A model generated the notes under the pieces. That model ran no database searches. It was not told where the DNA came from and saw nothing but the letters and a program-made list of their open reading frames with translations. This document shows positions 1 to 51,567 of a stretch of DNA of 51,567 nucleotides, piece after piece (the stretch's first letter is position 1; each line of letters starts with the position of its first letter). The translations under genes were made by a program, and so were the position numbers. This DNA is from an uncultured bacterium (lineage in GTDB: Bacteria; Cyanobacteriota; Vampirovibrionia; Gastranaerophilales; Gastranaerophilaceae), in contig CASDXV010000008.1 of the NCBI GenBank assembly GCA_949285255.1, positions 1 to 51,567 of the forward strand, read 5' to 3'.

Positions 1-34
1 ATAAAGATAGAGAAGTATATCACGAAGATTGTAA

Positions 35-59
35 AGCCCTCTGAGACTTTAAGAGGGCT
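35..59. terminator. Bidirectional intrinsic terminator
   Basis: An 8-bp perfect stem (AGCCCTCT at 35-42 with AGAGGGCT at 52-59) encloses a 9-nt loop. On the plus strand it is followed by a T-rich run. On the minus strand it lies just past the stop of the gene at 66-794, followed by a weaker T-run. It probably terminates that gene and any plus-strand gene left of the window. Confidence 0.75.
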
Positions 60-65
60 GTTTGT

Positions 66-794
66 TTATCCGAATGTCTTAAATGATGCCTCAACGTCTT
101 CCTGAATTACTTTTTGTACACTTTCCATTTCTGTTTCAAGTGCTTTGTGTTCTGATTCAAGTTGCTTTAGTCTCATCTCAAGTGTTTTATCTTTATTTTG
201 GAATAAACTTTGTTTTTCGTCATAATCAGCTTGAGCCGCCGCGTCATCTGTTTTATCCAATACTTCAGAAATTAATGTTTCTGTTGTATTGTAATAATCT
301 ACCTTTTGCCAATCGGCACTTGAGGCGTCTTCATCTGAAGAGTATTTCATAAGTTCTATAAAATAAATTCCCTCGGTTAAACTTCTCTGAAGCGCGTCTG
401 TTCTTGATATTTCAGGGTCAACAAAGTACTGCTCTTTTGTAAGGCCGTCTGAGGATAATCCGTTTTCGTCAAATTCAGGTAGTTTTGGTACTACAATTTT
501 ACCTGAAGTTGTAACAAGTCTGCCTCCAAGGCCGGGGTTATCCGCAAGTTCAGAGCGCACTATATCATCATAAGTAAGTTTAGCATTGTAATTATACAAG
601 TCAGTGTCAGCCGCAGTTTTAGCGTTGAACAAAAGAGTAGTATTATTCATCTTGTCATTATATTCACTAGTCCAAGATTCGGTTTCTTGGGCAAGTATAA
701 GACGTTCATGAGTAATACGTTGTGCCTGATACTCATTGTTGTTCTTTTGTGCCGTTAAAATTAAAAATCTTGCCTGGCTGGCGGACATTCCCAT
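66..794 (-). CDS. Unknown protein, MGMSASQARFL-type, C-terminal coiled coil
   Basis: The product has 242 residues and no family I can name. An in-frame GTG exists at 803, but it overlaps the AAGGAG ribosome site (808-803). The ATG at 794 sits 8 nt past that site and is the better start, giving a protein that begins MGMSASQARFL. There is no signal peptide or membrane segment. The first 60 residues are helical and rich in Gln, Asn and Arg. The last 50 residues (rich in Glu, Lys and Gln with regular Leu/Met) look like a coiled coil. The gene is alone, with a terminator just past its stop and the divergent grpE operon upstream. I recall proteins with this kind of N-terminus recurring in gut Melainabacteria genomes, but cannot give a function. 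Confidence 0.75.
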   Translation of the reverse strand: MGMSASQARFLILTAQKNNNEYQAQRITHERLILAQETESWTSEYNDKMNNTTLLFNAKTAADTDLYNYNAKLTYDDIVRSELADNPGLGGRLVTTSGKIVVPKLPEFDENGLSSDGLTKEQYFVDPEISRTDALQRSLTEGIYFIELMKYSSDEDASSADWQKVDYYNTTETLISEVLDKTDDAAAQADYDEKQSLFQNKDKTLEMRLKQLESEHKALETEMESVQKVIQEDVEASFKTFG

Positions 795-935
795 AAGGGT
801 CACTCCTTACTTTATTGTTCCTTATGCCATGGTATTCGGCATTTTTGCCTCTTACTTTAATGTTTGCGAGCATTTTTTCAATAAATTGAAACAAAACTTA
901 ACAAATGGGAAATATTAATAAAAAATAAATTTAAA

Positions 936-963
936 TAGACAACTTGTATTGATAATTTATAAT
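936..963 (+). promoter_or_regulatory. Sigma70-type promoter for grpE-dnaJ
   Basis: TAGACA (936-941) lies 16 nt before a perfect TATAAT (958-963), with grpE starting 37 nt downstream behind a strong AAGGAGG site (986-992). No CIRCE-type inverted repeat is visible, so HrcA control is not supported here. Confidence 0.6.
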
Positions 964-1000
964 GTTAATTAATTAGAGTTTCTAAAAGGAGGTTAAGACA

Positions 1001-1582
1001 ATGTTCGCTCAAGACGAGAATGAAATAAACACTGAAGATGTTCAAAATACAAATAATCCTTTTGAGCAAAAAGAACCTGAATACGAGGTTCAAACTGAGC
1101 AGGAAGAAGAAGTTAGCGAGCAAGATGAATGTGAAAAGCTAAAAGCTGAGTTAGACGACCTTAATAATAAATACCTTAGGATGGCGGCTGACTTTGATAA
1201 CTACAGAAAGCGTCAAATGCAAGAAAGAGAAAGCCTCCTAAAGTACGGCGCAGCAGATACCATGACAAAACTCCTTGCCGTTCTTGATACTTTTGAAAGA
1301 GCACAAGAATCTCTTAAGGATGTTGAAGATGTCCAAAGTGTAAAAGAGGGTTATGAAGTTGCATTTAAGCAGCTTATGGATACCCTTAAAAAAGCCGGAT
1401 TAGAGACAATAGACGCACTCGGGGCTGAATTTGACCCGAATTTACATGAAGCAATTGCTCAAACTCCAACTAACGAGCACCCTGATAATACGGTAATATC
1501 TCAAATGCAAAAGGGATATAAACTGGCAGACAGGGTATTAAGACCTGCTCTTGTAAATGTTGCGCTAAATGAGGAAGAATAA
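1001..1582 (+). CDS. grpE: Nucleotide exchange factor GrpE
   Basis: GrpE releases ADP from the Hsp70 chaperone DnaK and works with DnaJ in the cytoplasm. The 193-residue product has the usual plan: an acidic disordered N-terminus (about residues 1-45), a long coiled-coil helix containing the ADFDNYRKR segment, and a C-terminal beta domain with the family's [16 protein letters not shown] and GY.L.DRVLRPA.V motifs. The start is fixed by AAGGAGG 8 nt upstream. The stop overlaps the dnaJ start in a TAATG junction, so the two are translationally coupled. dnaK and hrcA, often neighbours, are not in the window. Confidence 0.97.
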
Positions 1583-2703
1583 TGGATTACTATGAAACCC
1601 TTGGTGTTAGCAGAAACGCCACAAAAGATGAGATAAAAAGCGCATTTAGAAAGCTTGCAAGAAAATATCACCCCGATGTTAACAAAGAAGAAGGGGCGGA
1701 AGAAAAGTTTAAAGAACTTGGCAGAGCTTATGAAACCTTAATGGATGATAATAAGCGAGAACTCTATGACAGATACGGTGAAGAGGGTCTTAAAAACGCC
1801 GGATACAACACAAACGCCTTTGATTTTGATTTTGGCGATTTGGGAGATATTTTCTCATCATTTTTTGGCGGGGGTATGGGCGGCTTTTCATCAGGCCGTG
1901 TTAATCCTAACGCACCGCAAAGAGGGGCTGATTTAAGGCTTGACATAGAAATAGACTTTATGGAAGCTATCTTTGGAGCTGAAAAAGAAATTAAATTTGA
2001 CCACCTTGAGCCTTGTGATGTCTGCTCGGGTACGGGTCTTGATAAAGATGCAAAAGACACCGTCTGCCCTACATGTCACGGGCAAGGAAGAGTGCAGCAG
2101 AGCACAAGGACAATCTTAGGCTCGTTTACATCAGTTACCGTTTGCCCCACATGCCATGGCAGCGGAAAAAATCCAAAAGCCGCCTGCAAAAAGTGTAAGG
2201 GACAAGGAAGCGTAGCTAAAGAAAAATCCATAAAAATAAAAATCCCCCATGGCGTTGATATGGGTTCAAAAATAAGACTTGCAAACGAGGGCGACGCCGG
2301 CAAAAATGGCGGCAGAGCAGGTGATTTGTATGTTGTATTACACGTTAGAGATTCAAAAGAATTTATAAGAAACGGTTATGATATTCATACAAAACTTGAA
2401 ATATCGGTACCTCAGGCCGTTTTAGGCGATAGCGTTACTATAAATACAATCCATGGTGAAAAACAAATAAATATCCCTCAAGGTATTCAAAGCGGAGAAA
2501 ATATTGTCCTTAAAGACTTTGGTGTACCTCATCTTGGTTCTGATTCACAAAAAGGCTCTCATTATGTTACAATAATTGTAAAGACACCTAAAAAATTATC
2601 AGACAGGGAAGAAAAACTCTACAGAGAGCTTTTTGAACTTCAAAACAGTACAAAGAAAGAAGAAAGCCTGCTTGAGAGAGTAAAAGCCACGCTTAAAAAA
2701 TAG
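1582..2703 (+). CDS. dnaJ: Chaperone DnaJ
   Basis: DnaJ is the Hsp40 co-chaperone that delivers unfolded clients to DnaK and stimulates its ATPase. At 373 residues it is full length. The J domain carries HPD at residues 30-32. A Gly/Phe-rich linker (about 75-115) follows. The zinc-binding region holds all four CxxCxGxG repeats ([32 protein letters not shown]). The substrate-binding C-terminal domains contain the GDLYVVLHV motif. It shares one base with the grpE stop. The next gene follows after 8 bp and has its own AGGAG, so the transcript may continue into it. Confidence 0.98.
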
Positions 2704-2711
2704 GAGAGAGT

Positions 2712-4169
2712 ATGAGTTTTAAAAGAGGGTTTAAACTTTTTGTAAGTTTATTTGCATTTATGGTTTTATGCCAAAGTGCTCATGCTTCTAAGCTCCCGAT
2801 TGAAGTTTGGGAATATATAAAAGAGCAATTGCCCTCATCAACCCAGCGTTTTGACTCGGTGGTTGTTGTATCACCGGATGTTATGTATATACCTTTATAC
2901 CCTGCTCAAACAAATGCGGTTAATAATTTAAAGATTGAATATACATATCCAAACGGAAAAACTCTAAAAGACAAACCTGAAATTGTTGTTTTTAACAATA
3001 ACTTTGTACTTTTAAAACTCTTTAAAGATAAAAAAGGCGACTACACTCTTACAAGTTATGAAGATTTCCCTATGAAAGTTAAACTCGGAGTTATGCCTCA
3101 GGATATGCTCGTACCGCCCGGGCTTAAGATGCCGGAGAATTTAAAACTTGTTTTAGGGGACCTTGTTATACCCTCAAAAAACGAGGGCAATCTTGTTTAT
3201 TTGACAAAAGATAAAAAAGACCCCTCAGAAACTCTTATGAAAAACGAGTTTATTCCGCTTAGTGAATTTAAAAATAAAAAAACATACCTTACGACAACAA
3301 ATTCTAAGTTTATGTTTGTATATGATGATAGTTCAAAATCCCCTTTATATGAGCTAAAACTGAGCGCCTTGCCCTCTAAAATCGTTGCATCAAATTCTAC
3401 AAAATTTGCTCTTGTAGTTTATTTTGCAAATAAAAATCTTGAAATTATTGACCTTAAAAATGAAAGAATTTTAACTCAAATTCCTTTGGATGATATTGCA
3501 AAGGATGTTGATATAGACGCAAATTCAAATATGGCGTATGTAAGTTCGCAAAATGCAAATACAATTTATTGCGTAGATTTAAACTCGGCAAGGTTAGAGC
3601 GCGCCATAAGACTAGAACAGTCACCATCTCGTTTGGCAGTTTCAACTGATGGGGGTTCAATTGTCTTTGTAGACGGCGTTTCAGGCGAACTTTTTACCCT
3701 TAAGCTCGGTGAAAATACTCAAGTAAACCCTGTAGCCAAGGTAAAAAACATCTCAAAAGTTATGTGTGATAATAACTTTATTTATGCAATATCAAGAACG
3801 CAGAATAAAATGTATGTGTATGACAGAAACACGCTTGCTCTTGCAGATGAAGAAAACCTCAATGAAAAACCGGTTGACGCTATTATGTATCAGGGCAAAA
3901 TCTATATTCTTTGTGCCAAAGAAGGCGTGCTTGAAGTGTATGACAGTGAAAAGAAAAAAATAATACTCTCAACTCAGCTTGATAAAGACGGTTTTTATTC
4001 AAAAATAACTCTTGTGCCTGACCAGCATAATGTTATTATAACAGGTGTAAATTCAAAGAAATTTTTGCTCTACGACCTTGAAAAAATGACTCTTATAAAA
4101 AAACAGCCTGCGCTTATCGATGTTTCAAATATTGTAATTATGGATAAGACTCCTGTTCAGGATTTGTAA
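2712..4169 (+). CDS. Secreted beta-propeller-like protein of unknown function
   Basis: The 485-residue product begins with a clear signal peptide (basic start, hydrophobic core, likely cut after AHA near residue 26), so it is exported. The second half holds repeated beta-strand units of the kind seen in YVTN/WD-like propellers: IIDLKNERIL, NMAYVSSQNANTIYCVDL, SRLAVSTDGGSIVFVD, MYVYDRNTLAL and LLYDLEKMTL, spaced about 40-45 residues apart. The first 200 residues look like beta-sandwich and match nothing I know. There is no lipobox or C-terminal anchor. It follows dnaJ by 8 bp and precedes the methyltransferase by 1 bp, so it is probably in the same transcript. Secretion and a propeller fold are well supported. 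The ligand is unknown. Confidence 0.8.
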   Translation: MSFKRGFKLFVSLFAFMVLCQSAHASKLPIEVWEYIKEQLPSSTQRFDSVVVVSPDVMYIPLYPAQTNAVNNLKIEYTYPNGKTLKDKPEIVVFNNNFVLLKLFKDKKGDYTLTSYEDFPMKVKLGVMPQDMLVPPGLKMPENLKLVLGDLVIPSKNEGNLVYLTKDKKDPSETLMKNEFIPLSEFKNKKTYLTTTNSKFMFVYDDSSKSPLYELKLSALPSKIVASNSTKFALVVYFANKNLEIIDLKNERILTQIPLDDIAKDVDIDANSNMAYVSSQNANTIYCVDLNSARLERAIRLEQSPSRLAVSTDGGSIVFVDGVSGELFTLKLGENTQVNPVAKVKNISKVMCDNNFIYAISRTQNKMYVYDRNTLALADEENLNEKPVDAIMYQGKIYILCAKEGVLEVYDSEKKKIILSTQLDKDGFYSKITLVPDQHNVIITGVNSKKFLLYDLEKMTLIKKQPALIDVSNIVIMDKTPVQDL

Positions 4170-4170
4170 T

Positions 4171-4767
4171 ATGAATACAATAGATAAGTTTGATACAAAG
4201 TCAAAAGATGTTTTATTTGCTCTTGAGCAGACAAGAAGAGAATTTTGGAATATAGATAGGGCTACGGCAAATTTTTTGAATATGTTGATTAAAATGCACA
4301 ATTCAAAAAACGTGCTCGAGCTTGGCACATCTAACGGCTACAGCGCTATATGGCTTGCTGATGCGCTAAAGTACACAGGCGGGAAGCTTACAACAATTGA
4401 ATTTTGGGATAAAAGGCAATCCGTTGCAAAGGAAAACTTTAAGATATGCAATGTAGATAATCTTATAGAACCGCTTTTAGGCTCGGCACTTGCAATTTTA
4501 GATGAAATGGGTAGCGAAGTTAAACAAGGCATAAGAGAGCCTTTCGATTTCATTTTCATCGATGCCAATAAACTTGAATACATTGAATATTTTCATAAAA
4601 TTGACCCCTTATTAAAATTTGGCGGTGTAATTGCTGCCGATAATACCATTTCTCACGCTAAAAAAGTCGAACCCTACATTAAAGCGCTTGAAGAGCACCC
4701 TAATTATCAAAATCAAATGTTAAATTTTGAAGCGGGTTTATTTCTATCCTACAAAGTTCAAGTTTGA
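4171..4767 (+). CDS. O-methyltransferase, COMT-like family 3
   Basis: This is an S-adenosylmethionine-dependent methyltransferase of the catechol-O-methyltransferase-like bacterial family (198 residues, typical about 200-220). Motif I is NVLELGTSNGYSAIWLA near residues 49-65. An acidic ribose-binding position follows (TTIE). The metal/substrate motif is FDFIFIDANKLEY, and GGVIAADN forms the next strand. The natural substrate cannot be read from sequence; family members methylate catechols, phenylpropanoids or tRNA hydroxyuridine (TrmR type), and the last is plausible for a housekeeping setting. It begins one base after the propeller gene's stop. Its last 10 bp overlap the 3' end of the convergent gene at 4758. 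Confidence 0.85.
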   Translation: MNTIDKFDTKSKDVLFALEQTRREFWNIDRATANFLNMLIKMHNSKNVLELGTSNGYSAIWLADALKYTGGKLTTIEFWDKRQSVAKENFKICNVDNLIEPLLGSALAILDEMGSEVKQGIREPFDFIFIDANKLEYIEYFHKIDPLLKFGGVIAADNTISHAKKVEPYIKALEEHPNYQNQMLNFEAGLFLSYKVQV

Positions 4768-6071
4768 GATTCTTCCTGAATTTCACTTATGGTAAGTGCG
4801 TTTGATATGCTTATACCGTCCTTTTGAGCAGGCGAGTTTGTGACTTTGCCGTTTACATAAATCACACTTGAGCCGCCTCCGTCAAAATTCATTGCATATT
4901 TGCAGCCAAGACCTTTCATAATGTAGGCAAGTTCTGTTAGGGTTACGCCGACCGAGCTTTCTTCTCTGCCGTCAACTGTTAGAATAATAAGTTTGTTATC
5001 TTCACTGTAACCTATTGCAGAGCGCGGGTTTCTGCCTGTAATTGAGCCGAATTTTTGCGCGGTAATATCAACAAAGACCTCCCCGTCTTTTACAAGGTAT
5101 GGGCCTGCGCCTATTATGTGATTTGCATCTTTAAATGTTTCAGGGAGCTTAATTTCATAAGAGATGTTTCTTCCTTTTGCAAAATCATCAAGGATTTTAG
5201 CAGGAGCGCTTATTACAAAACCATCCTCAGGAATTGCGATTTGATTTGCGCTCATTGCAATTATTCTGCCGTCTTTAACCGCTGCAACTTTTCCGTATTT
5301 TGGCGCCATAGGTGACATTTTGCCCCAGTGTGGAGTGTAGATAATAGTGTAAGTGCTAAGCATTCTGGGCTGGTTAATGTTATCTGCTTTTATGTTTAAT
5401 CTGTTGGATTTTATGGTGATGTCCATGGTAACTTTGTCCATAACAAAGCGGGTTTCGTTGTTATCCTCTATAATTCCTATGCCTACTCTGTTATAAATTG
5501 GGCCTGTTAAAACCTCGTTATTTATCATTAAAGCGCCAAGGGGTACGCCCGTTTGGGGTTTAAAGTATCCGGCATTAATTGCAACTATTGAATTGTTTTT
5601 TTGAGCTATTGTTCTTATTTGCGCTCTGGCATTGAGCTTTGTGCTTGCAGTTTGCGGTTTAATGCTTAAAGTGTGGTTTGCACTGCGGTCAATTTCAACG
5701 ATGTTTAATTTAACCGGTTTTGAGTTTATATAGCGTGTCATTTTTATGTGAGCAACGCCTTTTGTCGGGTAGCTGAGAGTTTGTATGGGGTATTTTTTAT
5801 TTATTCTTTCAACAAATTTATGCTGGTTAATCGCTTCTTGCTGCAAGGGTGAAACGTAGGCAAGTTGCTCTTGACCTTGATTTTTTTCAATAAAAATCGG
5901 GTGGCTTGAGCTTAGAGCTTTTGAGCAGACACCCGATGTTACAGTTATGCATAGTGTTACTATTGTGGCCAAAATAATGTTGTAGACGGAGTTTGGCGGG
6001 ACTTTTTCTTTTAATTGCCTTATGTGCCCCGACGAACAGGAAATTTGTCCGGTGATTTCTGCCGTACTCAT
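4758..6071 (-). CDS. Membrane-anchored phosphodiester glycosidase (NAGPA/DUF2233-type)
   Basis: The 437-residue protein has one membrane segment near residues 30-50 (a run containing NIILATIVTLCITVTS), with a cytoplasmic N-tail, so the enzyme domain faces outward. The C-terminal domain carries family signatures: IVAINAGYF, GALMINNEVL, GRNPRSAIGY, ILTVDGR, LTELAYIMKGLGCKYAMNFDGG and GSSVIYVNGKVTN. Related proteins (human uncovering enzyme, bacterial exopolysaccharide proteins) cleave or handle sugar-phosphodiester links, so an envelope glycan role is likely. It is a single gene with GGAG before the ATG and its own promoter. Its 3' end overlaps the convergent methyltransferase by 10 bp. Confidence 0.88.
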   Translation of the reverse strand: MSTAEITGQISCSSGHIRQLKEKVPPNSVYNIILATIVTLCITVTSGVCSKALSSSHPIFIEKNQGQEQLAYVSPLQQEAINQHKFVERINKKYPIQTLSYPTKGVAHIKMTRYINSKPVKLNIVEIDRSANHTLSIKPQTASTKLNARAQIRTIAQKNNSIVAINAGYFKPQTGVPLGALMINNEVLTGPIYNRVGIGIIEDNNETRFVMDKVTMDITIKSNRLNIKADNINQPRMLSTYTIIYTPHWGKMSPMAPKYGKVAAVKDGRIIAMSANQIAIPEDGFVISAPAKILDDFAKGRNISYEIKLPETFKDANHIIGAGPYLVKDGEVFVDITAQKFGSITGRNPRSAIGYSEDNKLIILTVDGREESSVGVTLTELAYIMKGLGCKYAMNFDGGGSSVIYVNGKVTNSPAQKDGISISNALTISEIQEESQT

Positions 6072-6108
6072 TTAATGCTCCGTCTTCGTACTTTTCTTAT
6101 CTACTACT

Positions 6109-6137
6109 ATTGTAACACGAATTTACAAAACCCGCAA
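6109..6137 (-). promoter_or_regulatory. Promoter for the phosphodiester glycosidase gene
   Basis: On the minus strand TTGCGG (6137-6132) is followed after 17 nt by TACAAT (6114-6109), about 38 nt before the ATG at 6071. Spacing and the -10 match a sigma70-type promoter. Confidence 0.5.
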
Positions 6138-6294
6138 GCCCTTTATTTATAGTACTTTTGACACTTTATACAGTTTTTAAAAAAAATAAAAATCAGACTC
6201 CTTTGTGCGAGGCTTATTTTGATTAAGTGTAAAATTTATACAAGGTTTAAAAAAAAATTATTAATAATTTTAGAGTATTTAAAGCTTTGTTTTC

Positions 6295-6323
6295 TTTACA
6301 ATTTTAGCTTATATGTGTAATAT
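6295..6323 (+). promoter_or_regulatory. Promoter for pilT
   Basis: TTTACA (6295-6300), a 17-nt spacer and TAATAT (6318-6323) stand 26 nt before the pilT ATG, which has a GGAG site. The AT-rich 6072-6349 gap holds this and the divergent promoter and nothing else I recognise. Confidence 0.55.
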
Positions 6324-6349
6324 TGTTAATTATATACCGGAGATAGATA

Positions 6350-7459
6350 ATGCTTATTGAAGAGATACTTGAGCTTACTGTTGCAAAAAAAGCAAGTGAC
6401 TTACATATATCTGCAAACTTGCCCCCCGTGCTTCGAATTGACGGCGAGTTGGTTAGAACTAATCTGCCCGTGTTGAGCGGAGAAGATGTAGAAACTATTG
6501 TTTTTCCAATTTTAACTAATGAGCAAAGACGCAGTCTTGAACAAAACTGGGAGCTTGACTTTGGTTACGGTCTGCACGGTGTAGGCCGCTTTAGGGTGAA
6601 TGTGTACAGAGATAAAGGCAACTATGCTGCTGCGTTTCGTACAATTAACTCTGAGCCCCCAAGTTGTGATGATTTAGGGTTGCCTGAAATAGTTAAAAAA
6701 ATAGCTCAAAAACCAAGGGGTTTAATACTTGTCACAGGGCCTACAGGTTCGGGTAAATCTACAACACTTGCTGCTATGGTGGATTATATTAATTCAAACA
6801 GGACTGAGCATATTTTAACTATTGAAGACCCTATTGAATTTATTCACACGTCTAAAAAAAGTGTTGTTCACCAAAGAGAGTTGGGACAAGATACCCGCTC
6901 AACAGCAAACGCTCTTCGCTCTGCGCTTCGTGAAGACCCGGATGTTATTCTGGTTGGTGAGATGAGGGATTTAGAAACAATCGGACTTGCGCTAACTGCT
7001 GCTGAAACAGGCCACCTTGTTATGGGAACATTGCATACTTCATCTGCTTCTCAGACAATTGACCGTATCATTGACGTATTTCCGCAAGGTCAGCAACAAC
7101 AAATTCGTTTGCAGTTGTCCAACAGTTTAATTGCGGTTTTCTCTCAAACTTTATTACAGAAACTCTCTGAAGATGGCGTAACCAAAAAAGGGCGTGTTAT
7201 GGCGCAAGAGATAATGATAGTAAATAATGCTATAGCCAACCTTATAAGAGAGCAAAAAACCGCACAGATTTATTCTGCTATTCAAACAGGTGCCGGTATG
7301 GGTATGCAGACTTTGGAGATGGCACTTAGAGATTTGTGCAAACAAGGGCTTATTACTAAGGAAGACGCTATAGCAAAAGCTCAGCATATAGAAGAACTAA
7401 AGCGTATGCTGGGTTCAGGTGCTCCATCAATTCAAAGTGCAAGGTCAAGCCTTGGTTAA
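6350..7459 (+). CDS. pilT: Type IV pilus retraction ATPase PilT
   Basis: PilT is the hexameric cytoplasmic motor that depolymerises type IV pili, powering twitching, DNA uptake and surface contact. The 369-residue product is full length. It starts with the SDLHISANLPP.LRIDG PAS-like domain. The Walker A GPTGSGKST lies near residues 129-137, then IEDPIEF (Asp box), the Walker B region VILVGEMRDLETI and the His box (ETGHLVMGTLHTSSA). The PilT-specific AI..LIRE.K..QI motif sits near the C-terminus and separates it from PilB/GspE. No other pilus gene is adjacent, so it is an orphan motor gene here. A new promoter for rpmG follows it. Confidence 0.96.
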   Translation: MLIEEILELTVAKKASDLHISANLPPVLRIDGELVRTNLPVLSGEDVETIVFPILTNEQRRSLEQNWELDFGYGLHGVGRFRVNVYRDKGNYAAAFRTINSEPPSCDDLGLPEIVKKIAQKPRGLILVTGPTGSGKSTTLAAMVDYINSNRTEHILTIEDPIEFIHTSKKSVVHQRELGQDTRSTANALRSALREDPDVILVGEMRDLETIGLALTAAETGHLVMGTLHTSSASQTIDRIIDVFPQGQQQQIRLQLSNSLIAVFSQTLLQKLSEDGVTKKGRVMAQEIMIVNNAIANLIREQKTAQIYSAIQTGAGMGMQTLEMALRDLCKQGLITKEDAIAKAQHIEELKRMLGSGAPSIQSARSSLG

Positions 7460-7495
7460 GAATTCGCTTTTTGTTAAGTATTTTAAAAAAACTGT

Positions 7496-7523
7496 TTGCA
7501 AGAAAACATGTTCTTGTTAGAAT
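7496..7523 (+). promoter_or_regulatory. Promoter for rpmG-tRNA-Trp-secE-nusG operon
   Basis: TTGCAA (7496-7501), a 16-nt spacer and TAGAAT (7518-7523) lie upstream of rpmG. The predicted transcript starts near 7530 and carries the hairpin at 7549-7579 in its leader. Confidence 0.5.
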
Positions 7524-7548
7524 GATTTTATAAAGTTAATAAAATTAC

Positions 7549-7579
7549 TAATAGAATGTCCCTATCGGACATTCTATTA
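7549..7579 (+). promoter_or_regulatory. 13-bp perfect hairpin in the rpmG leader
   Basis: Bases 7549-7561 pair perfectly with 7567-7579 around a 5-nt loop (CTATC). No T-run follows, so it is not a normal terminator. It stands 27 nt before the GGAG site of rpmG, inside the predicted leader. It may be an mRNA stability element or a protein-binding site, or it could be an inverted-repeat DNA operator. Confidence 0.6.
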
Positions 7580-7618
7580 ATTAGAAGATATATTACACCC
7601 CTACACAAAGGAGAAGAA

Positions 7619-7786
7619 ATGGGTATAAAAGGCAAAAACGACAAGATGGTTGTACTGGCATGCGAAGAATGCAAGGAAAGAAACTATACAACTACAAAAA
7701 ACAAAAAAACTCTTAAAGAAAGAATGGAACTTAGCAAATACTGCCCAAGATGCCAAAGACACACAACTCATAAAGAGACAAAATAG
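7619..7786 (+). CDS. rpmG: 50S ribosomal protein L33
   Basis: L33 is a small structural protein of the large subunit. The product has 55 residues with two CxxC pairs (CEEC and CPRC), that is, the zinc-binding C+ form, and the [13 protein letters not shown] ending is typical. A longer frame runs upstream to 7556, but the GGAG at 7610-7613 fixes the ATG at 7619, and homology also begins there. It opens the classic rpmG-(tRNA-Trp)-secE-nusG-rplK-rplA order. Confidence 0.96.
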
Positions 7787-7803
7787 TTACAATTGTAGCT
7801 TAA

Positions 7804-7997
7804 GTTCAGTTGTGAGTGGACCGTCGGGTCCGCGATAGTTCAAAAATATGTTCTACCAACTGAACGGGTTGACAAGTTAATAGTTTAGGTTGCGTCCTTA
7901 GTTCAGTTGCGAGTGGACCGTCGGGTCCGCGATAGTTCAAAAATATGTTCTACCAACTGAACGGGTTGACAAGTTAATAGTTTAGGTTGCGTCCTTA
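7804..7997 (+). repeat. Two tandem 97-bp repeats with tRNA-Trp 5' fragments and an inverted D-arm
   Basis: Copy 1 (7804-7900) and copy 2 (7901-7997) differ at one base (T7813/C7910). A third copy starts at 7998 and is the real tRNA-Trp, shared only for GTTCAGTTG. Each unit contains GTTCAGTTG, an inner 7-bp hairpin (GTGGACC/GGTCCGC with loop GTCG) and GTTCTACCAACTGAAC, which is the exact reverse complement of the tRNA D-arm (7998-8013). It ends with the tRNA's first nine bases, GCGTCCTTA. The unit can fold as a long hairpin closed by GTTCAGTTG/CAACTGAAC. No protein-coding frame is credible. Together with the tRNA and the right-hand repeats it fills the 473-bp gap between rpmG and secE. Confidence 0.9.
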
Positions 7998-8061
7998 GTT
8001 CAGTTGGTAGAACGTCGGTCTCCAAAACCGGATGTCGAGGGTTCGAGTCCTTCAGGGCGCG
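7989..8061 (+). tRNA. tRNA-Trp (anticodon CCA)
   Basis: The 73-nt cloverleaf has acceptor stem GCGTCCT (7989-7995) with AGGGCGC (8054-8060, one G-U) and discriminator G. The D-arm lies within 8000-8013. The anticodon stem TCGGT/ACCGG holds the loop CTCCAAA (anticodon CCA). The T-arm has GAGGG, TTCGAGT and CCTTC. The 3' CCA is not encoded. Its place just before secE is the conserved bacterial position. Unusually, it is flanked by tandem repeats made from parts of the same tRNA. Confidence 0.93.
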
Positions 8062-8062
8062 A

Positions 8063-8209
8063 TTTTAAGAAAACGGTTTCGGTATCTGCGCAAAAGCGCG
8101 TGTCGAAGGGACTTCAAGTCCATCAGGATACAATTTAAGAAAACGGTTTCGGTATCTGCGCAAAAGCGCGTGTCGAAGGGACTTCAAGTCCACAAGGGCG
8201 CGATTTTAA
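8063..8209 (+). repeat. Two tandem 70-bp repeats with degenerate tRNA-Trp 3' halves
   Basis: A 59-nt block at 8064-8122 recurs without change at 8134-8192 (period 70). Each copy has a GCGC-AAAA-GCGC hairpin, then TGTCGAAGGGACTTCAAGTCC, which looks like a mutated T-arm (the tRNA has TGTCGAGGGTTCGAGTCC). The second copy ends with AGGGCGCGATTTTAA (8195-8209), identical to the tRNA 3' end and tail at 8054-8068. The first copy ends differently (AGGATAC), which could pair with its own GTATCT to give a small tRNA-like fold. No plausible reading frame or promoter is seen. Confidence 0.85.
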
Positions 8210-8259
8210 TAAGTTTCTTGGCAAAAAAATAGTCCGTATTAAGAAATAAGGCAAATATA

Positions 8260-8493
8260 ATGGCAAATACACCACAAAAAAAACAAACATCAGAAAATAA
8301 CATTTCGTTTAAAGAAAGTTTCATAGCTTACTTTAAAGGAGTTAAGGCTGAGTGGGGAAAAATCTCTTGGCCTCAAAAAAATCAAATCATATTTGAAACA
8401 GGTGTAGTTCTGTTTGTGGTAATTGCTTTTACAATAATTGTATATCTTATGGATATCATATTTAAAGGTATATTGGGGCTTCTGCCGCATTAA
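8260..8493 (+). CDS. secE: Preprotein translocase subunit SecE
   Basis: SecE is the clamp subunit of the SecYEG protein-conducting channel in the inner membrane. The 77-residue, single-spanning form is normal for most bacteria outside the enterics. It has the conserved amphipathic helix with VKAEWGKISWP before one membrane helix (about residues 47-68). The ribosome site is weak (AAGG upstream). It lies between tRNA-Trp and nusG, the conserved location; its partner secY is at 34638 in this window. Confidence 0.95.
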   Translation: MANTPQKKQTSENNISFKESFIAYFKGVKAEWGKISWPQKNQIIFETGVVLFVVIAFTIIVYLMDIIFKGILGLLPH

Positions 8494-8523
8494 TAAGTAA
8501 AACTAATCAATGTAAGGTAAATC

Positions 8524-9156
8524 ATGGATAAAAAAGAAGAAAAAAATCTGGAACAAATGGAAGAGCAAACAGAAGCAGTCGACTTTGAAGTTGAAGAAAA
8601 GAAAGATGCTTCAGCTAAAGTTGACAAAGCTCCCAAAAAGCGCTGGTACGTTGTTCATACATACTCAGGACATGAAAATAAGGTAAAAGTTAACCTTGAA
8701 AAACGTATTGAGTATATGAATATGTCGGAAAAAATCTTCCGTGTAGAAGTACCTCAAAAGACTATTACACAAGTAAAGGGCGGCAAAAAGACCGAAAAAG
8801 AAGAAAAAATCTTCCCCGGCTATGTTTTAGTTGAAATGATAATGGATGATGACTCTTGGTATGTTGTTCGCCATACGGCAGGCGTTACAAAATTTGTAGG
8901 CTCATCTAAAAAGCCAATTCCTGCCAAAGACTCAGAAATCAAGAAAATCATTCACCGCGGTCAAACTCAAGCTCCTAAAATCGAACTTGATGTTAAAGTC
9001 GGCGACAAAGTCAGAATCGTCTCAGGCCCGTTTGCCGAATTTATCGGAGATATTACAGAAGTTTATCCTGACAAATCAAAACTTCGTGCAAATGTTTCAA
9101 TATTCGGCCGTGAAACACCTGTTGAACTTGAATACAAACAAATTCAAAAAGTATAA
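8524..9156 (+). CDS. nusG: Transcription termination/antitermination factor NusG
   Basis: NusG binds RNA polymerase, raises processivity and links it to Rho or ribosomes. At 210 residues it is longer than usual (about 180) because of a charged Glu/Lys-rich N-terminal extension of about 38 residues. The NGN domain then starts at [16 protein letters not shown] and includes FPGYVLVEM and [12 protein letters not shown]. The C-terminal KOW domain reads [18 protein letters not shown]. The ATG has AAGG upstream. It is followed by the rplK leader. Confidence 0.97.
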
Positions 9157-9170
9157 TAACAAATGTGGAA

Positions 9171-9213
9171 GAGCAGTATAAAAGCTGTTCGCTATTACCA
9201 CGAAAGGAGAAAA
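9171..9213 (+). promoter_or_regulatory. rplK leader: hairpin plus shared CGCTA-CCACGAAAGGAG box
   Basis: GAGCAG (9171-9176) pairs with CTGTTC (9185-9190). It is followed at 9190-9213 by a 24-nt box ending in the ribosome site. The box recurs before rplA at 9678-9701 with two mismatches. L1 is known to repress this operon by binding the leader in other bacteria, so an L1-responsive site is a reasonable guess. Confidence 0.5.
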
Positions 9214-9215
9214 TA

Positions 9216-9653
9216 ATGGCACCAAAATCAAACAAAAAAGTTACCGGAAAAATTAAACTTCAAATTGAAGCCGGCAAAGCTAATCCTTCACCTCCGGTTG
9301 GTCCTGCATTGGGTCAAAAAGGTGTAAACATCATGGATTTCTGCAAACAGTTTAATGAAAAAACTGCTTCTCAAGCGGGTTTCATTATCCCTGTAGTTAT
9401 CGATGTTTATGAAGACAGAAGCTTCAGCTTTGTTACAAAATCACCACCGGCTGCAGTGTTAATTAAGAAAGCTCTTAATCTTCCTAAGGGTTCTTCTGTA
9501 CCAAACAAAACAAAAGTTGGTCAAATTACACGTGCTCAACTTGAAGAAATAGCAAAAACAAAAATGGAAGACTTAAATGCTACTAGTCTTGAAGCAGCAG
9601 TTAAGATGATTGAAGGTACAGCTCGTGCAATGGGTGTTACTATTGCTGAGTAA
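9216..9653 (+). CDS. rplK: 50S ribosomal protein L11
   Basis: L11 forms part of the GTPase-associated centre on 23S rRNA. The 145-residue product contains the [25 protein letters not shown] and [14 protein letters not shown] motifs and the C-terminal rRNA-binding domain ([12 protein letters not shown]). An upstream in-frame GTG at 9165 would add 17 residues, but AAAGGAG 6 nt before the ATG at 9216, and family alignment, settle the start. Confidence 0.97.
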
Positions 9654-9662
9654 ATGATGGGA

Positions 9663-9701
9663 GGCAGAAAAAACTGCCGCTAAAACCACGAAAGGAGAAA
9701 A
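9663..9701 (+). promoter_or_regulatory. rplA leader: hairpin plus the same box as rplK
   Basis: GGCAG (9663-9667) pairs with CTGCC (9674-9678) around an A6 loop. It is followed by CGCTAAAACCACGAAAGGAG, almost the same as before rplK. Both leaders put a small hairpin at the same place relative to the ribosome site. Confidence 0.5.
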
Positions 9702-9702
9702 A

Positions 9703-10428
9703 ATGGCAAAATTAACTAAGAAAAAACAAAAAATAAAAGAAATGCTTGAAGGTTTCAATCAACCATCAACAGCTAAAGACGCTATTGAAATGCTTCAAAA
9801 AATCTCTAAAGAAGTTTCTAAATTTGATGAAACAGTAGAAGCTCACATGAGATTAGGTATTGATGTTAAACACGCTGACCAACAAATTCGCTCTACCACA
9901 GTACTTCCTGCTGGTCTTGGTAAAGAAGTAAGAGTTTGTGTTATAGCAAAAGCTGATAAAGCTGCTGCTGCAAAAGAAGCAGGAGCAGACGAAGCAGGTG
10001 CTGAAGAAATTATCGAAAAAATTGCAAACGGCTGGTTTGAATTCGATACTTTGATTGCAACACCTGATATGATGGCTCCCTTGGGTAAATTAGGTCGTGT
10101 TTTAGGTCCCAAAGGTTTAATGCCTAACCCTAAAACAGGTACTGTTACACCTGATGTAGCTAAAGCTGTTAAAGATGCTAAAGCGGGTAAAGTAGAGTTT
10201 CGTGCAGACAAACAAGGTATGATTCACGTACCTATCGGTAAAGTTAAATTTTCAACAGAAGATTTGATGAAAAACTTCTCAACTTTAACTGACGCTATCG
10301 TTAAAGCAAAACCGTCTGCAGCAAAAGGTACATACATTAAATCAATGTATCTTACAACTACAATGGGCCCTTCAATTAAACTTGAACCCAAAGATGTTGT
10401 TTCAGAAATAAAAGAACATGTCAGCTAA
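9703..10428 (+). CDS. rplA: 50S ribosomal protein L1
   Basis: L1 forms the mobile stalk near the tRNA exit site and is the usual translational repressor of its own operon. The 241-residue product has the N-terminal rRNA-binding segment, the [23 protein letters not shown] signature near residues 127-150 and the VEFRADK motif. AAAGGAG precedes the ATG. The expected next genes rplJ-rplL-rpoB are absent. Instead a GtrA-like gene overlaps the last 11 bp. Confidence 0.97.
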
Positions 10429-10912
10429 TTTTATTGAAAAAATCAAAGACAGCACGGCGGGGAGATTTATCCTCTCCGTGCTTTCAAATATTTTTAACTA
10501 TATACACCAAGAGGCGTTTTTTGGAATTTTAAAAAGAGTGGATAGAAAGTTTATGAAATTCCTCTTTGTCGGTGCACTGAACACTGCCTTTGGCTACAGT
10601 GTATATGCACTTTTTGTTACGCTTCATGCCTCCCATAATGTGGCGCTTACAATTCAGTACATCTTAGGTGTATTTTGGAATTTTAAAACAACGGGAACAA
10701 TTGTATTTAAAAACCACGATAACAGCCTAATTTTAAGATTCTTTTTGTCTTACATATTTACCTATTCAATAAACCTCATCTGCTTAAACGCCCTTGTGCA
10801 CATTGGAATAGGCAAGTATCTTTCTCAGGCAATTATGGTTTTGCCGATTGCAATTTTATCGTTTTTAATTTTTAAAACTTTTGTCTTTAAGTCAAAACCT
10901 CAAGGAGAGTAA
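10418..10912 (+). CDS. GtrA-family membrane protein
   Basis: GtrA-like proteins are small four-helix membrane proteins that act in transfer of lipid-linked sugars across the inner membrane for polysaccharide or O-antigen modification. The 164-residue product carries [23 protein letters not shown] at the family's start and ends in the typical basic TFVFKSK after the fourth helix. The frame starts at ATG 10418 inside the end of rplA with little ribosome site. A second possible start is Met46 just before the first helix. The fucosyltransferase gene begins one base after its stop, so the two probably act on the same glycan. Confidence 0.85.
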
Positions 10913-10913
10913 T

Positions 10914-11780
10914 ATGCTAATAATGAGATATAATGGCGGTTTGGGCAATCAGATGTTTCAATATGCCGCAGTTTTAACTCTTGCGGATAAACTGGGTGTC
11001 GATTTTGCTTTTGATATGGACTTTTTTAATAAAAGATACTGCCGTCCTTGGGGGTTAGGGATTTTTAATGTTGAAAATAAAGAAGTCAATGGCTTAAAAT
11101 ATAAAACCCTTTGGGCTTTAAGAAAATATTTAGGAAAAAAGTTTTTTGACTTAAATGTTTACGCTGAAAAAGATTTTAACTTTGAGCAAAGGTTTGAAGA
11201 AATTAAGGACAACACTTATATTTACGGCTTTTTTCAAAGTCACAGGTATATAAATCAAGATTTAGCAAGAAAGCACTTTAGTTTTAAAGTTGAACCGGAT
11301 AAAGAAAATGCTTTAATTTTAGAGGATATAAAAAACTCAGATTCCATATCGCTTCATATAAGAAGGGGCGATTATGTCCAAAAGAAGCGCTATGCAAGTA
11401 TTTATAACCATTTAGATATGAAATATTATAACTTTGCCATGGAAATAATTGCAAACAAGGTGCAAAACCCTGTGGTGTATGTTTTTTCTGATGATATTGA
11501 CTGGGCAAAAGAAAACCTTAGCTTTAAAGATTGCCCTATTTGCCTTAAGAAAAATGCAAGGTTTGAATTTGTTTCACACAACACCGGTGAAAAGTCTTAT
11601 GAAGATTTAAGGCTTATGTCAAATTGCAAGCATAATATAATAGCAAACTCCAGCTTTTCTTGGTGGGGTGCTTATCTTAACAATAACCCTAAAAAAATTG
11701 TTGTTGCACCAAAAAAATGGTTCCAAAAGATTGAAAACAACCCCTCTGACTTGTATCCTGATGATTGGACGGTTATTTAA
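10914..11780 (+). CDS. Glycosyltransferase family 11 (alpha-1,2-fucosyltransferase-like)
   Basis: GT11 enzymes transfer L-fucose from GDP-fucose to galactose, making H-antigen-type caps on O-antigen or capsule. The 288-residue product begins MLIMRYNGGLGNQMFQYA, the family's N-terminal signature. It has the donor-binding SLHIRRGDYV motif near residues 144-153, then VFSDDIDWAKENL and the C-terminal NSSFSWWGAYLN motif. AAGGAG ends 6 nt before the ATG at 10914; the longer frame to 10881 is not preferred. It is coupled to the GtrA gene. Its last 4 bp overlap the convergent gene at 11777 through a shared TTAA double stop. The acceptor is unknown. Confidence 0.9.
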   Translation: MLIMRYNGGLGNQMFQYAAVLTLADKLGVDFAFDMDFFNKRYCRPWGLGIFNVENKEVNGLKYKTLWALRKYLGKKFFDLNVYAEKDFNFEQRFEEIKDNTYIYGFFQSHRYINQDLARKHFSFKVEPDKENALILEDIKNSDSISLHIRRGDYVQKKRYASIYNHLDMKYYNFAMEIIANKVQNPVVYVFSDDIDWAKENLSFKDCPICLKKNARFEFVSHNTGEKSYEDLRLMSNCKHNIIANSSFSWWGAYLNNNPKKIVVAPKKWFQKIENNPSDLYPDDWTVI

Positions 11781-12412
11781 AATCTTACCGATTTAAGGTA
11801 ATTTGTACTTATCTGCTGATTGTATTTTTTGCAATCACGCATTGAAAGTACTACTTTGACTGTTTGTTGTGCGGGTTTGTCTTTTTTTGCCCTGCTTACA
11901 TTAGCACTTGTGTATGCGCCTAACATACCTTCAACTGTTTTAAAGGGGACATTTTTTACATCAGCTTTAAAGTTTACATAAGGTATATTTTTGCCTTTGG
12001 CATAAATTACTCCCCTGCCTGTTATTTCAAGGTTTTCAAGCGTTACAAGAGAATCTTTAAACATTTTTAGCGTATCATCAATTTTTGTATCTATAGCCTT
12101 TGTTGAAAAGTCGTTTGGACTTACAAGTTCTTTATCTTTCATATCAAGAATGGTTATTTTTTGCCCTGTGGGGAGATATTCGGAGTTAAATTTTCTATAC
12201 CCTGCAATATTTAGCGAGCGAGTCAGTCTGTAGTCGCTTGAAACCTGAGAAAAATCGCCAAAATCTTTTGACTGCTCAAGCAGCTCTTCTCTTGGCGGGC
12301 AGGTAAATTCGTTATATTTTGTAACTACAAAATCGCATCCCCCAAAGAAGAAAAAAGCTATTAAAAGTGCGATAAATATTATTTTTCTAATCAGGCTTTT
12401 TAGACAACCCAT
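11777..12412 (-). CDS. Unknown membrane-anchored or lipoprotein-like protein
   Basis: The 211-residue product begins with a basic start and a very hydrophobic segment (residues 10-25, rich in Ile, Leu and Phe) ending FFFFGGC. The Cys could be lipidated, but the lipobox is poor, so a simple membrane anchor is also possible. The rest is a soluble domain with alternating beta strands (ITILDMK, ENLEITGRGVIYAKG, VNFKADVKNVPFKTVEGML), which resembles lipid-binding LmeA/DUF2993-type domains in outline only. GGAG precedes the ATG. It is divergent from mutS across only 51 bp and convergent with the fucosyltransferase gene. Confidence 0.75.
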   Translation of the reverse strand: MGCLKSLIRKIIFIALLIAFFFFGGCDFVVTKYNEFTCPPREELLEQSKDFGDFSQVSSDYRLTRSLNIAGYRKFNSEYLPTGQKITILDMKDKELVSPNDFSTKAIDTKIDDTLKMFKDSLVTLENLEITGRGVIYAKGKNIPYVNFKADVKNVPFKTVEGMLGAYTSANVSRAKKDKPAQQTVKVVLSMRDCKKYNQQISTNYLKSVRF

Positions 12413-12451
12413 ATTTTTGCTCCAACAGTTTAATTTTTTACAATTTTATTT

Positions 12452-12457
12452 TATCAT
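12452..12457 (+). promoter_or_regulatory. -10 box 6 nt before mutS ATG (leaderless start)
   Basis: TATCAT (12452-12457) ends six bases before the ATG at 12464, and no ribosome site is present. Transcription would begin at or next to the start codon. The -35 region is weak (TTTAAT). Confidence 0.4.
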
Positions 12458-12463
12458 ACAAAA

Positions 12464-14791
12464 ATGGATGAGAAAAAAACAACAAGCTTTAAAAACGCAG
12501 ACATTAAAAAAGCCACCGAGGGCATGAGAGCTTATTTGGAGCTTAAAAATAAATACCCTGATGTCATTTTGATGTATAGAATAGGCGATTTTTACGAAAC
12601 TTTTTTTGAAGATGCTCAAATTGTTTCAAAAATTTGCGATATTACTCTTACAAAAAGAAAATACGGCGAGCTTGGAGAAGTCCCTCTGGCAGGCGTTCCA
12701 AGAGGAAGTTTTGATATTTATGTAAAAAAACTTCTTGATAAAAACTTAAAAATCGCTCGTGCAGAGCAGTTTAAGGAGGAAGATGGCAGCTGCACAAGAA
12801 AAGTCATAAGGGTTTATACGCCTGCTACAATTTATGAAAATGAGTTTTTAGATGTTGATAAAAATAACTACCTTGCTGCAATTATAAAAAAGAACGGCAA
12901 GTACGGTTTTTCTTACTGCGATGTGTCAGAGGGCTCATTTTATATAACATCGGGCACAAAAGAAGAGGTATTTTTTGAACTGATGAAAATCTCGCCAAAA
13001 GAGATTCTTTTAAATAGTGAAGATTTGCTTTTTGACTTTAAAGATGCAATTGAGAGCTATAAAAACGCTCTTGTTGATTCTAAATATTTTATTCAAGATG
13101 AAATAGAGGTTCTAAAGGGTGATTTTGAATGCGGGTATATTTGCGCAAATGCGATAGTAAATTATCTTAAATATACTCAAAAAACCTATGCTCCAAGGCT
13201 TGATGACATTAAAAAATACAGTATAAACGATTTTTTAATGCTTGATTTTAATACAAGGCGCTCCCTTGAGCTTACAAGGATGCAATCTGATTTTAAGAAA
13301 AGGGGCTCACTGTTTTGGTTTTTGGATAACACAAAGACTCCTATGGGAAAAAGGCTTTTAAAAAACTGGATGAGCGCCCCTTTAACGGATACGCAAAAAA
13401 TTATAAAAAGACAAAGGGTCATTAAAGAATTTTGTACAAAGCCTTTTTTGTGTAAAATTTTGGATGATTTTTTAGAGGATTTTTGTGACATTTTAAGATA
13501 CAGTGCAAAAATTTCAAACAGGACAATAACCTATAAAGAATTAATTGAAATATCTCAAGTTTTAAGCAGAGTAAATACTCTGGAGCAAGTCCTAAGGGAG
13601 TTAAGCGGATTTGACATAGAAACAAAAGCTGATACATTAAACTTGCTTGTTGATTTTTCAAGCATAATTAACAGAACTTTTGATATTGAAAATAACGGCA
13701 ATATTCCCATAAAAAGCGGAGTAGATGCGCGTCTTGACCTTTTAAGGGATGATTTAGAAACACTTGAGAATAAATTAAAAAATATTGAAGCAAATTTAAA
13801 AGAAAAGTTTCAAAAAGATATTAAGGCTAAGTGCGCTCCAAACCTCGGCTACTTTTTTGAAGCCCCTGCGAGTATTTTAAAAGAGCTTGATGATAGGTAT
13901 TTTATAAAACAAAAACTAACTTCATATGTAAGGTTTATGGACTCTCAATTAGTTGATATTGAGGAGAAAATCTGCTCCATAAAGTATCAAATTGAGGAGT
14001 GCGAAAATAATATTTATGAAAAAATAAAAGACTACTGCTGCGAGCTGACTTCAAAAATAAGAGCTTTTGCAAGGGATGTGGCGTATCTTGATGTTATAAA
14101 TTCAATGCGAAAAATTGTCCTTGAAAATAAATACTGCCCCGTTGAGTTTAATTTGGATGACACATTTGTGATAAAAGAGGGTGTTCACCCTTGTGTTAAT
14201 AAAATTGTTGAAAATTATGTGCCTAATGACATAAAAAATGAGGGGTTATTAGTGTTAACGGGCGCTAATATGTCAGGTAAATCAACATATTTAAAACAAA
14301 ACGGCGTTATTGTAATACTCTCTCAAATGTGCGGTTTTGCCCCTGCGGGTGAGGTAAATATTTACTCTGTAGATAAAATATTTTTCCACGGTTCAATTTT
14401 TGATAATTTCAGAGAAAATGAATCGGGCTTTATGGCAGAGATGAAGAGCATTTCAAGGATTTTAAAAAACTCAACAAAAAGAAGCCTGATTTTGCTTGAT
14501 GAACCGATAAAAGGGACAAACAGCCTTGACGCTTCATCAATTTTAATTGCAATTTGTAATTACATAGCGCAAAAAATAAAAGCCAAAACCATAGTTTCAA
14601 CACATTTGCTTGATGTTGCAAAAAAGGCAAAGAATGCTCAGTATTTAGAAGTTTCTTATATTGACTTAAATACAAGGAAAATTAAAAAAGGCATAAATCT
14701 TGACTCAAACGCTTATGAGGTCGCACTTCTTTCAGGCATAGACAAAAGCATAGTTGATGAGGCAAAAAAATATGCTCTTGGGCAAATATAA
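12464..14791 (+). CDS. mutS: DNA mismatch repair protein MutS, divergent
   Basis: MutS dimers find mismatches and use ATP to switch to a sliding clamp. This 775-residue protein keeps the MutS1 layout. The N-terminal mismatch domain has GDFYETF (the F-x-E reading motif, about residues 41-47) and VPLAGVPRGSFDIYVKKLL. The connector/lever region contains LDFNTRRSLELT and GKRLLKNWMSAPL. The ATPase has Walker A TGANMSGKST near residue 600. It is shorter than E. coli MutS (853). The Walker B segment reads LDEPIKGTNS instead of the usual LDEIGRGTST, and Ala and Asn replace common residues in the P-loop. The helix-turn-helix EVALLSGID is kept. No mutL is in the window. It could be a paralogue rather than the main MutS. 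Confidence 0.88.
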   Translation: MDEKKTTSFKNADIKKATEGMRAYLELKNKYPDVILMYRIGDFYETFFEDAQIVSKICDITLTKRKYGELGEVPLAGVPRGSFDIYVKKLLDKNLKIARAEQFKEEDGSCTRKVIRVYTPATIYENEFLDVDKNNYLAAIIKKNGKYGFSYCDVSEGSFYITSGTKEEVFFELMKISPKEILLNSEDLLFDFKDAIESYKNALVDSKYFIQDEIEVLKGDFECGYICANAIVNYLKYTQKTYAPRLDDIKKYSINDFLMLDFNTRRSLELTRMQSDFKKRGSLFWFLDNTKTPMGKRLLKNWMSAPLTDTQKIIKRQRVIKEFCTKPFLCKILDDFLEDFCDILRYSAKISNRTITYKELIEISQVLSRVNTLEQVLRELSGFDIETKADTLNLLVDFSSIINRTFDIENNGNIPIKSGVDARLDLLRDDLETLENKLKNIEANLKEKFQKDIKAKCAPNLGYFFEAPASILKELDDRYFIKQKLTSYVRFMDSQLVDIEEKICSIKYQIEECENNIYEKIKDYCCELTSKIRAFARDVAYLDVINSMRKIVLENKYCPVEFNLDDTFVIKEGVHPCVNKIVENYVPNDIKNEGLLVLTGANMSGKSTYLKQNGVIVILSQMCGFAPAGEVNIYSVDKIFFHGSIFDNFRENESGFMAEMKSISRILKNSTKRSLILLDEPIKGTNSLDASSILIAICNYIAQKIKAKTIVSTHLLDVAKKAKNAQYLEVSYIDLNTRKIKKGINLDSNAYEVALLSGIDKSIVDEAKKYALGQI

Positions 14792-14802
14792 AAATACTTT
14801 TT

Positions 14803-14831
14803 TTGGCGGATAATAAAACACCCCCTATACT
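14803..14831 (+). promoter_or_regulatory. Promoter before the 39-residue membrane peptide ORF
   Basis: TTGGCG (14803-14808), a 17-nt spacer and TATACT (14826-14831) stand just past mutS. The ATG at 14846 is 14 nt after the -10, leaving a leader of only about 7 nt. Confidence 0.45.
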
Positions 14832-14845
14832 GCCATAATGTATCT

Positions 14846-14965
14846 ATGAATCAGAGAAATTTAATTGCTTACATATGGAATAACATGCACCCTGTAACCC
14901 ACTTTTGGATTATTATAAGCTCCGTCGGGGTTATGTGTCTTGGTGCGCTTTTTCATATAGGTTAG
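14846..14965 (+). CDS. Candidate 39-residue single-span membrane peptide
   Basis: ATG at 14846 to TAG at 14963 gives 39 residues with a polar start (MNQRNLIAYIWNN) and one hydrophobic segment (about residues 20-37, FWIIISSVGVMCLGALF), ending HIG. This is a plausible single-pass inner-membrane peptide. Support: a good promoter lies directly upstream, and the frame fills the only gap between mutS and the convergent porin, overlapping the porin stop by 4 bp as other convergent pairs here do. Against: no ribosome site and no known homologue. It is offered as a candidate only. Confidence 0.35.
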   Translation: MNQRNLIAYIWNNMHPVTHFWIIISSVGVMCLGALFHIG

Positions 14966-16146
14966 ATAAAAAACTGGGTTAAAAAGTAAATAGCGTTTTT
15001 GTTTGTTTGTGTCTTTTCATCGTTTGAAAAGACATAGTTTAGTGCAAATTTTAGCCTTTGTTTGAATACAAAGTAATTAACCCCGACACTGTATTCGTGA
15101 TTAACGCTTTTTGACTCATCAAGGTTGTAGTTAAAGTAGTCATATCTTGCAAGCAGCTGCAACTTTGGTGTAAAGTTCCATCCTACGGTTGTAAAAAAGC
15201 CCTGCCTGTTTCTCGGGTCAAGGTAGTCGCCGTTTGAGCCGTTAGCATGAGCGTATTCAAAGTTCATAAGAAATTTTTTGTACTCATATGTCATAGCGGC
15301 ACTGTATACGCCATAGTTTTCGCCTCTGTGCCCAACGTCTGCTCCGGCGTAGAGTTTCAGGTTTTTAAAATAACTTCCCTCTTGTTTATAAAAAGGCTTT
15401 ACCCCAACTCTGCCTATAAATTCCGCCCCGTCTTTAAAGCCTTGAGTAAATCTTGTGCTTGTATATCCGCCAAGGTTATACTCAAACGCGCCTTTCTTAC
15501 CTATAAAAGACACACCCGTAGATATGGCATCGCCAAATTCTCTTGATATTTGCGCCCTTCTGGCAAAAGGCAGAGAAAATGAGCTCATAGACCCCTCAAG
15601 CCCGATAGGCGAGCGAGATACACCGACGCGCATTTTGTGGTTTTTGCTGAAGTTGCGCTCTATATACAAGTTTGAAAACTTACCAAAAAATTTGTTGTCC
15701 ATATCTTCAACATCTCTTGTAAAGGCGTATTCTGTGAAGAAACGGTACTTTTCATCTCCAAATTTTGACTCGACAACCGCGTTGATATCAAAAGGATATG
15801 TGGTATTCAGGTTTCCTTTTCTCTCTTCAAAGCTTGTTATACCTTGAAAGCGAAGCTCTCCTGATATTTCATTTATAAATTTATTGTCAAATCTTATTGC
15901 TTTTTTTTGAGCAAAAGTTTTTTCCGCAAAAAGCTTAAAATCAAGCTCATCATCATCGTCAAACTCAACATCTGTCGTAGTATCACCGTCAATTGTTTCA
16001 TCAAGGGTAATAATTTTATCTTTTAAGACCTCTCCTTTTTTGACATCAGGGACTAGCTTCTCAACTTCTTCAATAGCGTATGAGCCTATGGGGAACAAGA
16101 GAAAACAAAATACAGTTAAGACAGTTTTGATTAACCTATTTTTCAT
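14962..16146 (-). CDS. Outer-membrane beta-barrel protein, porin-like
   Basis: The 394-residue product has a signal peptide (about residues 1-24, ending SYA), an acidic linker (about residues 25-75, rich in Asp and Glu) and then amphipathic strands to the end. Examples are YRFFTEYAFT, MRVGVSRSPIGLEG, LKLYAGADVGHRG, LMNFEYAHANGS, LQLLARYDYFNY and KFALNYVF. It ends FLTQFFI, close to the aromatic C-terminal signature used by the BAM complex. The region resembles phosphate-selective porin O/P barrels, but the substrate cannot be assigned. An in-frame TTG lies at 16155. The ATG at 16146 is preferred, although no clear ribosome site is present. Confidence 0.85.
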   Translation of the reverse strand: MKNRLIKTVLTVFCFLLFPIGSYAIEEVEKLVPDVKKGEVLKDKIITLDETIDGDTTTDVEFDDDDELDFKLFAEKTFAQKKAIRFDNKFINEISGELRFQGITSFEERKGNLNTTYPFDINAVVESKFGDEKYRFFTEYAFTRDVEDMDNKFFGKFSNLYIERNFSKNHKMRVGVSRSPIGLEGSMSSFSLPFARRAQISREFGDAISTGVSFIGKKGAFEYNLGGYTSTRFTQGFKDGAEFIGRVGVKPFYKQEGSYFKNLKLYAGADVGHRGENYGVYSAAMTYEYKKFLMNFEYAHANGSNGDYLDPRNRQGFFTTVGWNFTPKLQLLARYDYFNYNLDESKSVNHEYSVGVNYFVFKQRLKFALNYVFSNDEKTQTNKNAIYFLTQFFI

Positions 16147-16198
16147 AAATTGCAAAGAGTATGGAGATATCTATTGTAACACAAAACTTAAAAATTTG

Positions 16199-16226
16199 TT
16201 GGCTTTTACTCCTTTTATGGTATACT
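16199..16226 (+). promoter_or_regulatory. Promoter for rimP-nusA operon
   Basis: TTGGCT (16199-16204), a 16-nt spacer and TATACT (16221-16226) are followed by an about 85-nt leader. The leader has a small perfect hairpin GTGCT/AGCAC (16233-16247) and then a terminator hairpin. Confidence 0.55.
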
Positions 16227-16270
16227 TATTAGGTGCTTGATTAGCACACGGATTATTTAAGAAAATTCCG

Positions 16271-16300
16271 GAGCGGCCTTAAAAAACCGTTCTTTTTTTT
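16271..16300 (+). terminator. Intrinsic terminator in the rimP-nusA leader (attenuator)
   Basis: GAGCGG (16271-16276) pairs with CCGTTC (16287-16292, one G-U), followed directly by eight Ts, 20 nt before rimP. No plus-strand gene other than the operon itself needs a terminator here, since the upstream porin is on the other strand. It therefore fits transcription attenuation of rimP-nusA. Confidence 0.65.
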
Positions 16301-16319
16301 CAAAAAAATTAAGGTAGAA

Positions 16320-16841
16320 ATGCGCGAACACTTTAATAAAAAAGAAATACTAAACAGTTTGATACCGGTTGTAGAAAATACTGCAATGCGCTACAACCTT
16401 ATCCCGCTTGAAGTTTCACTTGAAAAGGAAAATGCGCACTGGTTTTTGAGGATTTTTATCTACTGTCCTGACCATCCTGTTTCTCATCAGGATTGTGAGA
16501 ATATTACAAGAGGTTTAGGGGACTTTTTGGATGAGCTTATTCCTTTTAAATACTACCTTGAAGTTTCTTCCCCGGGGTTAAATCGCAAGATGAAAAGCCC
16601 CAGAGAATATGTGATTTTTAGGGGAAAAGATATTTTAGTTAAGGTTAAAAACCCGATTGAGGGGCTTGATACTAAGACATTTAAGGCAAAACTTATCAAT
16701 TATCAGGAAAATGTGGGGCTTATTGTTGCACCAAAGGAAACAGAGGAAGAAATTTGCATAAGTCTTGATAATATTTTTAGCGTAAAACTTGATGAAGATA
16801 TAAACATAAACAATCAAAATAAAGGAGAAGATAATGATTAA
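16320..16841 (+). CDS. rimP: Ribosome maturation factor RimP
   Basis: RimP binds pre-30S particles during small-subunit assembly. The 173-residue product has the family core YYLEVSSPGLNRKMKSPREYVIFRGKDILVKV around residues 78-110 and the C-terminal Sm-like domain. AAGG precedes the ATG. It overlaps nusA by 8 bp (standard rimP-nusA pairing). The acidic/Asn-rich tail is the overlap region. Confidence 0.95.
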   Translation: MREHFNKKEILNSLIPVVENTAMRYNLIPLEVSLEKENAHWFLRIFIYCPDHPVSHQDCENITRGLGDFLDELIPFKYYLEVSSPGLNRKMKSPREYVIFRGKDILVKVKNPIEGLDTKTFKAKLINYQENVGLIVAPKETEEEICISLDNIFSVKLDEDININNQNKGEDND

Positions 16842-18015
16842 AATAGGAACAGCTCTTTTTGAAGCTGCAGAACAGCTTGAGCGAGAAAAAGGGATATCTA
16901 AAGACGTTCTTGTGAGCTCTCTTTGCGACGCACTTGTTGCAGCTTATAAAAAACACATAAGAGATAAAGACGCAGAAAATGTTGAAGCAATTTTAGATGA
17001 AAGCACAGGTGAAATCGGCGTTTTTAGAACAAAAGTTGTAGTAAGTGAAGTTGAAAACGAGGATTTGGAAATTTCTCTTGAAGATGCAAAAGAAATTGAT
17101 GAAGAAGTTGAACTTGACGATGAAGTAAAAATCGAAGTTACTCCCGAGAACTTCGGCAGAATTGCCGCTCAGAGCGCAAAACAAGTTATTACTCAAAGAA
17201 TCAGAGAAGCTGAGAGAAAGCTTGTTTTGGATGAATTTTTATCTAAAAAAGGTACACTCATTACAGGTATAATTCAAAGAAGGGATGAGAGAAACGTCAT
17301 TGTAAATATCGGTAAAACTGATGCTGTTATGCCATCTCGCGAGCAAATACCTGGTGAATACTACAAACCCGGTAACAGAATAAGAGTTTTTGTTCTTGAT
17401 GTTAAAGAAACATCTCGCTTGCCTCAGGTTATAGTATCTCAAGCACATCCTGAAATCGTAAGAGAACTTTTTGAACTTGAAGTTCCTGAAATTGAAGACG
17501 GCATTGTAGAAATTAAATCCATTGCTCGTGAAGCAGGTTTCAGAACAAAACTTGCCGTATGGTCAAATGACCCCTCGGTTGACTCTGTCGGTGCTTGTAT
17601 AGGTCCTCGCGGTTCAAGAATACAAACAATTGTGGGTGAATTGAAAAATGAGAAAATTGATATCGTAAGATATTCTCAAGACCCTGTTGAATACATTGTA
17701 AACGCCCTATCACCCGCTCGTATAATATCTGTAGATATTTTAGCGGATGATGAAAACAGAAAAGAAGTCTTTGTTATCGTTCCTGATGACCAGCTTTCTC
17801 TTGCAATAGGCAGAGAAGGTCAAAACGTAAGACTTGCACACCGCCTGACAGGTTGGAAAATCGATATCAAATCTGAAACTCAAGCACGTGCTATGGAAGA
17901 TGAACGCGAAAAGCAAATGCTTGAAGAAATGCAAACAGAACAAGAAGTACAAGAAGTACTAAATCAAGACGAAGAAGTAATACAGGAAGAGCAAGAAGCG
18001 CAAGAAGATGCTTAG
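16834..18015 (+). CDS. nusA: Transcription factor NusA
   Basis: NusA binds RNA polymerase and controls pausing, termination and antitermination. The 393-residue product has the N-terminal polymerase-binding domain (to about 125), an S1 domain (LITGIIQRRDERNVIVNIGKTDAVMPSREQ region) and two KH domains (ACIGPRGSRIQTI and LAIGREGQNVRLA, with the SPARI link between them). It ends in a Glu/Gln-rich tail of about 35 residues and lacks the enterobacterial C-terminal repeats. GGAG precedes the ATG. The downstream gene overlaps by 8 bp and is a formyltransferase, not the expected ylxR/infB. Confidence 0.97.
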   Translation: MIKIGTALFEAAEQLEREKGISKDVLVSSLCDALVAAYKKHIRDKDAENVEAILDESTGEIGVFRTKVVVSEVENEDLEISLEDAKEIDEEVELDDEVKIEVTPENFGRIAAQSAKQVITQRIREAERKLVLDEFLSKKGTLITGIIQRRDERNVIVNIGKTDAVMPSREQIPGEYYKPGNRIRVFVLDVKETSRLPQVIVSQAHPEIVRELFELEVPEIEDGIVEIKSIAREAGFRTKLAVWSNDPSVDSVGACIGPRGSRIQTIVGELKNEKIDIVRYSQDPVEYIVNALSPARIISVDILADDENRKEVFVIVPDDQLSLAIGREGQNVRLAHRLTGWKIDIKSETQARAMEDEREKQMLEEMQTEQEVQEVLNQDEEVIQEEQEAQEDA

Positions 18016-18883
18016 AGTTCTTGTTGTAGGATACAATAAAATGCTAAGCGCCCTTATATCAGGGAGTGTCTACTCGGGACACAAAGTGGTCGGCGCACTA
18101 AGATGTGACAGGGTAAGTTATTCAAAATTTACCCTGTTTTTAAAAGATATTTTTGCTCCAAGTCACGACCTGTCCTTGCTTCGGGCGTTTGGGGTGTATG
18201 ATATCAAAGCCCCCTCAATTAATTCAAAGGAATTTGTAAAAGAATTTGAAAAACTAAAACCCGATGTTATTTTGGTGGGTTCTTGGGCGGAGAAAATCTC
18301 CCCTAAGATTACCTCTCTACCTAAACTTGGCTGCATTAACTGCCACCCCTCGCTTCTTCCAAGACACAGGGGCGCTAATCCTTATTTTTGGACGATTTTT
18401 TTGGGAGAAGATTTAACGGGTGTCACTTTTCACTATGTGAATGAAAAATTTGACTGCGGGGATATTCTTTTGCAAGAGGCGGTTACAATAGATAATAATA
18501 TGAACGCAGGCGAGCTTCGTGACAGGTGTTCAAAATATGCTCAAGGGCTTGTGGGCGAGCTTTTAAATAAAATTGAGCGTGGCGAGATAGTGGCTAGAGC
18601 GCAGGATGACAGCCGTGCAAGCTACGAAAGTCAGATAGAATACAAAGATACAATTGTTGATTTAAGAAAAGCAAAAAAAGATATTCACAACCATATAAGA
18701 GCTCTAAGACCTTGGTATACGCCATTTTTTAGGCTTGATAGCAGAAAAATATATATAAAAAACCACAGGTTCTTGGCTTTAGCTGATAAATATAAAGACG
18801 CAAAAATAGGCTCAAAAGTTTTTGAAAACAGTAAAATAGTTATTATAAGAGCCCTTGATTGTCTTGTTGAGATTACTAAGTAA
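18008..18883 (+). CDS. Formyltransferase family protein (Fmt/ArnA-like)
   Basis: The protein uses a 10-formyltetrahydrofolate-type fold. The 291-residue product has the N-terminal Rossmann strand (LRVLVVGYN). The catalytic Asn-x-His occurs in GCINCHPSLLPRHRGANPY (near residues 110-128) and the catalytic Asp in FDCGDILL. A short C-terminal domain follows, with RALRPWYTPFF. Because methionyl-tRNA formyltransferase often sits with translation genes, initiator-tRNA formylation is possible. However, the HPSLLPRHRGANPYFW form is closer to sugar-nucleotide N-formyltransferases and ArnA, so I do not assign fmt. It overlaps nusA by 8 bp and the convergent metF by 8 bp. Confidence 0.85.
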   Translation: MLRVLVVGYNKMLSALISGSVYSGHKVVGALRCDRVSYSKFTLFLKDIFAPSHDLSLLRAFGVYDIKAPSINSKEFVKEFEKLKPDVILVGSWAEKISPKITSLPKLGCINCHPSLLPRHRGANPYFWTIFLGEDLTGVTFHYVNEKFDCGDILLQEAVTIDNNMNAGELRDRCSKYAQGLVGELLNKIERGEIVARAQDDSRASYESQIEYKDTIVDLRKAKKDIHNHIRALRPWYTPFFRLDSRKIYIKNHRFLALADKYKDAKIGSKVFENSKIVIIRALDCLVEITK

Positions 18884-19739
18884 TGTTTTTTATAACTTCA
18901 GTTGAACTTAGGGCTTTATTAAGTGTGTAGAAGTGCACCCCTCTTGCGCCAAATTCAAGCAGTTTTTGACACTGACAAGATGCTATTTCAATACCTGCTT
19001 TAATAGTGTCCTCTTTTGAATCTTTGTATTTTTCAAAGTATTCATATGTTTTTTTATCAATTTGAACACCTGAGAGCTCGACTATCCTATCAAGCTGCGA
19101 AAAGCTTGCAACGGGCAAAATGCCTGGGATAATAGGGATATTTATGCCTTTTTTTGTACACTCGTCGTGGAATTTATAATAGTTATCGTTTTTAAAAAAC
19201 AGCTGAGTATAGGCTACTTTTGCCCCTAAGTCTTGTTTTTTTCTTAAAACATTTAAGTCATCATCAAAAGTAATTGCCCTTGGGTGTTTTTCAGGATAAG
19301 CGGCAACTGCAAACTCAAGTTCCGAGTAGTTTTTTAAGTATTCAATAAGTTCAAGCGCGCTTTTAAAATCTCTGTAGCAAACATCAATATCTTGAGGTTC
19401 ATCCCCTCTTAGAGCAAGAATGTTTAATATGCCAAGTTCTTCAATTTCTTCAATGTATTTTTTTATGTATTCTCTGCTTGAGCAAACACAGGTGAAATGC
19501 GGCATTACAGGTTGTTTAAGGTGAGTTTTCAATTCTTTTACTATTTCAAGCGATGTGTCTCTGTTTGTGCCTCCTGCACCATAAGTTACAGAAATCAGCG
19601 CGGGTTTTAGTTTAGACAGTTTATTTAGCTCGCTAAAGAGGTTTTCTATTTTTTTGTCTAAATTATCACCCTTTGGCGGGAATACTTCAAAAGAAAAAAT
19701 TGGTTTTTCTTTATTTTTGTATATTTCACTAAGGCGCAT
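18876..19739 (-). CDS. metF: 5,10-methylenetetrahydrofolate reductase
   Basis: MetF uses FAD to reduce methylene-THF to methyl-THF for methionine synthesis. The 287-residue TIM barrel matches the bacterial size. It has FSFEVFPPKGD at the start with the catalytic Glu, ALISVTYGAGGTNRD, HFTCVCSSREY, ILALRGDEPQD (FAD binding) and AYTQLFFKNDNYYKF. AAGGA precedes the ATG. It is last in the mlaE-F-D-lpxK-metF operon, overlapping lpxK by 11 bp. Riboflavin genes for its cofactor lie at 28844-30742. Confidence 0.96.
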   Translation of the reverse strand: MRLSEIYKNKEKPIFSFEVFPPKGDNLDKKIENLFSELNKLSKLKPALISVTYGAGGTNRDTSLEIVKELKTHLKQPVMPHFTCVCSSREYIKKYIEEIEELGILNILALRGDEPQDIDVCYRDFKSALELIEYLKNYSELEFAVAAYPEKHPRAITFDDDLNVLRKKQDLGAKVAYTQLFFKNDNYYKFHDECTKKGINIPIIPGILPVASFSQLDRIVELSGVQIDKKTYEYFEKYKDSKEDTIKAGIEIASCQCQKLLEFGARGVHFYTLNKALSSTEVIKNIT

Positions 19740-20835
19740 ATTCTCTTATCCTTTTTTCTATAGCGTAAAATAACCCTTTATCTTCAAAATTTGCCTTTAG
19801 TTTTAGGCTCAAGAAATTTGTGTCGTTTATTTTTTTAACAAAGTGTTTGATTTTAACTTCGTCTTTTTGCGTGGTAATTAAAGTATCTGCGCCAAGTTCG
19901 TGAATTTCTTTGCAAATAGTGTCTAAATCCTCTTTTGTATAACCATGATGGTCGGCATAGCTTTTTGTAAATATGATATCAAAATGCTCATTTAAGTATT
20001 TATAGAACTGTTCAGGTTGACCAATGGCGCAAAATGCGCCTGCTTTTGTGTTTTGGGGGATAATTTGAAGTGAGTTTTTAATATTGTAGAAATAATCATA
20101 AACAAAATTGCAGCATGATATTTGTTTTGTTTTTAATTTTTTTGATATTTTATCAAGTGCGATTGCTGAGTTTTTGTCATTTTTGTTTGAAACAATGATA
20201 TAATCTGCCCTTTTTGCCTCATAAACAGGCTCTCTTAGGGGGCCAAGCGGTAGTGTAAAGTTGTTACCGAACATTTTTTTTGAATCGACAACTAAGACGC
20301 TGAAATCTTTTTTGATTTTTCTGTTTGAAAACCCATCATCCAGTATGACAACTTTTGCGCCGTATTTTTTGTATGCAAATTCTGCTGCTTTTACTCTGTC
20401 TTTGCAGACTATAACTATTGAGTTTTTTGTGTTGTTAGCAATTAAAAGTGCCTCATCGCCGCAGATTGTGCCATCGTCAAAGTATGTGCCGTCTTTGTCT
20501 TTTATTACATTAACTTTTTTATTGTCCAATTTTGAATTGTAACCGCGAGATATTATGGCTGTTTTTTGTTTCAGAGTATTTGCCATATAATCTGCAATCT
20601 CGCATACTATAGGGGTTTTGCCTACTCCGCCCGTTGTTAAGTTGCCAACGCAAATGACAAAAGGGGTGACTTGTTTTTCTTTTAGAATTTTTATTTTGTA
20701 GAGAATGTTTTTTATAGAAATTGTAATAAAATAAAAGACACTTATAAAACCTGTTAGAACAAAGAACAGAATATACCCTGTATCAGGCTTTTTTTGGTAG
20801 TGGTATTTATTAAATAAAATTTTTAATTTTTCCAT
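19729..20835 (-). CDS. lpxK: Tetraacyldisaccharide 4'-kinase LpxK
   Basis: LpxK phosphorylates the lipid A precursor at the 4' position on the inner membrane. The 368-residue product has an N-terminal membrane helix (about residues 20-42), the P-loop NLTTGGVGKTP near residues 65-75, AIISRGYNSK, the catalytic VVILDDGFSNRKIKKDFSVLVVD and LPLGPLREP. Its presence indicates that the organism makes lipid A and has an outer membrane. It is nearly contiguous with mlaD and overlaps metF. Confidence 0.95.
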   Translation of the reverse strand: MEKLKILFNKYHYQKKPDTGYILFFVLTGFISVFYFITISIKNILYKIKILKEKQVTPFVICVGNLTTGGVGKTPIVCEIADYMANTLKQKTAIISRGYNSKLDNKKVNVIKDKDGTYFDDGTICGDEALLIANNTKNSIVIVCKDRVKAAEFAYKKYGAKVVILDDGFSNRKIKKDFSVLVVDSKKMFGNNFTLPLGPLREPVYEAKRADYIIVSNKNDKNSAIALDKISKKLKTKQISCCNFVYDYFYNIKNSLQIIPQNTKAGAFCAIGQPEQFYKYLNEHFDIIFTKSYADHHGYTKEDLDTICKEIHELGADTLITTQKDEVKIKHFVKKINDTNFLSLKLKANFEDKGLFYAIEKRIREYAP

Positions 20836-20836
20836 A

Positions 20837-22198
20837 CTAGAACATTAGTCTGAAGAGTAAAAATCTCTTGTTCAGTTTTTCCGAGAATTTTCTTAAGTTT
20901 CTTGATGTCACAACAGCATCTGATATAATGCAGTCCATATTTACTTTTTGATTTGCATCAAGGTTATTAAGACCGTTTAGTGTTTTATTAATATTTGATG
21001 AAATTTTATTTATGTTAGATACGGTTCCTGATATATCTTTTTTGAGCTTATCATCTTTTGTAAATTCATTCATATAGGAGGATATATCAGCCAAGTTTTT
21101 TGAAATTTCATTTAAGTTAGTAACTATTTCTTTTGTTTTCTTGTCTTCAAGAAGTGTGTTCATGTTATTTGAGAGCTTTCCTACAGATTTTGTTGTTGAA
21201 ACAATTGAGTCTTTAAGCTCTTCATCTGTTGCAATTTCATTAATACTGTCAGTTAAGACAATGAGTTTTGAAATAAGTTTATTTGACTGTGTAAGAACTT
21301 CTTCTAGTTCGTCTTTGGATGAGTCGATAAGTACTTGAGCCTTTTCAAGTGTTGTTGAAGCATTCATTGTAAGCTCATTTATGTTTTTAATACTTTCTCT
21401 TAAATCGCCCACTAATTCGTCAGATAAAATTTCTGATATTTTTTCATTTGTTTCGTTAAGCGATTTTGAGGCTTTGTAGTTAATTTCCATAAAATCACTT
21501 ATTCTCATAGGCTCAATCACAGTATATTTTAAATTAGCGTCGGGCGCATAGAGTTTTTCTCCGTTTCGCTCGTAGAAAATAAGGTCGTTGTCGACAATTT
21601 TTGCGCTTATTTCATCGTTATCAAGCACAAGACCCGGCAGAGTAATTGTGTATTTAATTTTAAGAGAATTTTTTGTATTTATTTTGCTTTTTAAATCAAA
21701 TGGAATTTGACTTGTAGGCATTACTACACACTCTTCAACGTAGCCAATTTTATGCATTTTATCGGATAATTCCATATAAATGTTTTGGCCTCTTTTGATA
21801 GCGGTCGTATTTTTCATGGTTTCAACAAAAACAGTCTGAATTTCAGGAGGGGTAATCTCTAAGAACTGTTCACCTATAAGACCTGACTGTTGTATGGAGA
21901 TTTTTGATGCCAAAGGGATTTTTACATCTTTTTCGGTGATTACAAATCTCAGCTTTATGTAGCTGTCTTTTCCGTCTATTACAGGGGTAATTTCTTCCAC
22001 CTGACCTATTCTAAGACCCATCATCTGAACGCCCGAGCCTGCGCGCATACCGTTAACGTCTTTAAACACTACATCTATTCTCTCACCTGATGAGAGGCTT
22101 CTGCCTTTAATCCACAAAACAGTGAAGATTAAAATAAATATGGCAGTTAGTGTTAATATTCCTACTTTTAGCGATGATGATGATTTTTTAGGTTCCAT
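20837..22198 (-). CDS. MlaD-family (MCE) substrate-binding protein
   Basis: MCE proteins form hexameric rings that carry phospholipids between membranes. The 453-residue product has one N-terminal membrane helix (residues 11-30), a single MCE domain (about residues 36-115: VVFKDVNGMRAGSGVQMMGLRIGQVEEI and SGLIGEQFLEIT) and a long C-terminal helical region (about 240-440) with many Asn/Ser/Leu heptads. The last part suggests a needle-like or coiled-coil tube as in PqiB/YebT or the cyanobacterial/plastid TGD2 type rather than the short E. coli MlaD. The ABC subunits lie directly upstream. No MlaC or MlaB is present. Confidence 0.92.
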   Translation of the reverse strand: MEPKKSSSSLKVGILTLTAIFILIFTVLWIKGRSLSSGERIDVVFKDVNGMRAGSGVQMMGLRIGQVEEITPVIDGKDSYIKLRFVITEKDVKIPLASKISIQQSGLIGEQFLEITPPEIQTVFVETMKNTTAIKRGQNIYMELSDKMHKIGYVEECVVMPTSQIPFDLKSKINTKNSLKIKYTITLPGLVLDNDEISAKIVDNDLIFYERNGEKLYAPDANLKYTVIEPMRISDFMEINYKASKSLNETNEKISEILSDELVGDLRESIKNINELTMNASTTLEKAQVLIDSSKDELEEVLTQSNKLISKLIVLTDSINEIATDEELKDSIVSTTKSVGKLSNNMNTLLEDKKTKEIVTNLNEISKNLADISSYMNEFTKDDKLKKDISGTVSNINKISSNINKTLNGLNNLDANQKVNMDCIISDAVVTSRNLRKFSEKLNKRFLLFRLMF

Positions 22199-22238
22199 AA
22201 TACTTTCCGATTTATTTTATTATTATACATAAAAAATG

Positions 22239-22964
22239 CTAAAGTGACTTAATTTGCATAGGCCCTTTGATTGATGCCGTTACAAACTGATGTGTGTATG
22301 GGTTTTTGCCCTCCAAAAGCTCTTGAGTTGAGCCTTTGTAGACAATTTCACCCTCATATAACATAATTGCCTTATCGGTTGCACGTTTTATTGTTGATAG
22401 CTGGTGTGTTACAACAAGGCAGCTTGCGTTTAGTTCTTTTTTTAGCTCCACTATGTAATTTTCAATCAAAGTTGATGACACGGGGTCAAGACCCGCGGTA
22501 GGCTCATCGTAGAGGATGATTTTAGGGTTAGTAACTATAGCGCGCGCAAATCCTACACGTTTTTGCATACCGCCTGAGAGTTCTGATGGGTATTTATCCT
22601 CAATTCCTTGCAGACCGACGATTTTTAGCTTTTGTGCTACGATTTGCTTGAGCTCTTCTTTTGAGTATTTTCCTCTGAATTCTTTTCTCTCAACAAGCGG
22701 GAAAGCTATGTTTTCATACACTGTAAGAAAGTCAAAAAGTGCACTGTATTGAAAAGTCATAGCGATATCAGCGTCGGGAGGGGTTATGATTTCTCCGGAG
22801 TTAGGGTATAACAGTCCGCAGATTATTTTTAAAAGAGTACTTTTACCGCTTCCTGAGAACCCTACAACGCCAAGCGTTTCTCCGTCTTCAACTTTAAAGC
22901 TTATATTGTTTAAGACCTTTTTATTATTAAATTCTTTTGTAAGATTTTTTACTTCTATACCCAT
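22239..22964 (-). CDS. MlaF-type ABC transporter ATPase
   Basis: This is the cytoplasmic ATPase of a lipid transporter with the neighbouring MlaE-like permease and MlaD-like ring. The 241-residue product has Walker A VGFSGSGKST (about 35-44), a Q-loop (MTFQYSALFDFLTVYENIAFP), the LSGGMQKR signature, Walker B IILYDEPTAGLDP and switch VTHQ. The SALFDFLTV segment after the Q-loop is characteristic of the MlaF/Ttg2A/TGD3 subfamily. It lies 8 bp after the permease gene and 40 bp before the MCE gene. Confidence 0.94.
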   Translation of the reverse strand: MGIEVKNLTKEFNNKKVLNNISFKVEDGETLGVVGFSGSGKSTLLKIICGLLYPNSGEIITPPDADIAMTFQYSALFDFLTVYENIAFPLVERKEFRGKYSKEELKQIVAQKLKIVGLQGIEDKYPSELSGGMQKRVGFARAIVTNPKIILYDEPTAGLDPVSSTLIENYIVELKKELNASCLVVTHQLSTIKRATDKAIMLYEGEIVYKGSTQELLEGKNPYTHQFVTASIKGPMQIKSL

Positions 22965-22972
22965 TTTCTACC

Positions 22973-23770
22973 CTATAGATAAAATACCGATGCAAAAATG
23001 TAATCCCATATTGCAATAGCAACAAACGACCACACAACGGCGCGCGTTGTTGATATACCTACTTCAAGTGCTCCTCCGCGGGTTGAATATCCGCATGAGC
23101 AGCTTATAAGTGCTATTGTACCTCCAAAAAAGGAAGATTTTAACAGTGCTACAAAAATATCTTTGACAAAAAGCCCATGCCACATAGAGTTTATAAAATT
23201 AAGATAGGTTATTTCAGCCGTGATGTTTGAGATAACAGCAGCACACACCAGACCGCAGAATGTTGATACAACAACCACAAAAGGCATCATAATGACGCCT
23301 GATAAAAACCTTGGAACAATTAAATATTCAACAGGGTCAACCCTGAGTACTTTCATAGCGCTAATTTGCTCTGTTACTGCCATAGAGGCAATTTCTGAAG
23401 CGTAGGATGAACCTATCATAGAAATTATGGCAAACCCTGACATAATTGCAGACAACTCACGCACCATAACAAGAGCGCTAAGCGAGCCTACGTAGTTGCC
23501 TGCTCCCTGTTTTGCAAGCTCGGGGGCTATTTGCATAGCGATAATTATTGAAGTCATTGCAACAATTGTCAAAGTTATAGGCAGGGAATCTACAGAAAAG
23601 CGCGAGCACTGTTCAATAAGGGTTTTTCTGTCTACTCTTAATGTGCTCATGGCTTTTATTGTGCGAACAAAGTCCTTGCCTATGTTGCCAAGGGTGATTA
23701 AAAATTCCTTTATTTCTGACCAGAATAGATTTATACCCTGATAGAACAGTGTTTTTTTAACATTAATCAT
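22973..23770 (-). CDS. MlaE-family ABC permease
   Basis: This is the inner-membrane permease of the lipid transporter (MlaE/TGD1/Ttg2B type), with five to six predicted helices in 265 residues. Family motifs include VREL.AIMSGFAIISMIGSSYASEIASM and EQISAMKVLRVDPVEYLIVPRFLSG. A GTG at 23773 is in frame but lies within the GAGGTGAT ribosome site. The ATG at 23770 is used although the spacing is unusually short. It is the first gene of the five-gene minus-strand operon. Confidence 0.93.
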   Translation of the reverse strand: MINVKKTLFYQGINLFWSEIKEFLITLGNIGKDFVRTIKAMSTLRVDRKTLIEQCSRFSVDSLPITLTIVAMTSIIIAMQIAPELAKQGAGNYVGSLSALVMVRELSAIMSGFAIISMIGSSYASEIASMAVTEQISAMKVLRVDPVEYLIVPRFLSGVIMMPFVVVVSTFCGLVCAAVISNITAEITYLNFINSMWHGLFVKDIFVALLKSSFFGGTIALISCSCGYSTRGGALEVGISTTRAVVWSFVAIAIWDYIFASVFYL

Positions 23771-23817
23771 CACCTCTATATTATATTATCAACATATTAT
23801 TTGCAAAATAAGACAAT

Positions 23818-23853
23818 AAAAAACCCGCTCTATGATGTAGGGCGGGTTTTTTA
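23818..23853. terminator. Intrinsic terminator after the small protein gene
   Basis: AAACCCGC (23821-23828) pairs with GCGGGTTT (23842-23849), flanked by A and T runs on both sides. On the minus strand it lies just past the stop at 23871 and before the mlaE promoter region. Confidence 0.9.
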
Positions 23854-23870
23854 TTTCATTTTATATAAAT

Positions 23871-24272
23871 TTATTCAACAGCTTTTGCAGAGGCTTCTGC
23901 TACTTCATCAGCAGCTCTTTCAGCGCCTTGGGCTAAATCTTCAGTCAAATCTTCTACTTCAGCAGTTCTTCTGCCAAATTTTTCTTTTATTGCATCAATA
24001 GCCTCATTTGCTTTTGCGCTAACTTTACTCCAAGCGTCACTATAGCCACTTTTTACGTAATTTACGATTTTTTTAAAACCTTTTCCTGCTTCTTCAGTAA
24101 CTTGTTCGCCTGCGATTTTTTTACCGTGCAGACCTGCTGCAACTGTTGTAGCTACCGCTGCTGCCGCAACAACGCCTGCTGCGATTGCTTTTTTGTTAAT
24201 TTTTTTACCTTCGCCTTCTGCACCACGGAATGCTTGTGCGTTAGAGAAAGAATTTACACCGTTAACTTGCAT
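23871..24272 (-). CDS. Small unknown protein with N-terminal AFRG motif and Ala-rich segment
   Basis: The ATG at 24272, preceded by AAAGGGA, gives 133 residues; a longer frame to 24314 has no ribosome site. The start MQVNGVNSFSNAQAFRG is followed by a basic patch, an Ala/Val hydrophobic stretch (about residues 31-48), then a helical region (GFKKIVNYVKSG..., AIDAIKEKF) and an acidic Glu/Ala tail with a coiled-coil look. The short hydrophobic stretch could insert in a membrane. It shares its plan with the next gene upstream (24457-24996). It has its own -10 (TATAAT, 24414-24409), a 130-nt leader and strong terminators on both sides. No function is known to me. Confidence 0.75.
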   Translation of the reverse strand: MQVNGVNSFSNAQAFRGAEGEGKKINKKAIAAGVVAAAAVATTVAAGLHGKKIAGEQVTEEAGKGFKKIVNYVKSGYSDAWSKVSAKANEAIDAIKEKFGRRTAEVEDLTEDLAQGAERAADEVAEASAKAVE

Positions 24273-24340
24273 ATATGTTCCCTTTCCAAATATTATCAAC
24301 TTACCTTCTGCCACTATAAGTCGTATGATTTTTTTAAATT

Positions 24341-24363
24341 GCTACCATGTCGCAGACATGAGC
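24341..24363 (-). promoter_or_regulatory. Hairpin in leader of the 23871-24272 gene
   Basis: CATGTC (24346-24351) and GACATG (24355-24360) pair around a 3-nt loop, with outer GCT/AGC closure. It lies in the about 130-nt leader between the -10 at 24414-24409 and the ATG at 24272. Confidence 0.4.
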
Positions 24364-24421
24364 ATTTTTTGTTACATATGTTTACAAAGAACAACCTAAC
24401 TTGAACATATTATAGCATAAA

Positions 24422-24453
24422 AAAATCCCCCGAGGAAGTACTCGGGGGATTTT
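24422..24453. terminator. Strong intrinsic terminator after the 24457-24996 gene
   Basis: A 13-bp perfect stem (24422-24434 with 24441-24453) has core CCCCCGAG/CTCGGGGG, a 6-nt loop and a T-run on the minus strand reading away from the gene's stop. The T-run also works on the plus strand. Confidence 0.93.
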
Positions 24454-24456
24454 TGT

Positions 24457-24996
24457 TTATTTGTTGAAATATTTACTGTAATCTGTTTCCCAAGGCTTTT
24501 TATTTTTAATTTCGTTAAGGATGTCGTTATAGGGTTTTAATACCGCCTCCTGGTAATTATTAACTACTTTTTCAACATATTCGTTTGATTGGGGTACTCT
24601 TATATTTTCCACTTCTTTCGCAGCTTGTTTTAAATTATTAGCATCTGCTGTATCCGGTTTAACATTTTTAATTTTATTGAGTATGGTTTTTCCTATTTCG
24701 CTAAAACCTGTTTTTAAATTTTTAAATATTGATGAATCTGCACCGTTTATGCCCTTACCTTTTTTAATTGCATAAATTGCACCGCCAACGGTTGCAATTG
24801 CAGCTCCAATTGCTAAAAGCGGATTTATGCCGCTATCTTTTTCTTGAGTTTCTTCTGTGCCATACATCGCAGATGTATTGTAGCCTTGAAAAGCTGTTGC
24901 ATCTGTTGTTGTGTAAGTATTGGCATAGTTGTTATTTAGCGCATATGGATTAGAATATGCGTAAGCGTTGTAACCTGTAATACCATTCATTGACAT
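24457..24996 (-). CDS. Small unknown protein with Tyr/Asn-rich start, AFQG motif and one membrane segment
   Basis: The 179-residue product starts at ATG 24996 behind AAGGAAGG. The first 45 residues are rich in Asn, Tyr, Ala and Thr (MSMNGITGYNAYAYSN..., then TAFQGYNTS). A hydrophobic segment follows near residues 58-78 (INPLLAIGAAIATVGGAIYAI) with basic KKGKG after it. The remainder is helical and charged. The layout (M..NG start, AF-x-G motif, hydrophobic segment, GF...I...I helix) matches the 133-residue neighbour, suggesting a shared export or assembly route or old paralogy. It is monocistronic between two terminators. No function is known to me. Confidence 0.78.
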   Translation of the reverse strand: MSMNGITGYNAYAYSNPYALNNNYANTYTTTDATAFQGYNTSAMYGTEETQEKDSGINPLLAIGAAIATVGGAIYAIKKGKGINGADSSIFKNLKTGFSEIGKTILNKIKNVKPDTADANNLKQAAKEVENIRVPQSNEYVEKVVNNYQEAVLKPYNDILNEIKNKKPWETDYSKYFNK

Positions 24997-25044
24997 AGTA
25001 AAACCTTCCTTCTATAAACCTAAACCTTCTATGTCTATATAAAA

Positions 25045-25075
25045 AAAATCCTGCCGCAGAAATTGACAGGATTTT
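25045..25075. terminator. Intrinsic terminator ending the rib-ser operon
   Basis: AAAATCCTG (25045-25053) pairs with CAGGATTTT (25067-25075), followed on the minus strand by a T-run. It lies 22 bp past the serA stop. Confidence 0.9.
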
Positions 25076-25097
25076 TATTTTTGTAAAGTTATGTTAA

Positions 25098-26708
25098 CTA
25101 TACGTTTAATTTAATGTAGCAAGATTCGTCTATGCCGTTAATCTTAGCGATTTTATCAAGAGTATTTTGTTCAACTGTATCATCAGTGTTTATAATCATT
25201 ATACTCTTTTCATCGCCCCTTATTTGTCCTTTAGCGTAAGATTTTTGAGCTACTTGCATGCGTGAAATATTTACGCCGTCATCTCCTAAAACCGTTGCTA
25301 CAGCTGCTATCATACCTGGTTTGTTTTCATGCGGTACAAGGAGCATATGTTTTTCGGGTTTAATTGAAGTATTGTAGTCGTTAATTTTTACTATTCTTTT
25401 GATATGTTTTGCAATCAGTGCACCCGAAACGCTTGTGCTGCCGCTTTCGGTGTTTAGTGTAACTGAAATTGAACCAATGTAGTCTGTTGATTGTTGAGAT
25501 TTTTTGGTTGAAATTTCTATACCTCTCTTTTTAGCTAAAAGCGGTGCGTTTACGTAGTTTACACCAACCAAGTTGTTTGATAATACGCCTTTTAAAATTG
25601 CCGTTTCAAGAGGTGAAGTATCAAGTTCTGCTAAAGTGCCTTTGACTTCAATTTCAATGGATTTTAAATTACCTTTTGAAATTTGTGAGGCCATTTGAGC
25701 TATGTTTTCTGAAATTGACATATAGTCTTTAACAGGTTCAAGTTTTTGAGGTTTAAGGGACGGAATATTTACGGCACTTGTAGCGTCTCCGCCTGTTAAG
25801 ACTGATACAACCTGATTTGCAACATCAAGTGCTACGTTAATTTGCGCTTCATCAGTACTTGCACCAAGGTGAGGTGTCAAGATAACATTTTTACCAAAGC
25901 CTAAAAGCACGTTATTTTGTATATTTTTTTCATCTTCATAAACATCAAGAGCGCATGATGCTACCTGACCTGACTCAAGCGCTTCTTTAAGAGCTGCTTC
26001 GTCAATAATACCGCCTCTTGCGCAGTTTACTATTCTTACACCTTTTTTCATTCTGTTTATTGTGTTTTTGTTAATCAAAGATGTTGTTTCTTTGGTTTTT
26101 GGTGTATGAATAGTTATAAAATCGCACTGTCCCCAGAAATCATCCAAGTGCTCAACATATTTTGCACCCATGCTCTCAACTGCTTCACGAGATGTATAAG
26201 GGTCAAATACAACAATTTTCATGCCCAAAGCAAGTGCAACCTGAGCCACATGGTGACCGATTTTACCAAGTCCTATAACACCTAAAGTTTTATCAAAGAC
26301 TTCAACACCCGTGAATTTTGAGCGTTCCCATTTGCCTTCTTTTACTGATTTAACAGCTTCAGGGATGTTGCGAGCCATTGCAAGCATCATAGCTACAGTA
26401 TGCTCTGCCGCTGCGTTTGTATTGCCGTCAGGAGAATTTACAACAATAATACCGTTAGATGTTGCGGCATCAAGGTCAATGTTATCTACTCCAACGCCTG
26501 CCCTGCCTATAATTTTTAAGTTTCTACCCGCTTCAATAATTTTTGCGGTGACTTTTGTTTGGCTTCTGACCAAAAGTGCATCATATTCGCCGATTATTTT
26601 GCACAATTCATCTTCTTCCATGGTAGGAAGATTATCAACATGAGCTGCTTTTTCAACTATTTTAACTGCAGCTTCGTTAATTTTATCCGTAATTAAAACT
26701 TTTGCCAT
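25098..26708 (-). CDS. serA: D-3-phosphoglycerate dehydrogenase
   Basis: SerA oxidises 3-phosphoglycerate with NAD, the first step of serine synthesis. The 536-residue long form has a substrate/NAD core (VIGLGKIGHHVA, RIVNCARGGIIDEAAL, ILTPHLGASTDEAQ with the catalytic Arg, Glu and His), the intervening ASB-type domain and a C-terminal ACT domain (HMLLVPHENKPGMIAAVATVLG...NISRMQV) for serine feedback. AAGGA precedes the ATG. It lies 11 bp after an aminotransferase that likely supplies the second step. Confidence 0.97.
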   Translation of the reverse strand: MAKVLITDKINEAAVKIVEKAAHVDNLPTMEEDELCKIIGEYDALLVRSQTKVTAKIIEAGRNLKIIGRAGVGVDNIDLDAATSNGIIVVNSPDGNTNAAAEHTVAMMLAMARNIPEAVKSVKEGKWERSKFTGVEVFDKTLGVIGLGKIGHHVAQVALALGMKIVVFDPYTSREAVESMGAKYVEHLDDFWGQCDFITIHTPKTKETTSLINKNTINRMKKGVRIVNCARGGIIDEAALKEALESGQVASCALDVYEDEKNIQNNVLLGFGKNVILTPHLGASTDEAQINVALDVANQVVSVLTGGDATSAVNIPSLKPQKLEPVKDYMSISENIAQMASQISKGNLKSIEIEVKGTLAELDTSPLETAILKGVLSNNLVGVNYVNAPLLAKKRGIEISTKKSQQSTDYIGSISVTLNTESGSTSVSGALIAKHIKRIVKINDYNTSIKPEKHMLLVPHENKPGMIAAVATVLGDDGVNISRMQVAQKSYAKGQIRGDEKSIMIINTDDTVEQNTLDKIAKINGIDESCYIKLNV

Positions 26709-26719
26709 GTTATTTTTCC

Positions 26720-27820
26720 TTACTTTTTAAGTTTATCAATGGTAGCTTTTAAGCTTGCAAGTGCTGTTAAAACGTCACGCTCCGTTACAAAGCCCAATGT
26801 ACCCATTCTGAAGATTTTGTCTTTAAGGTCGTTTTGACCGTTTGCTACAACTATGTTGTAATCTTCTTTAAGAGTTTTTCTGATGTCAGGTACACTTACG
26901 CCTTCAGGAGGCAGAACCGATGTAATTGCCCAGCTTGCAATTGATTCATCCTCAACAAAAAGTTTAAGACCCATATCTTTTAAGCCTTTCCTTAAAAGCT
27001 GTGCGTTGTGTTTGTGGCGGGCAAAGATGTTATCAAGCCCTTCTTCTCTCATCATTTCAAGAGCACAGTCAAGCGCTATAAAAAGATTAACAGCAGGGGT
27101 CCAAGGGGTTGTATCTTTGTCTAAATTCTTTTTGTAATCGTCCCAGTTAAAGTAGAAACTCGGGTATTTGCATTGTTTGTGAAGTTCCCATGCTCTATCG
27201 TTTGCAACAAGGAATGCAAGTCCGGGGGGAATCATAAAGCCTTTTTGAGAACCTGAAATAAGAACATCTATACCCCATTCATCCATTTTGCAATCTAGCG
27301 CGCCGATTGATGTAATACCGTCTACAACAGATACTGCACCGTGTTCGCGGATAATTTTTGCAAGTTCTTTTACAGGGTTTGTCACACCTGTAGATGTTTC
27401 GTTGTGAGTAAGTGTTACTACTTTAATTTCTTTATTTACATCGGCATCAAGAACTTTTTTGAGTTCATTCGGGTCAATTGCCTTACCGTATGGAACTTCA
27501 AGTTTTTCAACAACTGCTCCTCGCATAGCGGCAATTTTTGCCCAGCGTGCACCAAAGTTACCGATAACAAGAGATAAAATCTTATCGCCAACGCTTACAA
27601 GGTTAGACATAGCGGATTCCATTGCCCCTGTGCCTGATGAAGTGTAAATTTGAACATCATGTTTTGTTTGAAATACCCATTTAAGGTTTTCTTCCACTCT
27701 TCTTACGACCTTAGAAAACTCTGAACTTCTGTGTCCGATAGGGTGTTTTGCCATAGCTAAAAGTACGCTCTCGGGAACCGGCGTAGGCCCCGGAATCATT
27801 AAAAAATCTTTGTCTTTCAT
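26720..27820 (-). CDS. Class V aminotransferase (serine-pyruvate/alanine-glyoxylate type)
   Basis: This is a pyridoxal-phosphate enzyme of 366 residues. The family signatures are IPGPTPVPESVLLAMA at the start, IYTSSGTGAMESAM, VVTLTHNETSTGVTNPV, SVVDGITSIG and the PLP-binding Lys in ISGSQKGFMIPPGLAF near residue 195. Enzymes of this branch interconvert serine/alanine with glyoxylate/pyruvate. Directly before serA in one transcript, it most likely acts on the phosphohydroxypyruvate made by SerA (a SerC stand-in), as proposed in some archaea and cyanobacteria. A glyoxylate role is the alternative. AAAGGA precedes the ATG. Confidence 0.92.
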   Translation of the reverse strand: MKDKDFLMIPGPTPVPESVLLAMAKHPIGHRSSEFSKVVRRVEENLKWVFQTKHDVQIYTSSGTGAMESAMSNLVSVGDKILSLVIGNFGARWAKIAAMRGAVVEKLEVPYGKAIDPNELKKVLDADVNKEIKVVTLTHNETSTGVTNPVKELAKIIREHGAVSVVDGITSIGALDCKMDEWGIDVLISGSQKGFMIPPGLAFLVANDRAWELHKQCKYPSFYFNWDDYKKNLDKDTTPWTPAVNLFIALDCALEMMREEGLDNIFARHKHNAQLLRKGLKDMGLKLFVEDESIASWAITSVLPPEGVSVPDIRKTLKEDYNIVVANGQNDLKDKIFRMGTLGFVTERDVLTALASLKATIDKLKK

Positions 27821-27831
27821 CTTCTCTTCCT

Positions 27832-28827
27832 TTATAAATCTATACTACTATCAATACTTTTTGGTAAATAAGCCTGAGGGTAGCTGTACGATCGAACAAA
27901 GCCAGCGTCCTCGTACATTTTAACAGCATGAGAGTTGTCAAGGTCAACGCTTGCATTAATTTCTGTTAGATTTACAAGACCTGACTGGTTCAGTTTAACA
28001 ACATCGCCGACTACTGATTTTAATAGCAGTTTAGACAGCCCCATGCCGCGGTGTTCTTTTAAAATACCCACAAGCGGAATGTTGCCGATACTATCGCCCG
28101 TTACATTTGACAGGCAAAAGCCGATAAGCTTGTTTTCATGTAATAAAACTTTTGAAGAGTGTGACAAAAATCTGCCATAGACTGATTTTGTGATTTTTTC
28201 CACTATATCTTTGCAGCCTTCAATAGAACCAAATCTGATGTCAAAATTAATATCAGTTGATTCATCAAAGCTTCTTAAAATAACCCCTGCCAGCTCGTCT
28301 GCGTAAATGTCGCTGTAGGGAACAATTTTATAGCCTATTGGAATAGAGTATAAATTAAGCTGCTCAATTTCTTTTATAAGTCTTTTGTTATTAATATCAA
28401 AGACCATAACACCTAAATCAACAAACTTAAAACCAAATGACGCTGCTCTGTCACGATAATCCGTCTGTACGCCAAGCATCGGATAGCTTACAAGAGCTTG
28501 TTTTCTTCTCTGTGTCGTTTCAAGCATGAAGTTCTCCATAAGGGCGTCACGTTTGTCGTTTATGTTTTCATTTCCTAAAATATGGATTAAAAAGAGTTCT
28601 ATAACATTGCTTGTTGCGCAAGAGTATGCTAAAAACCCCGTTGGTATGTCATCCTCAAGCAAAATAATGCAGTTTATAAGTTTTTTTGTGAAATATTCAA
28701 TAAACTCGTCATAATTAAGGGGCTCTATTTCAAATTTGTAGTTTTGAGCGCATTTTGTTCTAAAGTCGTTATACACGCCTGCAAAAATCTTAAAATATTT
28801 TTCACTCAAAACCCGAGTTTGATACAT
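27832..28827 (-). CDS. GNAT-family N-acetyltransferase, probably two-domain
   Basis: The 331-residue protein has a C-terminal GNAT domain (about residues 165-320). It has the acetyl-CoA motif GILKEHRGMGLSKLLL and the ending LTEINASVDLDNSHAVKMYEDAGFVR, with the usual Asn and Tyr. The N-terminal half (about 1-155) has the outline of a second, degenerate GNAT fold (IILLEDDIPTGFLAYSC...). The substrate is unknown. It lies between ribBA and the aminotransferase with short gaps and AAGGA before its ATG, so it is part of the rib-ser operon. Confidence 0.85.
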   Translation of the reverse strand: MYQTRVLSEKYFKIFAGVYNDFRTKCAQNYKFEIEPLNYDEFIEYFTKKLINCIILLEDDIPTGFLAYSCATSNVIELFLIHILGNENINDKRDALMENFMLETTQRRKQALVSYPMLGVQTDYRDRAASFGFKFVDLGVMVFDINNKRLIKEIEQLNLYSIPIGYKIVPYSDIYADELAGVILRSFDESTDINFDIRFGSIEGCKDIVEKITKSVYGRFLSHSSKVLLHENKLIGFCLSNVTGDSIGNIPLVGILKEHRGMGLSKLLLKSVVGDVVKLNQSGLVNLTEINASVDLDNSHAVKMYEDAGFVRSYSYPQAYLPKSIDSSIDL

Positions 28828-28843
28828 TCCGAACTTTCCTTAA

Positions 28844-30085
28844 TTAATTTGTAGCAATTATATCACAGTGGCATTCTGATATCAAATGGTGCATTTTTTC
28901 TTTTTTTGTCATAATGTAACGCTCGTTAAATTTATTGATATCAGGCGTTATAGCCACTCTTTCGTTAATCTCTATTCCATAACCTTTAAGGGCAACTATT
29001 TTTGTGGGGTTATTTGTAATGAGATTTATTTTTTTATAACCCAAGTCATATAAAATCTGAGCACCTGTGCCGTAGTTTCTCATATCGCTTTTAAACCCGA
29101 GCGAGATGTTTGCTTCTATTGTGTCTTGACCCTTATCTTGAAGAGCATATGCTTTTAGCTTGTTTACAAGTCCTATGCCGCGGCCCTCGTGGTCTAATAT
29201 ATATACAAGAGCGCCCTTGCCGTATTCGTTAATCATGCTAAGAGATGAGTGCAATTGCTGATTACAGTCGCATTTAAGACTATGGAAAACATCCCCTGTC
29301 AGGCAGCAGGAGTGCATTCTAACAAGTGGAATTTTATCTGTGCCATCATCTTTAACAAGAGCTACATGTTCTTTTTTGGTAAGTTCATCAATATAGCCGT
29401 AAATTTCAAATTCACCAAAAATAGTCTGCAGCTTTGTTTTTATCTCTCTTTTAACAAATCTTTCTTTTTTAAGCCTGTATTCAATTAACTGAGCTACGGT
29501 TATAAATTTTAAATCGTGTTTTTTTGCAAATTCTACAAGGTCGTCACGGCGTGCCATTGTGCCGTCTTCTTTCATTATTTCACACATAACTGCAGATGGT
29601 TCAAGACCTGCAAGACGGGCAAGGTCAACACCTGCTTCAGTGTGTCCCGTGCGCTTTAGGACTCCGCCTTTTCTTGCAATAATCGGGAAAATATGTCCCG
29701 GGCGTCTTAAATCCTCAGGTTTTGTGTCGTTTGCAAGAATAACCTCAACCGTTTTTGCTCTGTCATAAGCACTTATGCCTGTAGTTACACCGTATTTCGG
29801 GTCAGCATCCACACTTTGAGTAAAATTTGTACCTTTAACGTCGGTATTGTGCTCAACCATAGGATTTATGCCTGCTTTTTTAGCAATTTTCTCATTTATT
29901 GCAAGACAAACAAGCCCCCTGCATTCTTTTGCCATAAAGTTAATAACCTCAGGAGTTACAAAAGAAGCAGGAAACAGTAGGTCGCCTTCATTTTCTCTGT
30001 CTTCATCATCCGCAACGATAACACCTTTGCCGTTTTTGAAGTCTTCAATAGCCTCTTCTATAGTATTAAAGATTATTTCACTCAT
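28844..30085 (-). CDS. ribBA: Bifunctional DHBP synthase / GTP cyclohydrolase II RibBA
   Basis: RibBA makes both riboflavin precursors: 3,4-dihydroxybutanone phosphate from ribulose 5-phosphate, and the pyrimidine from GTP. The 413-residue fusion has the RibB half (residues 1-205: VIVADDEDRENEGDL, GRRPGHIFP-like DLRRPGHIFPIIAR, RTGHTEAGVDL). The RibA half has the zinc cysteines in HSCCLTGDVFHSLKCDC and DHEGRGIGLVNKLKAYALQD. Both active sites look intact. GGGGG before the ATG is an unusually G-rich ribosome site. ribE is 27 bp upstream. ribD and ribH are not in the window. Confidence 0.97.
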   Translation of the reverse strand: MSEIIFNTIEEAIEDFKNGKGVIVADDEDRENEGDLLFPASFVTPEVINFMAKECRGLVCLAINEKIAKKAGINPMVEHNTDVKGTNFTQSVDADPKYGVTTGISAYDRAKTVEVILANDTKPEDLRRPGHIFPIIARKGGVLKRTGHTEAGVDLARLAGLEPSAVMCEIMKEDGTMARRDDLVEFAKKHDLKFITVAQLIEYRLKKERFVKREIKTKLQTIFGEFEIYGYIDELTKKEHVALVKDDGTDKIPLVRMHSCCLTGDVFHSLKCDCNQQLHSSLSMINEYGKGALVYILDHEGRGIGLVNKLKAYALQDKGQDTIEANISLGFKSDMRNYGTGAQILYDLGYKKINLITNNPTKIVALKGYGIEINERVAITPDINKFNERYIMTKKEKMHHLISECHCDIIATN

Positions 30086-30112
30086 TTTTAAATATCCCCC
30101 CGAAAAGAATTT

Positions 30113-30742
30113 TTAAAAGCCGTTTTCCCTCAAAAATTCCTCGCTAAGTTTGCTTGTTTTATTATCTTTTGCTGACAAAAATTTTTCAATATATTTTGCA
30201 AAAATGTCATTTTCTATGTTTACAAAATCACCTTTTTTGAGGTATTTAAGGTTAGTGTTCTCAAGTGTTTGAGGAATAAGTGCTACGCAAAAAGAGTTTT
30301 CACTAACGTCTGAAACCGTAAGGCTTACCCCGTTTATTGCAACAGAGCCTTTTTTAACAATGTATTTTGTATCGTATTCAAATTCAAAAATCTCTGCTTC
30401 GCCGTCGTTTGTTTTGCCCATAAATCTTGCACATCCGTCAATGTGCCCTTGAACTATATGCCCATCCAGCCTCGAGTTTACAAGCATAGCTCTTTCAAGA
30501 TTAACAGGCTCGCCTGTTTTTAAAGATTTTAAATTTGTCCTTAAAAGGCTTTCTCTCATTGTAAAAACGCTAAAAGTCTTTGAAGTCTTTTCTGTTACTG
30601 ACTGACACGCTCCGTTAATTGCAACGGAGTCTTTTATTTTCAGCTCATCACAAAAAGACGCCTCAATCTCAAGGATTTTTCCGCCGTTTTTGTCTTTTAT
30701 GGATTTAACCGTTCCTATTTGTTCAATGAGTCCTGTAAACAT
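30113..30742 (-). CDS. ribE: Riboflavin synthase alpha chain
   Basis: RibE dismutates two lumazines to riboflavin. The 209-residue product has the two internal beta-barrel repeats (MFTGLIEQIGTV..., and again HIVQGHIDG...), the DSVAINGACQSVTE and GSVAINGVSLTVSDV pair, and a charged C-tail. It is first in the operon. There is no ribosome site; an extended -10 ends six bases before the ATG, suggesting a leaderless mRNA. The short upstream gap has no room for an FMN riboswitch. Confidence 0.96.
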   Translation of the reverse strand: MFTGLIEQIGTVKSIKDKNGGKILEIEASFCDELKIKDSVAINGACQSVTEKTSKTFSVFTMRESLLRTNLKSLKTGEPVNLERAMLVNSRLDGHIVQGHIDGCARFMGKTNDGEAEIFEFEYDTKYIVKKGSVAINGVSLTVSDVSENSFCVALIPQTLENTNLKYLKKGDFVNIENDIFAKYIEKFLSAKDNKTSKLSEEFLRENGF

Positions 30743-30748
30743 AATAAA

Positions 30749-30757
30749 ATTTTACCA
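30749..30757 (-). promoter_or_regulatory. Extended -10 for ribE, leaderless start
   Basis: On the minus strand TGG-TAAAAT (30757-30749) ends six bases before the ribE ATG at 30742. The TG one base before the hexamer matches the extended -10 class. Confidence 0.5.
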
Positions 30758-30766
30758 CAAAAATAA

Positions 30767-30805
30767 AAAACACAGAGGGGGTTGCTTTCGCTTTCTCTGT
30801 GTTTT
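30767..30805. terminator. Intrinsic terminator after the 30830-31012 gene
   Basis: AAAACACAGAG (30767-30777) pairs with CTCTGTGTTTT (30795-30805), an 11-bp perfect stem. On the minus strand a T-rich run follows, just upstream of the ribE promoter. Confidence 0.9.
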
Positions 30806-30829
30806 ATAGGGTGTTGTTAATTACTTCGG

Positions 30830-31012
30830 TTAGGCCAATACATCAAGTTTTTGCCCGTTGACGCTAACTTCGCGTCCGCCGCAGCAGTTGATGTTAAGTT
30901 TTTCTCCTTTTTCAAATCTGTTCATAGCGCTTTGGTATTTTTTTGCAGCACCAAATGTAACAGGTTTTGAACATTGAGTTTTTGAGGCTATTGCCTGAAT
31001 GGGTTTAATCAT
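30830..31012 (-). CDS. Small unknown protein with TFGA motif and CCGG
   Basis: The 60-residue product has a Lys-rich first half with PVTFGAAKKY at about residues 17-26 and a second half containing NINCCGGREVSVNGQKL. There is no membrane segment or signal peptide. Support for a real gene: a near-consensus promoter (31111-31083), an AGGG site, a strong terminator past the stop, and isolation between two larger operons. The N-terminal F-x-G/A element resembles the AFRG and AFQG elements of the proteins at 23871 and 24457. The vicinal Cys pair could bind metal or be redox active. No family is recognised. Confidence 0.72.
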   Translation of the reverse strand: MIKPIQAIASKTQCSKPVTFGAAKKYQSAMNRFEKGEKLNINCCGGREVSVNGQKLDVLA

Positions 31013-31082
31013 TGTATATCCCTACCCTTCCTCACGCCCCGAGGGTTGTTATTACATCGGTTTGTGCCTTCAACGGATTTTT

Positions 31083-31111
31083 ATTTTATAACTCTAAAAT
31101 ATTGATGTCAA
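31083..31111 (-). promoter_or_regulatory. Near-consensus promoter for the 60-residue protein
   Basis: On the minus strand a perfect TTGACA (31111-31106), a 17-nt spacer and TAAAAT (31088-31083) form the best promoter in the window. The predicted leader of about 64 nt can form CCTC/GAGG (within 31030-31045). Confidence 0.7.
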
Positions 31112-31166
31112 GGGTAGAATGTAAATTTTTATATTATCTTTATATTTTTTTAAATGTTGTTTGTTT

Positions 31167-31172
31167 TATAAT
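31167..31172 (+). promoter_or_regulatory. -10 box 7 nt before der ATG (leaderless start)
   Basis: A perfect TATAAT (31167-31172) ends seven bases before the ATG at 31180, with no ribosome site between them. The -35 region is a T-run. Confidence 0.5.
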
Positions 31173-31179
31173 TTAGTTT

Positions 31180-32496
31180 ATGAACGAGAAAATAATTGCA
31201 ATAGTCGGACGTCCTAATGTGGGAAAATCAACCCTTGTCAACCGTATAGTGGGGGCAAGGAAATCTATTGTTGATGATATGCCGGGTGTAACGCGTGACA
31301 GAATATACTTTGATGCAAGCTGGCAGGGACGCGATTTTACCATTATTGATACAGGCGGTATTATTACAAACGACGATGATGAGTTTGTAAATAATATACT
31401 CTCTCAGGCAAAACTTGCGGTTGAAGAGGCTGATACAATTATTTTTCTTGTAGATGCAAAAACGGGTCTTAGCCCTTATGACTATGACATTGCAAATATT
31501 TTAAGAAAATCCAAAAAAGAAGTTATTCTTGTTGCAAATAAAGTTGATTCAAACGCTCAAAAAGATGATGTAGGTGAGTTTTTTGCGCTCGGATTCGGTG
31601 AACCTCGCTCAATAACAGCGCTCCATGGCTGCGGCGGGGTTGGTGATTTATTAGATGAAATAGTTAAAGACATTGAACCTCAAAAGTCAGCTGAAGATGA
31701 GCAAGATGTAATAAAGATAGCAATTGTCGGTAAACCAAACGCGGGTAAAAGCTCGATATTAAACAATCTTTTAAACGAGCAAAGGGCTATTGTAAGCGAT
31801 GTTTCAGGTACTACTCGTGACAGTATAAATTCAAAAATAATGTTTGATAATCAAGAGTATGTGCTTATAGATACCGCAGGTATCAGAAAAAAATCAAAAG
31901 TGGACTACGGCGTAGAGGCTTTTGCGGTTGATAGAGCAATAAGAGCTATAAGAGAGGCTGATGTTGCACTTTTGGTTGTTGATTCCACCGAAGGTTTGAC
32001 CGATCAGGATAAAAAAATAGCTCAAATAGCGGAAGAAGCAGGCTGCGGCTTGATTCTTGCTTTTAACAAATGGGACTTAAAAAAAGGTGTGCAGACACAT
32101 ACTTATGAAAACGAAGTGGAAAAAGACGCACCGTTTTTAAACTATGCAAAAAAACTTTTTGTCAGTGCAAAAACAGGTCAAAGACTTAATCAAATATTTG
32201 AAACGGCTCGCGAAGTAGCGTTTGAGCGCTCAAAAAGAATTTCAACAGGTCTTTTAAATAAAGTTATAAACGAGGCGTTTGCACTAAATCCGCCTGTGTC
32301 GATTAAAGGTAAGATGCTAAGAGTTTACTATACAACACAACCTAAAACAAAACCCCCGACTTTTGTGTTGTTTATAAATAACAAAGACTTGGTTAAAGAC
32401 TCATATAAAAGATATTTACTAAAGAAACTGCGTGATTCTTTCGGATTTTTCGGAGTTCCGATAAGAATTTCATTTAGACAAAAAGGAGATAAGTAA
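31180..32496 (+). CDS. der: Ribosome biogenesis GTPase Der
   Basis: Der is an essential double-GTPase for 50S assembly. The 438-residue product has two full G domains: GRPNVGKST, DMPGVTRDR, DTGG and ANKVD in the first, then GKPNAGKSS, DVSGTTRDS, DTAGIRKKSKV and FNKWDL in the second (Walker A near residue 184). A KH-like C-terminal domain follows (YTTQPKTKPPTFVLFINN). The start is probably leaderless. It shares a TAATG junction with plsY. Confidence 0.97.
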   Translation: MNEKIIAIVGRPNVGKSTLVNRIVGARKSIVDDMPGVTRDRIYFDASWQGRDFTIIDTGGIITNDDDEFVNNILSQAKLAVEEADTIIFLVDAKTGLSPYDYDIANILRKSKKEVILVANKVDSNAQKDDVGEFFALGFGEPRSITALHGCGGVGDLLDEIVKDIEPQKSAEDEQDVIKIAIVGKPNAGKSSILNNLLNEQRAIVSDVSGTTRDSINSKIMFDNQEYVLIDTAGIRKKSKVDYGVEAFAVDRAIRAIREADVALLVVDSTEGLTDQDKKIAQIAEEAGCGLILAFNKWDLKKGVQTHTYENEVEKDAPFLNYAKKLFVSAKTGQRLNQIFETAREVAFERSKRISTGLLNKVINEAFALNPPVSIKGKMLRVYYTTQPKTKPPTFVLFINNKDLVKDSYKRYLLKKLRDSFGFFGVPIRISFRQKGDK

Positions 32497-33149
32497 TGGA
32501 GTTTATTTTTAATACTTTTTTATCGTTTTATTCGATGGAATCCCTGAAGTTTCTTTTGGGCTTTTGTATTTTAGCTTATTTAATAGGTTCAATTCCTACA
32601 GGTTATATAATTGTAAAACTTAAAACAGGAAAAGACATAAGGCAGGTTGGCTCAGGCTCAACAGGCGCTACAAATGTTAAAAGAGTACTTGGTAAAAAGT
32701 GGTTTTTTATTGTAATGTTGCTTGATGCGTTTAAAGGTGCTCTGCCTGTTATGATTTCAAAGTATTTCTTATCTGCAGGCATGCTGCTTGACCCGTATGG
32801 AATATATGCAGTTGCTTGCGCTATTTTTGTTATTGTAGGACATTCAAAACCCCTGTTTTTAAACTTCAAAGGTGGAAAATCCGTAGCCTCCGGCGTTGGT
32901 ACAATTCTTGCACTCTCGCCTCTTGCTGGGCTTTTAATAGCGCTTATTTGGTCTGTTGTTACATACATCAGCCGCTACGTATCTTTAGGTTCTATCGTGG
33001 CGCTTGTTTTATCGCCTTTTATAATGTATTTTTTAAATGCTCCTGCTGCTTATGTTATATATTGTTTAATTGCAGCACTTTATATTGTTTATCTGCACAG
33101 AGAAAACATTAAAAGACTTATTGACGGCAATGAAAACAAGGTCAGATAA
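32496..33149 (+). CDS. plsY: Acyl-phosphate:glycerol-3-phosphate acyltransferase PlsY
   Basis: PlsY makes lysophosphatidic acid from acyl-phosphate, the first step of phospholipid synthesis, in the inner membrane. The 217-residue product has five or more helices and the three family motifs: GSIPTGYIIVK, GSGSTGATNVKRVLG, and GHSKPLFLNFKGGKSVASGVG. Its N-terminus is about 15 residues longer than typical. The der-plsY pair occurs in many bacteria. The gap to rpsE (33150-33312) is AT-rich with no clear terminator. Confidence 0.96.
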   Translation: MEFIFNTFLSFYSMESLKFLLGFCILAYLIGSIPTGYIIVKLKTGKDIRQVGSGSTGATNVKRVLGKKWFFIVMLLDAFKGALPVMISKYFLSAGMLLDPYGIYAVACAIFVIVGHSKPLFLNFKGGKSVASGVGTILALSPLAGLLIALIWSVVTYISRYVSLGSIVALVLSPFIMYFLNAPAAYVIYCLIAALYIVYLHRENIKRLIDGNENKVR

Positions 33150-33312
33150 AAAGTATTGCAAAAATAATATGAGCATGTATTATTATATATGTCAGAGAAA
33201 TCCCAACATCCAAATAGTAAAAATATTCCCTTAAAAACGGGTCTTTTTTGCTGTTTTTTGTTTTTTATTGGGAAATAAAAAGAGTTATAACGTAATTTGA
33301 AAGGTATAAAAC

Positions 33313-33972
33313 GTGGAAGAAAAAGAAACAATTCAAAACGAAGCGGTTGAAGAAGTTGTAAGCGAAGAAGTTCAAGCTGACGCTCAAGAAACCGTTGTTG
33401 AAGAAAAAGAAGTTGAAGTTGAAGAAGTTCAACAACTTAAACCTCAAAGAAGAGGACAAAGAAGAAGAAAAATCGAAACAGTTGAACCTGTTGAATCAGA
33501 ATGGAAAGAACAGGTTGTTCAAATCCGTCGTGTTACAAAAGTTGTAAAAGGCGGTAAGAAACTTAGTTTCAGAGCAATTGTTATCGTTGGTAACAAAAAA
33601 GGTCAGGTAGGTATGGGCGTTGCTAAAGCTGCTGAAGTTATTATTGCTATTCAAAAAGCAGTTGCCGATGCAAGAAAAAATCTCATCACCGTTCCTATTT
33701 TCAAAACAACAATTCCTCACATGATTACTGGACGTTCAGGTGCCGGTTCGGTTGTATTAAAACCCGCTTCTCAAGGTACCGGTGTTATCGCAGGTGGTGC
33801 GGTTCGTGCGGTTCTTGAATTATCAGGTATTGAAAATATCTTGTCTAAATCATTGGGTTCAAAATCTCCGCTTAACGCTGCAAATGCTACATTAAATGCT
33901 CTTAAAAGCTTAAGGTCGTTTTCTGACGTTGCACGTTCAAGAGGCATTGATATGAAGAAAATGTTAGGTTAA
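33313..33972 (+). CDS. rpsE: 30S ribosomal protein S5 with acidic N-terminal extension
   Basis: S5 is a decoding-fidelity protein of the small subunit. It starts at GTG 33313 behind AAAGG. At 219 residues it is much longer than E. coli S5 (167). The first about 61 residues are Glu/Val/Gln-rich, then a short basic stretch (RRGQRRRK). The conserved part begins near [24 protein letters not shown], with [11 protein letters not shown]-type NLITVPIF and the C-terminal [13 protein letters not shown] region intact. rpsH, rplF and rplR, which normally precede it, are not here. Confidence 0.96.
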
Positions 33973-33988
33973 GGAAGGTATTTGAAAA

Positions 33989-34177
33989 ATGGCTAAAAAA
34001 GAAGAAAAAATAAAAATACAATTAGTAAAAAGTACTATTGGTGCACCCGAAAAACATGTTAAAATTGTTCGTGCATTAGGTTTAACAAAAACAAATCAAA
34101 TCGTTGAACACTTGCCATCAGCAACAATCATGGGTATGGTAAACAAAATCCCTCACTTGGTACAGGTAGTAGAATAG
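33989..34177 (+). CDS. rpmD: 50S ribosomal protein L30
   Basis: The 62-residue protein carries the typical KIQLVKSTIGAPEKHVKIVRALGLTK segment and VRGMI-like IMGMVNKI ending. It lies 16 bp after rpsE with AAGG before the ATG, in the standard rpsE-rpmD-rplO order. Confidence 0.95.
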   Translation: MAKKEEKIKIQLVKSTIGAPEKHVKIVRALGLTKTNQIVEHLPSATIMGMVNKIPHLVQVVE

Positions 34178-34194
34178 AAAGTAAAGGTATATAA

Positions 34195-34638
34195 ATGATA
34201 ACATTAGAAGATTTAAAACCGGCTGAAGGTTCGGTATCCAAATCTAAAAGAGTAGGTCGCGGACGCTCATCAGGTCATGGTAAAACATCTTGCCGCGGTC
34301 ACAACGGTGAAGGTCAAAGGTCAGGCAGAAGCTCAAAAAGAGGTTTTGAAGGCGGACAAATGCCATCTTACCGTCAAATGCCTAAATTAAAAGGCTTCAA
34401 AAACAGATTTGCTCTTAAAACTGCAGAAGTTAATGTTGCAGATTTAGAAGCAATGAGCGTTGATACAATCGATTTAGCTTATTTAATTGAAAATAAAAAA
34501 GCTCACCCATCTTGCGTAGTATTAAGAGTACTTGGCAACGGTGAACTTAAAAAAGCAGTTACGGTTAAAGCTACATACTTTACACCATCTGCAAAAGAAA
34601 AAATTGAAAAAGCAGGCGGAAAGGTTGAATTAGTTTAA
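34195..34638 (+). CDS. rplO: 50S ribosomal protein L15
   Basis: The 147-residue L15 begins with LEDLKPAEGSVSKSKRVGRGRSSGHGKTSCRGHNG and contains the FEGGQMPSYRQMPKLKGF signature. The C-terminal VKATYFTPSAKEKIEKAGG is typical. It shares one base with the secY start (TAATG). Confidence 0.97.
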   Translation: MITLEDLKPAEGSVSKSKRVGRGRSSGHGKTSCRGHNGEGQRSGRSSKRGFEGGQMPSYRQMPKLKGFKNRFALKTAEVNVADLEAMSVDTIDLAYLIENKKAHPSCVVLRVLGNGELKKAVTVKATYFTPSAKEKIEKAGGKVELV

Positions 34639-35978
34639 TGCAACAACAAATAAACAACCAGCAAATGCTGGAGAGTTTAGTAGCAAATCTTAGAGCGAGC
34701 GGTTTAAAGCAAAAGTTGATTTTCACTTTTGCGATAATCGCTCTGTTCAGGTTTGGTGCGCAGTTACCGATTTACGGTATAAATAACGAAGTATTTCAGG
34801 CAATGGCTGCAGGAAATAATATGATAGGTTTCCTTGATTTATTCTCAGGCGGTGCTTTAGGCAAGGTTTCAATTTTTGCCTTGGGTATCGGGCCATACAT
34901 TACCGCATCAATCATTATGCAGTTATTGGCGGTAATTATACCTTATCTTGAAAAACTTCAAAAAGAAGAGGGCGAAGCAGGCAGAAGAAAAATCCAGCAG
35001 CTGACAAGACAGTTTACCGTTGTTCTTGCGCTGTTTCAGTCTTTTGTTTTTGTAACTATTTTATCAAAGCTTCCTAATTCTATAATGCATACCGTGCACC
35101 CGATGTTGTTTTTCTTAGGGTCAATGGCAGCACTTACTGCGGGTTCTGTTTTTGTAATGTGGTTAGCTGAATTGATTACGGAAAAAGGCGTAGGTAACGG
35201 CGGTTCTTTGATTATCTTTATCGGTATTATATCAGGTATACCTTTATATGCTTCAAGAACGGCTACTCTTGTTTCTCAAGACCCTGCACTGCAGCTTGGT
35301 TTACTTGGTTTGTTAGCTATATTTGTTGCAACTATTATATTTATCATAGTATTTCAAGACGCTGTAAGAAAAGTTCCTATCGTTAGCGCAAGACGTCAGG
35401 TGGGAAATAAAGTCTATGGCGGAGCAAATACCAATATTCCTTTTAAACTCAACCCCGGTGGTGTTATGCCAATTATTTTTGCGGTGGCAATACTATTGTT
35501 CCCAGCAACGATATTGAGTTTTGTACAACAAATGAAAATTCCCGAGGGCGTATTAAGGAATGTATTTGAGCAGATGAGTTTGTTCTTAAGCCCGTCATCT
35601 CTTAGCTACTATATAATTTATTTCCTATTGATTGTGGCTTTGACATTCTTTTATGCTTCAATTATTCCAAGTATGCAGCCAAAGGAAATTGCAAATAACC
35701 TTAAAAAATACGGCTCTGCAATCCCCGGTGTAAAACCCGGCAAACCCACGGCAGATAAGCTTGATGAGATTTTAAGCAGAACGATATTTATAGGTGCGAT
35801 ATCTTTAGGTATCATAGCTCTTGTACCTACAGTTGCAAGTAAAATTACAAATATCACTACAATGCAAGGTTTAGGGGCTACTTCTTTAATCATCATGGTT
35901 GGTGTTGCGCTTGATTTCATTAATCAAATCAAAACACACATGTTGGCTAAAAATTACGAAAGTTTTCTTCAACAGTAA
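34638..35978 (+). CDS. secY: Preprotein translocase subunit SecY
   Basis: SecY is the channel of the SecYEG translocon. The 446-residue product has ten membrane helices. Recognisable segments include FRFGAQLPIYGI near the start, FALGIGPYITASIIMQLL, the plug/lateral-gate region, LGNGGSL-like GVGNGGSLIIFIGI and the C-terminal cytoplasmic loops (MQPKEIANNLKKYGSAIPGVKPGKPT). It is coupled to rplO and followed after 13 bp by adk. Confidence 0.98.
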   Translation: MQQQINNQQMLESLVANLRASGLKQKLIFTFAIIALFRFGAQLPIYGINNEVFQAMAAGNNMIGFLDLFSGGALGKVSIFALGIGPYITASIIMQLLAVIIPYLEKLQKEEGEAGRRKIQQLTRQFTVVLALFQSFVFVTILSKLPNSIMHTVHPMLFFLGSMAALTAGSVFVMWLAELITEKGVGNGGSLIIFIGIISGIPLYASRTATLVSQDPALQLGLLGLLAIFVATIIFIIVFQDAVRKVPIVSARRQVGNKVYGGANTNIPFKLNPGGVMPIIFAVAILLFPATILSFVQQMKIPEGVLRNVFEQMSLFLSPSSLSYYIIYFLLIVALTFFYASIIPSMQPKEIANNLKKYGSAIPGVKPGKPTADKLDEILSRTIFIGAISLGIIALVPTVASKITNITTMQGLGATSLIIMVGVALDFINQIKTHMLAKNYESFLQQ

Positions 35979-35991
35979 GGATAGATAGAAA

Positions 35992-36660
35992 ATGAAAAAA
36001 GTATTTATATTTCTTGGCCCTCCCGGATGCGGCAAAGGTACACAGACATCAAGATTAGCTCAGAAACTTGATATACCGCACGTGGATACAGGTTCGCTTT
36101 TGAGAAAAAACATCCAAGACAACACTCCTTTTGGCATAGAGGCAAAAAGCTATATAGACAAAGGCCAGCTTGTGCCGATTGAGGTTGTGCAAAATGTTAT
36201 AAAAGACCGTATAAAAAGAGATGACTGCAAAGACGGTTTCATCCTTGACGGTTTCCCCCGCTCCGTTGAGCAGGCGGATGCACTAAAGGACATTTTAAAA
36301 GAGGTTACAAGCTTTAATCTTAAAGATGATGCGCTTGCAATTTATTTTGATATTGCAAATGATGTCTTGGTTCAAAGGCTTGTAAACAGACGTTCTTGCC
36401 CTAAGTGCGGTATGATATATAACCTTTTGAGTTCTCCTCCGAAGTTAATGAACTATTGTGATATTTGCGACACTCAGCTTGTTCAAAGAAAAGATGACAA
36501 CGAAGAGACGGCAAAATTAAGGTTTGAAACATACGAAAAAGAAACAAAACCGCTTCTTGAATACTTTGATAACGAAGGCATTTTGGAAGAAATAAATGCT
36601 GACGCTCCGATAGGAGATGTTTGGGAAAGTATTAAAGAAATAGTTTTTGAAGAAGTTTAG
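35992..36660 (+). CDS. adk: Adenylate kinase, zinc-LID type
   Basis: Adk converts AMP and ATP to two ADP. The 222-residue long form has P-loop LGPPGCGKGTQ at the start, the AMP-binding VDTGSLLRK and DGFPRSVEQAD, and a LID with four cysteines (CPKC... CDIC, about residues 136-158) that should bind zinc. It stands in the common secY-adk-map order. Confidence 0.97.
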   Translation: MKKVFIFLGPPGCGKGTQTSRLAQKLDIPHVDTGSLLRKNIQDNTPFGIEAKSYIDKGQLVPIEVVQNVIKDRIKRDDCKDGFILDGFPRSVEQADALKDILKEVTSFNLKDDALAIYFDIANDVLVQRLVNRRSCPKCGMIYNLLSSPPKLMNYCDICDTQLVQRKDDNEETAKLRFETYEKETKPLLEYFDNEGILEEINADAPIGDVWESIKEIVFEEV

Positions 36661-36669
36661 GAAAATAAA

Positions 36670-37419
36670 TTGATAACAAGAAAATCTCGTGAAGAATTGA
36701 AGTTAATGCGCCATGCAGGCTCAATCGTGGCGCTTGTGCATCAGGAAATGAAAAAAGCCGTGTGCGAAGGGATTTCAACATACGAGCTTGATATGATTGC
36801 ACAAAAAATAATAAAAGATAACAAGGCTATACCTACGTTTCTGGGCTATCACGGTTTCCCTGCTTCAATTTGCACCTCAATTAACGAACAGGTGGTTCAC
36901 GGTATTCCCTCAAAAGATGTCATTTTAAAAGCAGGTGACATTGTATCAATTGACGTCGGCGCAACATTTAGAGGTATGGTGGGCGATGGTGCCTGGACTT
37001 ATCCTGTAGGTGAAATTACAGACGATAAAAAAATGCTGCTTGAAACGACCGAAAAATCCCTTATGGCAGGTGTTGCAAGAATGATGAACGGCAATCTGCT
37101 TGAAGAGGTTTCAGCAGCCATTGAAGATGTAGCTCTGTCAAAAGGTCTTGGTATAGTTCGCCAGTATGGCGGCCATGGTGTAGGCAGAAGCATGCATGAA
37201 GACCCGTTTGTTTTTAACTACAGGACAGGTAACAGGACACTTTTAAAAACAGGCATGACAATAGCTATTGAGCCGATGTTGAACTTGGGCAAGGATGATG
37301 TTTATGTTCTTGATGACGATTGGACAGTTGTAACGGCTGATGAAAAAGCGTCTGCTCACTTTGAACATACGGTACTTGTGGGCGAAGACGGACCTGAAAT
37401 TTTAACAAAATTAAGTTAA
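36670..37419 (+). CDS. map: Methionine aminopeptidase type I
   Basis: Map removes the initiator Met from nascent proteins. The 249-residue product keeps all five metal ligands: Asp in VSIDVG, Asp in VGDGAW, His in GHGVGRSMHE, Glu in IEPM and Glu in HFEHT. It starts at TTG 36670 behind AGGAAAA; the family N-terminus (ITRKSREELKLMRHAG) supports this rather than a downstream ATG. The usual followers infA, rpmJ, rpsM are absent. The 3' end overlaps the convergent nuclease gene by 9 bp. Confidence 0.96.
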   Translation: MITRKSREELKLMRHAGSIVALVHQEMKKAVCEGISTYELDMIAQKIIKDNKAIPTFLGYHGFPASICTSINEQVVHGIPSKDVILKAGDIVSIDVGATFRGMVGDGAWTYPVGEITDDKKMLLETTEKSLMAGVARMMNGNLLEEVSAAIEDVALSKGLGIVRQYGGHGVGRSMHEDPFVFNYRTGNRTLLKTGMTIAIEPMLNLGKDDVYVLDDDWTVVTADEKASAHFEHTVLVGEDGPEILTKLS

Positions 37420-37998
37420 ATATTTTATAGGCATTTTATCTGCAATTGAGCAAATTCTTTCTAAATATTGGTTTTTGTATTTGAACTCAACTGTTGCGCT
37501 TGTTTGTTTTTCAAGCGAGAGATATTGTATTTTTATATTTCGAGTGTTAAATATTTCTGACGCACAATAAAGATAAACAACGCTCTGGAGCTCTTCTTGC
37601 GGGTTATTTGGGATGTTTTTTGATTTCCAATCAAAAATTATATAACCGTCATTATCCTTATAAATGGCGTCAAATCTGCCTGTAAGGTAAAAATTAAATT
37701 TATCTCCCCTAACTTTTACAAGGAAACTTTCTTCTGTTTTTATAAATTTTTCTTTTTGGCTAAAAATATCTAATTTAAGCACATTTTGAAGTATTTCTTT
37801 TTCTTTTTGCTCTAATGAGTTATAGATTTTATCCATATTAAAACCCCTTAAATAGTAGCAAATAAAGCCATGCAGCCTCTCGCCCATTTTAGCGGGTTCG
37901 TTTTTGTTTAGAAAATCTAAGTGCAAAATGTATTTGTCAATAAATTCCTGCTCGTTTTTTTCAAGCAATTTTAGAGAATTTACGCTAAATGTGTTCAT
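37411..37998 (-). CDS. PD-(D/E)XK nuclease-family protein, RecB/AddB-like
   Basis: The 195-residue protein is built around the RecB-type nuclease motif: MGERLHGF (the family His), LTGRFDAIYKDNDGYIIFDWKSK (Asp and D-x-K near residues 105-128), then QSVVYLYC (Q-x3-Y). All expected catalytic residues are present, so it should be an active Mg-dependent nuclease. It overlaps the helicase gene upstream by 14 bp, and the two are likely subunits of one enzyme, with the nuclease on its own chain rather than fused as in AddA/AddB. It is last in the polA-priA operon. Confidence 0.88.
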   Translation of the reverse strand: MNTFSVNSLKLLEKNEQEFIDKYILHLDFLNKNEPAKMGERLHGFICYYLRGFNMDKIYNSLEQKEKEILQNVLKLDIFSQKEKFIKTEESFLVKVRGDKFNFYLTGRFDAIYKDNDGYIIFDWKSKNIPNNPQEELQSVVYLYCASEIFNTRNIKIQYLSLEKQTSATVEFKYKNQYLERICSIADKMPIKYLT

Positions 37999-40900
37999 TT
38001 ATTCCTCCTTGCTCAAAAATCTCGCAGGGCTTTTGTTCTTTGATTTTATTATACATTTTAAAATTTTTGGCACAGGTCATATAGAGTTTAATTTTTGCCC
38101 TTGTAACACCAACGTAGAGCAGTCTGAAGTTCTCCTCAAGTATTTCCTGCTTTAGTTCATCGGGGGTTTTGGGGGTTGATTTTACCGATTGGATAAACTC
38201 GGTATTTTTCTTTAGTTTAATATCATCTATTTTTAGCCCCAAGTTGTCAGATGATAATTCAGGTATAAAAACAAAGTCAAACTCGTCCCCTTTTGACTTG
38301 TGTAGAGTCATAATGCTTATAGTGCCATCTTCTTTATTTTCTTCTTCTTGAAAGAATTTTACGCTTTTATTCACTCTTTGAGAAATATCGTTCATTCTTT
38401 TTACAGTATCTTCAAAGTTTTTTGTATTTTTGTAGATATTATCAACAATTGAGTAGAGCATAGCGATATTTGCCGCTTCAAGAGAATTTTTGAAGTAAAA
38501 ATCTCCAATTTCTAACACAAGCTCCATAGGTGTTGCACTGCCATTTAAAAGAAAATACTTTAAATCCCACCAAAGCTGATATTTTGAGCCTTTTGGGGAT
38601 AGAAAATCATTTGTATTTATAAAATTTAAAATCTCATAATCGTCTTTATAAACAGGCATTTCAAGAAGTGTTTTCAGGCTGTTTTGGAGATTTTTTTTGT
38701 TTTTAAAATCGCATATAAAATTAAAAATTGCAAGAGTTGCTCTAAAAGCCAAATTTGAATTGTATGTGTCAATGTTTTTTTGAGTTTTTATGGCGCAGCT
38801 TTCAAGAAAATCTGCCCATATACCTATGGCCCTGTTGCTTCTTAAAAGCACGCCAATATTTTTTTTAGGGTATTTGTTTTTTATTTCTTTAATTTTATTT
38901 GCCACAAAAGTTTTTTCATCACTCTCGTTTTTAAAAAGCTTAAGCTCAACCGCATCGGGGTTAGTCGGGTTTTTACCCTCAACAGGCTCCATTTTTATCT
39001 CATAAAAAGCGCTCGGGGCTGATTTTAGAGCGTTTTTTACAACATTATTTGCAAAATCAATTATCTTTACTCCGCAGCGCTGGGATTTGTTCATCTCGAC
39101 ATTGTAATTTTCTTTTATGAATTTTTTAAACCCTTTTACATCAGAGTTGGAAAAAGTCGCGGTAATTGCCTGATTAACGTCCCCGCACCTTATTACATTG
39201 CCCCATTTTGCGCCTAAAAGCCCGATAAGCTCCTGCTGCACGGGTGAGGAGTCTTGTGCTTCATCTTCTATTATCACTCTTGCGAGATTTTGGTAGTATT
39301 CAAGCACGTTTTTGTTTTCTTTTAAGAGTTTTAGCGCATAGATTAATAAGTCATCGTAGTCAAGGAGGTTGTTTTCCCTCATTTCTCTTTGATAAATCTC
39401 ATAAACTCTTTTAAAGCTTGGGCTTTTTACCTTTTTTATGTTAGAAGATAAATCGTTTTTAAAATCACTAAGTGCTCTTTCGTACAACTCTGTTTTGTCG
39501 TATTCAAGGCCTGATTCTATTATGGCTTTTGCAAGGATTTCTCTTCTTTTTGCTTCATCGGTAATTTCAAAATCGTTATCCAGATTTACAAAGGTGTAGT
39601 TATTATTTTCTTTTAAAATTCTAAGTGCCAGCCCGTGAATGGTTGATATTTGAGGCATCTCTAACATATCAGGGTAGTTTTGTTTTATTCTTTCTTTGAA
39701 ATTTCTTGCGGCAGATTCCATAAAAGTCAATACAAAAATATTCTCGCTTTTAAGCTCGGGTATAATTTCTCCCTCAAGCAGTTTTAGTATAAGGGCAAGC
39801 ATAATGGTAGTTTTGCCAGAGCCGGCTACAGCGCTTACTGCCATTTTGCCGCTTTTGTACCCCAGTACTGCCTTCTGGTCATCTCGAGGTGTAATTTTTT
39901 GAGGGGGATTTTGTTTTGTTGTGCTGCCAAGGGTAAAAAATCTGTCAATAGCGCCAAAGTTTTCCACTCCAAGAGTGTCATATATGCTTGAATAAATGTA
40001 TATTTTTTCATTAGCGCATAAAAAGAGCTTATATATTATTCTTGCCGTTCTATCAAGCGTAAGCTCAATGTTGTCGTTTAGTTCAAATGTGTTTTTATTC
40101 CAGCTTTTCTGAAAAACCCAAGAGTTGTAGAGCATACCAATATCTTGTTTTATCCAGTTTGAGTTAGAGCAGTCAATTAAAAACAAATGTTTTGTGCATA
40201 TTTCATTATCAATGAGTTTTTGTGCAGTGGATACAATAATGTTATCTTGCGGTATTTCATCTTCACTTAAGGGATTTTCTGAAATTATTGTATTTTCAAG
40301 CTGCTCAATGAGCTTTATTTTTTCAAAATCATCCTTAAAAATACTCTCAAAATCGCCTATCTGCTTTGCAAGTTTGTTTAATTTTAAAATCGCTGTTTGA
40401 TTATTTGCAGTTTTAGTAATGTATTTGTTGCATATTTCATACAACTGCACGCTTAGGGGTTGTTCTTTATGCGGTTCAATAAAATCCAAAAATTCTTTTA
40501 TTTTTTCATCTTCAAGGTTAGATAAATATTTTAGCAAGGGCTCTTTGTATTCATAATTTGCCTCTATGTAGCCTTGAGTGATTTTAAGCGCGCTATCAGA
40601 ATCGGGTTTAATTACTTCAAGCAGGATATTTTTTAGTGTATAGGGGCTTATGTATTTATCGGGCGAGTTAATTATTTTAAGTATTTCAACAACTGCGCCT
40701 ACTGTTTTATTTTGGTTTAGTTTTTCACTTCCCGAGAGAAAAAAGACATCTTGCTTGATTTTTTTAAAGCAATGACGAAGATAATCGTCGCATACAGGTG
40801 TTACAACAGCAATATCAGAGGGTTTTGTGCCTAATTTTATAAGCTCTTGAATTTGCTCTATAGTAGTATTTATCATCTCATCTCGTCTGATAAAACTCTT

Positions 40901-41767
40901 TACCGTAGAGTTTTTAGCAAAATAAGGCTCTTTATTTTTTATTTTGTAAAAAACTTCCTGAGCGGTTTTTAGCCGAGTTGTGTTTTGCCTTAAATCTTTT
41001 GCATTTTCATCTAAAAACTTTTCAAAATTTATGTGCGCAGCGCTTAAGTAACCAAGTCTTGATGAGCCAAGCGGGTCTTGAACTATTATAAACTCCTCCG
41101 TGTCATTTTTTATGTATTTTAAATATTCAAAAACAGCAGGTGTTATCTCATCTGCATCATCAACTATTACAACCCTGTAGGGGTTTTTGATTTTTTTATA
41201 AAGGTATTCAAAAATACTTACCTGTCTTAAGTAGTCAAAGGCTCTTAGCTCAAGGGTTTTTAGCTTATAGAGTTTAAGCGCTTCTCTTACCTCTTGCCCG
41301 TAGGATTCTTTTAGGATTTGCTCTCTTTTTTTTATTTCATTTTCATCAAGGGCATTTTGAACAATTAAAGAATATCTCCTTAAAAGCTGGTGCAGGAGGT
41401 TAACTTTAGAATTGTAGCCTTTAAATTCGACATCTTTTATAGAGTTTTTAAAAATATACTGTGATACTTCAAGTCCGCACATGTTGGCAAAAACCGTGGA
41501 GCCGGGGAATTTTATGTTCTCTTGGGCAAGGGGCCAGTTTTTTTCTATAAAATTTCTTGCAAGACCATAAAAGCTAAAAACATTAAGGTTGCCGATGTTT
41601 CCAAACGGAGATAATTTTTTTATTTTTTCGGCTATATTCTTTTTCTTTCTTGCATTTTGCACAAGGAATAAAATCTCCTCGGGTTTTATTCCTTTTTTTA
41701 TCTGCTCAAAGAACTTTTCAACAAGCAGGTCTTGTTTGTTTGAATTTATGGTAGAAAAAATTATCAT
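37985..41767 (-). CDS. Large UvrD/AddA-type helicase with an extra inactive helicase-like half
   Basis: The 1260-residue protein has two helicase-like halves. The C-terminal half (about 635-1255) is a complete SF1A enzyme: Q-motif RDDQKAVL, Walker A AVAGSGKTT near 650, TIHGLALRIL, Walker B VIIEDEAQD, GDVNQAITAT, SIMTLHKSKGDEFDFVFIP and EENFRLLYVGVTRAK. The N-terminal half (about 1-600) keeps SFYGLARNF, a motif II-like YRVVIVDDADEI and III-like IIVQDPLGSSRLGY. It lacks any GKT P-loop, as in AddB/RecC-type scaffolds. I infer a single-chain AddA/AddB-like end-resection enzyme working with the nuclease encoded next to it. It overlaps priA by 4 bp and the nuclease gene by 14 bp. Confidence 0.88.
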   Translation of the reverse strand: MIIFSTINSNKQDLLVEKFFEQIKKGIKPEEILFLVQNARKKKNIAEKIKKLSPFGNIGNLNVFSFYGLARNFIEKNWPLAQENIKFPGSTVFANMCGLEVSQYIFKNSIKDVEFKGYNSKVNLLHQLLRRYSLIVQNALDENEIKKREQILKESYGQEVREALKLYKLKTLELRAFDYLRQVSIFEYLYKKIKNPYRVVIVDDADEITPAVFEYLKYIKNDTEEFIIVQDPLGSSRLGYLSAAHINFEKFLDENAKDLRQNTTRLKTAQEVFYKIKNKEPYFAKNSTVKSFIRRDEMINTTIEQIQELIKLGTKPSDIAVVTPVCDDYLRHCFKKIKQDVFFLSGSEKLNQNKTVGAVVEILKIINSPDKYISPYTLKNILLEVIKPDSDSALKITQGYIEANYEYKEPLLKYLSNLEDEKIKEFLDFIEPHKEQPLSVQLYEICNKYITKTANNQTAILKLNKLAKQIGDFESIFKDDFEKIKLIEQLENTIISENPLSEDEIPQDNIIVSTAQKLIDNEICTKHLFLIDCSNSNWIKQDIGMLYNSWVFQKSWNKNTFELNDNIELTLDRTARIIYKLFLCANEKIYIYSSIYDTLGVENFGAIDRFFTLGSTTKQNPPQKITPRDDQKAVLGYKSGKMAVSAVAGSGKTTIMLALILKLLEGEIIPELKSENIFVLTFMESAARNFKERIKQNYPDMLEMPQISTIHGLALRILKENNNYTFVNLDNDFEITDEAKRREILAKAIIESGLEYDKTELYERALSDFKNDLSSNIKKVKSPSFKRVYEIYQREMRENNLLDYDDLLIYALKLLKENKNVLEYYQNLARVIIEDEAQDSSPVQQELIGLLGAKWGNVIRCGDVNQAITATFSNSDVKGFKKFIKENYNVEMNKSQRCGVKIIDFANNVVKNALKSAPSAFYEIKMEPVEGKNPTNPDAVELKLFKNESDEKTFVANKIKEIKNKYPKKNIGVLLRSNRAIGIWADFLESCAIKTQKNIDTYNSNLAFRATLAIFNFICDFKNKKNLQNSLKTLLEMPVYKDDYEILNFINTNDFLSPKGSKYQLWWDLKYFLLNGSATPMELVLEIGDFYFKNSLEAANIAMLYSIVDNIYKNTKNFEDTVKRMNDISQRVNKSVKFFQEEENKEDGTISIMTLHKSKGDEFDFVFIPELSSDNLGLKIDDIKLKKNTEFIQSVKSTPKTPDELKQEILEENFRLLYVGVTRAKIKLYMTCAKNFKMYNKIKEQKPCEIFEQGGINEHI

Positions 41768-43782
41768 AAAATATCGCTCGGGTCTATGTCGGTTATCATT
41801 TTTATGTCTTGAGGGAGTATTATTTTTCTCAAAAAGCCTAATACGCAGTCGTGGCCTTTTTGAGAGAGTTTGTTTTTAATTAATATATTATACCTGAAAT
41901 CACCTCTTATTTTGCCAATGACACAAGGTGTCGGGCCAAGGATTATTATTCTCTCGTCAAGAGAGAGTTTTTTTATGTAGTTTTCAAGATGCGAAGCTAT
42001 CTCAAGGCAGGCATGTTCCGCTTTAAATTCTTCTTTTGAGCTTACTATAATTCTTATCAATTTTGAATAAGGCGGATAATCATACTCTTGTCTTAACTCT
42101 TTTTCTTTTTCGTAAAAACTTATATAGTCTTGCTCTTTTGCCTTTTGTAAAAAGAGATTTTGGGCATTATAGGTTTGAAAAATTACTTTTCCCTTTTGCT
42201 CGCCCCTGCCTGAGCGCCCCGCAACCTGAGTAAGAAGAGAAAAACCGCGCTCCGAGCTTCGATAGTCAGGGAGGTTAAAACTTAAGTCGGCATTAATGAC
42301 GCCTACAAGGGTGACGTTTGGATTATCAAGGCCCTTTGCAATCATTTGTGTGCCGATTAGAATGTCTATTTGCCCGTTTTGAAACTTTTCAAGAATTTCA
42401 ATATGTTCATTTTTTTTATTCAGACTGTCACTGTCAAGGCGTGCTATAGTCATATTTTCAAATATTTTTTTGGCTATTTCTTCTACCCTTTGCGAGCCTG
42501 TGCCAAAGTTTTCCAGCTCTTCGCTCGAGCAGTTTTGGCATTTTGGATTTCTAACTTCATATCCGCAGTAGTGGCATCTCCAAGAGTTTGTCTGTGAGTG
42601 GTAAATAAGCGGTATGGCGCATTTTTTGCACTCAAGCACTTCTCCGCATTCCATGCATTGAGTATATGTTGAAAAACCGCGCCTGTTTATAAGGAAAATA
42701 ACCTGTTCGCCCCTATCAACGGTTTGTTTTGTTTTATCGATAAGCGTCCTTGAAAAAATGCCAAGATTCCCGTCCAGTCTTTCGCTTTTCATATCAATAA
42801 TGCTTACATCGGGCAGCTGTGCACTGTTGTATCTGTTTTTTAATTCAAACAGAGAATTTGTGTTTTGCGCCTCAAAAAAGCTCTCTACATCAGGGGTTGC
42901 ACTTCCTGCGACAACTTTTGCACCGTGGAGTTTAGCAAGTTCTCTTGCTACTTTTTTGGCGCAGTATCTGGGGTTTGGCATAGTCTGCTTGTAGCTTGTA
43001 TCATGCTCCTCATCAATTATTATGAGCCCAAGGTTTTGTATGGGGGCAAACACTCCCGAGCGAGCGCCAAAGAGGATTTTTATTTCGTTATTTCTGAGTT
43101 TTTGCCAAACGCTGAATTTTTCAGCCTCTGAAATTGAAGAGTGCCAGATAGCAACTTTATCTGCGCCAAAGCGCTTTATTGTGCGCATTGTAAGTTGCGA
43201 TACAAGAGCAATTTCAGGTGCTAAGAAAAGAACATTCTTGCCCTCTTTTATGGTATCTTCAATAAGTTTAAAATAAATTTCCGTTTTGCCTGAGCCTGTA
43301 ACACCGTATAAAAGCGAGTAGTCAGAGTTTACGTGTTTTATTTCTTTATATATTTTTTCTTGCTCGTCACTTAGTTTGTGCTCTTTTAAATCTTTGGTTT
43401 CTTTAAGCGCGGCGTTTTGTTTTTTTGGCTGCCTGTAGTTTTTTACATTTTTTTCAAAAAACTTTTGCGGCAGTGCTGTTTTAAGTACTGTAGGCAGGTC
43501 GCAAAAGTAGTAGTTTGCAACCCATTCAAGAAGTTTTAAATATTCAAGAGAAAAAAGCGCTTCGCTATCAAGTATTTCATCAATATATTTTGCTTTAATG
43601 CCCTCTTCTAAATAGTTAGAAAACCCTACAATATAGCCTTTTATCTTTCTTTTTGGGCCAAAGGGCACACTCACGGGCTGCCCTATTTTAATTATTGAGC
43701 GCATTTCATCGGGTATTAAATAGCTGAATGTTTTTGTTCCGAGTTTTGCAACATCCGTAAGGACAAGGGCGTATTTATACAT
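41764..43782 (-). CDS. priA: Primosomal protein N' (replication restart helicase PriA)
   Basis: PriA recognises stalled forks and reloads the replicative helicase. The 672-residue product has a 3'-DNA-binding N-terminus (VPFGPKRKIKGYIVG), Walker A YGVTGSGKTEIYF, APEIALVSQL, DEEHD box, the two-zinc cysteine cluster (CMEC, CKKC, CHYC, CQNC) near residues 378-425, and the C-terminal helicase motifs GTQMIAKGLDNPNVTLVG and QVAGRSGRG. The start abuts the stop of the small secreted protein gene. Confidence 0.97.
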   Translation of the reverse strand: MYKYALVLTDVAKLGTKTFSYLIPDEMRSIIKIGQPVSVPFGPKRKIKGYIVGFSNYLEEGIKAKYIDEILDSEALFSLEYLKLLEWVANYYFCDLPTVLKTALPQKFFEKNVKNYRQPKKQNAALKETKDLKEHKLSDEQEKIYKEIKHVNSDYSLLYGVTGSGKTEIYFKLIEDTIKEGKNVLFLAPEIALVSQLTMRTIKRFGADKVAIWHSSISEAEKFSVWQKLRNNEIKILFGARSGVFAPIQNLGLIIIDEEHDTSYKQTMPNPRYCAKKVARELAKLHGAKVVAGSATPDVESFFEAQNTNSLFELKNRYNSAQLPDVSIIDMKSERLDGNLGIFSRTLIDKTKQTVDRGEQVIFLINRRGFSTYTQCMECGEVLECKKCAIPLIYHSQTNSWRCHYCGYEVRNPKCQNCSSEELENFGTGSQRVEEIAKKIFENMTIARLDSDSLNKKNEHIEILEKFQNGQIDILIGTQMIAKGLDNPNVTLVGVINADLSFNLPDYRSSERGFSLLTQVAGRSGRGEQKGKVIFQTYNAQNLFLQKAKEQDYISFYEKEKELRQEYDYPPYSKLIRIIVSSKEEFKAEHACLEIASHLENYIKKLSLDERIIILGPTPCVIGKIRGDFRYNILIKNKLSQKGHDCVLGFLRKIILPQDIKMITDIDPSDIL

Positions 43783-44151
43783 TTACAAAAGTTTCTCCGG
43801 AGTGTTTTTAAGATTAGCCTCTATTGTGTCAAAAATTGTTTTTTGTACATATGTTCCGCCCGAAAAATCACTGTTTGACGGGAGAATTTTTATACCCGAG
43901 GTGCTTGTTGTTTCTTTTGATATTGTTGCAATATAGCTTTTATTTGCGGCTTTAAATAATATGTAGCCGTTTTTTGTCTGCATTTCAAGAACTTCGTATT
44001 GCCCCGTGGAGTTAAGGGCGCTAAGTGTCAGAAGATATAGTTTGTCAGCTGCAAGAGGGTATGTTTTGTAGCAGCTTGAAAGCAGTGACTCATCGCAGTA
44101 TGCGCCAAGGGTAATTAATGACATAAGCACTGTTAAAATAATTTTTTTCAT
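43783..44151 (-). CDS. Small exported protein of unknown function
   Basis: The ATG at 44151 overlaps the polA stop (TAATG) and follows a GGAGGGAGG stretch, giving 122 residues; a longer GTG-type start at 44169 is not needed. It has a signal peptide (MKKIILTVLMSLITLGAYC, about residues 1-19). The mature part is about 100 residues with alternating strands (YEVLEMQTKNGYILFKAANKSYIATI). The NGYILFKA pattern recalls small periplasmic or lipoprotein domains, but no family is clear. It is oddly placed between polA and priA, coupled to both. Confidence 0.8.
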   Translation of the reverse strand: MKKIILTVLMSLITLGAYCDESLLSSCYKTYPLAADKLYLLTLSALNSTGQYEVLEMQTKNGYILFKAANKSYIATISKETTSTSGIKILPSNSDFSGGTYVQKTIFDTIEANLKNTPEKLL

Positions 44152-46811
44152 TACTCTCCCTCCCTCCAAGTTTTAGCAAATTTTGTATCCACTCTAAGCG
44201 GTACTTTTAGCGGTTGATTAAGCTCCATTGCTTTTATTGTAAGATTTTTTACCTCATCAAGTTCACCCTTCGGTACTTCAAGTACAAGTTCATCGTGCAC
44301 CTGAAGAATGATTTTAGATTTAAAGTTTTTAAGTTCTTTGTGCAATTTGACCATTGCCATTTTAATCAAATCTGCACTTGTACCTTGCAGAGGGGCATTT
44401 ATTGCCGCACGTTGCGCAAATTCTCTTATTTTTGCATTTCTTGAATTAAGTTCTGCTCCAAGGTAGCGTTTTCTGCCGTAAAGTGTTTCAACAAAGCCCT
44501 CTTGATGAGCTTGTATTAAGGTGTTATTGATATATGTATTAATTTTAGGATATGTGGCAAAGTATTTATCAATAAACTCTTGAGCTTCAAACGGGCTTAT
44601 GCCAAGGGTTGAAGATAAACCATATCTTGTCTGGCCGTAAATAAGCCCGAAGTTTACGGCTTTTGCCTTTCTTCTCATTTCTTTTGTTACTTCATTTTTT
44701 TCTACTTCAAATATTTTTGAAGCGGTAATGAGGTGAATATCTTCATCGTTTGAAAAAGCGTTTATAAGTACTTCATCACCTGAAAAATGCGCAAGCAGTC
44801 GAAGTTCGATTTGCGAGTAGTCGGCTGAGAAAATGTATGAGTTTTCTCTGTCTGTCGGCACAAATGCTGCTCTAATGCGGTTAGAAAGCTCTGTTCTTAT
44901 TGGTATATTTTGCAAATTAGGGTCAGAGCTTGACAGTCTGCCTGTGGTTGTAACTATTTGATTAAAATGCGTGTGAATTTTGCCGTCTTGTTTAACAAGT
45001 TTTGGAAGATTATCGATATATGTGGTCTTTAGCTTCATAAGCTGCCTGTGACCAAGAATATCTCTTGCTATCTGGTGTTCCTCCGCTAAGTCGTCAAGAA
45101 TTTTAGCAGAGGTGGAAAAACCCGTTTTATTTTTTTTGCCAGGTTTAATTTTTAAAGTATTAAAAAGTATCTCTGCTACTTGTTTTGGAGAATTGATATT
45201 AAAAGTTGTTCCCGCCTGAGAGTATATTTTTTCTTCAAAATCAAGAATTTTTTTATCTATTTCAACACTTAAACTCTTCAGGTAATCACTATCAAGGCTT
45301 ACACCCGTATCTTCAATATCTTTTAGAACATACGCAAGAGGAAGCTCTGTATCGTCAAGGAGAGTTTTTTCTTCTTTAGATAGAGTATCCCTGTAGAATT
45401 TATGCAACAAAAGCATATTCCTTGCAAGTTTATAGTTGTCATTTTCATCGGGTATAAAATTAAGATAGTTTTGAATTTGTGATATTAAATCGTGCTTTCT
45501 TGATGAGTCTTTAACATAGCTTGATAACATTAAATCATCTATAACGCTTTTTGGACTTATGTAGTTAAGTTCATTTTTTATGTCATATACCACCTTTTTG
45601 ATGTTTGGATTATTTAGAAGATTTATAACATCCTCATCATCCCTGTTTAAATTTATGCAAGTATTATCACAAGCTATATATATTGAATTAGGCATATCTG
45701 GGGCGGATAATACCGCAACGGTGTCATTATCTTTTATGTTTTTAAGGAAATTTTTCGCTTCGTTTTTAGAGTCGATTTTTATAAGTTCATCTTCTCTGTT
45801 TTCTTCTTGTGTGCCAAAAAGTCCAAGCTGGATATTATCTTCTTTTGTTTTTACAAAAGAAATTTCTTTATTTTCTTTTTCGTTGCAGCTTGTTTCAAAA
45901 GGCAGGAGAAGTTTGTCCAGATTTTTTACAAAGCTGTAGAACTGCACTTTTTGAAAAAAGTCAATAACTGCCTGTTTGTTTGGTATTTCAAGACATGTTT
46001 TTGAAAAATCAAAATCAATATCGACATCTTTTTTTATTGTTGCAAGAAACTGTGACATATAAGCAGAGTCTTTTTGCTCTATCAGTTTTTCTTTTATAGA
46101 TTTTTTTGTAATGTTGTCGATATTTTTGTAGATATTGTCTAAATCTCTATACTCGCCTAAAAGCCATACTGCTGTTTTTGCACCTATTCCTTTAACTCCC
46201 GGAATATTATCTGAAGTATCGCCGCAAAGAGCCTTGTAGTCAACAATTTGCGTGGGCTCTACTTCCATATTTTCTATAACTTTTTGCCAGTCGTAACTGT
46301 TTAGAATACCTTTTTGAGGGATTAAAACCTTTATTGCCCCCTCTTTATCAACAAGCTGAAAACTGTCTTTATCTCCTGTTAAGATATAGGTATTATGCCC
46401 CATAGCCTTTGCTCTGCTTGAGATTGTGCCTATAATGTCATCTCCTTCAAAGCCTTCTTTTGTATAAACAGGGATATTAAGAGCTTTTAGCCCCTCCATA
46501 ATAAGGGAGAGTTGCGAGCGAAGAGTATCAGGCATGGTTTGCCTGTTTGCTTTGTAGTCTTCGTATTTTTCCAGTCTGAAAGTGTGTCTTGATACATCAA
46601 ATGCCACGGCTATAGAGTTTGGACGGATGTTGCTTCCGCCTTTTGAGCTTGGAGATAAAAGGTCAAAAATAGCTTTAAAAAAGCCATATATTGCCCAGGT
46701 CGGCTGGTGCTCTGTCGTTTGCATATTTGTTCTCTCAAGAGCAAAAAACATCCTGAAAGCAAGAGCGTGCCCGTCAATTAAAATTAAAGTCTTTTTATCC
46801 TCGCCCCTCAT
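44151..46811 (-). CDS. polA: DNA polymerase I
   Basis: Pol I fills gaps and removes RNA primers. The 886-residue product has an N-terminal 5'-3' exonuclease (to about 290: LIDGHALAFRMFFAL, GFEGDDIIGT, TGDKDSFQLV, CGDTSDNIPGVKGIGAKTA) and a full polymerase domain (SADYSQIELRLLAHFSGD, RRKAKAVNFGLIYGQ, LQVHDELVLEVP). The middle 3'-5' exonuclease domain has lost its D-x-E catalytic pair (VAVLSAPDMPNSIY at that site), so proofreading should be absent. GAGG precedes the ATG. It heads the repair operon with priA, helicase and nuclease. Confidence 0.97.
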   Translation of the reverse strand: MRGEDKKTLILIDGHALAFRMFFALERTNMQTTEHQPTWAIYGFFKAIFDLLSPSSKGGSNIRPNSIAVAFDVSRHTFRLEKYEDYKANRQTMPDTLRSQLSLIMEGLKALNIPVYTKEGFEGDDIIGTISSRAKAMGHNTYILTGDKDSFQLVDKEGAIKVLIPQKGILNSYDWQKVIENMEVEPTQIVDYKALCGDTSDNIPGVKGIGAKTAVWLLGEYRDLDNIYKNIDNITKKSIKEKLIEQKDSAYMSQFLATIKKDVDIDFDFSKTCLEIPNKQAVIDFFQKVQFYSFVKNLDKLLLPFETSCNEKENKEISFVKTKEDNIQLGLFGTQEENREDELIKIDSKNEAKNFLKNIKDNDTVAVLSAPDMPNSIYIACDNTCINLNRDDEDVINLLNNPNIKKVVYDIKNELNYISPKSVIDDLMLSSYVKDSSRKHDLISQIQNYLNFIPDENDNYKLARNMLLLHKFYRDTLSKEEKTLLDDTELPLAYVLKDIEDTGVSLDSDYLKSLSVEIDKKILDFEEKIYSQAGTTFNINSPKQVAEILFNTLKIKPGKKNKTGFSTSAKILDDLAEEHQIARDILGHRQLMKLKTTYIDNLPKLVKQDGKIHTHFNQIVTTTGRLSSSDPNLQNIPIRTELSNRIRAAFVPTDRENSYIFSADYSQIELRLLAHFSGDEVLINAFSNDEDIHLITASKIFEVEKNEVTKEMRRKAKAVNFGLIYGQTRYGLSSTLGISPFEAQEFIDKYFATYPKINTYINNTLIQAHQEGFVETLYGRKRYLGAELNSRNAKIREFAQRAAINAPLQGTSADLIKMAMVKLHKELKNFKSKIILQVHDELVLEVPKGELDEVKNLTIKAMELNQPLKVPLRVDTKFAKTWREGE

Positions 46812-46850
46812 TTAACCTCGCTATTTTATTCCCGACAAGTATATTTTACC

Positions 46851-47858
46851 TTAAAAATCATTCTTTGTAATAAGTTTTACGTTATTTAAAACAGTCAGCT
46901 CATATGGTTTTTCATCTTGCATTGGTATGAGTGATTGAACCCAATTAAGGGTTATCGGGAAATTAGGAACCTCAGGCATTGTAAGCTCATCGTAGGGTAT
47001 AGGCTGCCCTGTTGTTTCATCGTTTTTTGGAAAATCATTTTTCCACTGCTCGTCAATCAAGCCTTGCTTATTATTGATTTCTTCTTTTATTTTTTCTTCA
47101 ATCTCATTTAGCATATTACTTGCAACTGTGCAATCAGTAGCGTTTGCGCTAAATATTCTTAAATAATTTAGAGTATTTGCATTTACTTGCGGACTGCACT
47201 GTTTGGATAAATCAAAGTTTGCTTCTTGTGCGCAGATTAGGTTATAGTTTTTACCGTTAACATTTTTTGAAATTATTGTTGTATCTGCCTTGCAGCCTAT
47301 ATCAGAGAAAATGTAAGAGCCGTCATCTTTTTTGATACCCGCAAATATAAAATACCCATATGAACCTGTTTTTGTTTTTATCTTAAATTCGCTGCCGCTT
47401 TTATCTGTCATTAGCGTATCAAGCTCTATTATTTCCCCTGATTGTTTATCTGTTTCAATCTGCGGGGAAGTTTGAGCGTATGAGTTTGCTTCTATTTTCA
47501 CACCGCCAACACCTACAAACCTCAGAAAATAAACGGGACTCATTAGTTTTGTCGAGATTTTTACTTTGTATACGTTGTTACCTTCGTCTTTGTACTGGGC
47601 TGATACAATCTGAGCATCTCTAATTGTATCAAATTTTGTCTTGTAAAGGTTAAAAAGTTCTTCACTATCATCATTTAGGGTTTCTCTGTATCTTGCAACC
47701 GAAGCCAGGGCTGTGGTTTCTGTTGCTCTTTGCAGCTTAATGCGATTAAGGGTAATATATGCCATATCTATACCAAAAGCGCAAAAGGCAAGAAATGCAA
47801 CACAAAAAACTGCCACCATAATTGATATATCTGCTCTTTTTTTTGTGCCCCATCTCAT
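46851..47858 (-). CDS. TadG-like pilus/secretion protein
   Basis: The 335-residue protein starts with a short basic segment and one membrane helix (ISIMVAVFCVAFLAFCAFGIDM, about residues 11-32). It is followed by AYITLNRIKLQRATETTALASV, the typical TadG/Flp-assembly N-terminus (V.D.ax...r..lQ.AaDaAALA). The large outer domain is mostly beta and unlike anything I know. It lies 3 bp after the TadE-like gene. The other tad/flp genes (ATPase, secretin, prepilin) are not present, so this is a partial locus. The gene ends about 40 bp before the polA ATG with no terminator. Confidence 0.8.
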   Translation of the reverse strand: MRWGTKKRADISIMVAVFCVAFLAFCAFGIDMAYITLNRIKLQRATETTALASVARYRETLNDDSEELFNLYKTKFDTIRDAQIVSAQYKDEGNNVYKVKISTKLMSPVYFLRFVGVGGVKIEANSYAQTSPQIETDKQSGEIIELDTLMTDKSGSEFKIKTKTGSYGYFIFAGIKKDDGSYIFSDIGCKADTTIISKNVNGKNYNLICAQEANFDLSKQCSPQVNANTLNYLRIFSANATDCTVASNMLNEIEEKIKEEINNKQGLIDEQWKNDFPKNDETTGQPIPYDELTMPEVPNFPITLNWVQSLIPMQDEKPYELTVLNNVKLITKNDF

Positions 47859-47861
47859 AAA

Positions 47862-48542
47862 TTAAGCTCCATCCCCTGTTTGATTAGAGTTATTTTCCTG
47901 TTCTTGTTTTATTTCATCAACATAATCATCCCAGATATCTTCGTGGTCTTTATTCCATTTGTTTTTGTAGTTATTGTAGAGATTTTGAGCCCTTGTTTCA
48001 AGGCTATTTAAACCTGCTTGATTATATGCGCTAAAATCATTGGTTAGTGAGTTGTTATTTATATCATATGAATTTGGTTTAAAAAGAGATTTGTTTGCTA
48101 TAGAAACGCTTTTAAAATAAAACTTCTCAGGTACGGCACTAAAAAACATATTTACAAGCTTGAAAGCATAAGTGTAGTTATAGGTTGCAATGCTTACAAG
48201 AAAATCATCAACCTCAAGGGTTTCAACCTTTAGGGTATTTGCATAGGGGACTTTTCTTGTGACTAATATGTCATAAGTGTTGTTTTGAATTTCTTCTCTT
48301 ATGGTGTTTTGTGTTGTACTATCCGTTTTTTGCGCGGAAGAAACTATACCTACGGCACGATTTAGGGCAGAGTTAAGTTCAATACCCGTATTTAGACCAT
48401 AGGCAATTTCTGTTAGAAGTCCTATTATACCTATTAAAAAAGGGAAAAATAAAACAAGCTCGACAAGATGCTGAGCCTTTGAGTGTTTAAACCCAAAGGC
48501 TCTTGATATCTTTAAAGTTTTAGTCGTCTTCTTTTGGCCCAT
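47862..48542 (-). CDS. TadE-like pilin-family protein
   Basis: The 226-residue product has a basic N-terminal 20 residues, then the TadE-type segment SKAQHLVELVLFFPFLIGIIGLLTEIAYGL (about residues 20-50), in which the invariant Glu of type IV-like pilins is kept. The rest is exposed and rich in Asn, Lys and Asp, with a helical C-terminus (YNNYKNKWNKDHEDIWDDYVDE). It overlaps the lipoprotein gene by 23 bp and precedes the TadG-like gene by 3 bp. It probably forms a minor pilin or surface fibre with that partner. Confidence 0.8.
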   Translation of the reverse strand: MGQKKTTKTLKISRAFGFKHSKAQHLVELVLFFPFLIGIIGLLTEIAYGLNTGIELNSALNRAVGIVSSAQKTDSTTQNTIREEIQNNTYDILVTRKVPYANTLKVETLEVDDFLVSIATYNYTYAFKLVNMFFSAVPEKFYFKSVSIANKSLFKPNSYDINNNSLTNDFSAYNQAGLNSLETRAQNLYNNYKNKWNKDHEDIWDDYVDEIKQEQENNSNQTGDGA

Positions 48543-49236
48543 TACCTTTAACCATAAAGCTGTAAGATAAATCTTTATAGTCTGCTTTTATCGGATAAAC
48601 TCCGGGGTCTTTTAAAAACATATAGAAAAATCTGTTTTCTCTTGGTGCAACAACTGCTGCATTGTTAATTACGTGTTTACTTATACCCTCAACAACAGTG
48701 CTTATTTGTTTGTATGCCCCGTCATCCGTGCTTACGTTAGACGGCTCTGCTGTAGGACTTGTTTGATTTAGTCTTTGGTAGTTGTTTGCTATTGTTGCAA
48801 AACTGCTTAGAGTGCCTGAGGCCTGTGACATAGCTGCAAGAGCTCCTGCTTGCGAGCTTTGATAAGCGCCAAGGTAATTTGAAGAGCTGATTATCTCAAC
48901 AGGTGTTTCATTTGCACTCAGTACAAAATCTTTTGTATAAAATACATAGTCATTTGTGTTTGAGTTGTTATTTATTTGTACGTATGCAACTAAAACATCA
49001 GGAACAGGAGTTTTTGATACCCCTACTCTCATTGAAATGTCTTCCTGTTGAGAGGTTTTGTTGTATGTTGAGAAGTAGAACATTTCATCAGTTTGAATCA
49101 TGGCTGAATTTTTTGCGTCAAAATCTTCGCCAACATAAGAAAGTGTAGCACATCCGCCTAATGCCAGTGCGCTGATTAAAAGCGCACTAAGCATAAAGCA
49201 GGTTTTTTTAAATCTATTGACAATTAGCCTTTTCAT
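48520..49236 (-). CDS. Predicted lipoprotein of unknown function
   Basis: The 238-residue product has a lipoprotein signal (MKRLIVNRFKKTCFMLSALL..., lipobox LALGGC with Cys29), so it should be anchored to a membrane by lipid. The mature part has alternating strands (MFYFSTYNKTSQQEDISMRV, PDVLVAYVQINNNSNTNDYVFYTKDFVLSANETPVEI) that suggest a small beta sandwich, then an Ala/Ser/Gln stretch. AAAGGAG stands 9 nt before the ATG. It overlaps pnp and the TadE-like gene by 23 bp each and is likely part of the same surface apparatus as the two pilin-like genes. Confidence 0.82.
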   Translation of the reverse strand: MKRLIVNRFKKTCFMLSALLISALALGGCATLSYVGEDFDAKNSAMIQTDEMFYFSTYNKTSQQEDISMRVGVSKTPVPDVLVAYVQINNNSNTNDYVFYTKDFVLSANETPVEIISSSNYLGAYQSSQAGALAAMSQASGTLSSFATIANNYQRLNQTSPTAEPSNVSTDDGAYKQISTVVEGISKHVINNAAVVAPRENRFFYMFLKDPGVYPIKADYKDLSYSFMVKGNGPKEDD

Positions 49237-51364
49237 CTTCGCTTACTCCTTTGATTGTAAGGTTAACTCTGCCTTTATCATCAATTTTAATAACTTTAAC
49301 AATTACTTCTTGGCCGATTGAAAGGTGAGGTTCAATTGACTCTATTCTTTCTTGGCAAACTTGAGAGATGTGAACCATACCGTCTTTTCCGGGGGCAAGC
49401 TCTACAAAAGCGCCGATAGGAATAATTCTTACAACTTTACCTTTAGTTACCATACCGACTTCAGGCTTAAATGTAAGGTCTTTAATCATCTTGATTGCAA
49501 TATCTGCACCTTCTTTATCGTTAGATGTAATTGTAACTTTTCCGTCATCTTGGATATCAATTTCAGCTCCTGAGGCATCAATAATGCTTCTAATCATTTT
49601 TCCGCCGGGGCCGATTACTGTTCCTATGTCATCTGTAGGTATTGTCATGGTAAATAGTCTTGGTGCAAAAGGTGAAAGTTCTTCACGAGGAGCACTGATT
49701 GCTTCTTTCATACATTCCATAATGTGTAATCTGCCATCTTTTGCCTGATACAGCGCACGTCTTAGTGTTTCATTAGATATGCCTTTGATTTTCATATCCA
49801 TTTGAAGTGCCGTAATGCCCTCAGAGTTACCTGTAACTTTAAAGTCCATATCGCCTAAAAAGTCCTCAATGCCTTGAATGTCGGTTAAAACGATATCCGT
49901 GTCGCCTTCTTTTATAAGACCCATTGCAACACCTGAAATCATGCATTTAACGGGAACGCCTGCATCCATTAAAGCCATTGAGCTTGCGCAAGTTGAACCC
50001 ATTGAGGTTGAACCGTTTGATTCAAGTACATCAGATGTAACACGAATAGTATAAGGGAAGTCTTTTTCGTCAGGTAACGCGGGAACATTAGCGCGTTCAG
50101 CTAGGTTTCCATGACCCACTTCACGGCGTCCGGGGCCTCTTAGGGGTTTGACTTCACCAACAGAGAAGCCCGGGAATATGTATTTGTGCATATATGATTT
50201 TTTAAGCAGCGGGTCAACACCGTCAAGCTCTTGAGCCATATTTGGGCCCGCAAGAGTTGCACAAGAAAGAATTTGTGTTTGACCTCTTGTAAATACCGCA
50301 GAGCCGTGAGCACGAGGTATAACGCCAACCTCGCACCATATTGGACGAACTTCGGTAACTTTTCTGCCATCGGCACGAACACCCTCGTCTTTAATCATTG
50401 CGCGCATTATTTTCTTTTCTAATGCTTTAAATTCTTCTGCAACGAAGTCTATACCTGTTTCTTCCATCATTTTTTTGATGGGGTGTTCTTCATCAAGTGC
50501 TTCAATTTTTTCTTTTACAATGTTTTTAGCTTCTTCAAGCTTGCTTTGTCTGTATTCACGGTCAAAATTATGATAAGCATCAACAATCATATCGTATGTG
50601 TTGTCTTTTATGATTTGTGCTAATTCTGATGTGTCATAAGGATTTACAAAGTTTTCTCTTTCAACTCCGCAAGCGCGTGCAAATTCAAGCTGGGCGTCGC
50701 ATTGTTTTCTTATTTCAACTTGAGCAAATTCAACCGCAGCCATAATATCATCTTCAGTAACAAATTTGCAGCCTGCCTCAACCATAATAACGCTGTCGTG
50801 CGTACCTGCTATAACGATATCCATATCGGATTTTTCGCACTCTTGGTGAGTCGGGTTGGCAATCATTTGACCGTCAATTCTGCCGACTCTTATAGCACCT
50901 ACAGGGCCTTCAAAAGGAGCGCCTGAGAGCATAAGGGCAGCTGATGCGCCAAGTATTGATAAAACATCGGGTTGATTTTTTTGGTCATAGCTGAAGAGCT
51001 GAGAAACTATTTGAACGTCATTTCTGTAGCCTTTTGGCCAAAGAGGACGAATAGGACGGTCAATAAGTCTTGATACCAAAATCGCCTTTTCGCTTGAGCG
51101 TCCTTCTGTTCTTGTATATCCGCCGGGGATTCTGCCTATTGCAGACATTCTTTCTTCATAATCAATTAATAACGGGAAAAAGTCTATACCTACGCGCGGC
51201 TCTTTGCTCACTGTTGCGTGGATAAAAAGCATTGTATCTTCACATCTTACCGTAACAGATGAAGTTGCCTGTTTTGCATACTTGCCTGTTTCAACTGTTA
51301 CAAGTTTGTCACCGATTGTAACTTCCATCTTCTTTACTTCGGGTTTGTTTGTTTGAATTGTCAT
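49214..51364 (-). CDS. pnp: Polynucleotide phosphorylase
   Basis: PNPase degrades RNA 3' to 5' with phosphate. The 716-residue product is full length with two RNase PH domains (GFFPL-type IDFFPLLIDYEER, RPIRPLWP and, in the second, GRREVGHGNLAERA, SDVLESNGSTSMGSTCASS). A KH domain (GTVIGPGGKMIRSI) and an S1 domain (GAFVELAPGKDGMVHISQV) follow at the end. The ribosome site is weak (AGAAAG). It is first of the four-gene operon, and the leader holds a terminator-like hairpin 113 nt upstream. rpsO, the usual neighbour, is not in view. Confidence 0.97.
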   Translation of the reverse strand: MTIQTNKPEVKKMEVTIGDKLVTVETGKYAKQATSSVTVRCEDTMLFIHATVSKEPRVGIDFFPLLIDYEERMSAIGRIPGGYTRTEGRSSEKAILVSRLIDRPIRPLWPKGYRNDVQIVSQLFSYDQKNQPDVLSILGASAALMLSGAPFEGPVGAIRVGRIDGQMIANPTHQECEKSDMDIVIAGTHDSVIMVEAGCKFVTEDDIMAAVEFAQVEIRKQCDAQLEFARACGVERENFVNPYDTSELAQIIKDNTYDMIVDAYHNFDREYRQSKLEEAKNIVKEKIEALDEEHPIKKMMEETGIDFVAEEFKALEKKIMRAMIKDEGVRADGRKVTEVRPIWCEVGVIPRAHGSAVFTRGQTQILSCATLAGPNMAQELDGVDPLLKKSYMHKYIFPGFSVGEVKPLRGPGRREVGHGNLAERANVPALPDEKDFPYTIRVTSDVLESNGSTSMGSTCASSMALMDAGVPVKCMISGVAMGLIKEGDTDIVLTDIQGIEDFLGDMDFKVTGNSEGITALQMDMKIKGISNETLRRALYQAKDGRLHIMECMKEAISAPREELSPFAPRLFTMTIPTDDIGTVIGPGGKMIRSIIDASGAEIDIQDDGKVTITSNDKEGADIAIKMIKDLTFKPEVGMVTKGKVVRIIPIGAFVELAPGKDGMVHISQVCQERIESIEPHLSIGQEVIVKVIKIDDKGRVNLTIKGVSEDEKANCQ

Positions 51365-51476
51365 TTTTTTCTTTCTTTCTATGTTTTACACTTCTATATC
51401 TCAATAAGATTTTATAATAAATACGATTTAATGAAAAGAAAAAATAACCGATTGCAAAACTTTGTAAATAAAAAAA

Positions 51477-51524
51477 GAGGCACTATGTTGTATAGAATTA
51501 ATCTACTTACCTGGAGCGTGCCTC
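51477..51524 (-). terminator. Terminator-like hairpin in the pnp leader or end of the upstream gene
   Basis: Bases 51477-51483 (GAGGCAC) pair with 51518-51524 (GTGCCTC), with a T7 run on the minus strand after the stem. The 34-nt loop can form a small inner hairpin (TAGA/TCTA). It stands about 113 nt upstream of pnp. It is either the terminator of an off-window gene or a pnp attenuator. Confidence 0.6.
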
Positions 51525-51548
51525 ATAGAATTAAGATACGAACTTAGT

Positions 51549-51564
51549 GTAGAAAATTTTCTAC
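51549..51564. repeat. 16-bp perfect palindrome near window edge
   Basis: GTAGAAAATTTTCTAC reads the same on both strands. It lies about 25 bp upstream of the pnp-leader hairpin. It could be an operator or the tip of a terminator cut by the window edge. Confidence 0.4.
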
Positions 51565-51567
51565 GGG

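Follow-up and report, generated by a model that had tools for sequence, protein, structure and literature searches.

Why should a tRNA gene be preceded by tandem copies of parts of itself? The question is raised by a tRNA-Trp gene of an uncultured bacterium of the family Gastranaerophilaceae, located in a stretch of 51,567 nucleotides that was analysed as a whole and is called the window here. The gene row around the array comprises a T2SSE-type ATPase gene, which we take to be pilT-like, followed by rpmG, tRNA-Trp(CCA), secE and nusG. A preliminary description had placed two 97-bp repeats, differing at one base and in register with the tRNA gene, at positions 7804 to 7997. The array, the single difference (T/C at unit position 11) and the register, with the tRNA gene continuing the array, are all borne out, while the coordinates were off by one and actually run from 7803 to 7996. 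TRF assigns the 97-bp array a score of 401 with 99% matches; the remaining three arrays of the window score 52 to 61. The features of the locus are the following.

7619–7786, plus strand: rpmG (ribosomal protein L33), upstream of the array (Pfam PF00471, E 8.2e-22)
7803–7899, plus strand: 5′ unit 1, 97 bp, with partial D-arm copy, hairpin, antisense D-arm and leader
7900–7996, plus strand: 5′ unit 2, 97 bp, one base unlike unit 1
7891–7909, plus strand: T′, copy of tRNA-Trp positions 1–19 (TGCGTCCTTAGTTCAGTTG), across the join of units 1 and 2
7913–7930, plus strand: apical hairpin of unit 2, 7 bp, loop GTCG; within the genus, three pairs changed on both sides
7850–7865, minus strand: antisense D-arm copy of unit 1, 16 nt
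7947–7962, minus strand: antisense D-arm copy of unit 2, 16 nt
7963–7987, plus strand: leader adjoining the tRNA, with a loose match (TTGACAAGTTAATA) to the unit-associated motif
7988–8062, plus strand: intact tRNA-Trp (CCA); Rfam bounds 7989–8061
8064–8133, plus strand: 3′ unit 1, 70 bp, with anticodon-arm antisense-like stretch (by eye), hairpin and copy of the tRNA 3′ part
8134–8203, plus strand: 3′ unit 2, 70 bp, six bases unlike 3′ unit 1
8087–8100, plus strand: hairpin TGCGCAAAAGCGCG of 3′ unit 1; second copy at 8157–8170
8260–8493, plus strand: secE, the downstream gene (Pfam PF00584)

Each 97-bp unit is composed of a partial tRNA 5′ end, a 7-bp hairpin, an antisense D-arm and an AT-rich leader. 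Hereby, the contents described earlier, i.e. GTTCAGTTG, the GC-rich 7-bp hairpin and the inverted D-arm, are found in place, and both antisense copies are perfect reverse complements of tRNA positions 7998–8013. The copy of the tRNA 5′ end that had been ascribed to each unit is complete across the unit join, whereas its acceptor part is missing before unit 1. A mirrored 3′ array, absent from the preliminary description, follows the tRNA gene as two 70-bp units (8064–8203), in which the 3′ part of the tRNA is repeated together with a hairpin and, as judged by eye, a stretch resembling an antisense anticodon arm. The complete window array is predicted to fold with unusual stability (z = −7.5); in its best fold the second antisense copy pairs with the D-arm of the tRNA (pairing read by eye). 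No known RNA family was found for the units, as Rfam matches tRNA alone in the window at gathering level; permissive scans of 7700–8300 and of six loci likewise gave nothing else at its gathering score. Upstream of rpmG lies a 15-bp inverted repeat (7547–7581), which resembles a minus-strand terminator and is present in several congeners, too.

The genus comprises 15 genomes, of which 13 were compared at the Trp locus, without G004, where a partial match lies at a contig start, and without G011, where sequence search found no match to the locus. A search of the clade, which had been proposed as a check, recovers the Trp 5′ unit in 12 of these 13 genomes. The same arrangement is present in eight public contigs assigned to Candidatus Gastranaerophilales, to uncultured bacteria and, in one case, to Candidatus Galligastranaerophilus intestinavium. 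In the thirteenth genome (G012) the 5′ side is unit-free and scar-like; its reading as a clean empty site was rejected, since comparison with G009 points to a likely loss scar. Copy numbers differ as well: the window genome (G000) has two 5′ and two 3′ units, while G013, 98% identical to it over the matched stretch, has one and three. The 3′ units are missing in G003, G008 and G012, and sister species provide sites with and without the 3′ unit (L016 vs L020). Two further genera show the same layout with another hairpin sequence (L025, L033).

Among 11 aligned Trp units (10 distinct), 98.1% of the structure cells are paired, and the apical hairpin, which differs among species with paired changes, has both sides changed in three pairs; 9 of 16 pairs are invariant. 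The covariation score was reached by none of 500 shuffles, but for two of the five measures some shuffles did as well: the number of pairs changed on both sides was at least as high in 11 of 500, and further pair types were equalled by 293 of 500.

The arrangement is not restricted to tRNA-Trp. The window genome is a draft of 1.6 Mb in 43 contigs (92% complete), and all of its 30 tRNA genes were tested for antisense stretches of at least 11 nt to their own first 40 nt within 200 nt upstream, using comparisons with tRNAs for other amino acids as swap control. Antisense to the own tRNA was found 5′ of 14 of the 30 genes, compared to 10 of 834 swapped comparisons, and 3′ of 4 of the 30, compared to 2 of 834. 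For six other genomes a subset of the tRNAs was tested per genome. With the controls in brackets, the 5′ and 3′ counts are 10/22 (13/444) and 3/22 (2/444) in G014, 5/24 (16/522) and 5/24 (4/522) in G006, and 4/27 (5/674) and 9/27 (22/674) in G019. No such antisense was found on either side in G033 (0/8; control 0/52 for each side), in G108, a member of the same family with 5 contigs (0/29; 0/776), or in G045, a member of the same order with 3 contigs (0/31; 0/888). Since G108 and G045 are devoid of them, the antisense units are no general order-wide feature. The recurrence of own-tRNA antisense exceeds chance, and the idea that the pattern is unique to the tRNA-Trp gene at secE is rejected in view of its recurrence at other tRNAs of the same genome and its presence on the 3′ side as well. 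A different kind of copy is seen at Asp and Pro-cgg of G045 (L261, L270) and at His and Asp of G108 (L249, L245), where direct copies of the tRNA 3′ end of 11–18 nt, without antisense of at least 11 nt, lie 170–190 nt downstream; these could be integration scars.

A search for direct and antisense copies yielded 57 distinct units in these seven genomes. In a typical unit, read toward the tRNA, one tRNA end is followed by one or two hairpins, often by the own-tRNA antisense, then by a leader or terminator and finally by the intact gene. In most units the truncated tRNA end stops in the D-loop or T-loop region; the 5′-side units end in a leader and several 3′-side ones in a terminator-like hairpin. 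Hereby, the antisense crosses the stop point of the truncated copy in many units, elsewhere it covers the missing part only, and in L336, L343 and L345 no clear antisense was discerned by eye. At Ile-gat of G019 and at Thr-ggt (L294) the truncated copy continues past the hairpin and then folds back (by eye). Unit sizes are about 70–110 bp, and unit plus leader measure 97 bp at Trp and 91 bp at Val-tac. As judged by eye, the 3′ units at Glu and Pro-ggg of the window genome and at Phe of G019 lie beyond a terminator-like hairpin.

How closely the units are related to their own gene is best illustrated by Ala-tgc, which differs between G014 and the window genome at two of the first 30 nt, and for which the G014 unit contains the matching copy and the matching antisense. 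In this comparison, the antisense follows the local tRNA sequence. Of 49 units with an orthologous tRNA elsewhere, 42 would mismatch at least one orthologue, a count that is biased because units were defined by exact match to their own tRNA, so that Ala-tgc remains the direct case. Val-gac and Ala-ggc, which are neighbours in G013 (L145, L166), have an identical upstream unit sequence in G000 (L083, L089), and this sharing suggests an exchange of units between tRNA arrays.

The leader contributes a further common part. The motif TGAMARTTDAATA, scored within 45 nt upstream of the tRNA, was found at 16/30 tRNAs of the window genome, 7/22 of G014, 6/22 of G006, 8/27 of G019 and 4/8 of G033, and it is rare in the genomes without antisense units, G108 (2/29) and G045 (1/31). 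G033, with the motif at 4/8 tRNAs and antisense at 0/8, is the weak point of the link between motif and units. A general tRNA promoter or boxA-like signal is not supported in view of the rarity of the motif in the tRNA leaders of G108 and G045.

Several units of the relatives contain a hairpin of the form ACTCTGCCGA-stem-GAGAGG, which is conserved in structure. The pattern matches 271 of 288 family genomes with 0–86 matches each, whereby overlapping matches are partly counted twice, as applies to at least six elements of the top genome. Outside the family 4 of 23 genomes have a match, and the reversed-pattern control gave one (G181) among the matches listed. Copy number varies within genera, with 0 in G108 and 41 in G170 (genus g7) and with 0 in G205 and 38 in G138 (genus g14). 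Pairing was assessed for 66 distinct copies, where it holds in 481 of 528 outer stem cells, compared to 43–53% when slid, and was reached by 0 of 1000 permutations; the stem sequences themselves are highly variable. The exact pattern has no match in the window genome, where a near match lies at tRNA-Met and the hairpins of the other units are shorter, of the form CCGA or CGA-stem-GA. Based on inspection by eye, we place these shorter hairpins in the class found in the relatives.

Altogether 92 deduplicated hairpin copies were examined, of which 60 have a tRNA within 350 nt and 32 do not, a split that is biased since some loci were chosen for a tRNA; the 32 lie at contig ends, in dispersed repeats and in a 5S rRNA-like copy (L318; by eye). 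Among the tRNA-proximal copies 58 of 60 are oriented toward a tRNA; 47 of these are located upstream and share the strand of the tRNA, while the other 11 are located downstream and on the opposite strand. In 48 of 60 cases the left flank of the hairpin matches the end of that tRNA over 9 nt or more, compared to 18 of 819 comparisons with other isotypes, whereby the tRNA best matching the left flank was used if several were near. Within the partial tRNA copies, the hairpins sit in the D-loop, the anticodon-loop or the T-loop (by eye). At L318 (G095:C3) the hairpin is found inside an apparent partial 5S rRNA copy, and 5S genes may therefore be targets in the same way as tRNA genes. The extent of the duplication was determined at 24 loci where no earlier unit was recognised. 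It comprises 8–20 nt of tRNA plus 0–6 nt of flank in 14 of them and includes 10–92 nt of flank in 10; the longer flank duplications may partly conceal decayed earlier units. In G083 (L320, L327, L332, L341, L348), modular repeats that start near TGTCCGAGAAAG are dispersed, with hairpin inserts nested in some of them.

What, then, are these repeats? With a probability that we place slightly short of even, they are copies of a family of small insertion elements, non-coding and equipped with a hairpin, whose targets are the arm loops of stable-RNA genes. Insertion is the reading that best fits four observations: the hairpins face a tRNA whether they lie 5′ or 3′ of it, the copied parts are specific to each tRNA, one hairpin is shared, and copy number is patchy. 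It is further supported by the recurrence over the swap control, the hairpin positions in loops, the stem covariation, the two repeat copies of G132, the relatives devoid of antisense units and the sister-species sites with and without 3′ Trp units. Insertion would be strand-polar and would duplicate the gene end 5′ of the insertion point, leaving a complete gene downstream of the insert, so that the hit would be harmless. Tandem arrays would expand and contract by repeated insertion or unequal recombination. The antisense might be copied from the local gene during the insertion event or, alternatively, might be retained since the truncated copy thereby folds into a closed hairpin. The tRNA-specific antisense and truncated parts and the lack of a fixed element body are arguments against insertion, and the great variation of the stem sequence is an argument against a single transposon. 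Further points against insertion are that no mobilising gene was found, that 10 of 24 loci have duplicated longer flanks, that the unit-free 5′ side of G012 resembles a loss scar rather than an original empty site, that the G132 repeat copies are unlike beyond the hairpin, that the exact hairpin pattern is missing from the window genome, and that G033 has the leader motif without antisense. The earlier suggestion of a tRNA-derived mobile or regulatory repeat is correct as to the tRNA-derived part; we favour its mobile version, and the regulatory one persists as a rival. Serial duplication of the tRNA leader, which had also been put forward, is too simple, because units occur at the 3′ side as well and include hairpins and antisense, and because the leader motif is rare in unit-free relatives.

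A more far-reaching version of the insertion reading appears unlikely to us, though with a real chance of being correct. It states that a tiny hairpin element enters tRNA and 5S rRNA genes at their loops, irrespective of the strand, while copying local sense and antisense sequence, and rebuilds an intact gene ahead of it, so that essential genes are invaded without cost, which would make it a categorically new kind of genome parasite. In the excerpts of the open-licence literature among the matches listed, no description of a repeat system like the one seen here was found. If the insertion reading as such holds, the essential tRNA genes of one bacterial family are struck repeatedly by a small element that brings its own rule of repair. 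Enzyme and substrate would then become a clear mechanistic question, and insertion into essential genes without harm could be studied in a system provided by nature.

Alternatively, the units could be degenerate tandem tRNA genes that are kept as structured RNA and transcribed together with the tRNA, with hairpins and antisense locking the partial copies or forming a switch that competes with tRNA folding. The covarying stems, the near-constant Trp unit of the genus, the antisense that tracks local changes at Ala-tgc, the stable fold with its pairing between second antisense and tRNA D-arm, and the size of unit plus leader, which at Trp and Val-tac is about that of a tRNA gene with its leader, all speak for this possibility. 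We nevertheless consider it rather unlikely, given that several 3′ units (Glu, Pro-ggg, Phe of G019) lie beyond a terminator-like hairpin, that a relative of the same family (G108) and one of the same order (G045) manage without antisense units, that copy number is volatile within genera and that the hairpin is also present in dispersed repeats with no tRNA found near. The match of both sense and antisense parts to the local tRNA, as well as the foldback layout at Ile-gat (L283) and Thr-ggt (L294), would also be in line with a mutational process, in which replication stalls at tRNA genes and template switching and foldback synthesis generate tandem partial copies with inversions. In yeast, template switching is reported to give rise to gene amplification (PMC11790251). 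Such a process leaves unexplained why a shared hairpin with fixed ends is present in 271 of 288 genomes and is oriented as it is, and why relatives with the same tRNAs have no antisense units; we regard it as improbable.

An assembly error, named in the preliminary description as the main alternative, is highly improbable because the unit is present in 12 of 13 genomes, in contigs that belong to different projects by their titles, and with species-specific hairpins showing paired changes. Moreover, some long contigs contain arrays in their interior, as is the case for L014 in a contig of 401 kb. What could be held in favour of an artefact is that such arrays are hard to assemble and that 9 of the 30 tRNA genes of the window genome are no more than 350 nt away from a contig end, compared to 0.62 expected; the contigs concerned are C2, C9, C11, C23, C25 and C32. 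This excess suggests that the arrays trouble short-read assembly, and unit numbers are therefore uncertain in any MAG. Both the number of tRNAs and the completeness determined for such MAGs are probably biased, and their tRNA sets probably under-counted.

Several known systems resemble the insertion elements envisaged here in part. As in REP/RAYT systems, short palindromic hairpins are present in many copies (up to 86 matches per genome), and in G132 a Y1 transposase gene is flanked by a repeat with the hairpin in one copy. Unlike in these systems, the stem sequence is free, the units copy host tRNA, and 18 of 24 genomes show no Y1 gene. REPs carry a GTAG tag according to an excerpt of PMC3733652. 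Many of the hairpin copies studied here are followed by GGTAG, which is tRNA D-loop sequence as well, and others are not (by eye). Rickettsia palindromic elements and other miniature palindromic inserts are small hairpins inside genes with no known enzyme, and the small hairpin inserts described here, for which no enzyme was found, are similar in this respect; to our knowledge, neither targeting of tRNA loops nor duplication of a target end is known for the Rickettsia elements. The 178-bp repeats distal to E. coli tyrT follow the tRNA gene in tandem, and part of the tRNA 3′ end recurs in every repeat, which is reminiscent of our 3′ units, although the latter belong to a system of many loci and both gene sides. 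The tyrT repeats concern one locus and its 3′ side, and we know of no antisense copies or shared hairpin family there. Integrative elements at tRNA genes usually are kilobases long and encode an integrase, and recombination restores the 3′ half of the gene. In a comparable manner, ARAGORN identifies a tRNA ahead of 58 of the 60 tRNA-proximal copies, where restoration is presumed. The present units differ in that they measure 70–110 bp, leaving no room for an integrase gene, and in that they affect both gene ends by duplication. The intervening sequences (IVS) of rRNA genes are patchy hairpin inserts in loops of stable-RNA genes, located within a functional gene; our hairpins also lie in stable-RNA loops, but an intact gene adjoins the hit copy in the loci read.

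Other origins were considered and rejected. The core motif of integron attC-like sites was not seen by eye. Ideas of a group I intron guide, a bridge RNA or a TnpB guide are not supported, since in several units the antisense covers the missing part only, as at Thr-cgt, Lys-ctt and Ile-gat (G019). A phage or plasmid origin is not supported either, as the matches (best 20 of 81 for phages and best 20 of 70 for plasmids) cover the tRNA portion of the query and little beyond it. No phage or plasmid record covers 80% of the query among the matches listed, and one hairpin sequence searched against plasmids gave no match. Viral contigs contain at least 120 stretches with the hairpin pattern; among the matches listed, 7 or more of the 8 outer stem pairs are formed in one (L381), compared to 92 of 114 matches at other loci (repeats of the same DNA included); the viral matches thus look mostly like chance. 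L381 (IMGVR_UViG_3300011008_000426, 3448–3493) is a well-paired hairpin on a viral contig for which ARAGORN reports no tRNA.

Searches for Y1 transposases and reverse transcriptases across 24 genomes did not reveal a mobilising gene. Y1 transposases are present in 5/12 high-copy, 1/8 zero-copy and 0/4 other genomes (6/24 overall) and were found neither in the window genome (92% complete) nor in 7 of the 12 high-copy genomes, while reverse transcriptases are present in 4/12 high-copy, 4/8 zero-copy and 1/4 other genomes. As driver, both are unsupported by this occurrence. In G132 a Y1 (IS200-like) transposase gene lies between two similar copies of a repeat (95% over 125 bp, with further, shorter stretches), of which the first has the hairpin and other extra sequence and the second does not. 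The copies differ beyond the hairpin alone; at this site the hairpin behaves as an insert, because only one of the two similar repeats has it. At this locus (L351; G132:C13, 1140–2200) the gene is RAYT-like with 181 codons and has the repeat with TTTCATATAGTCAACTGACCCCGAC on both sides, and similar stretches are found at other loci of the same genome (L321, L333, L338).
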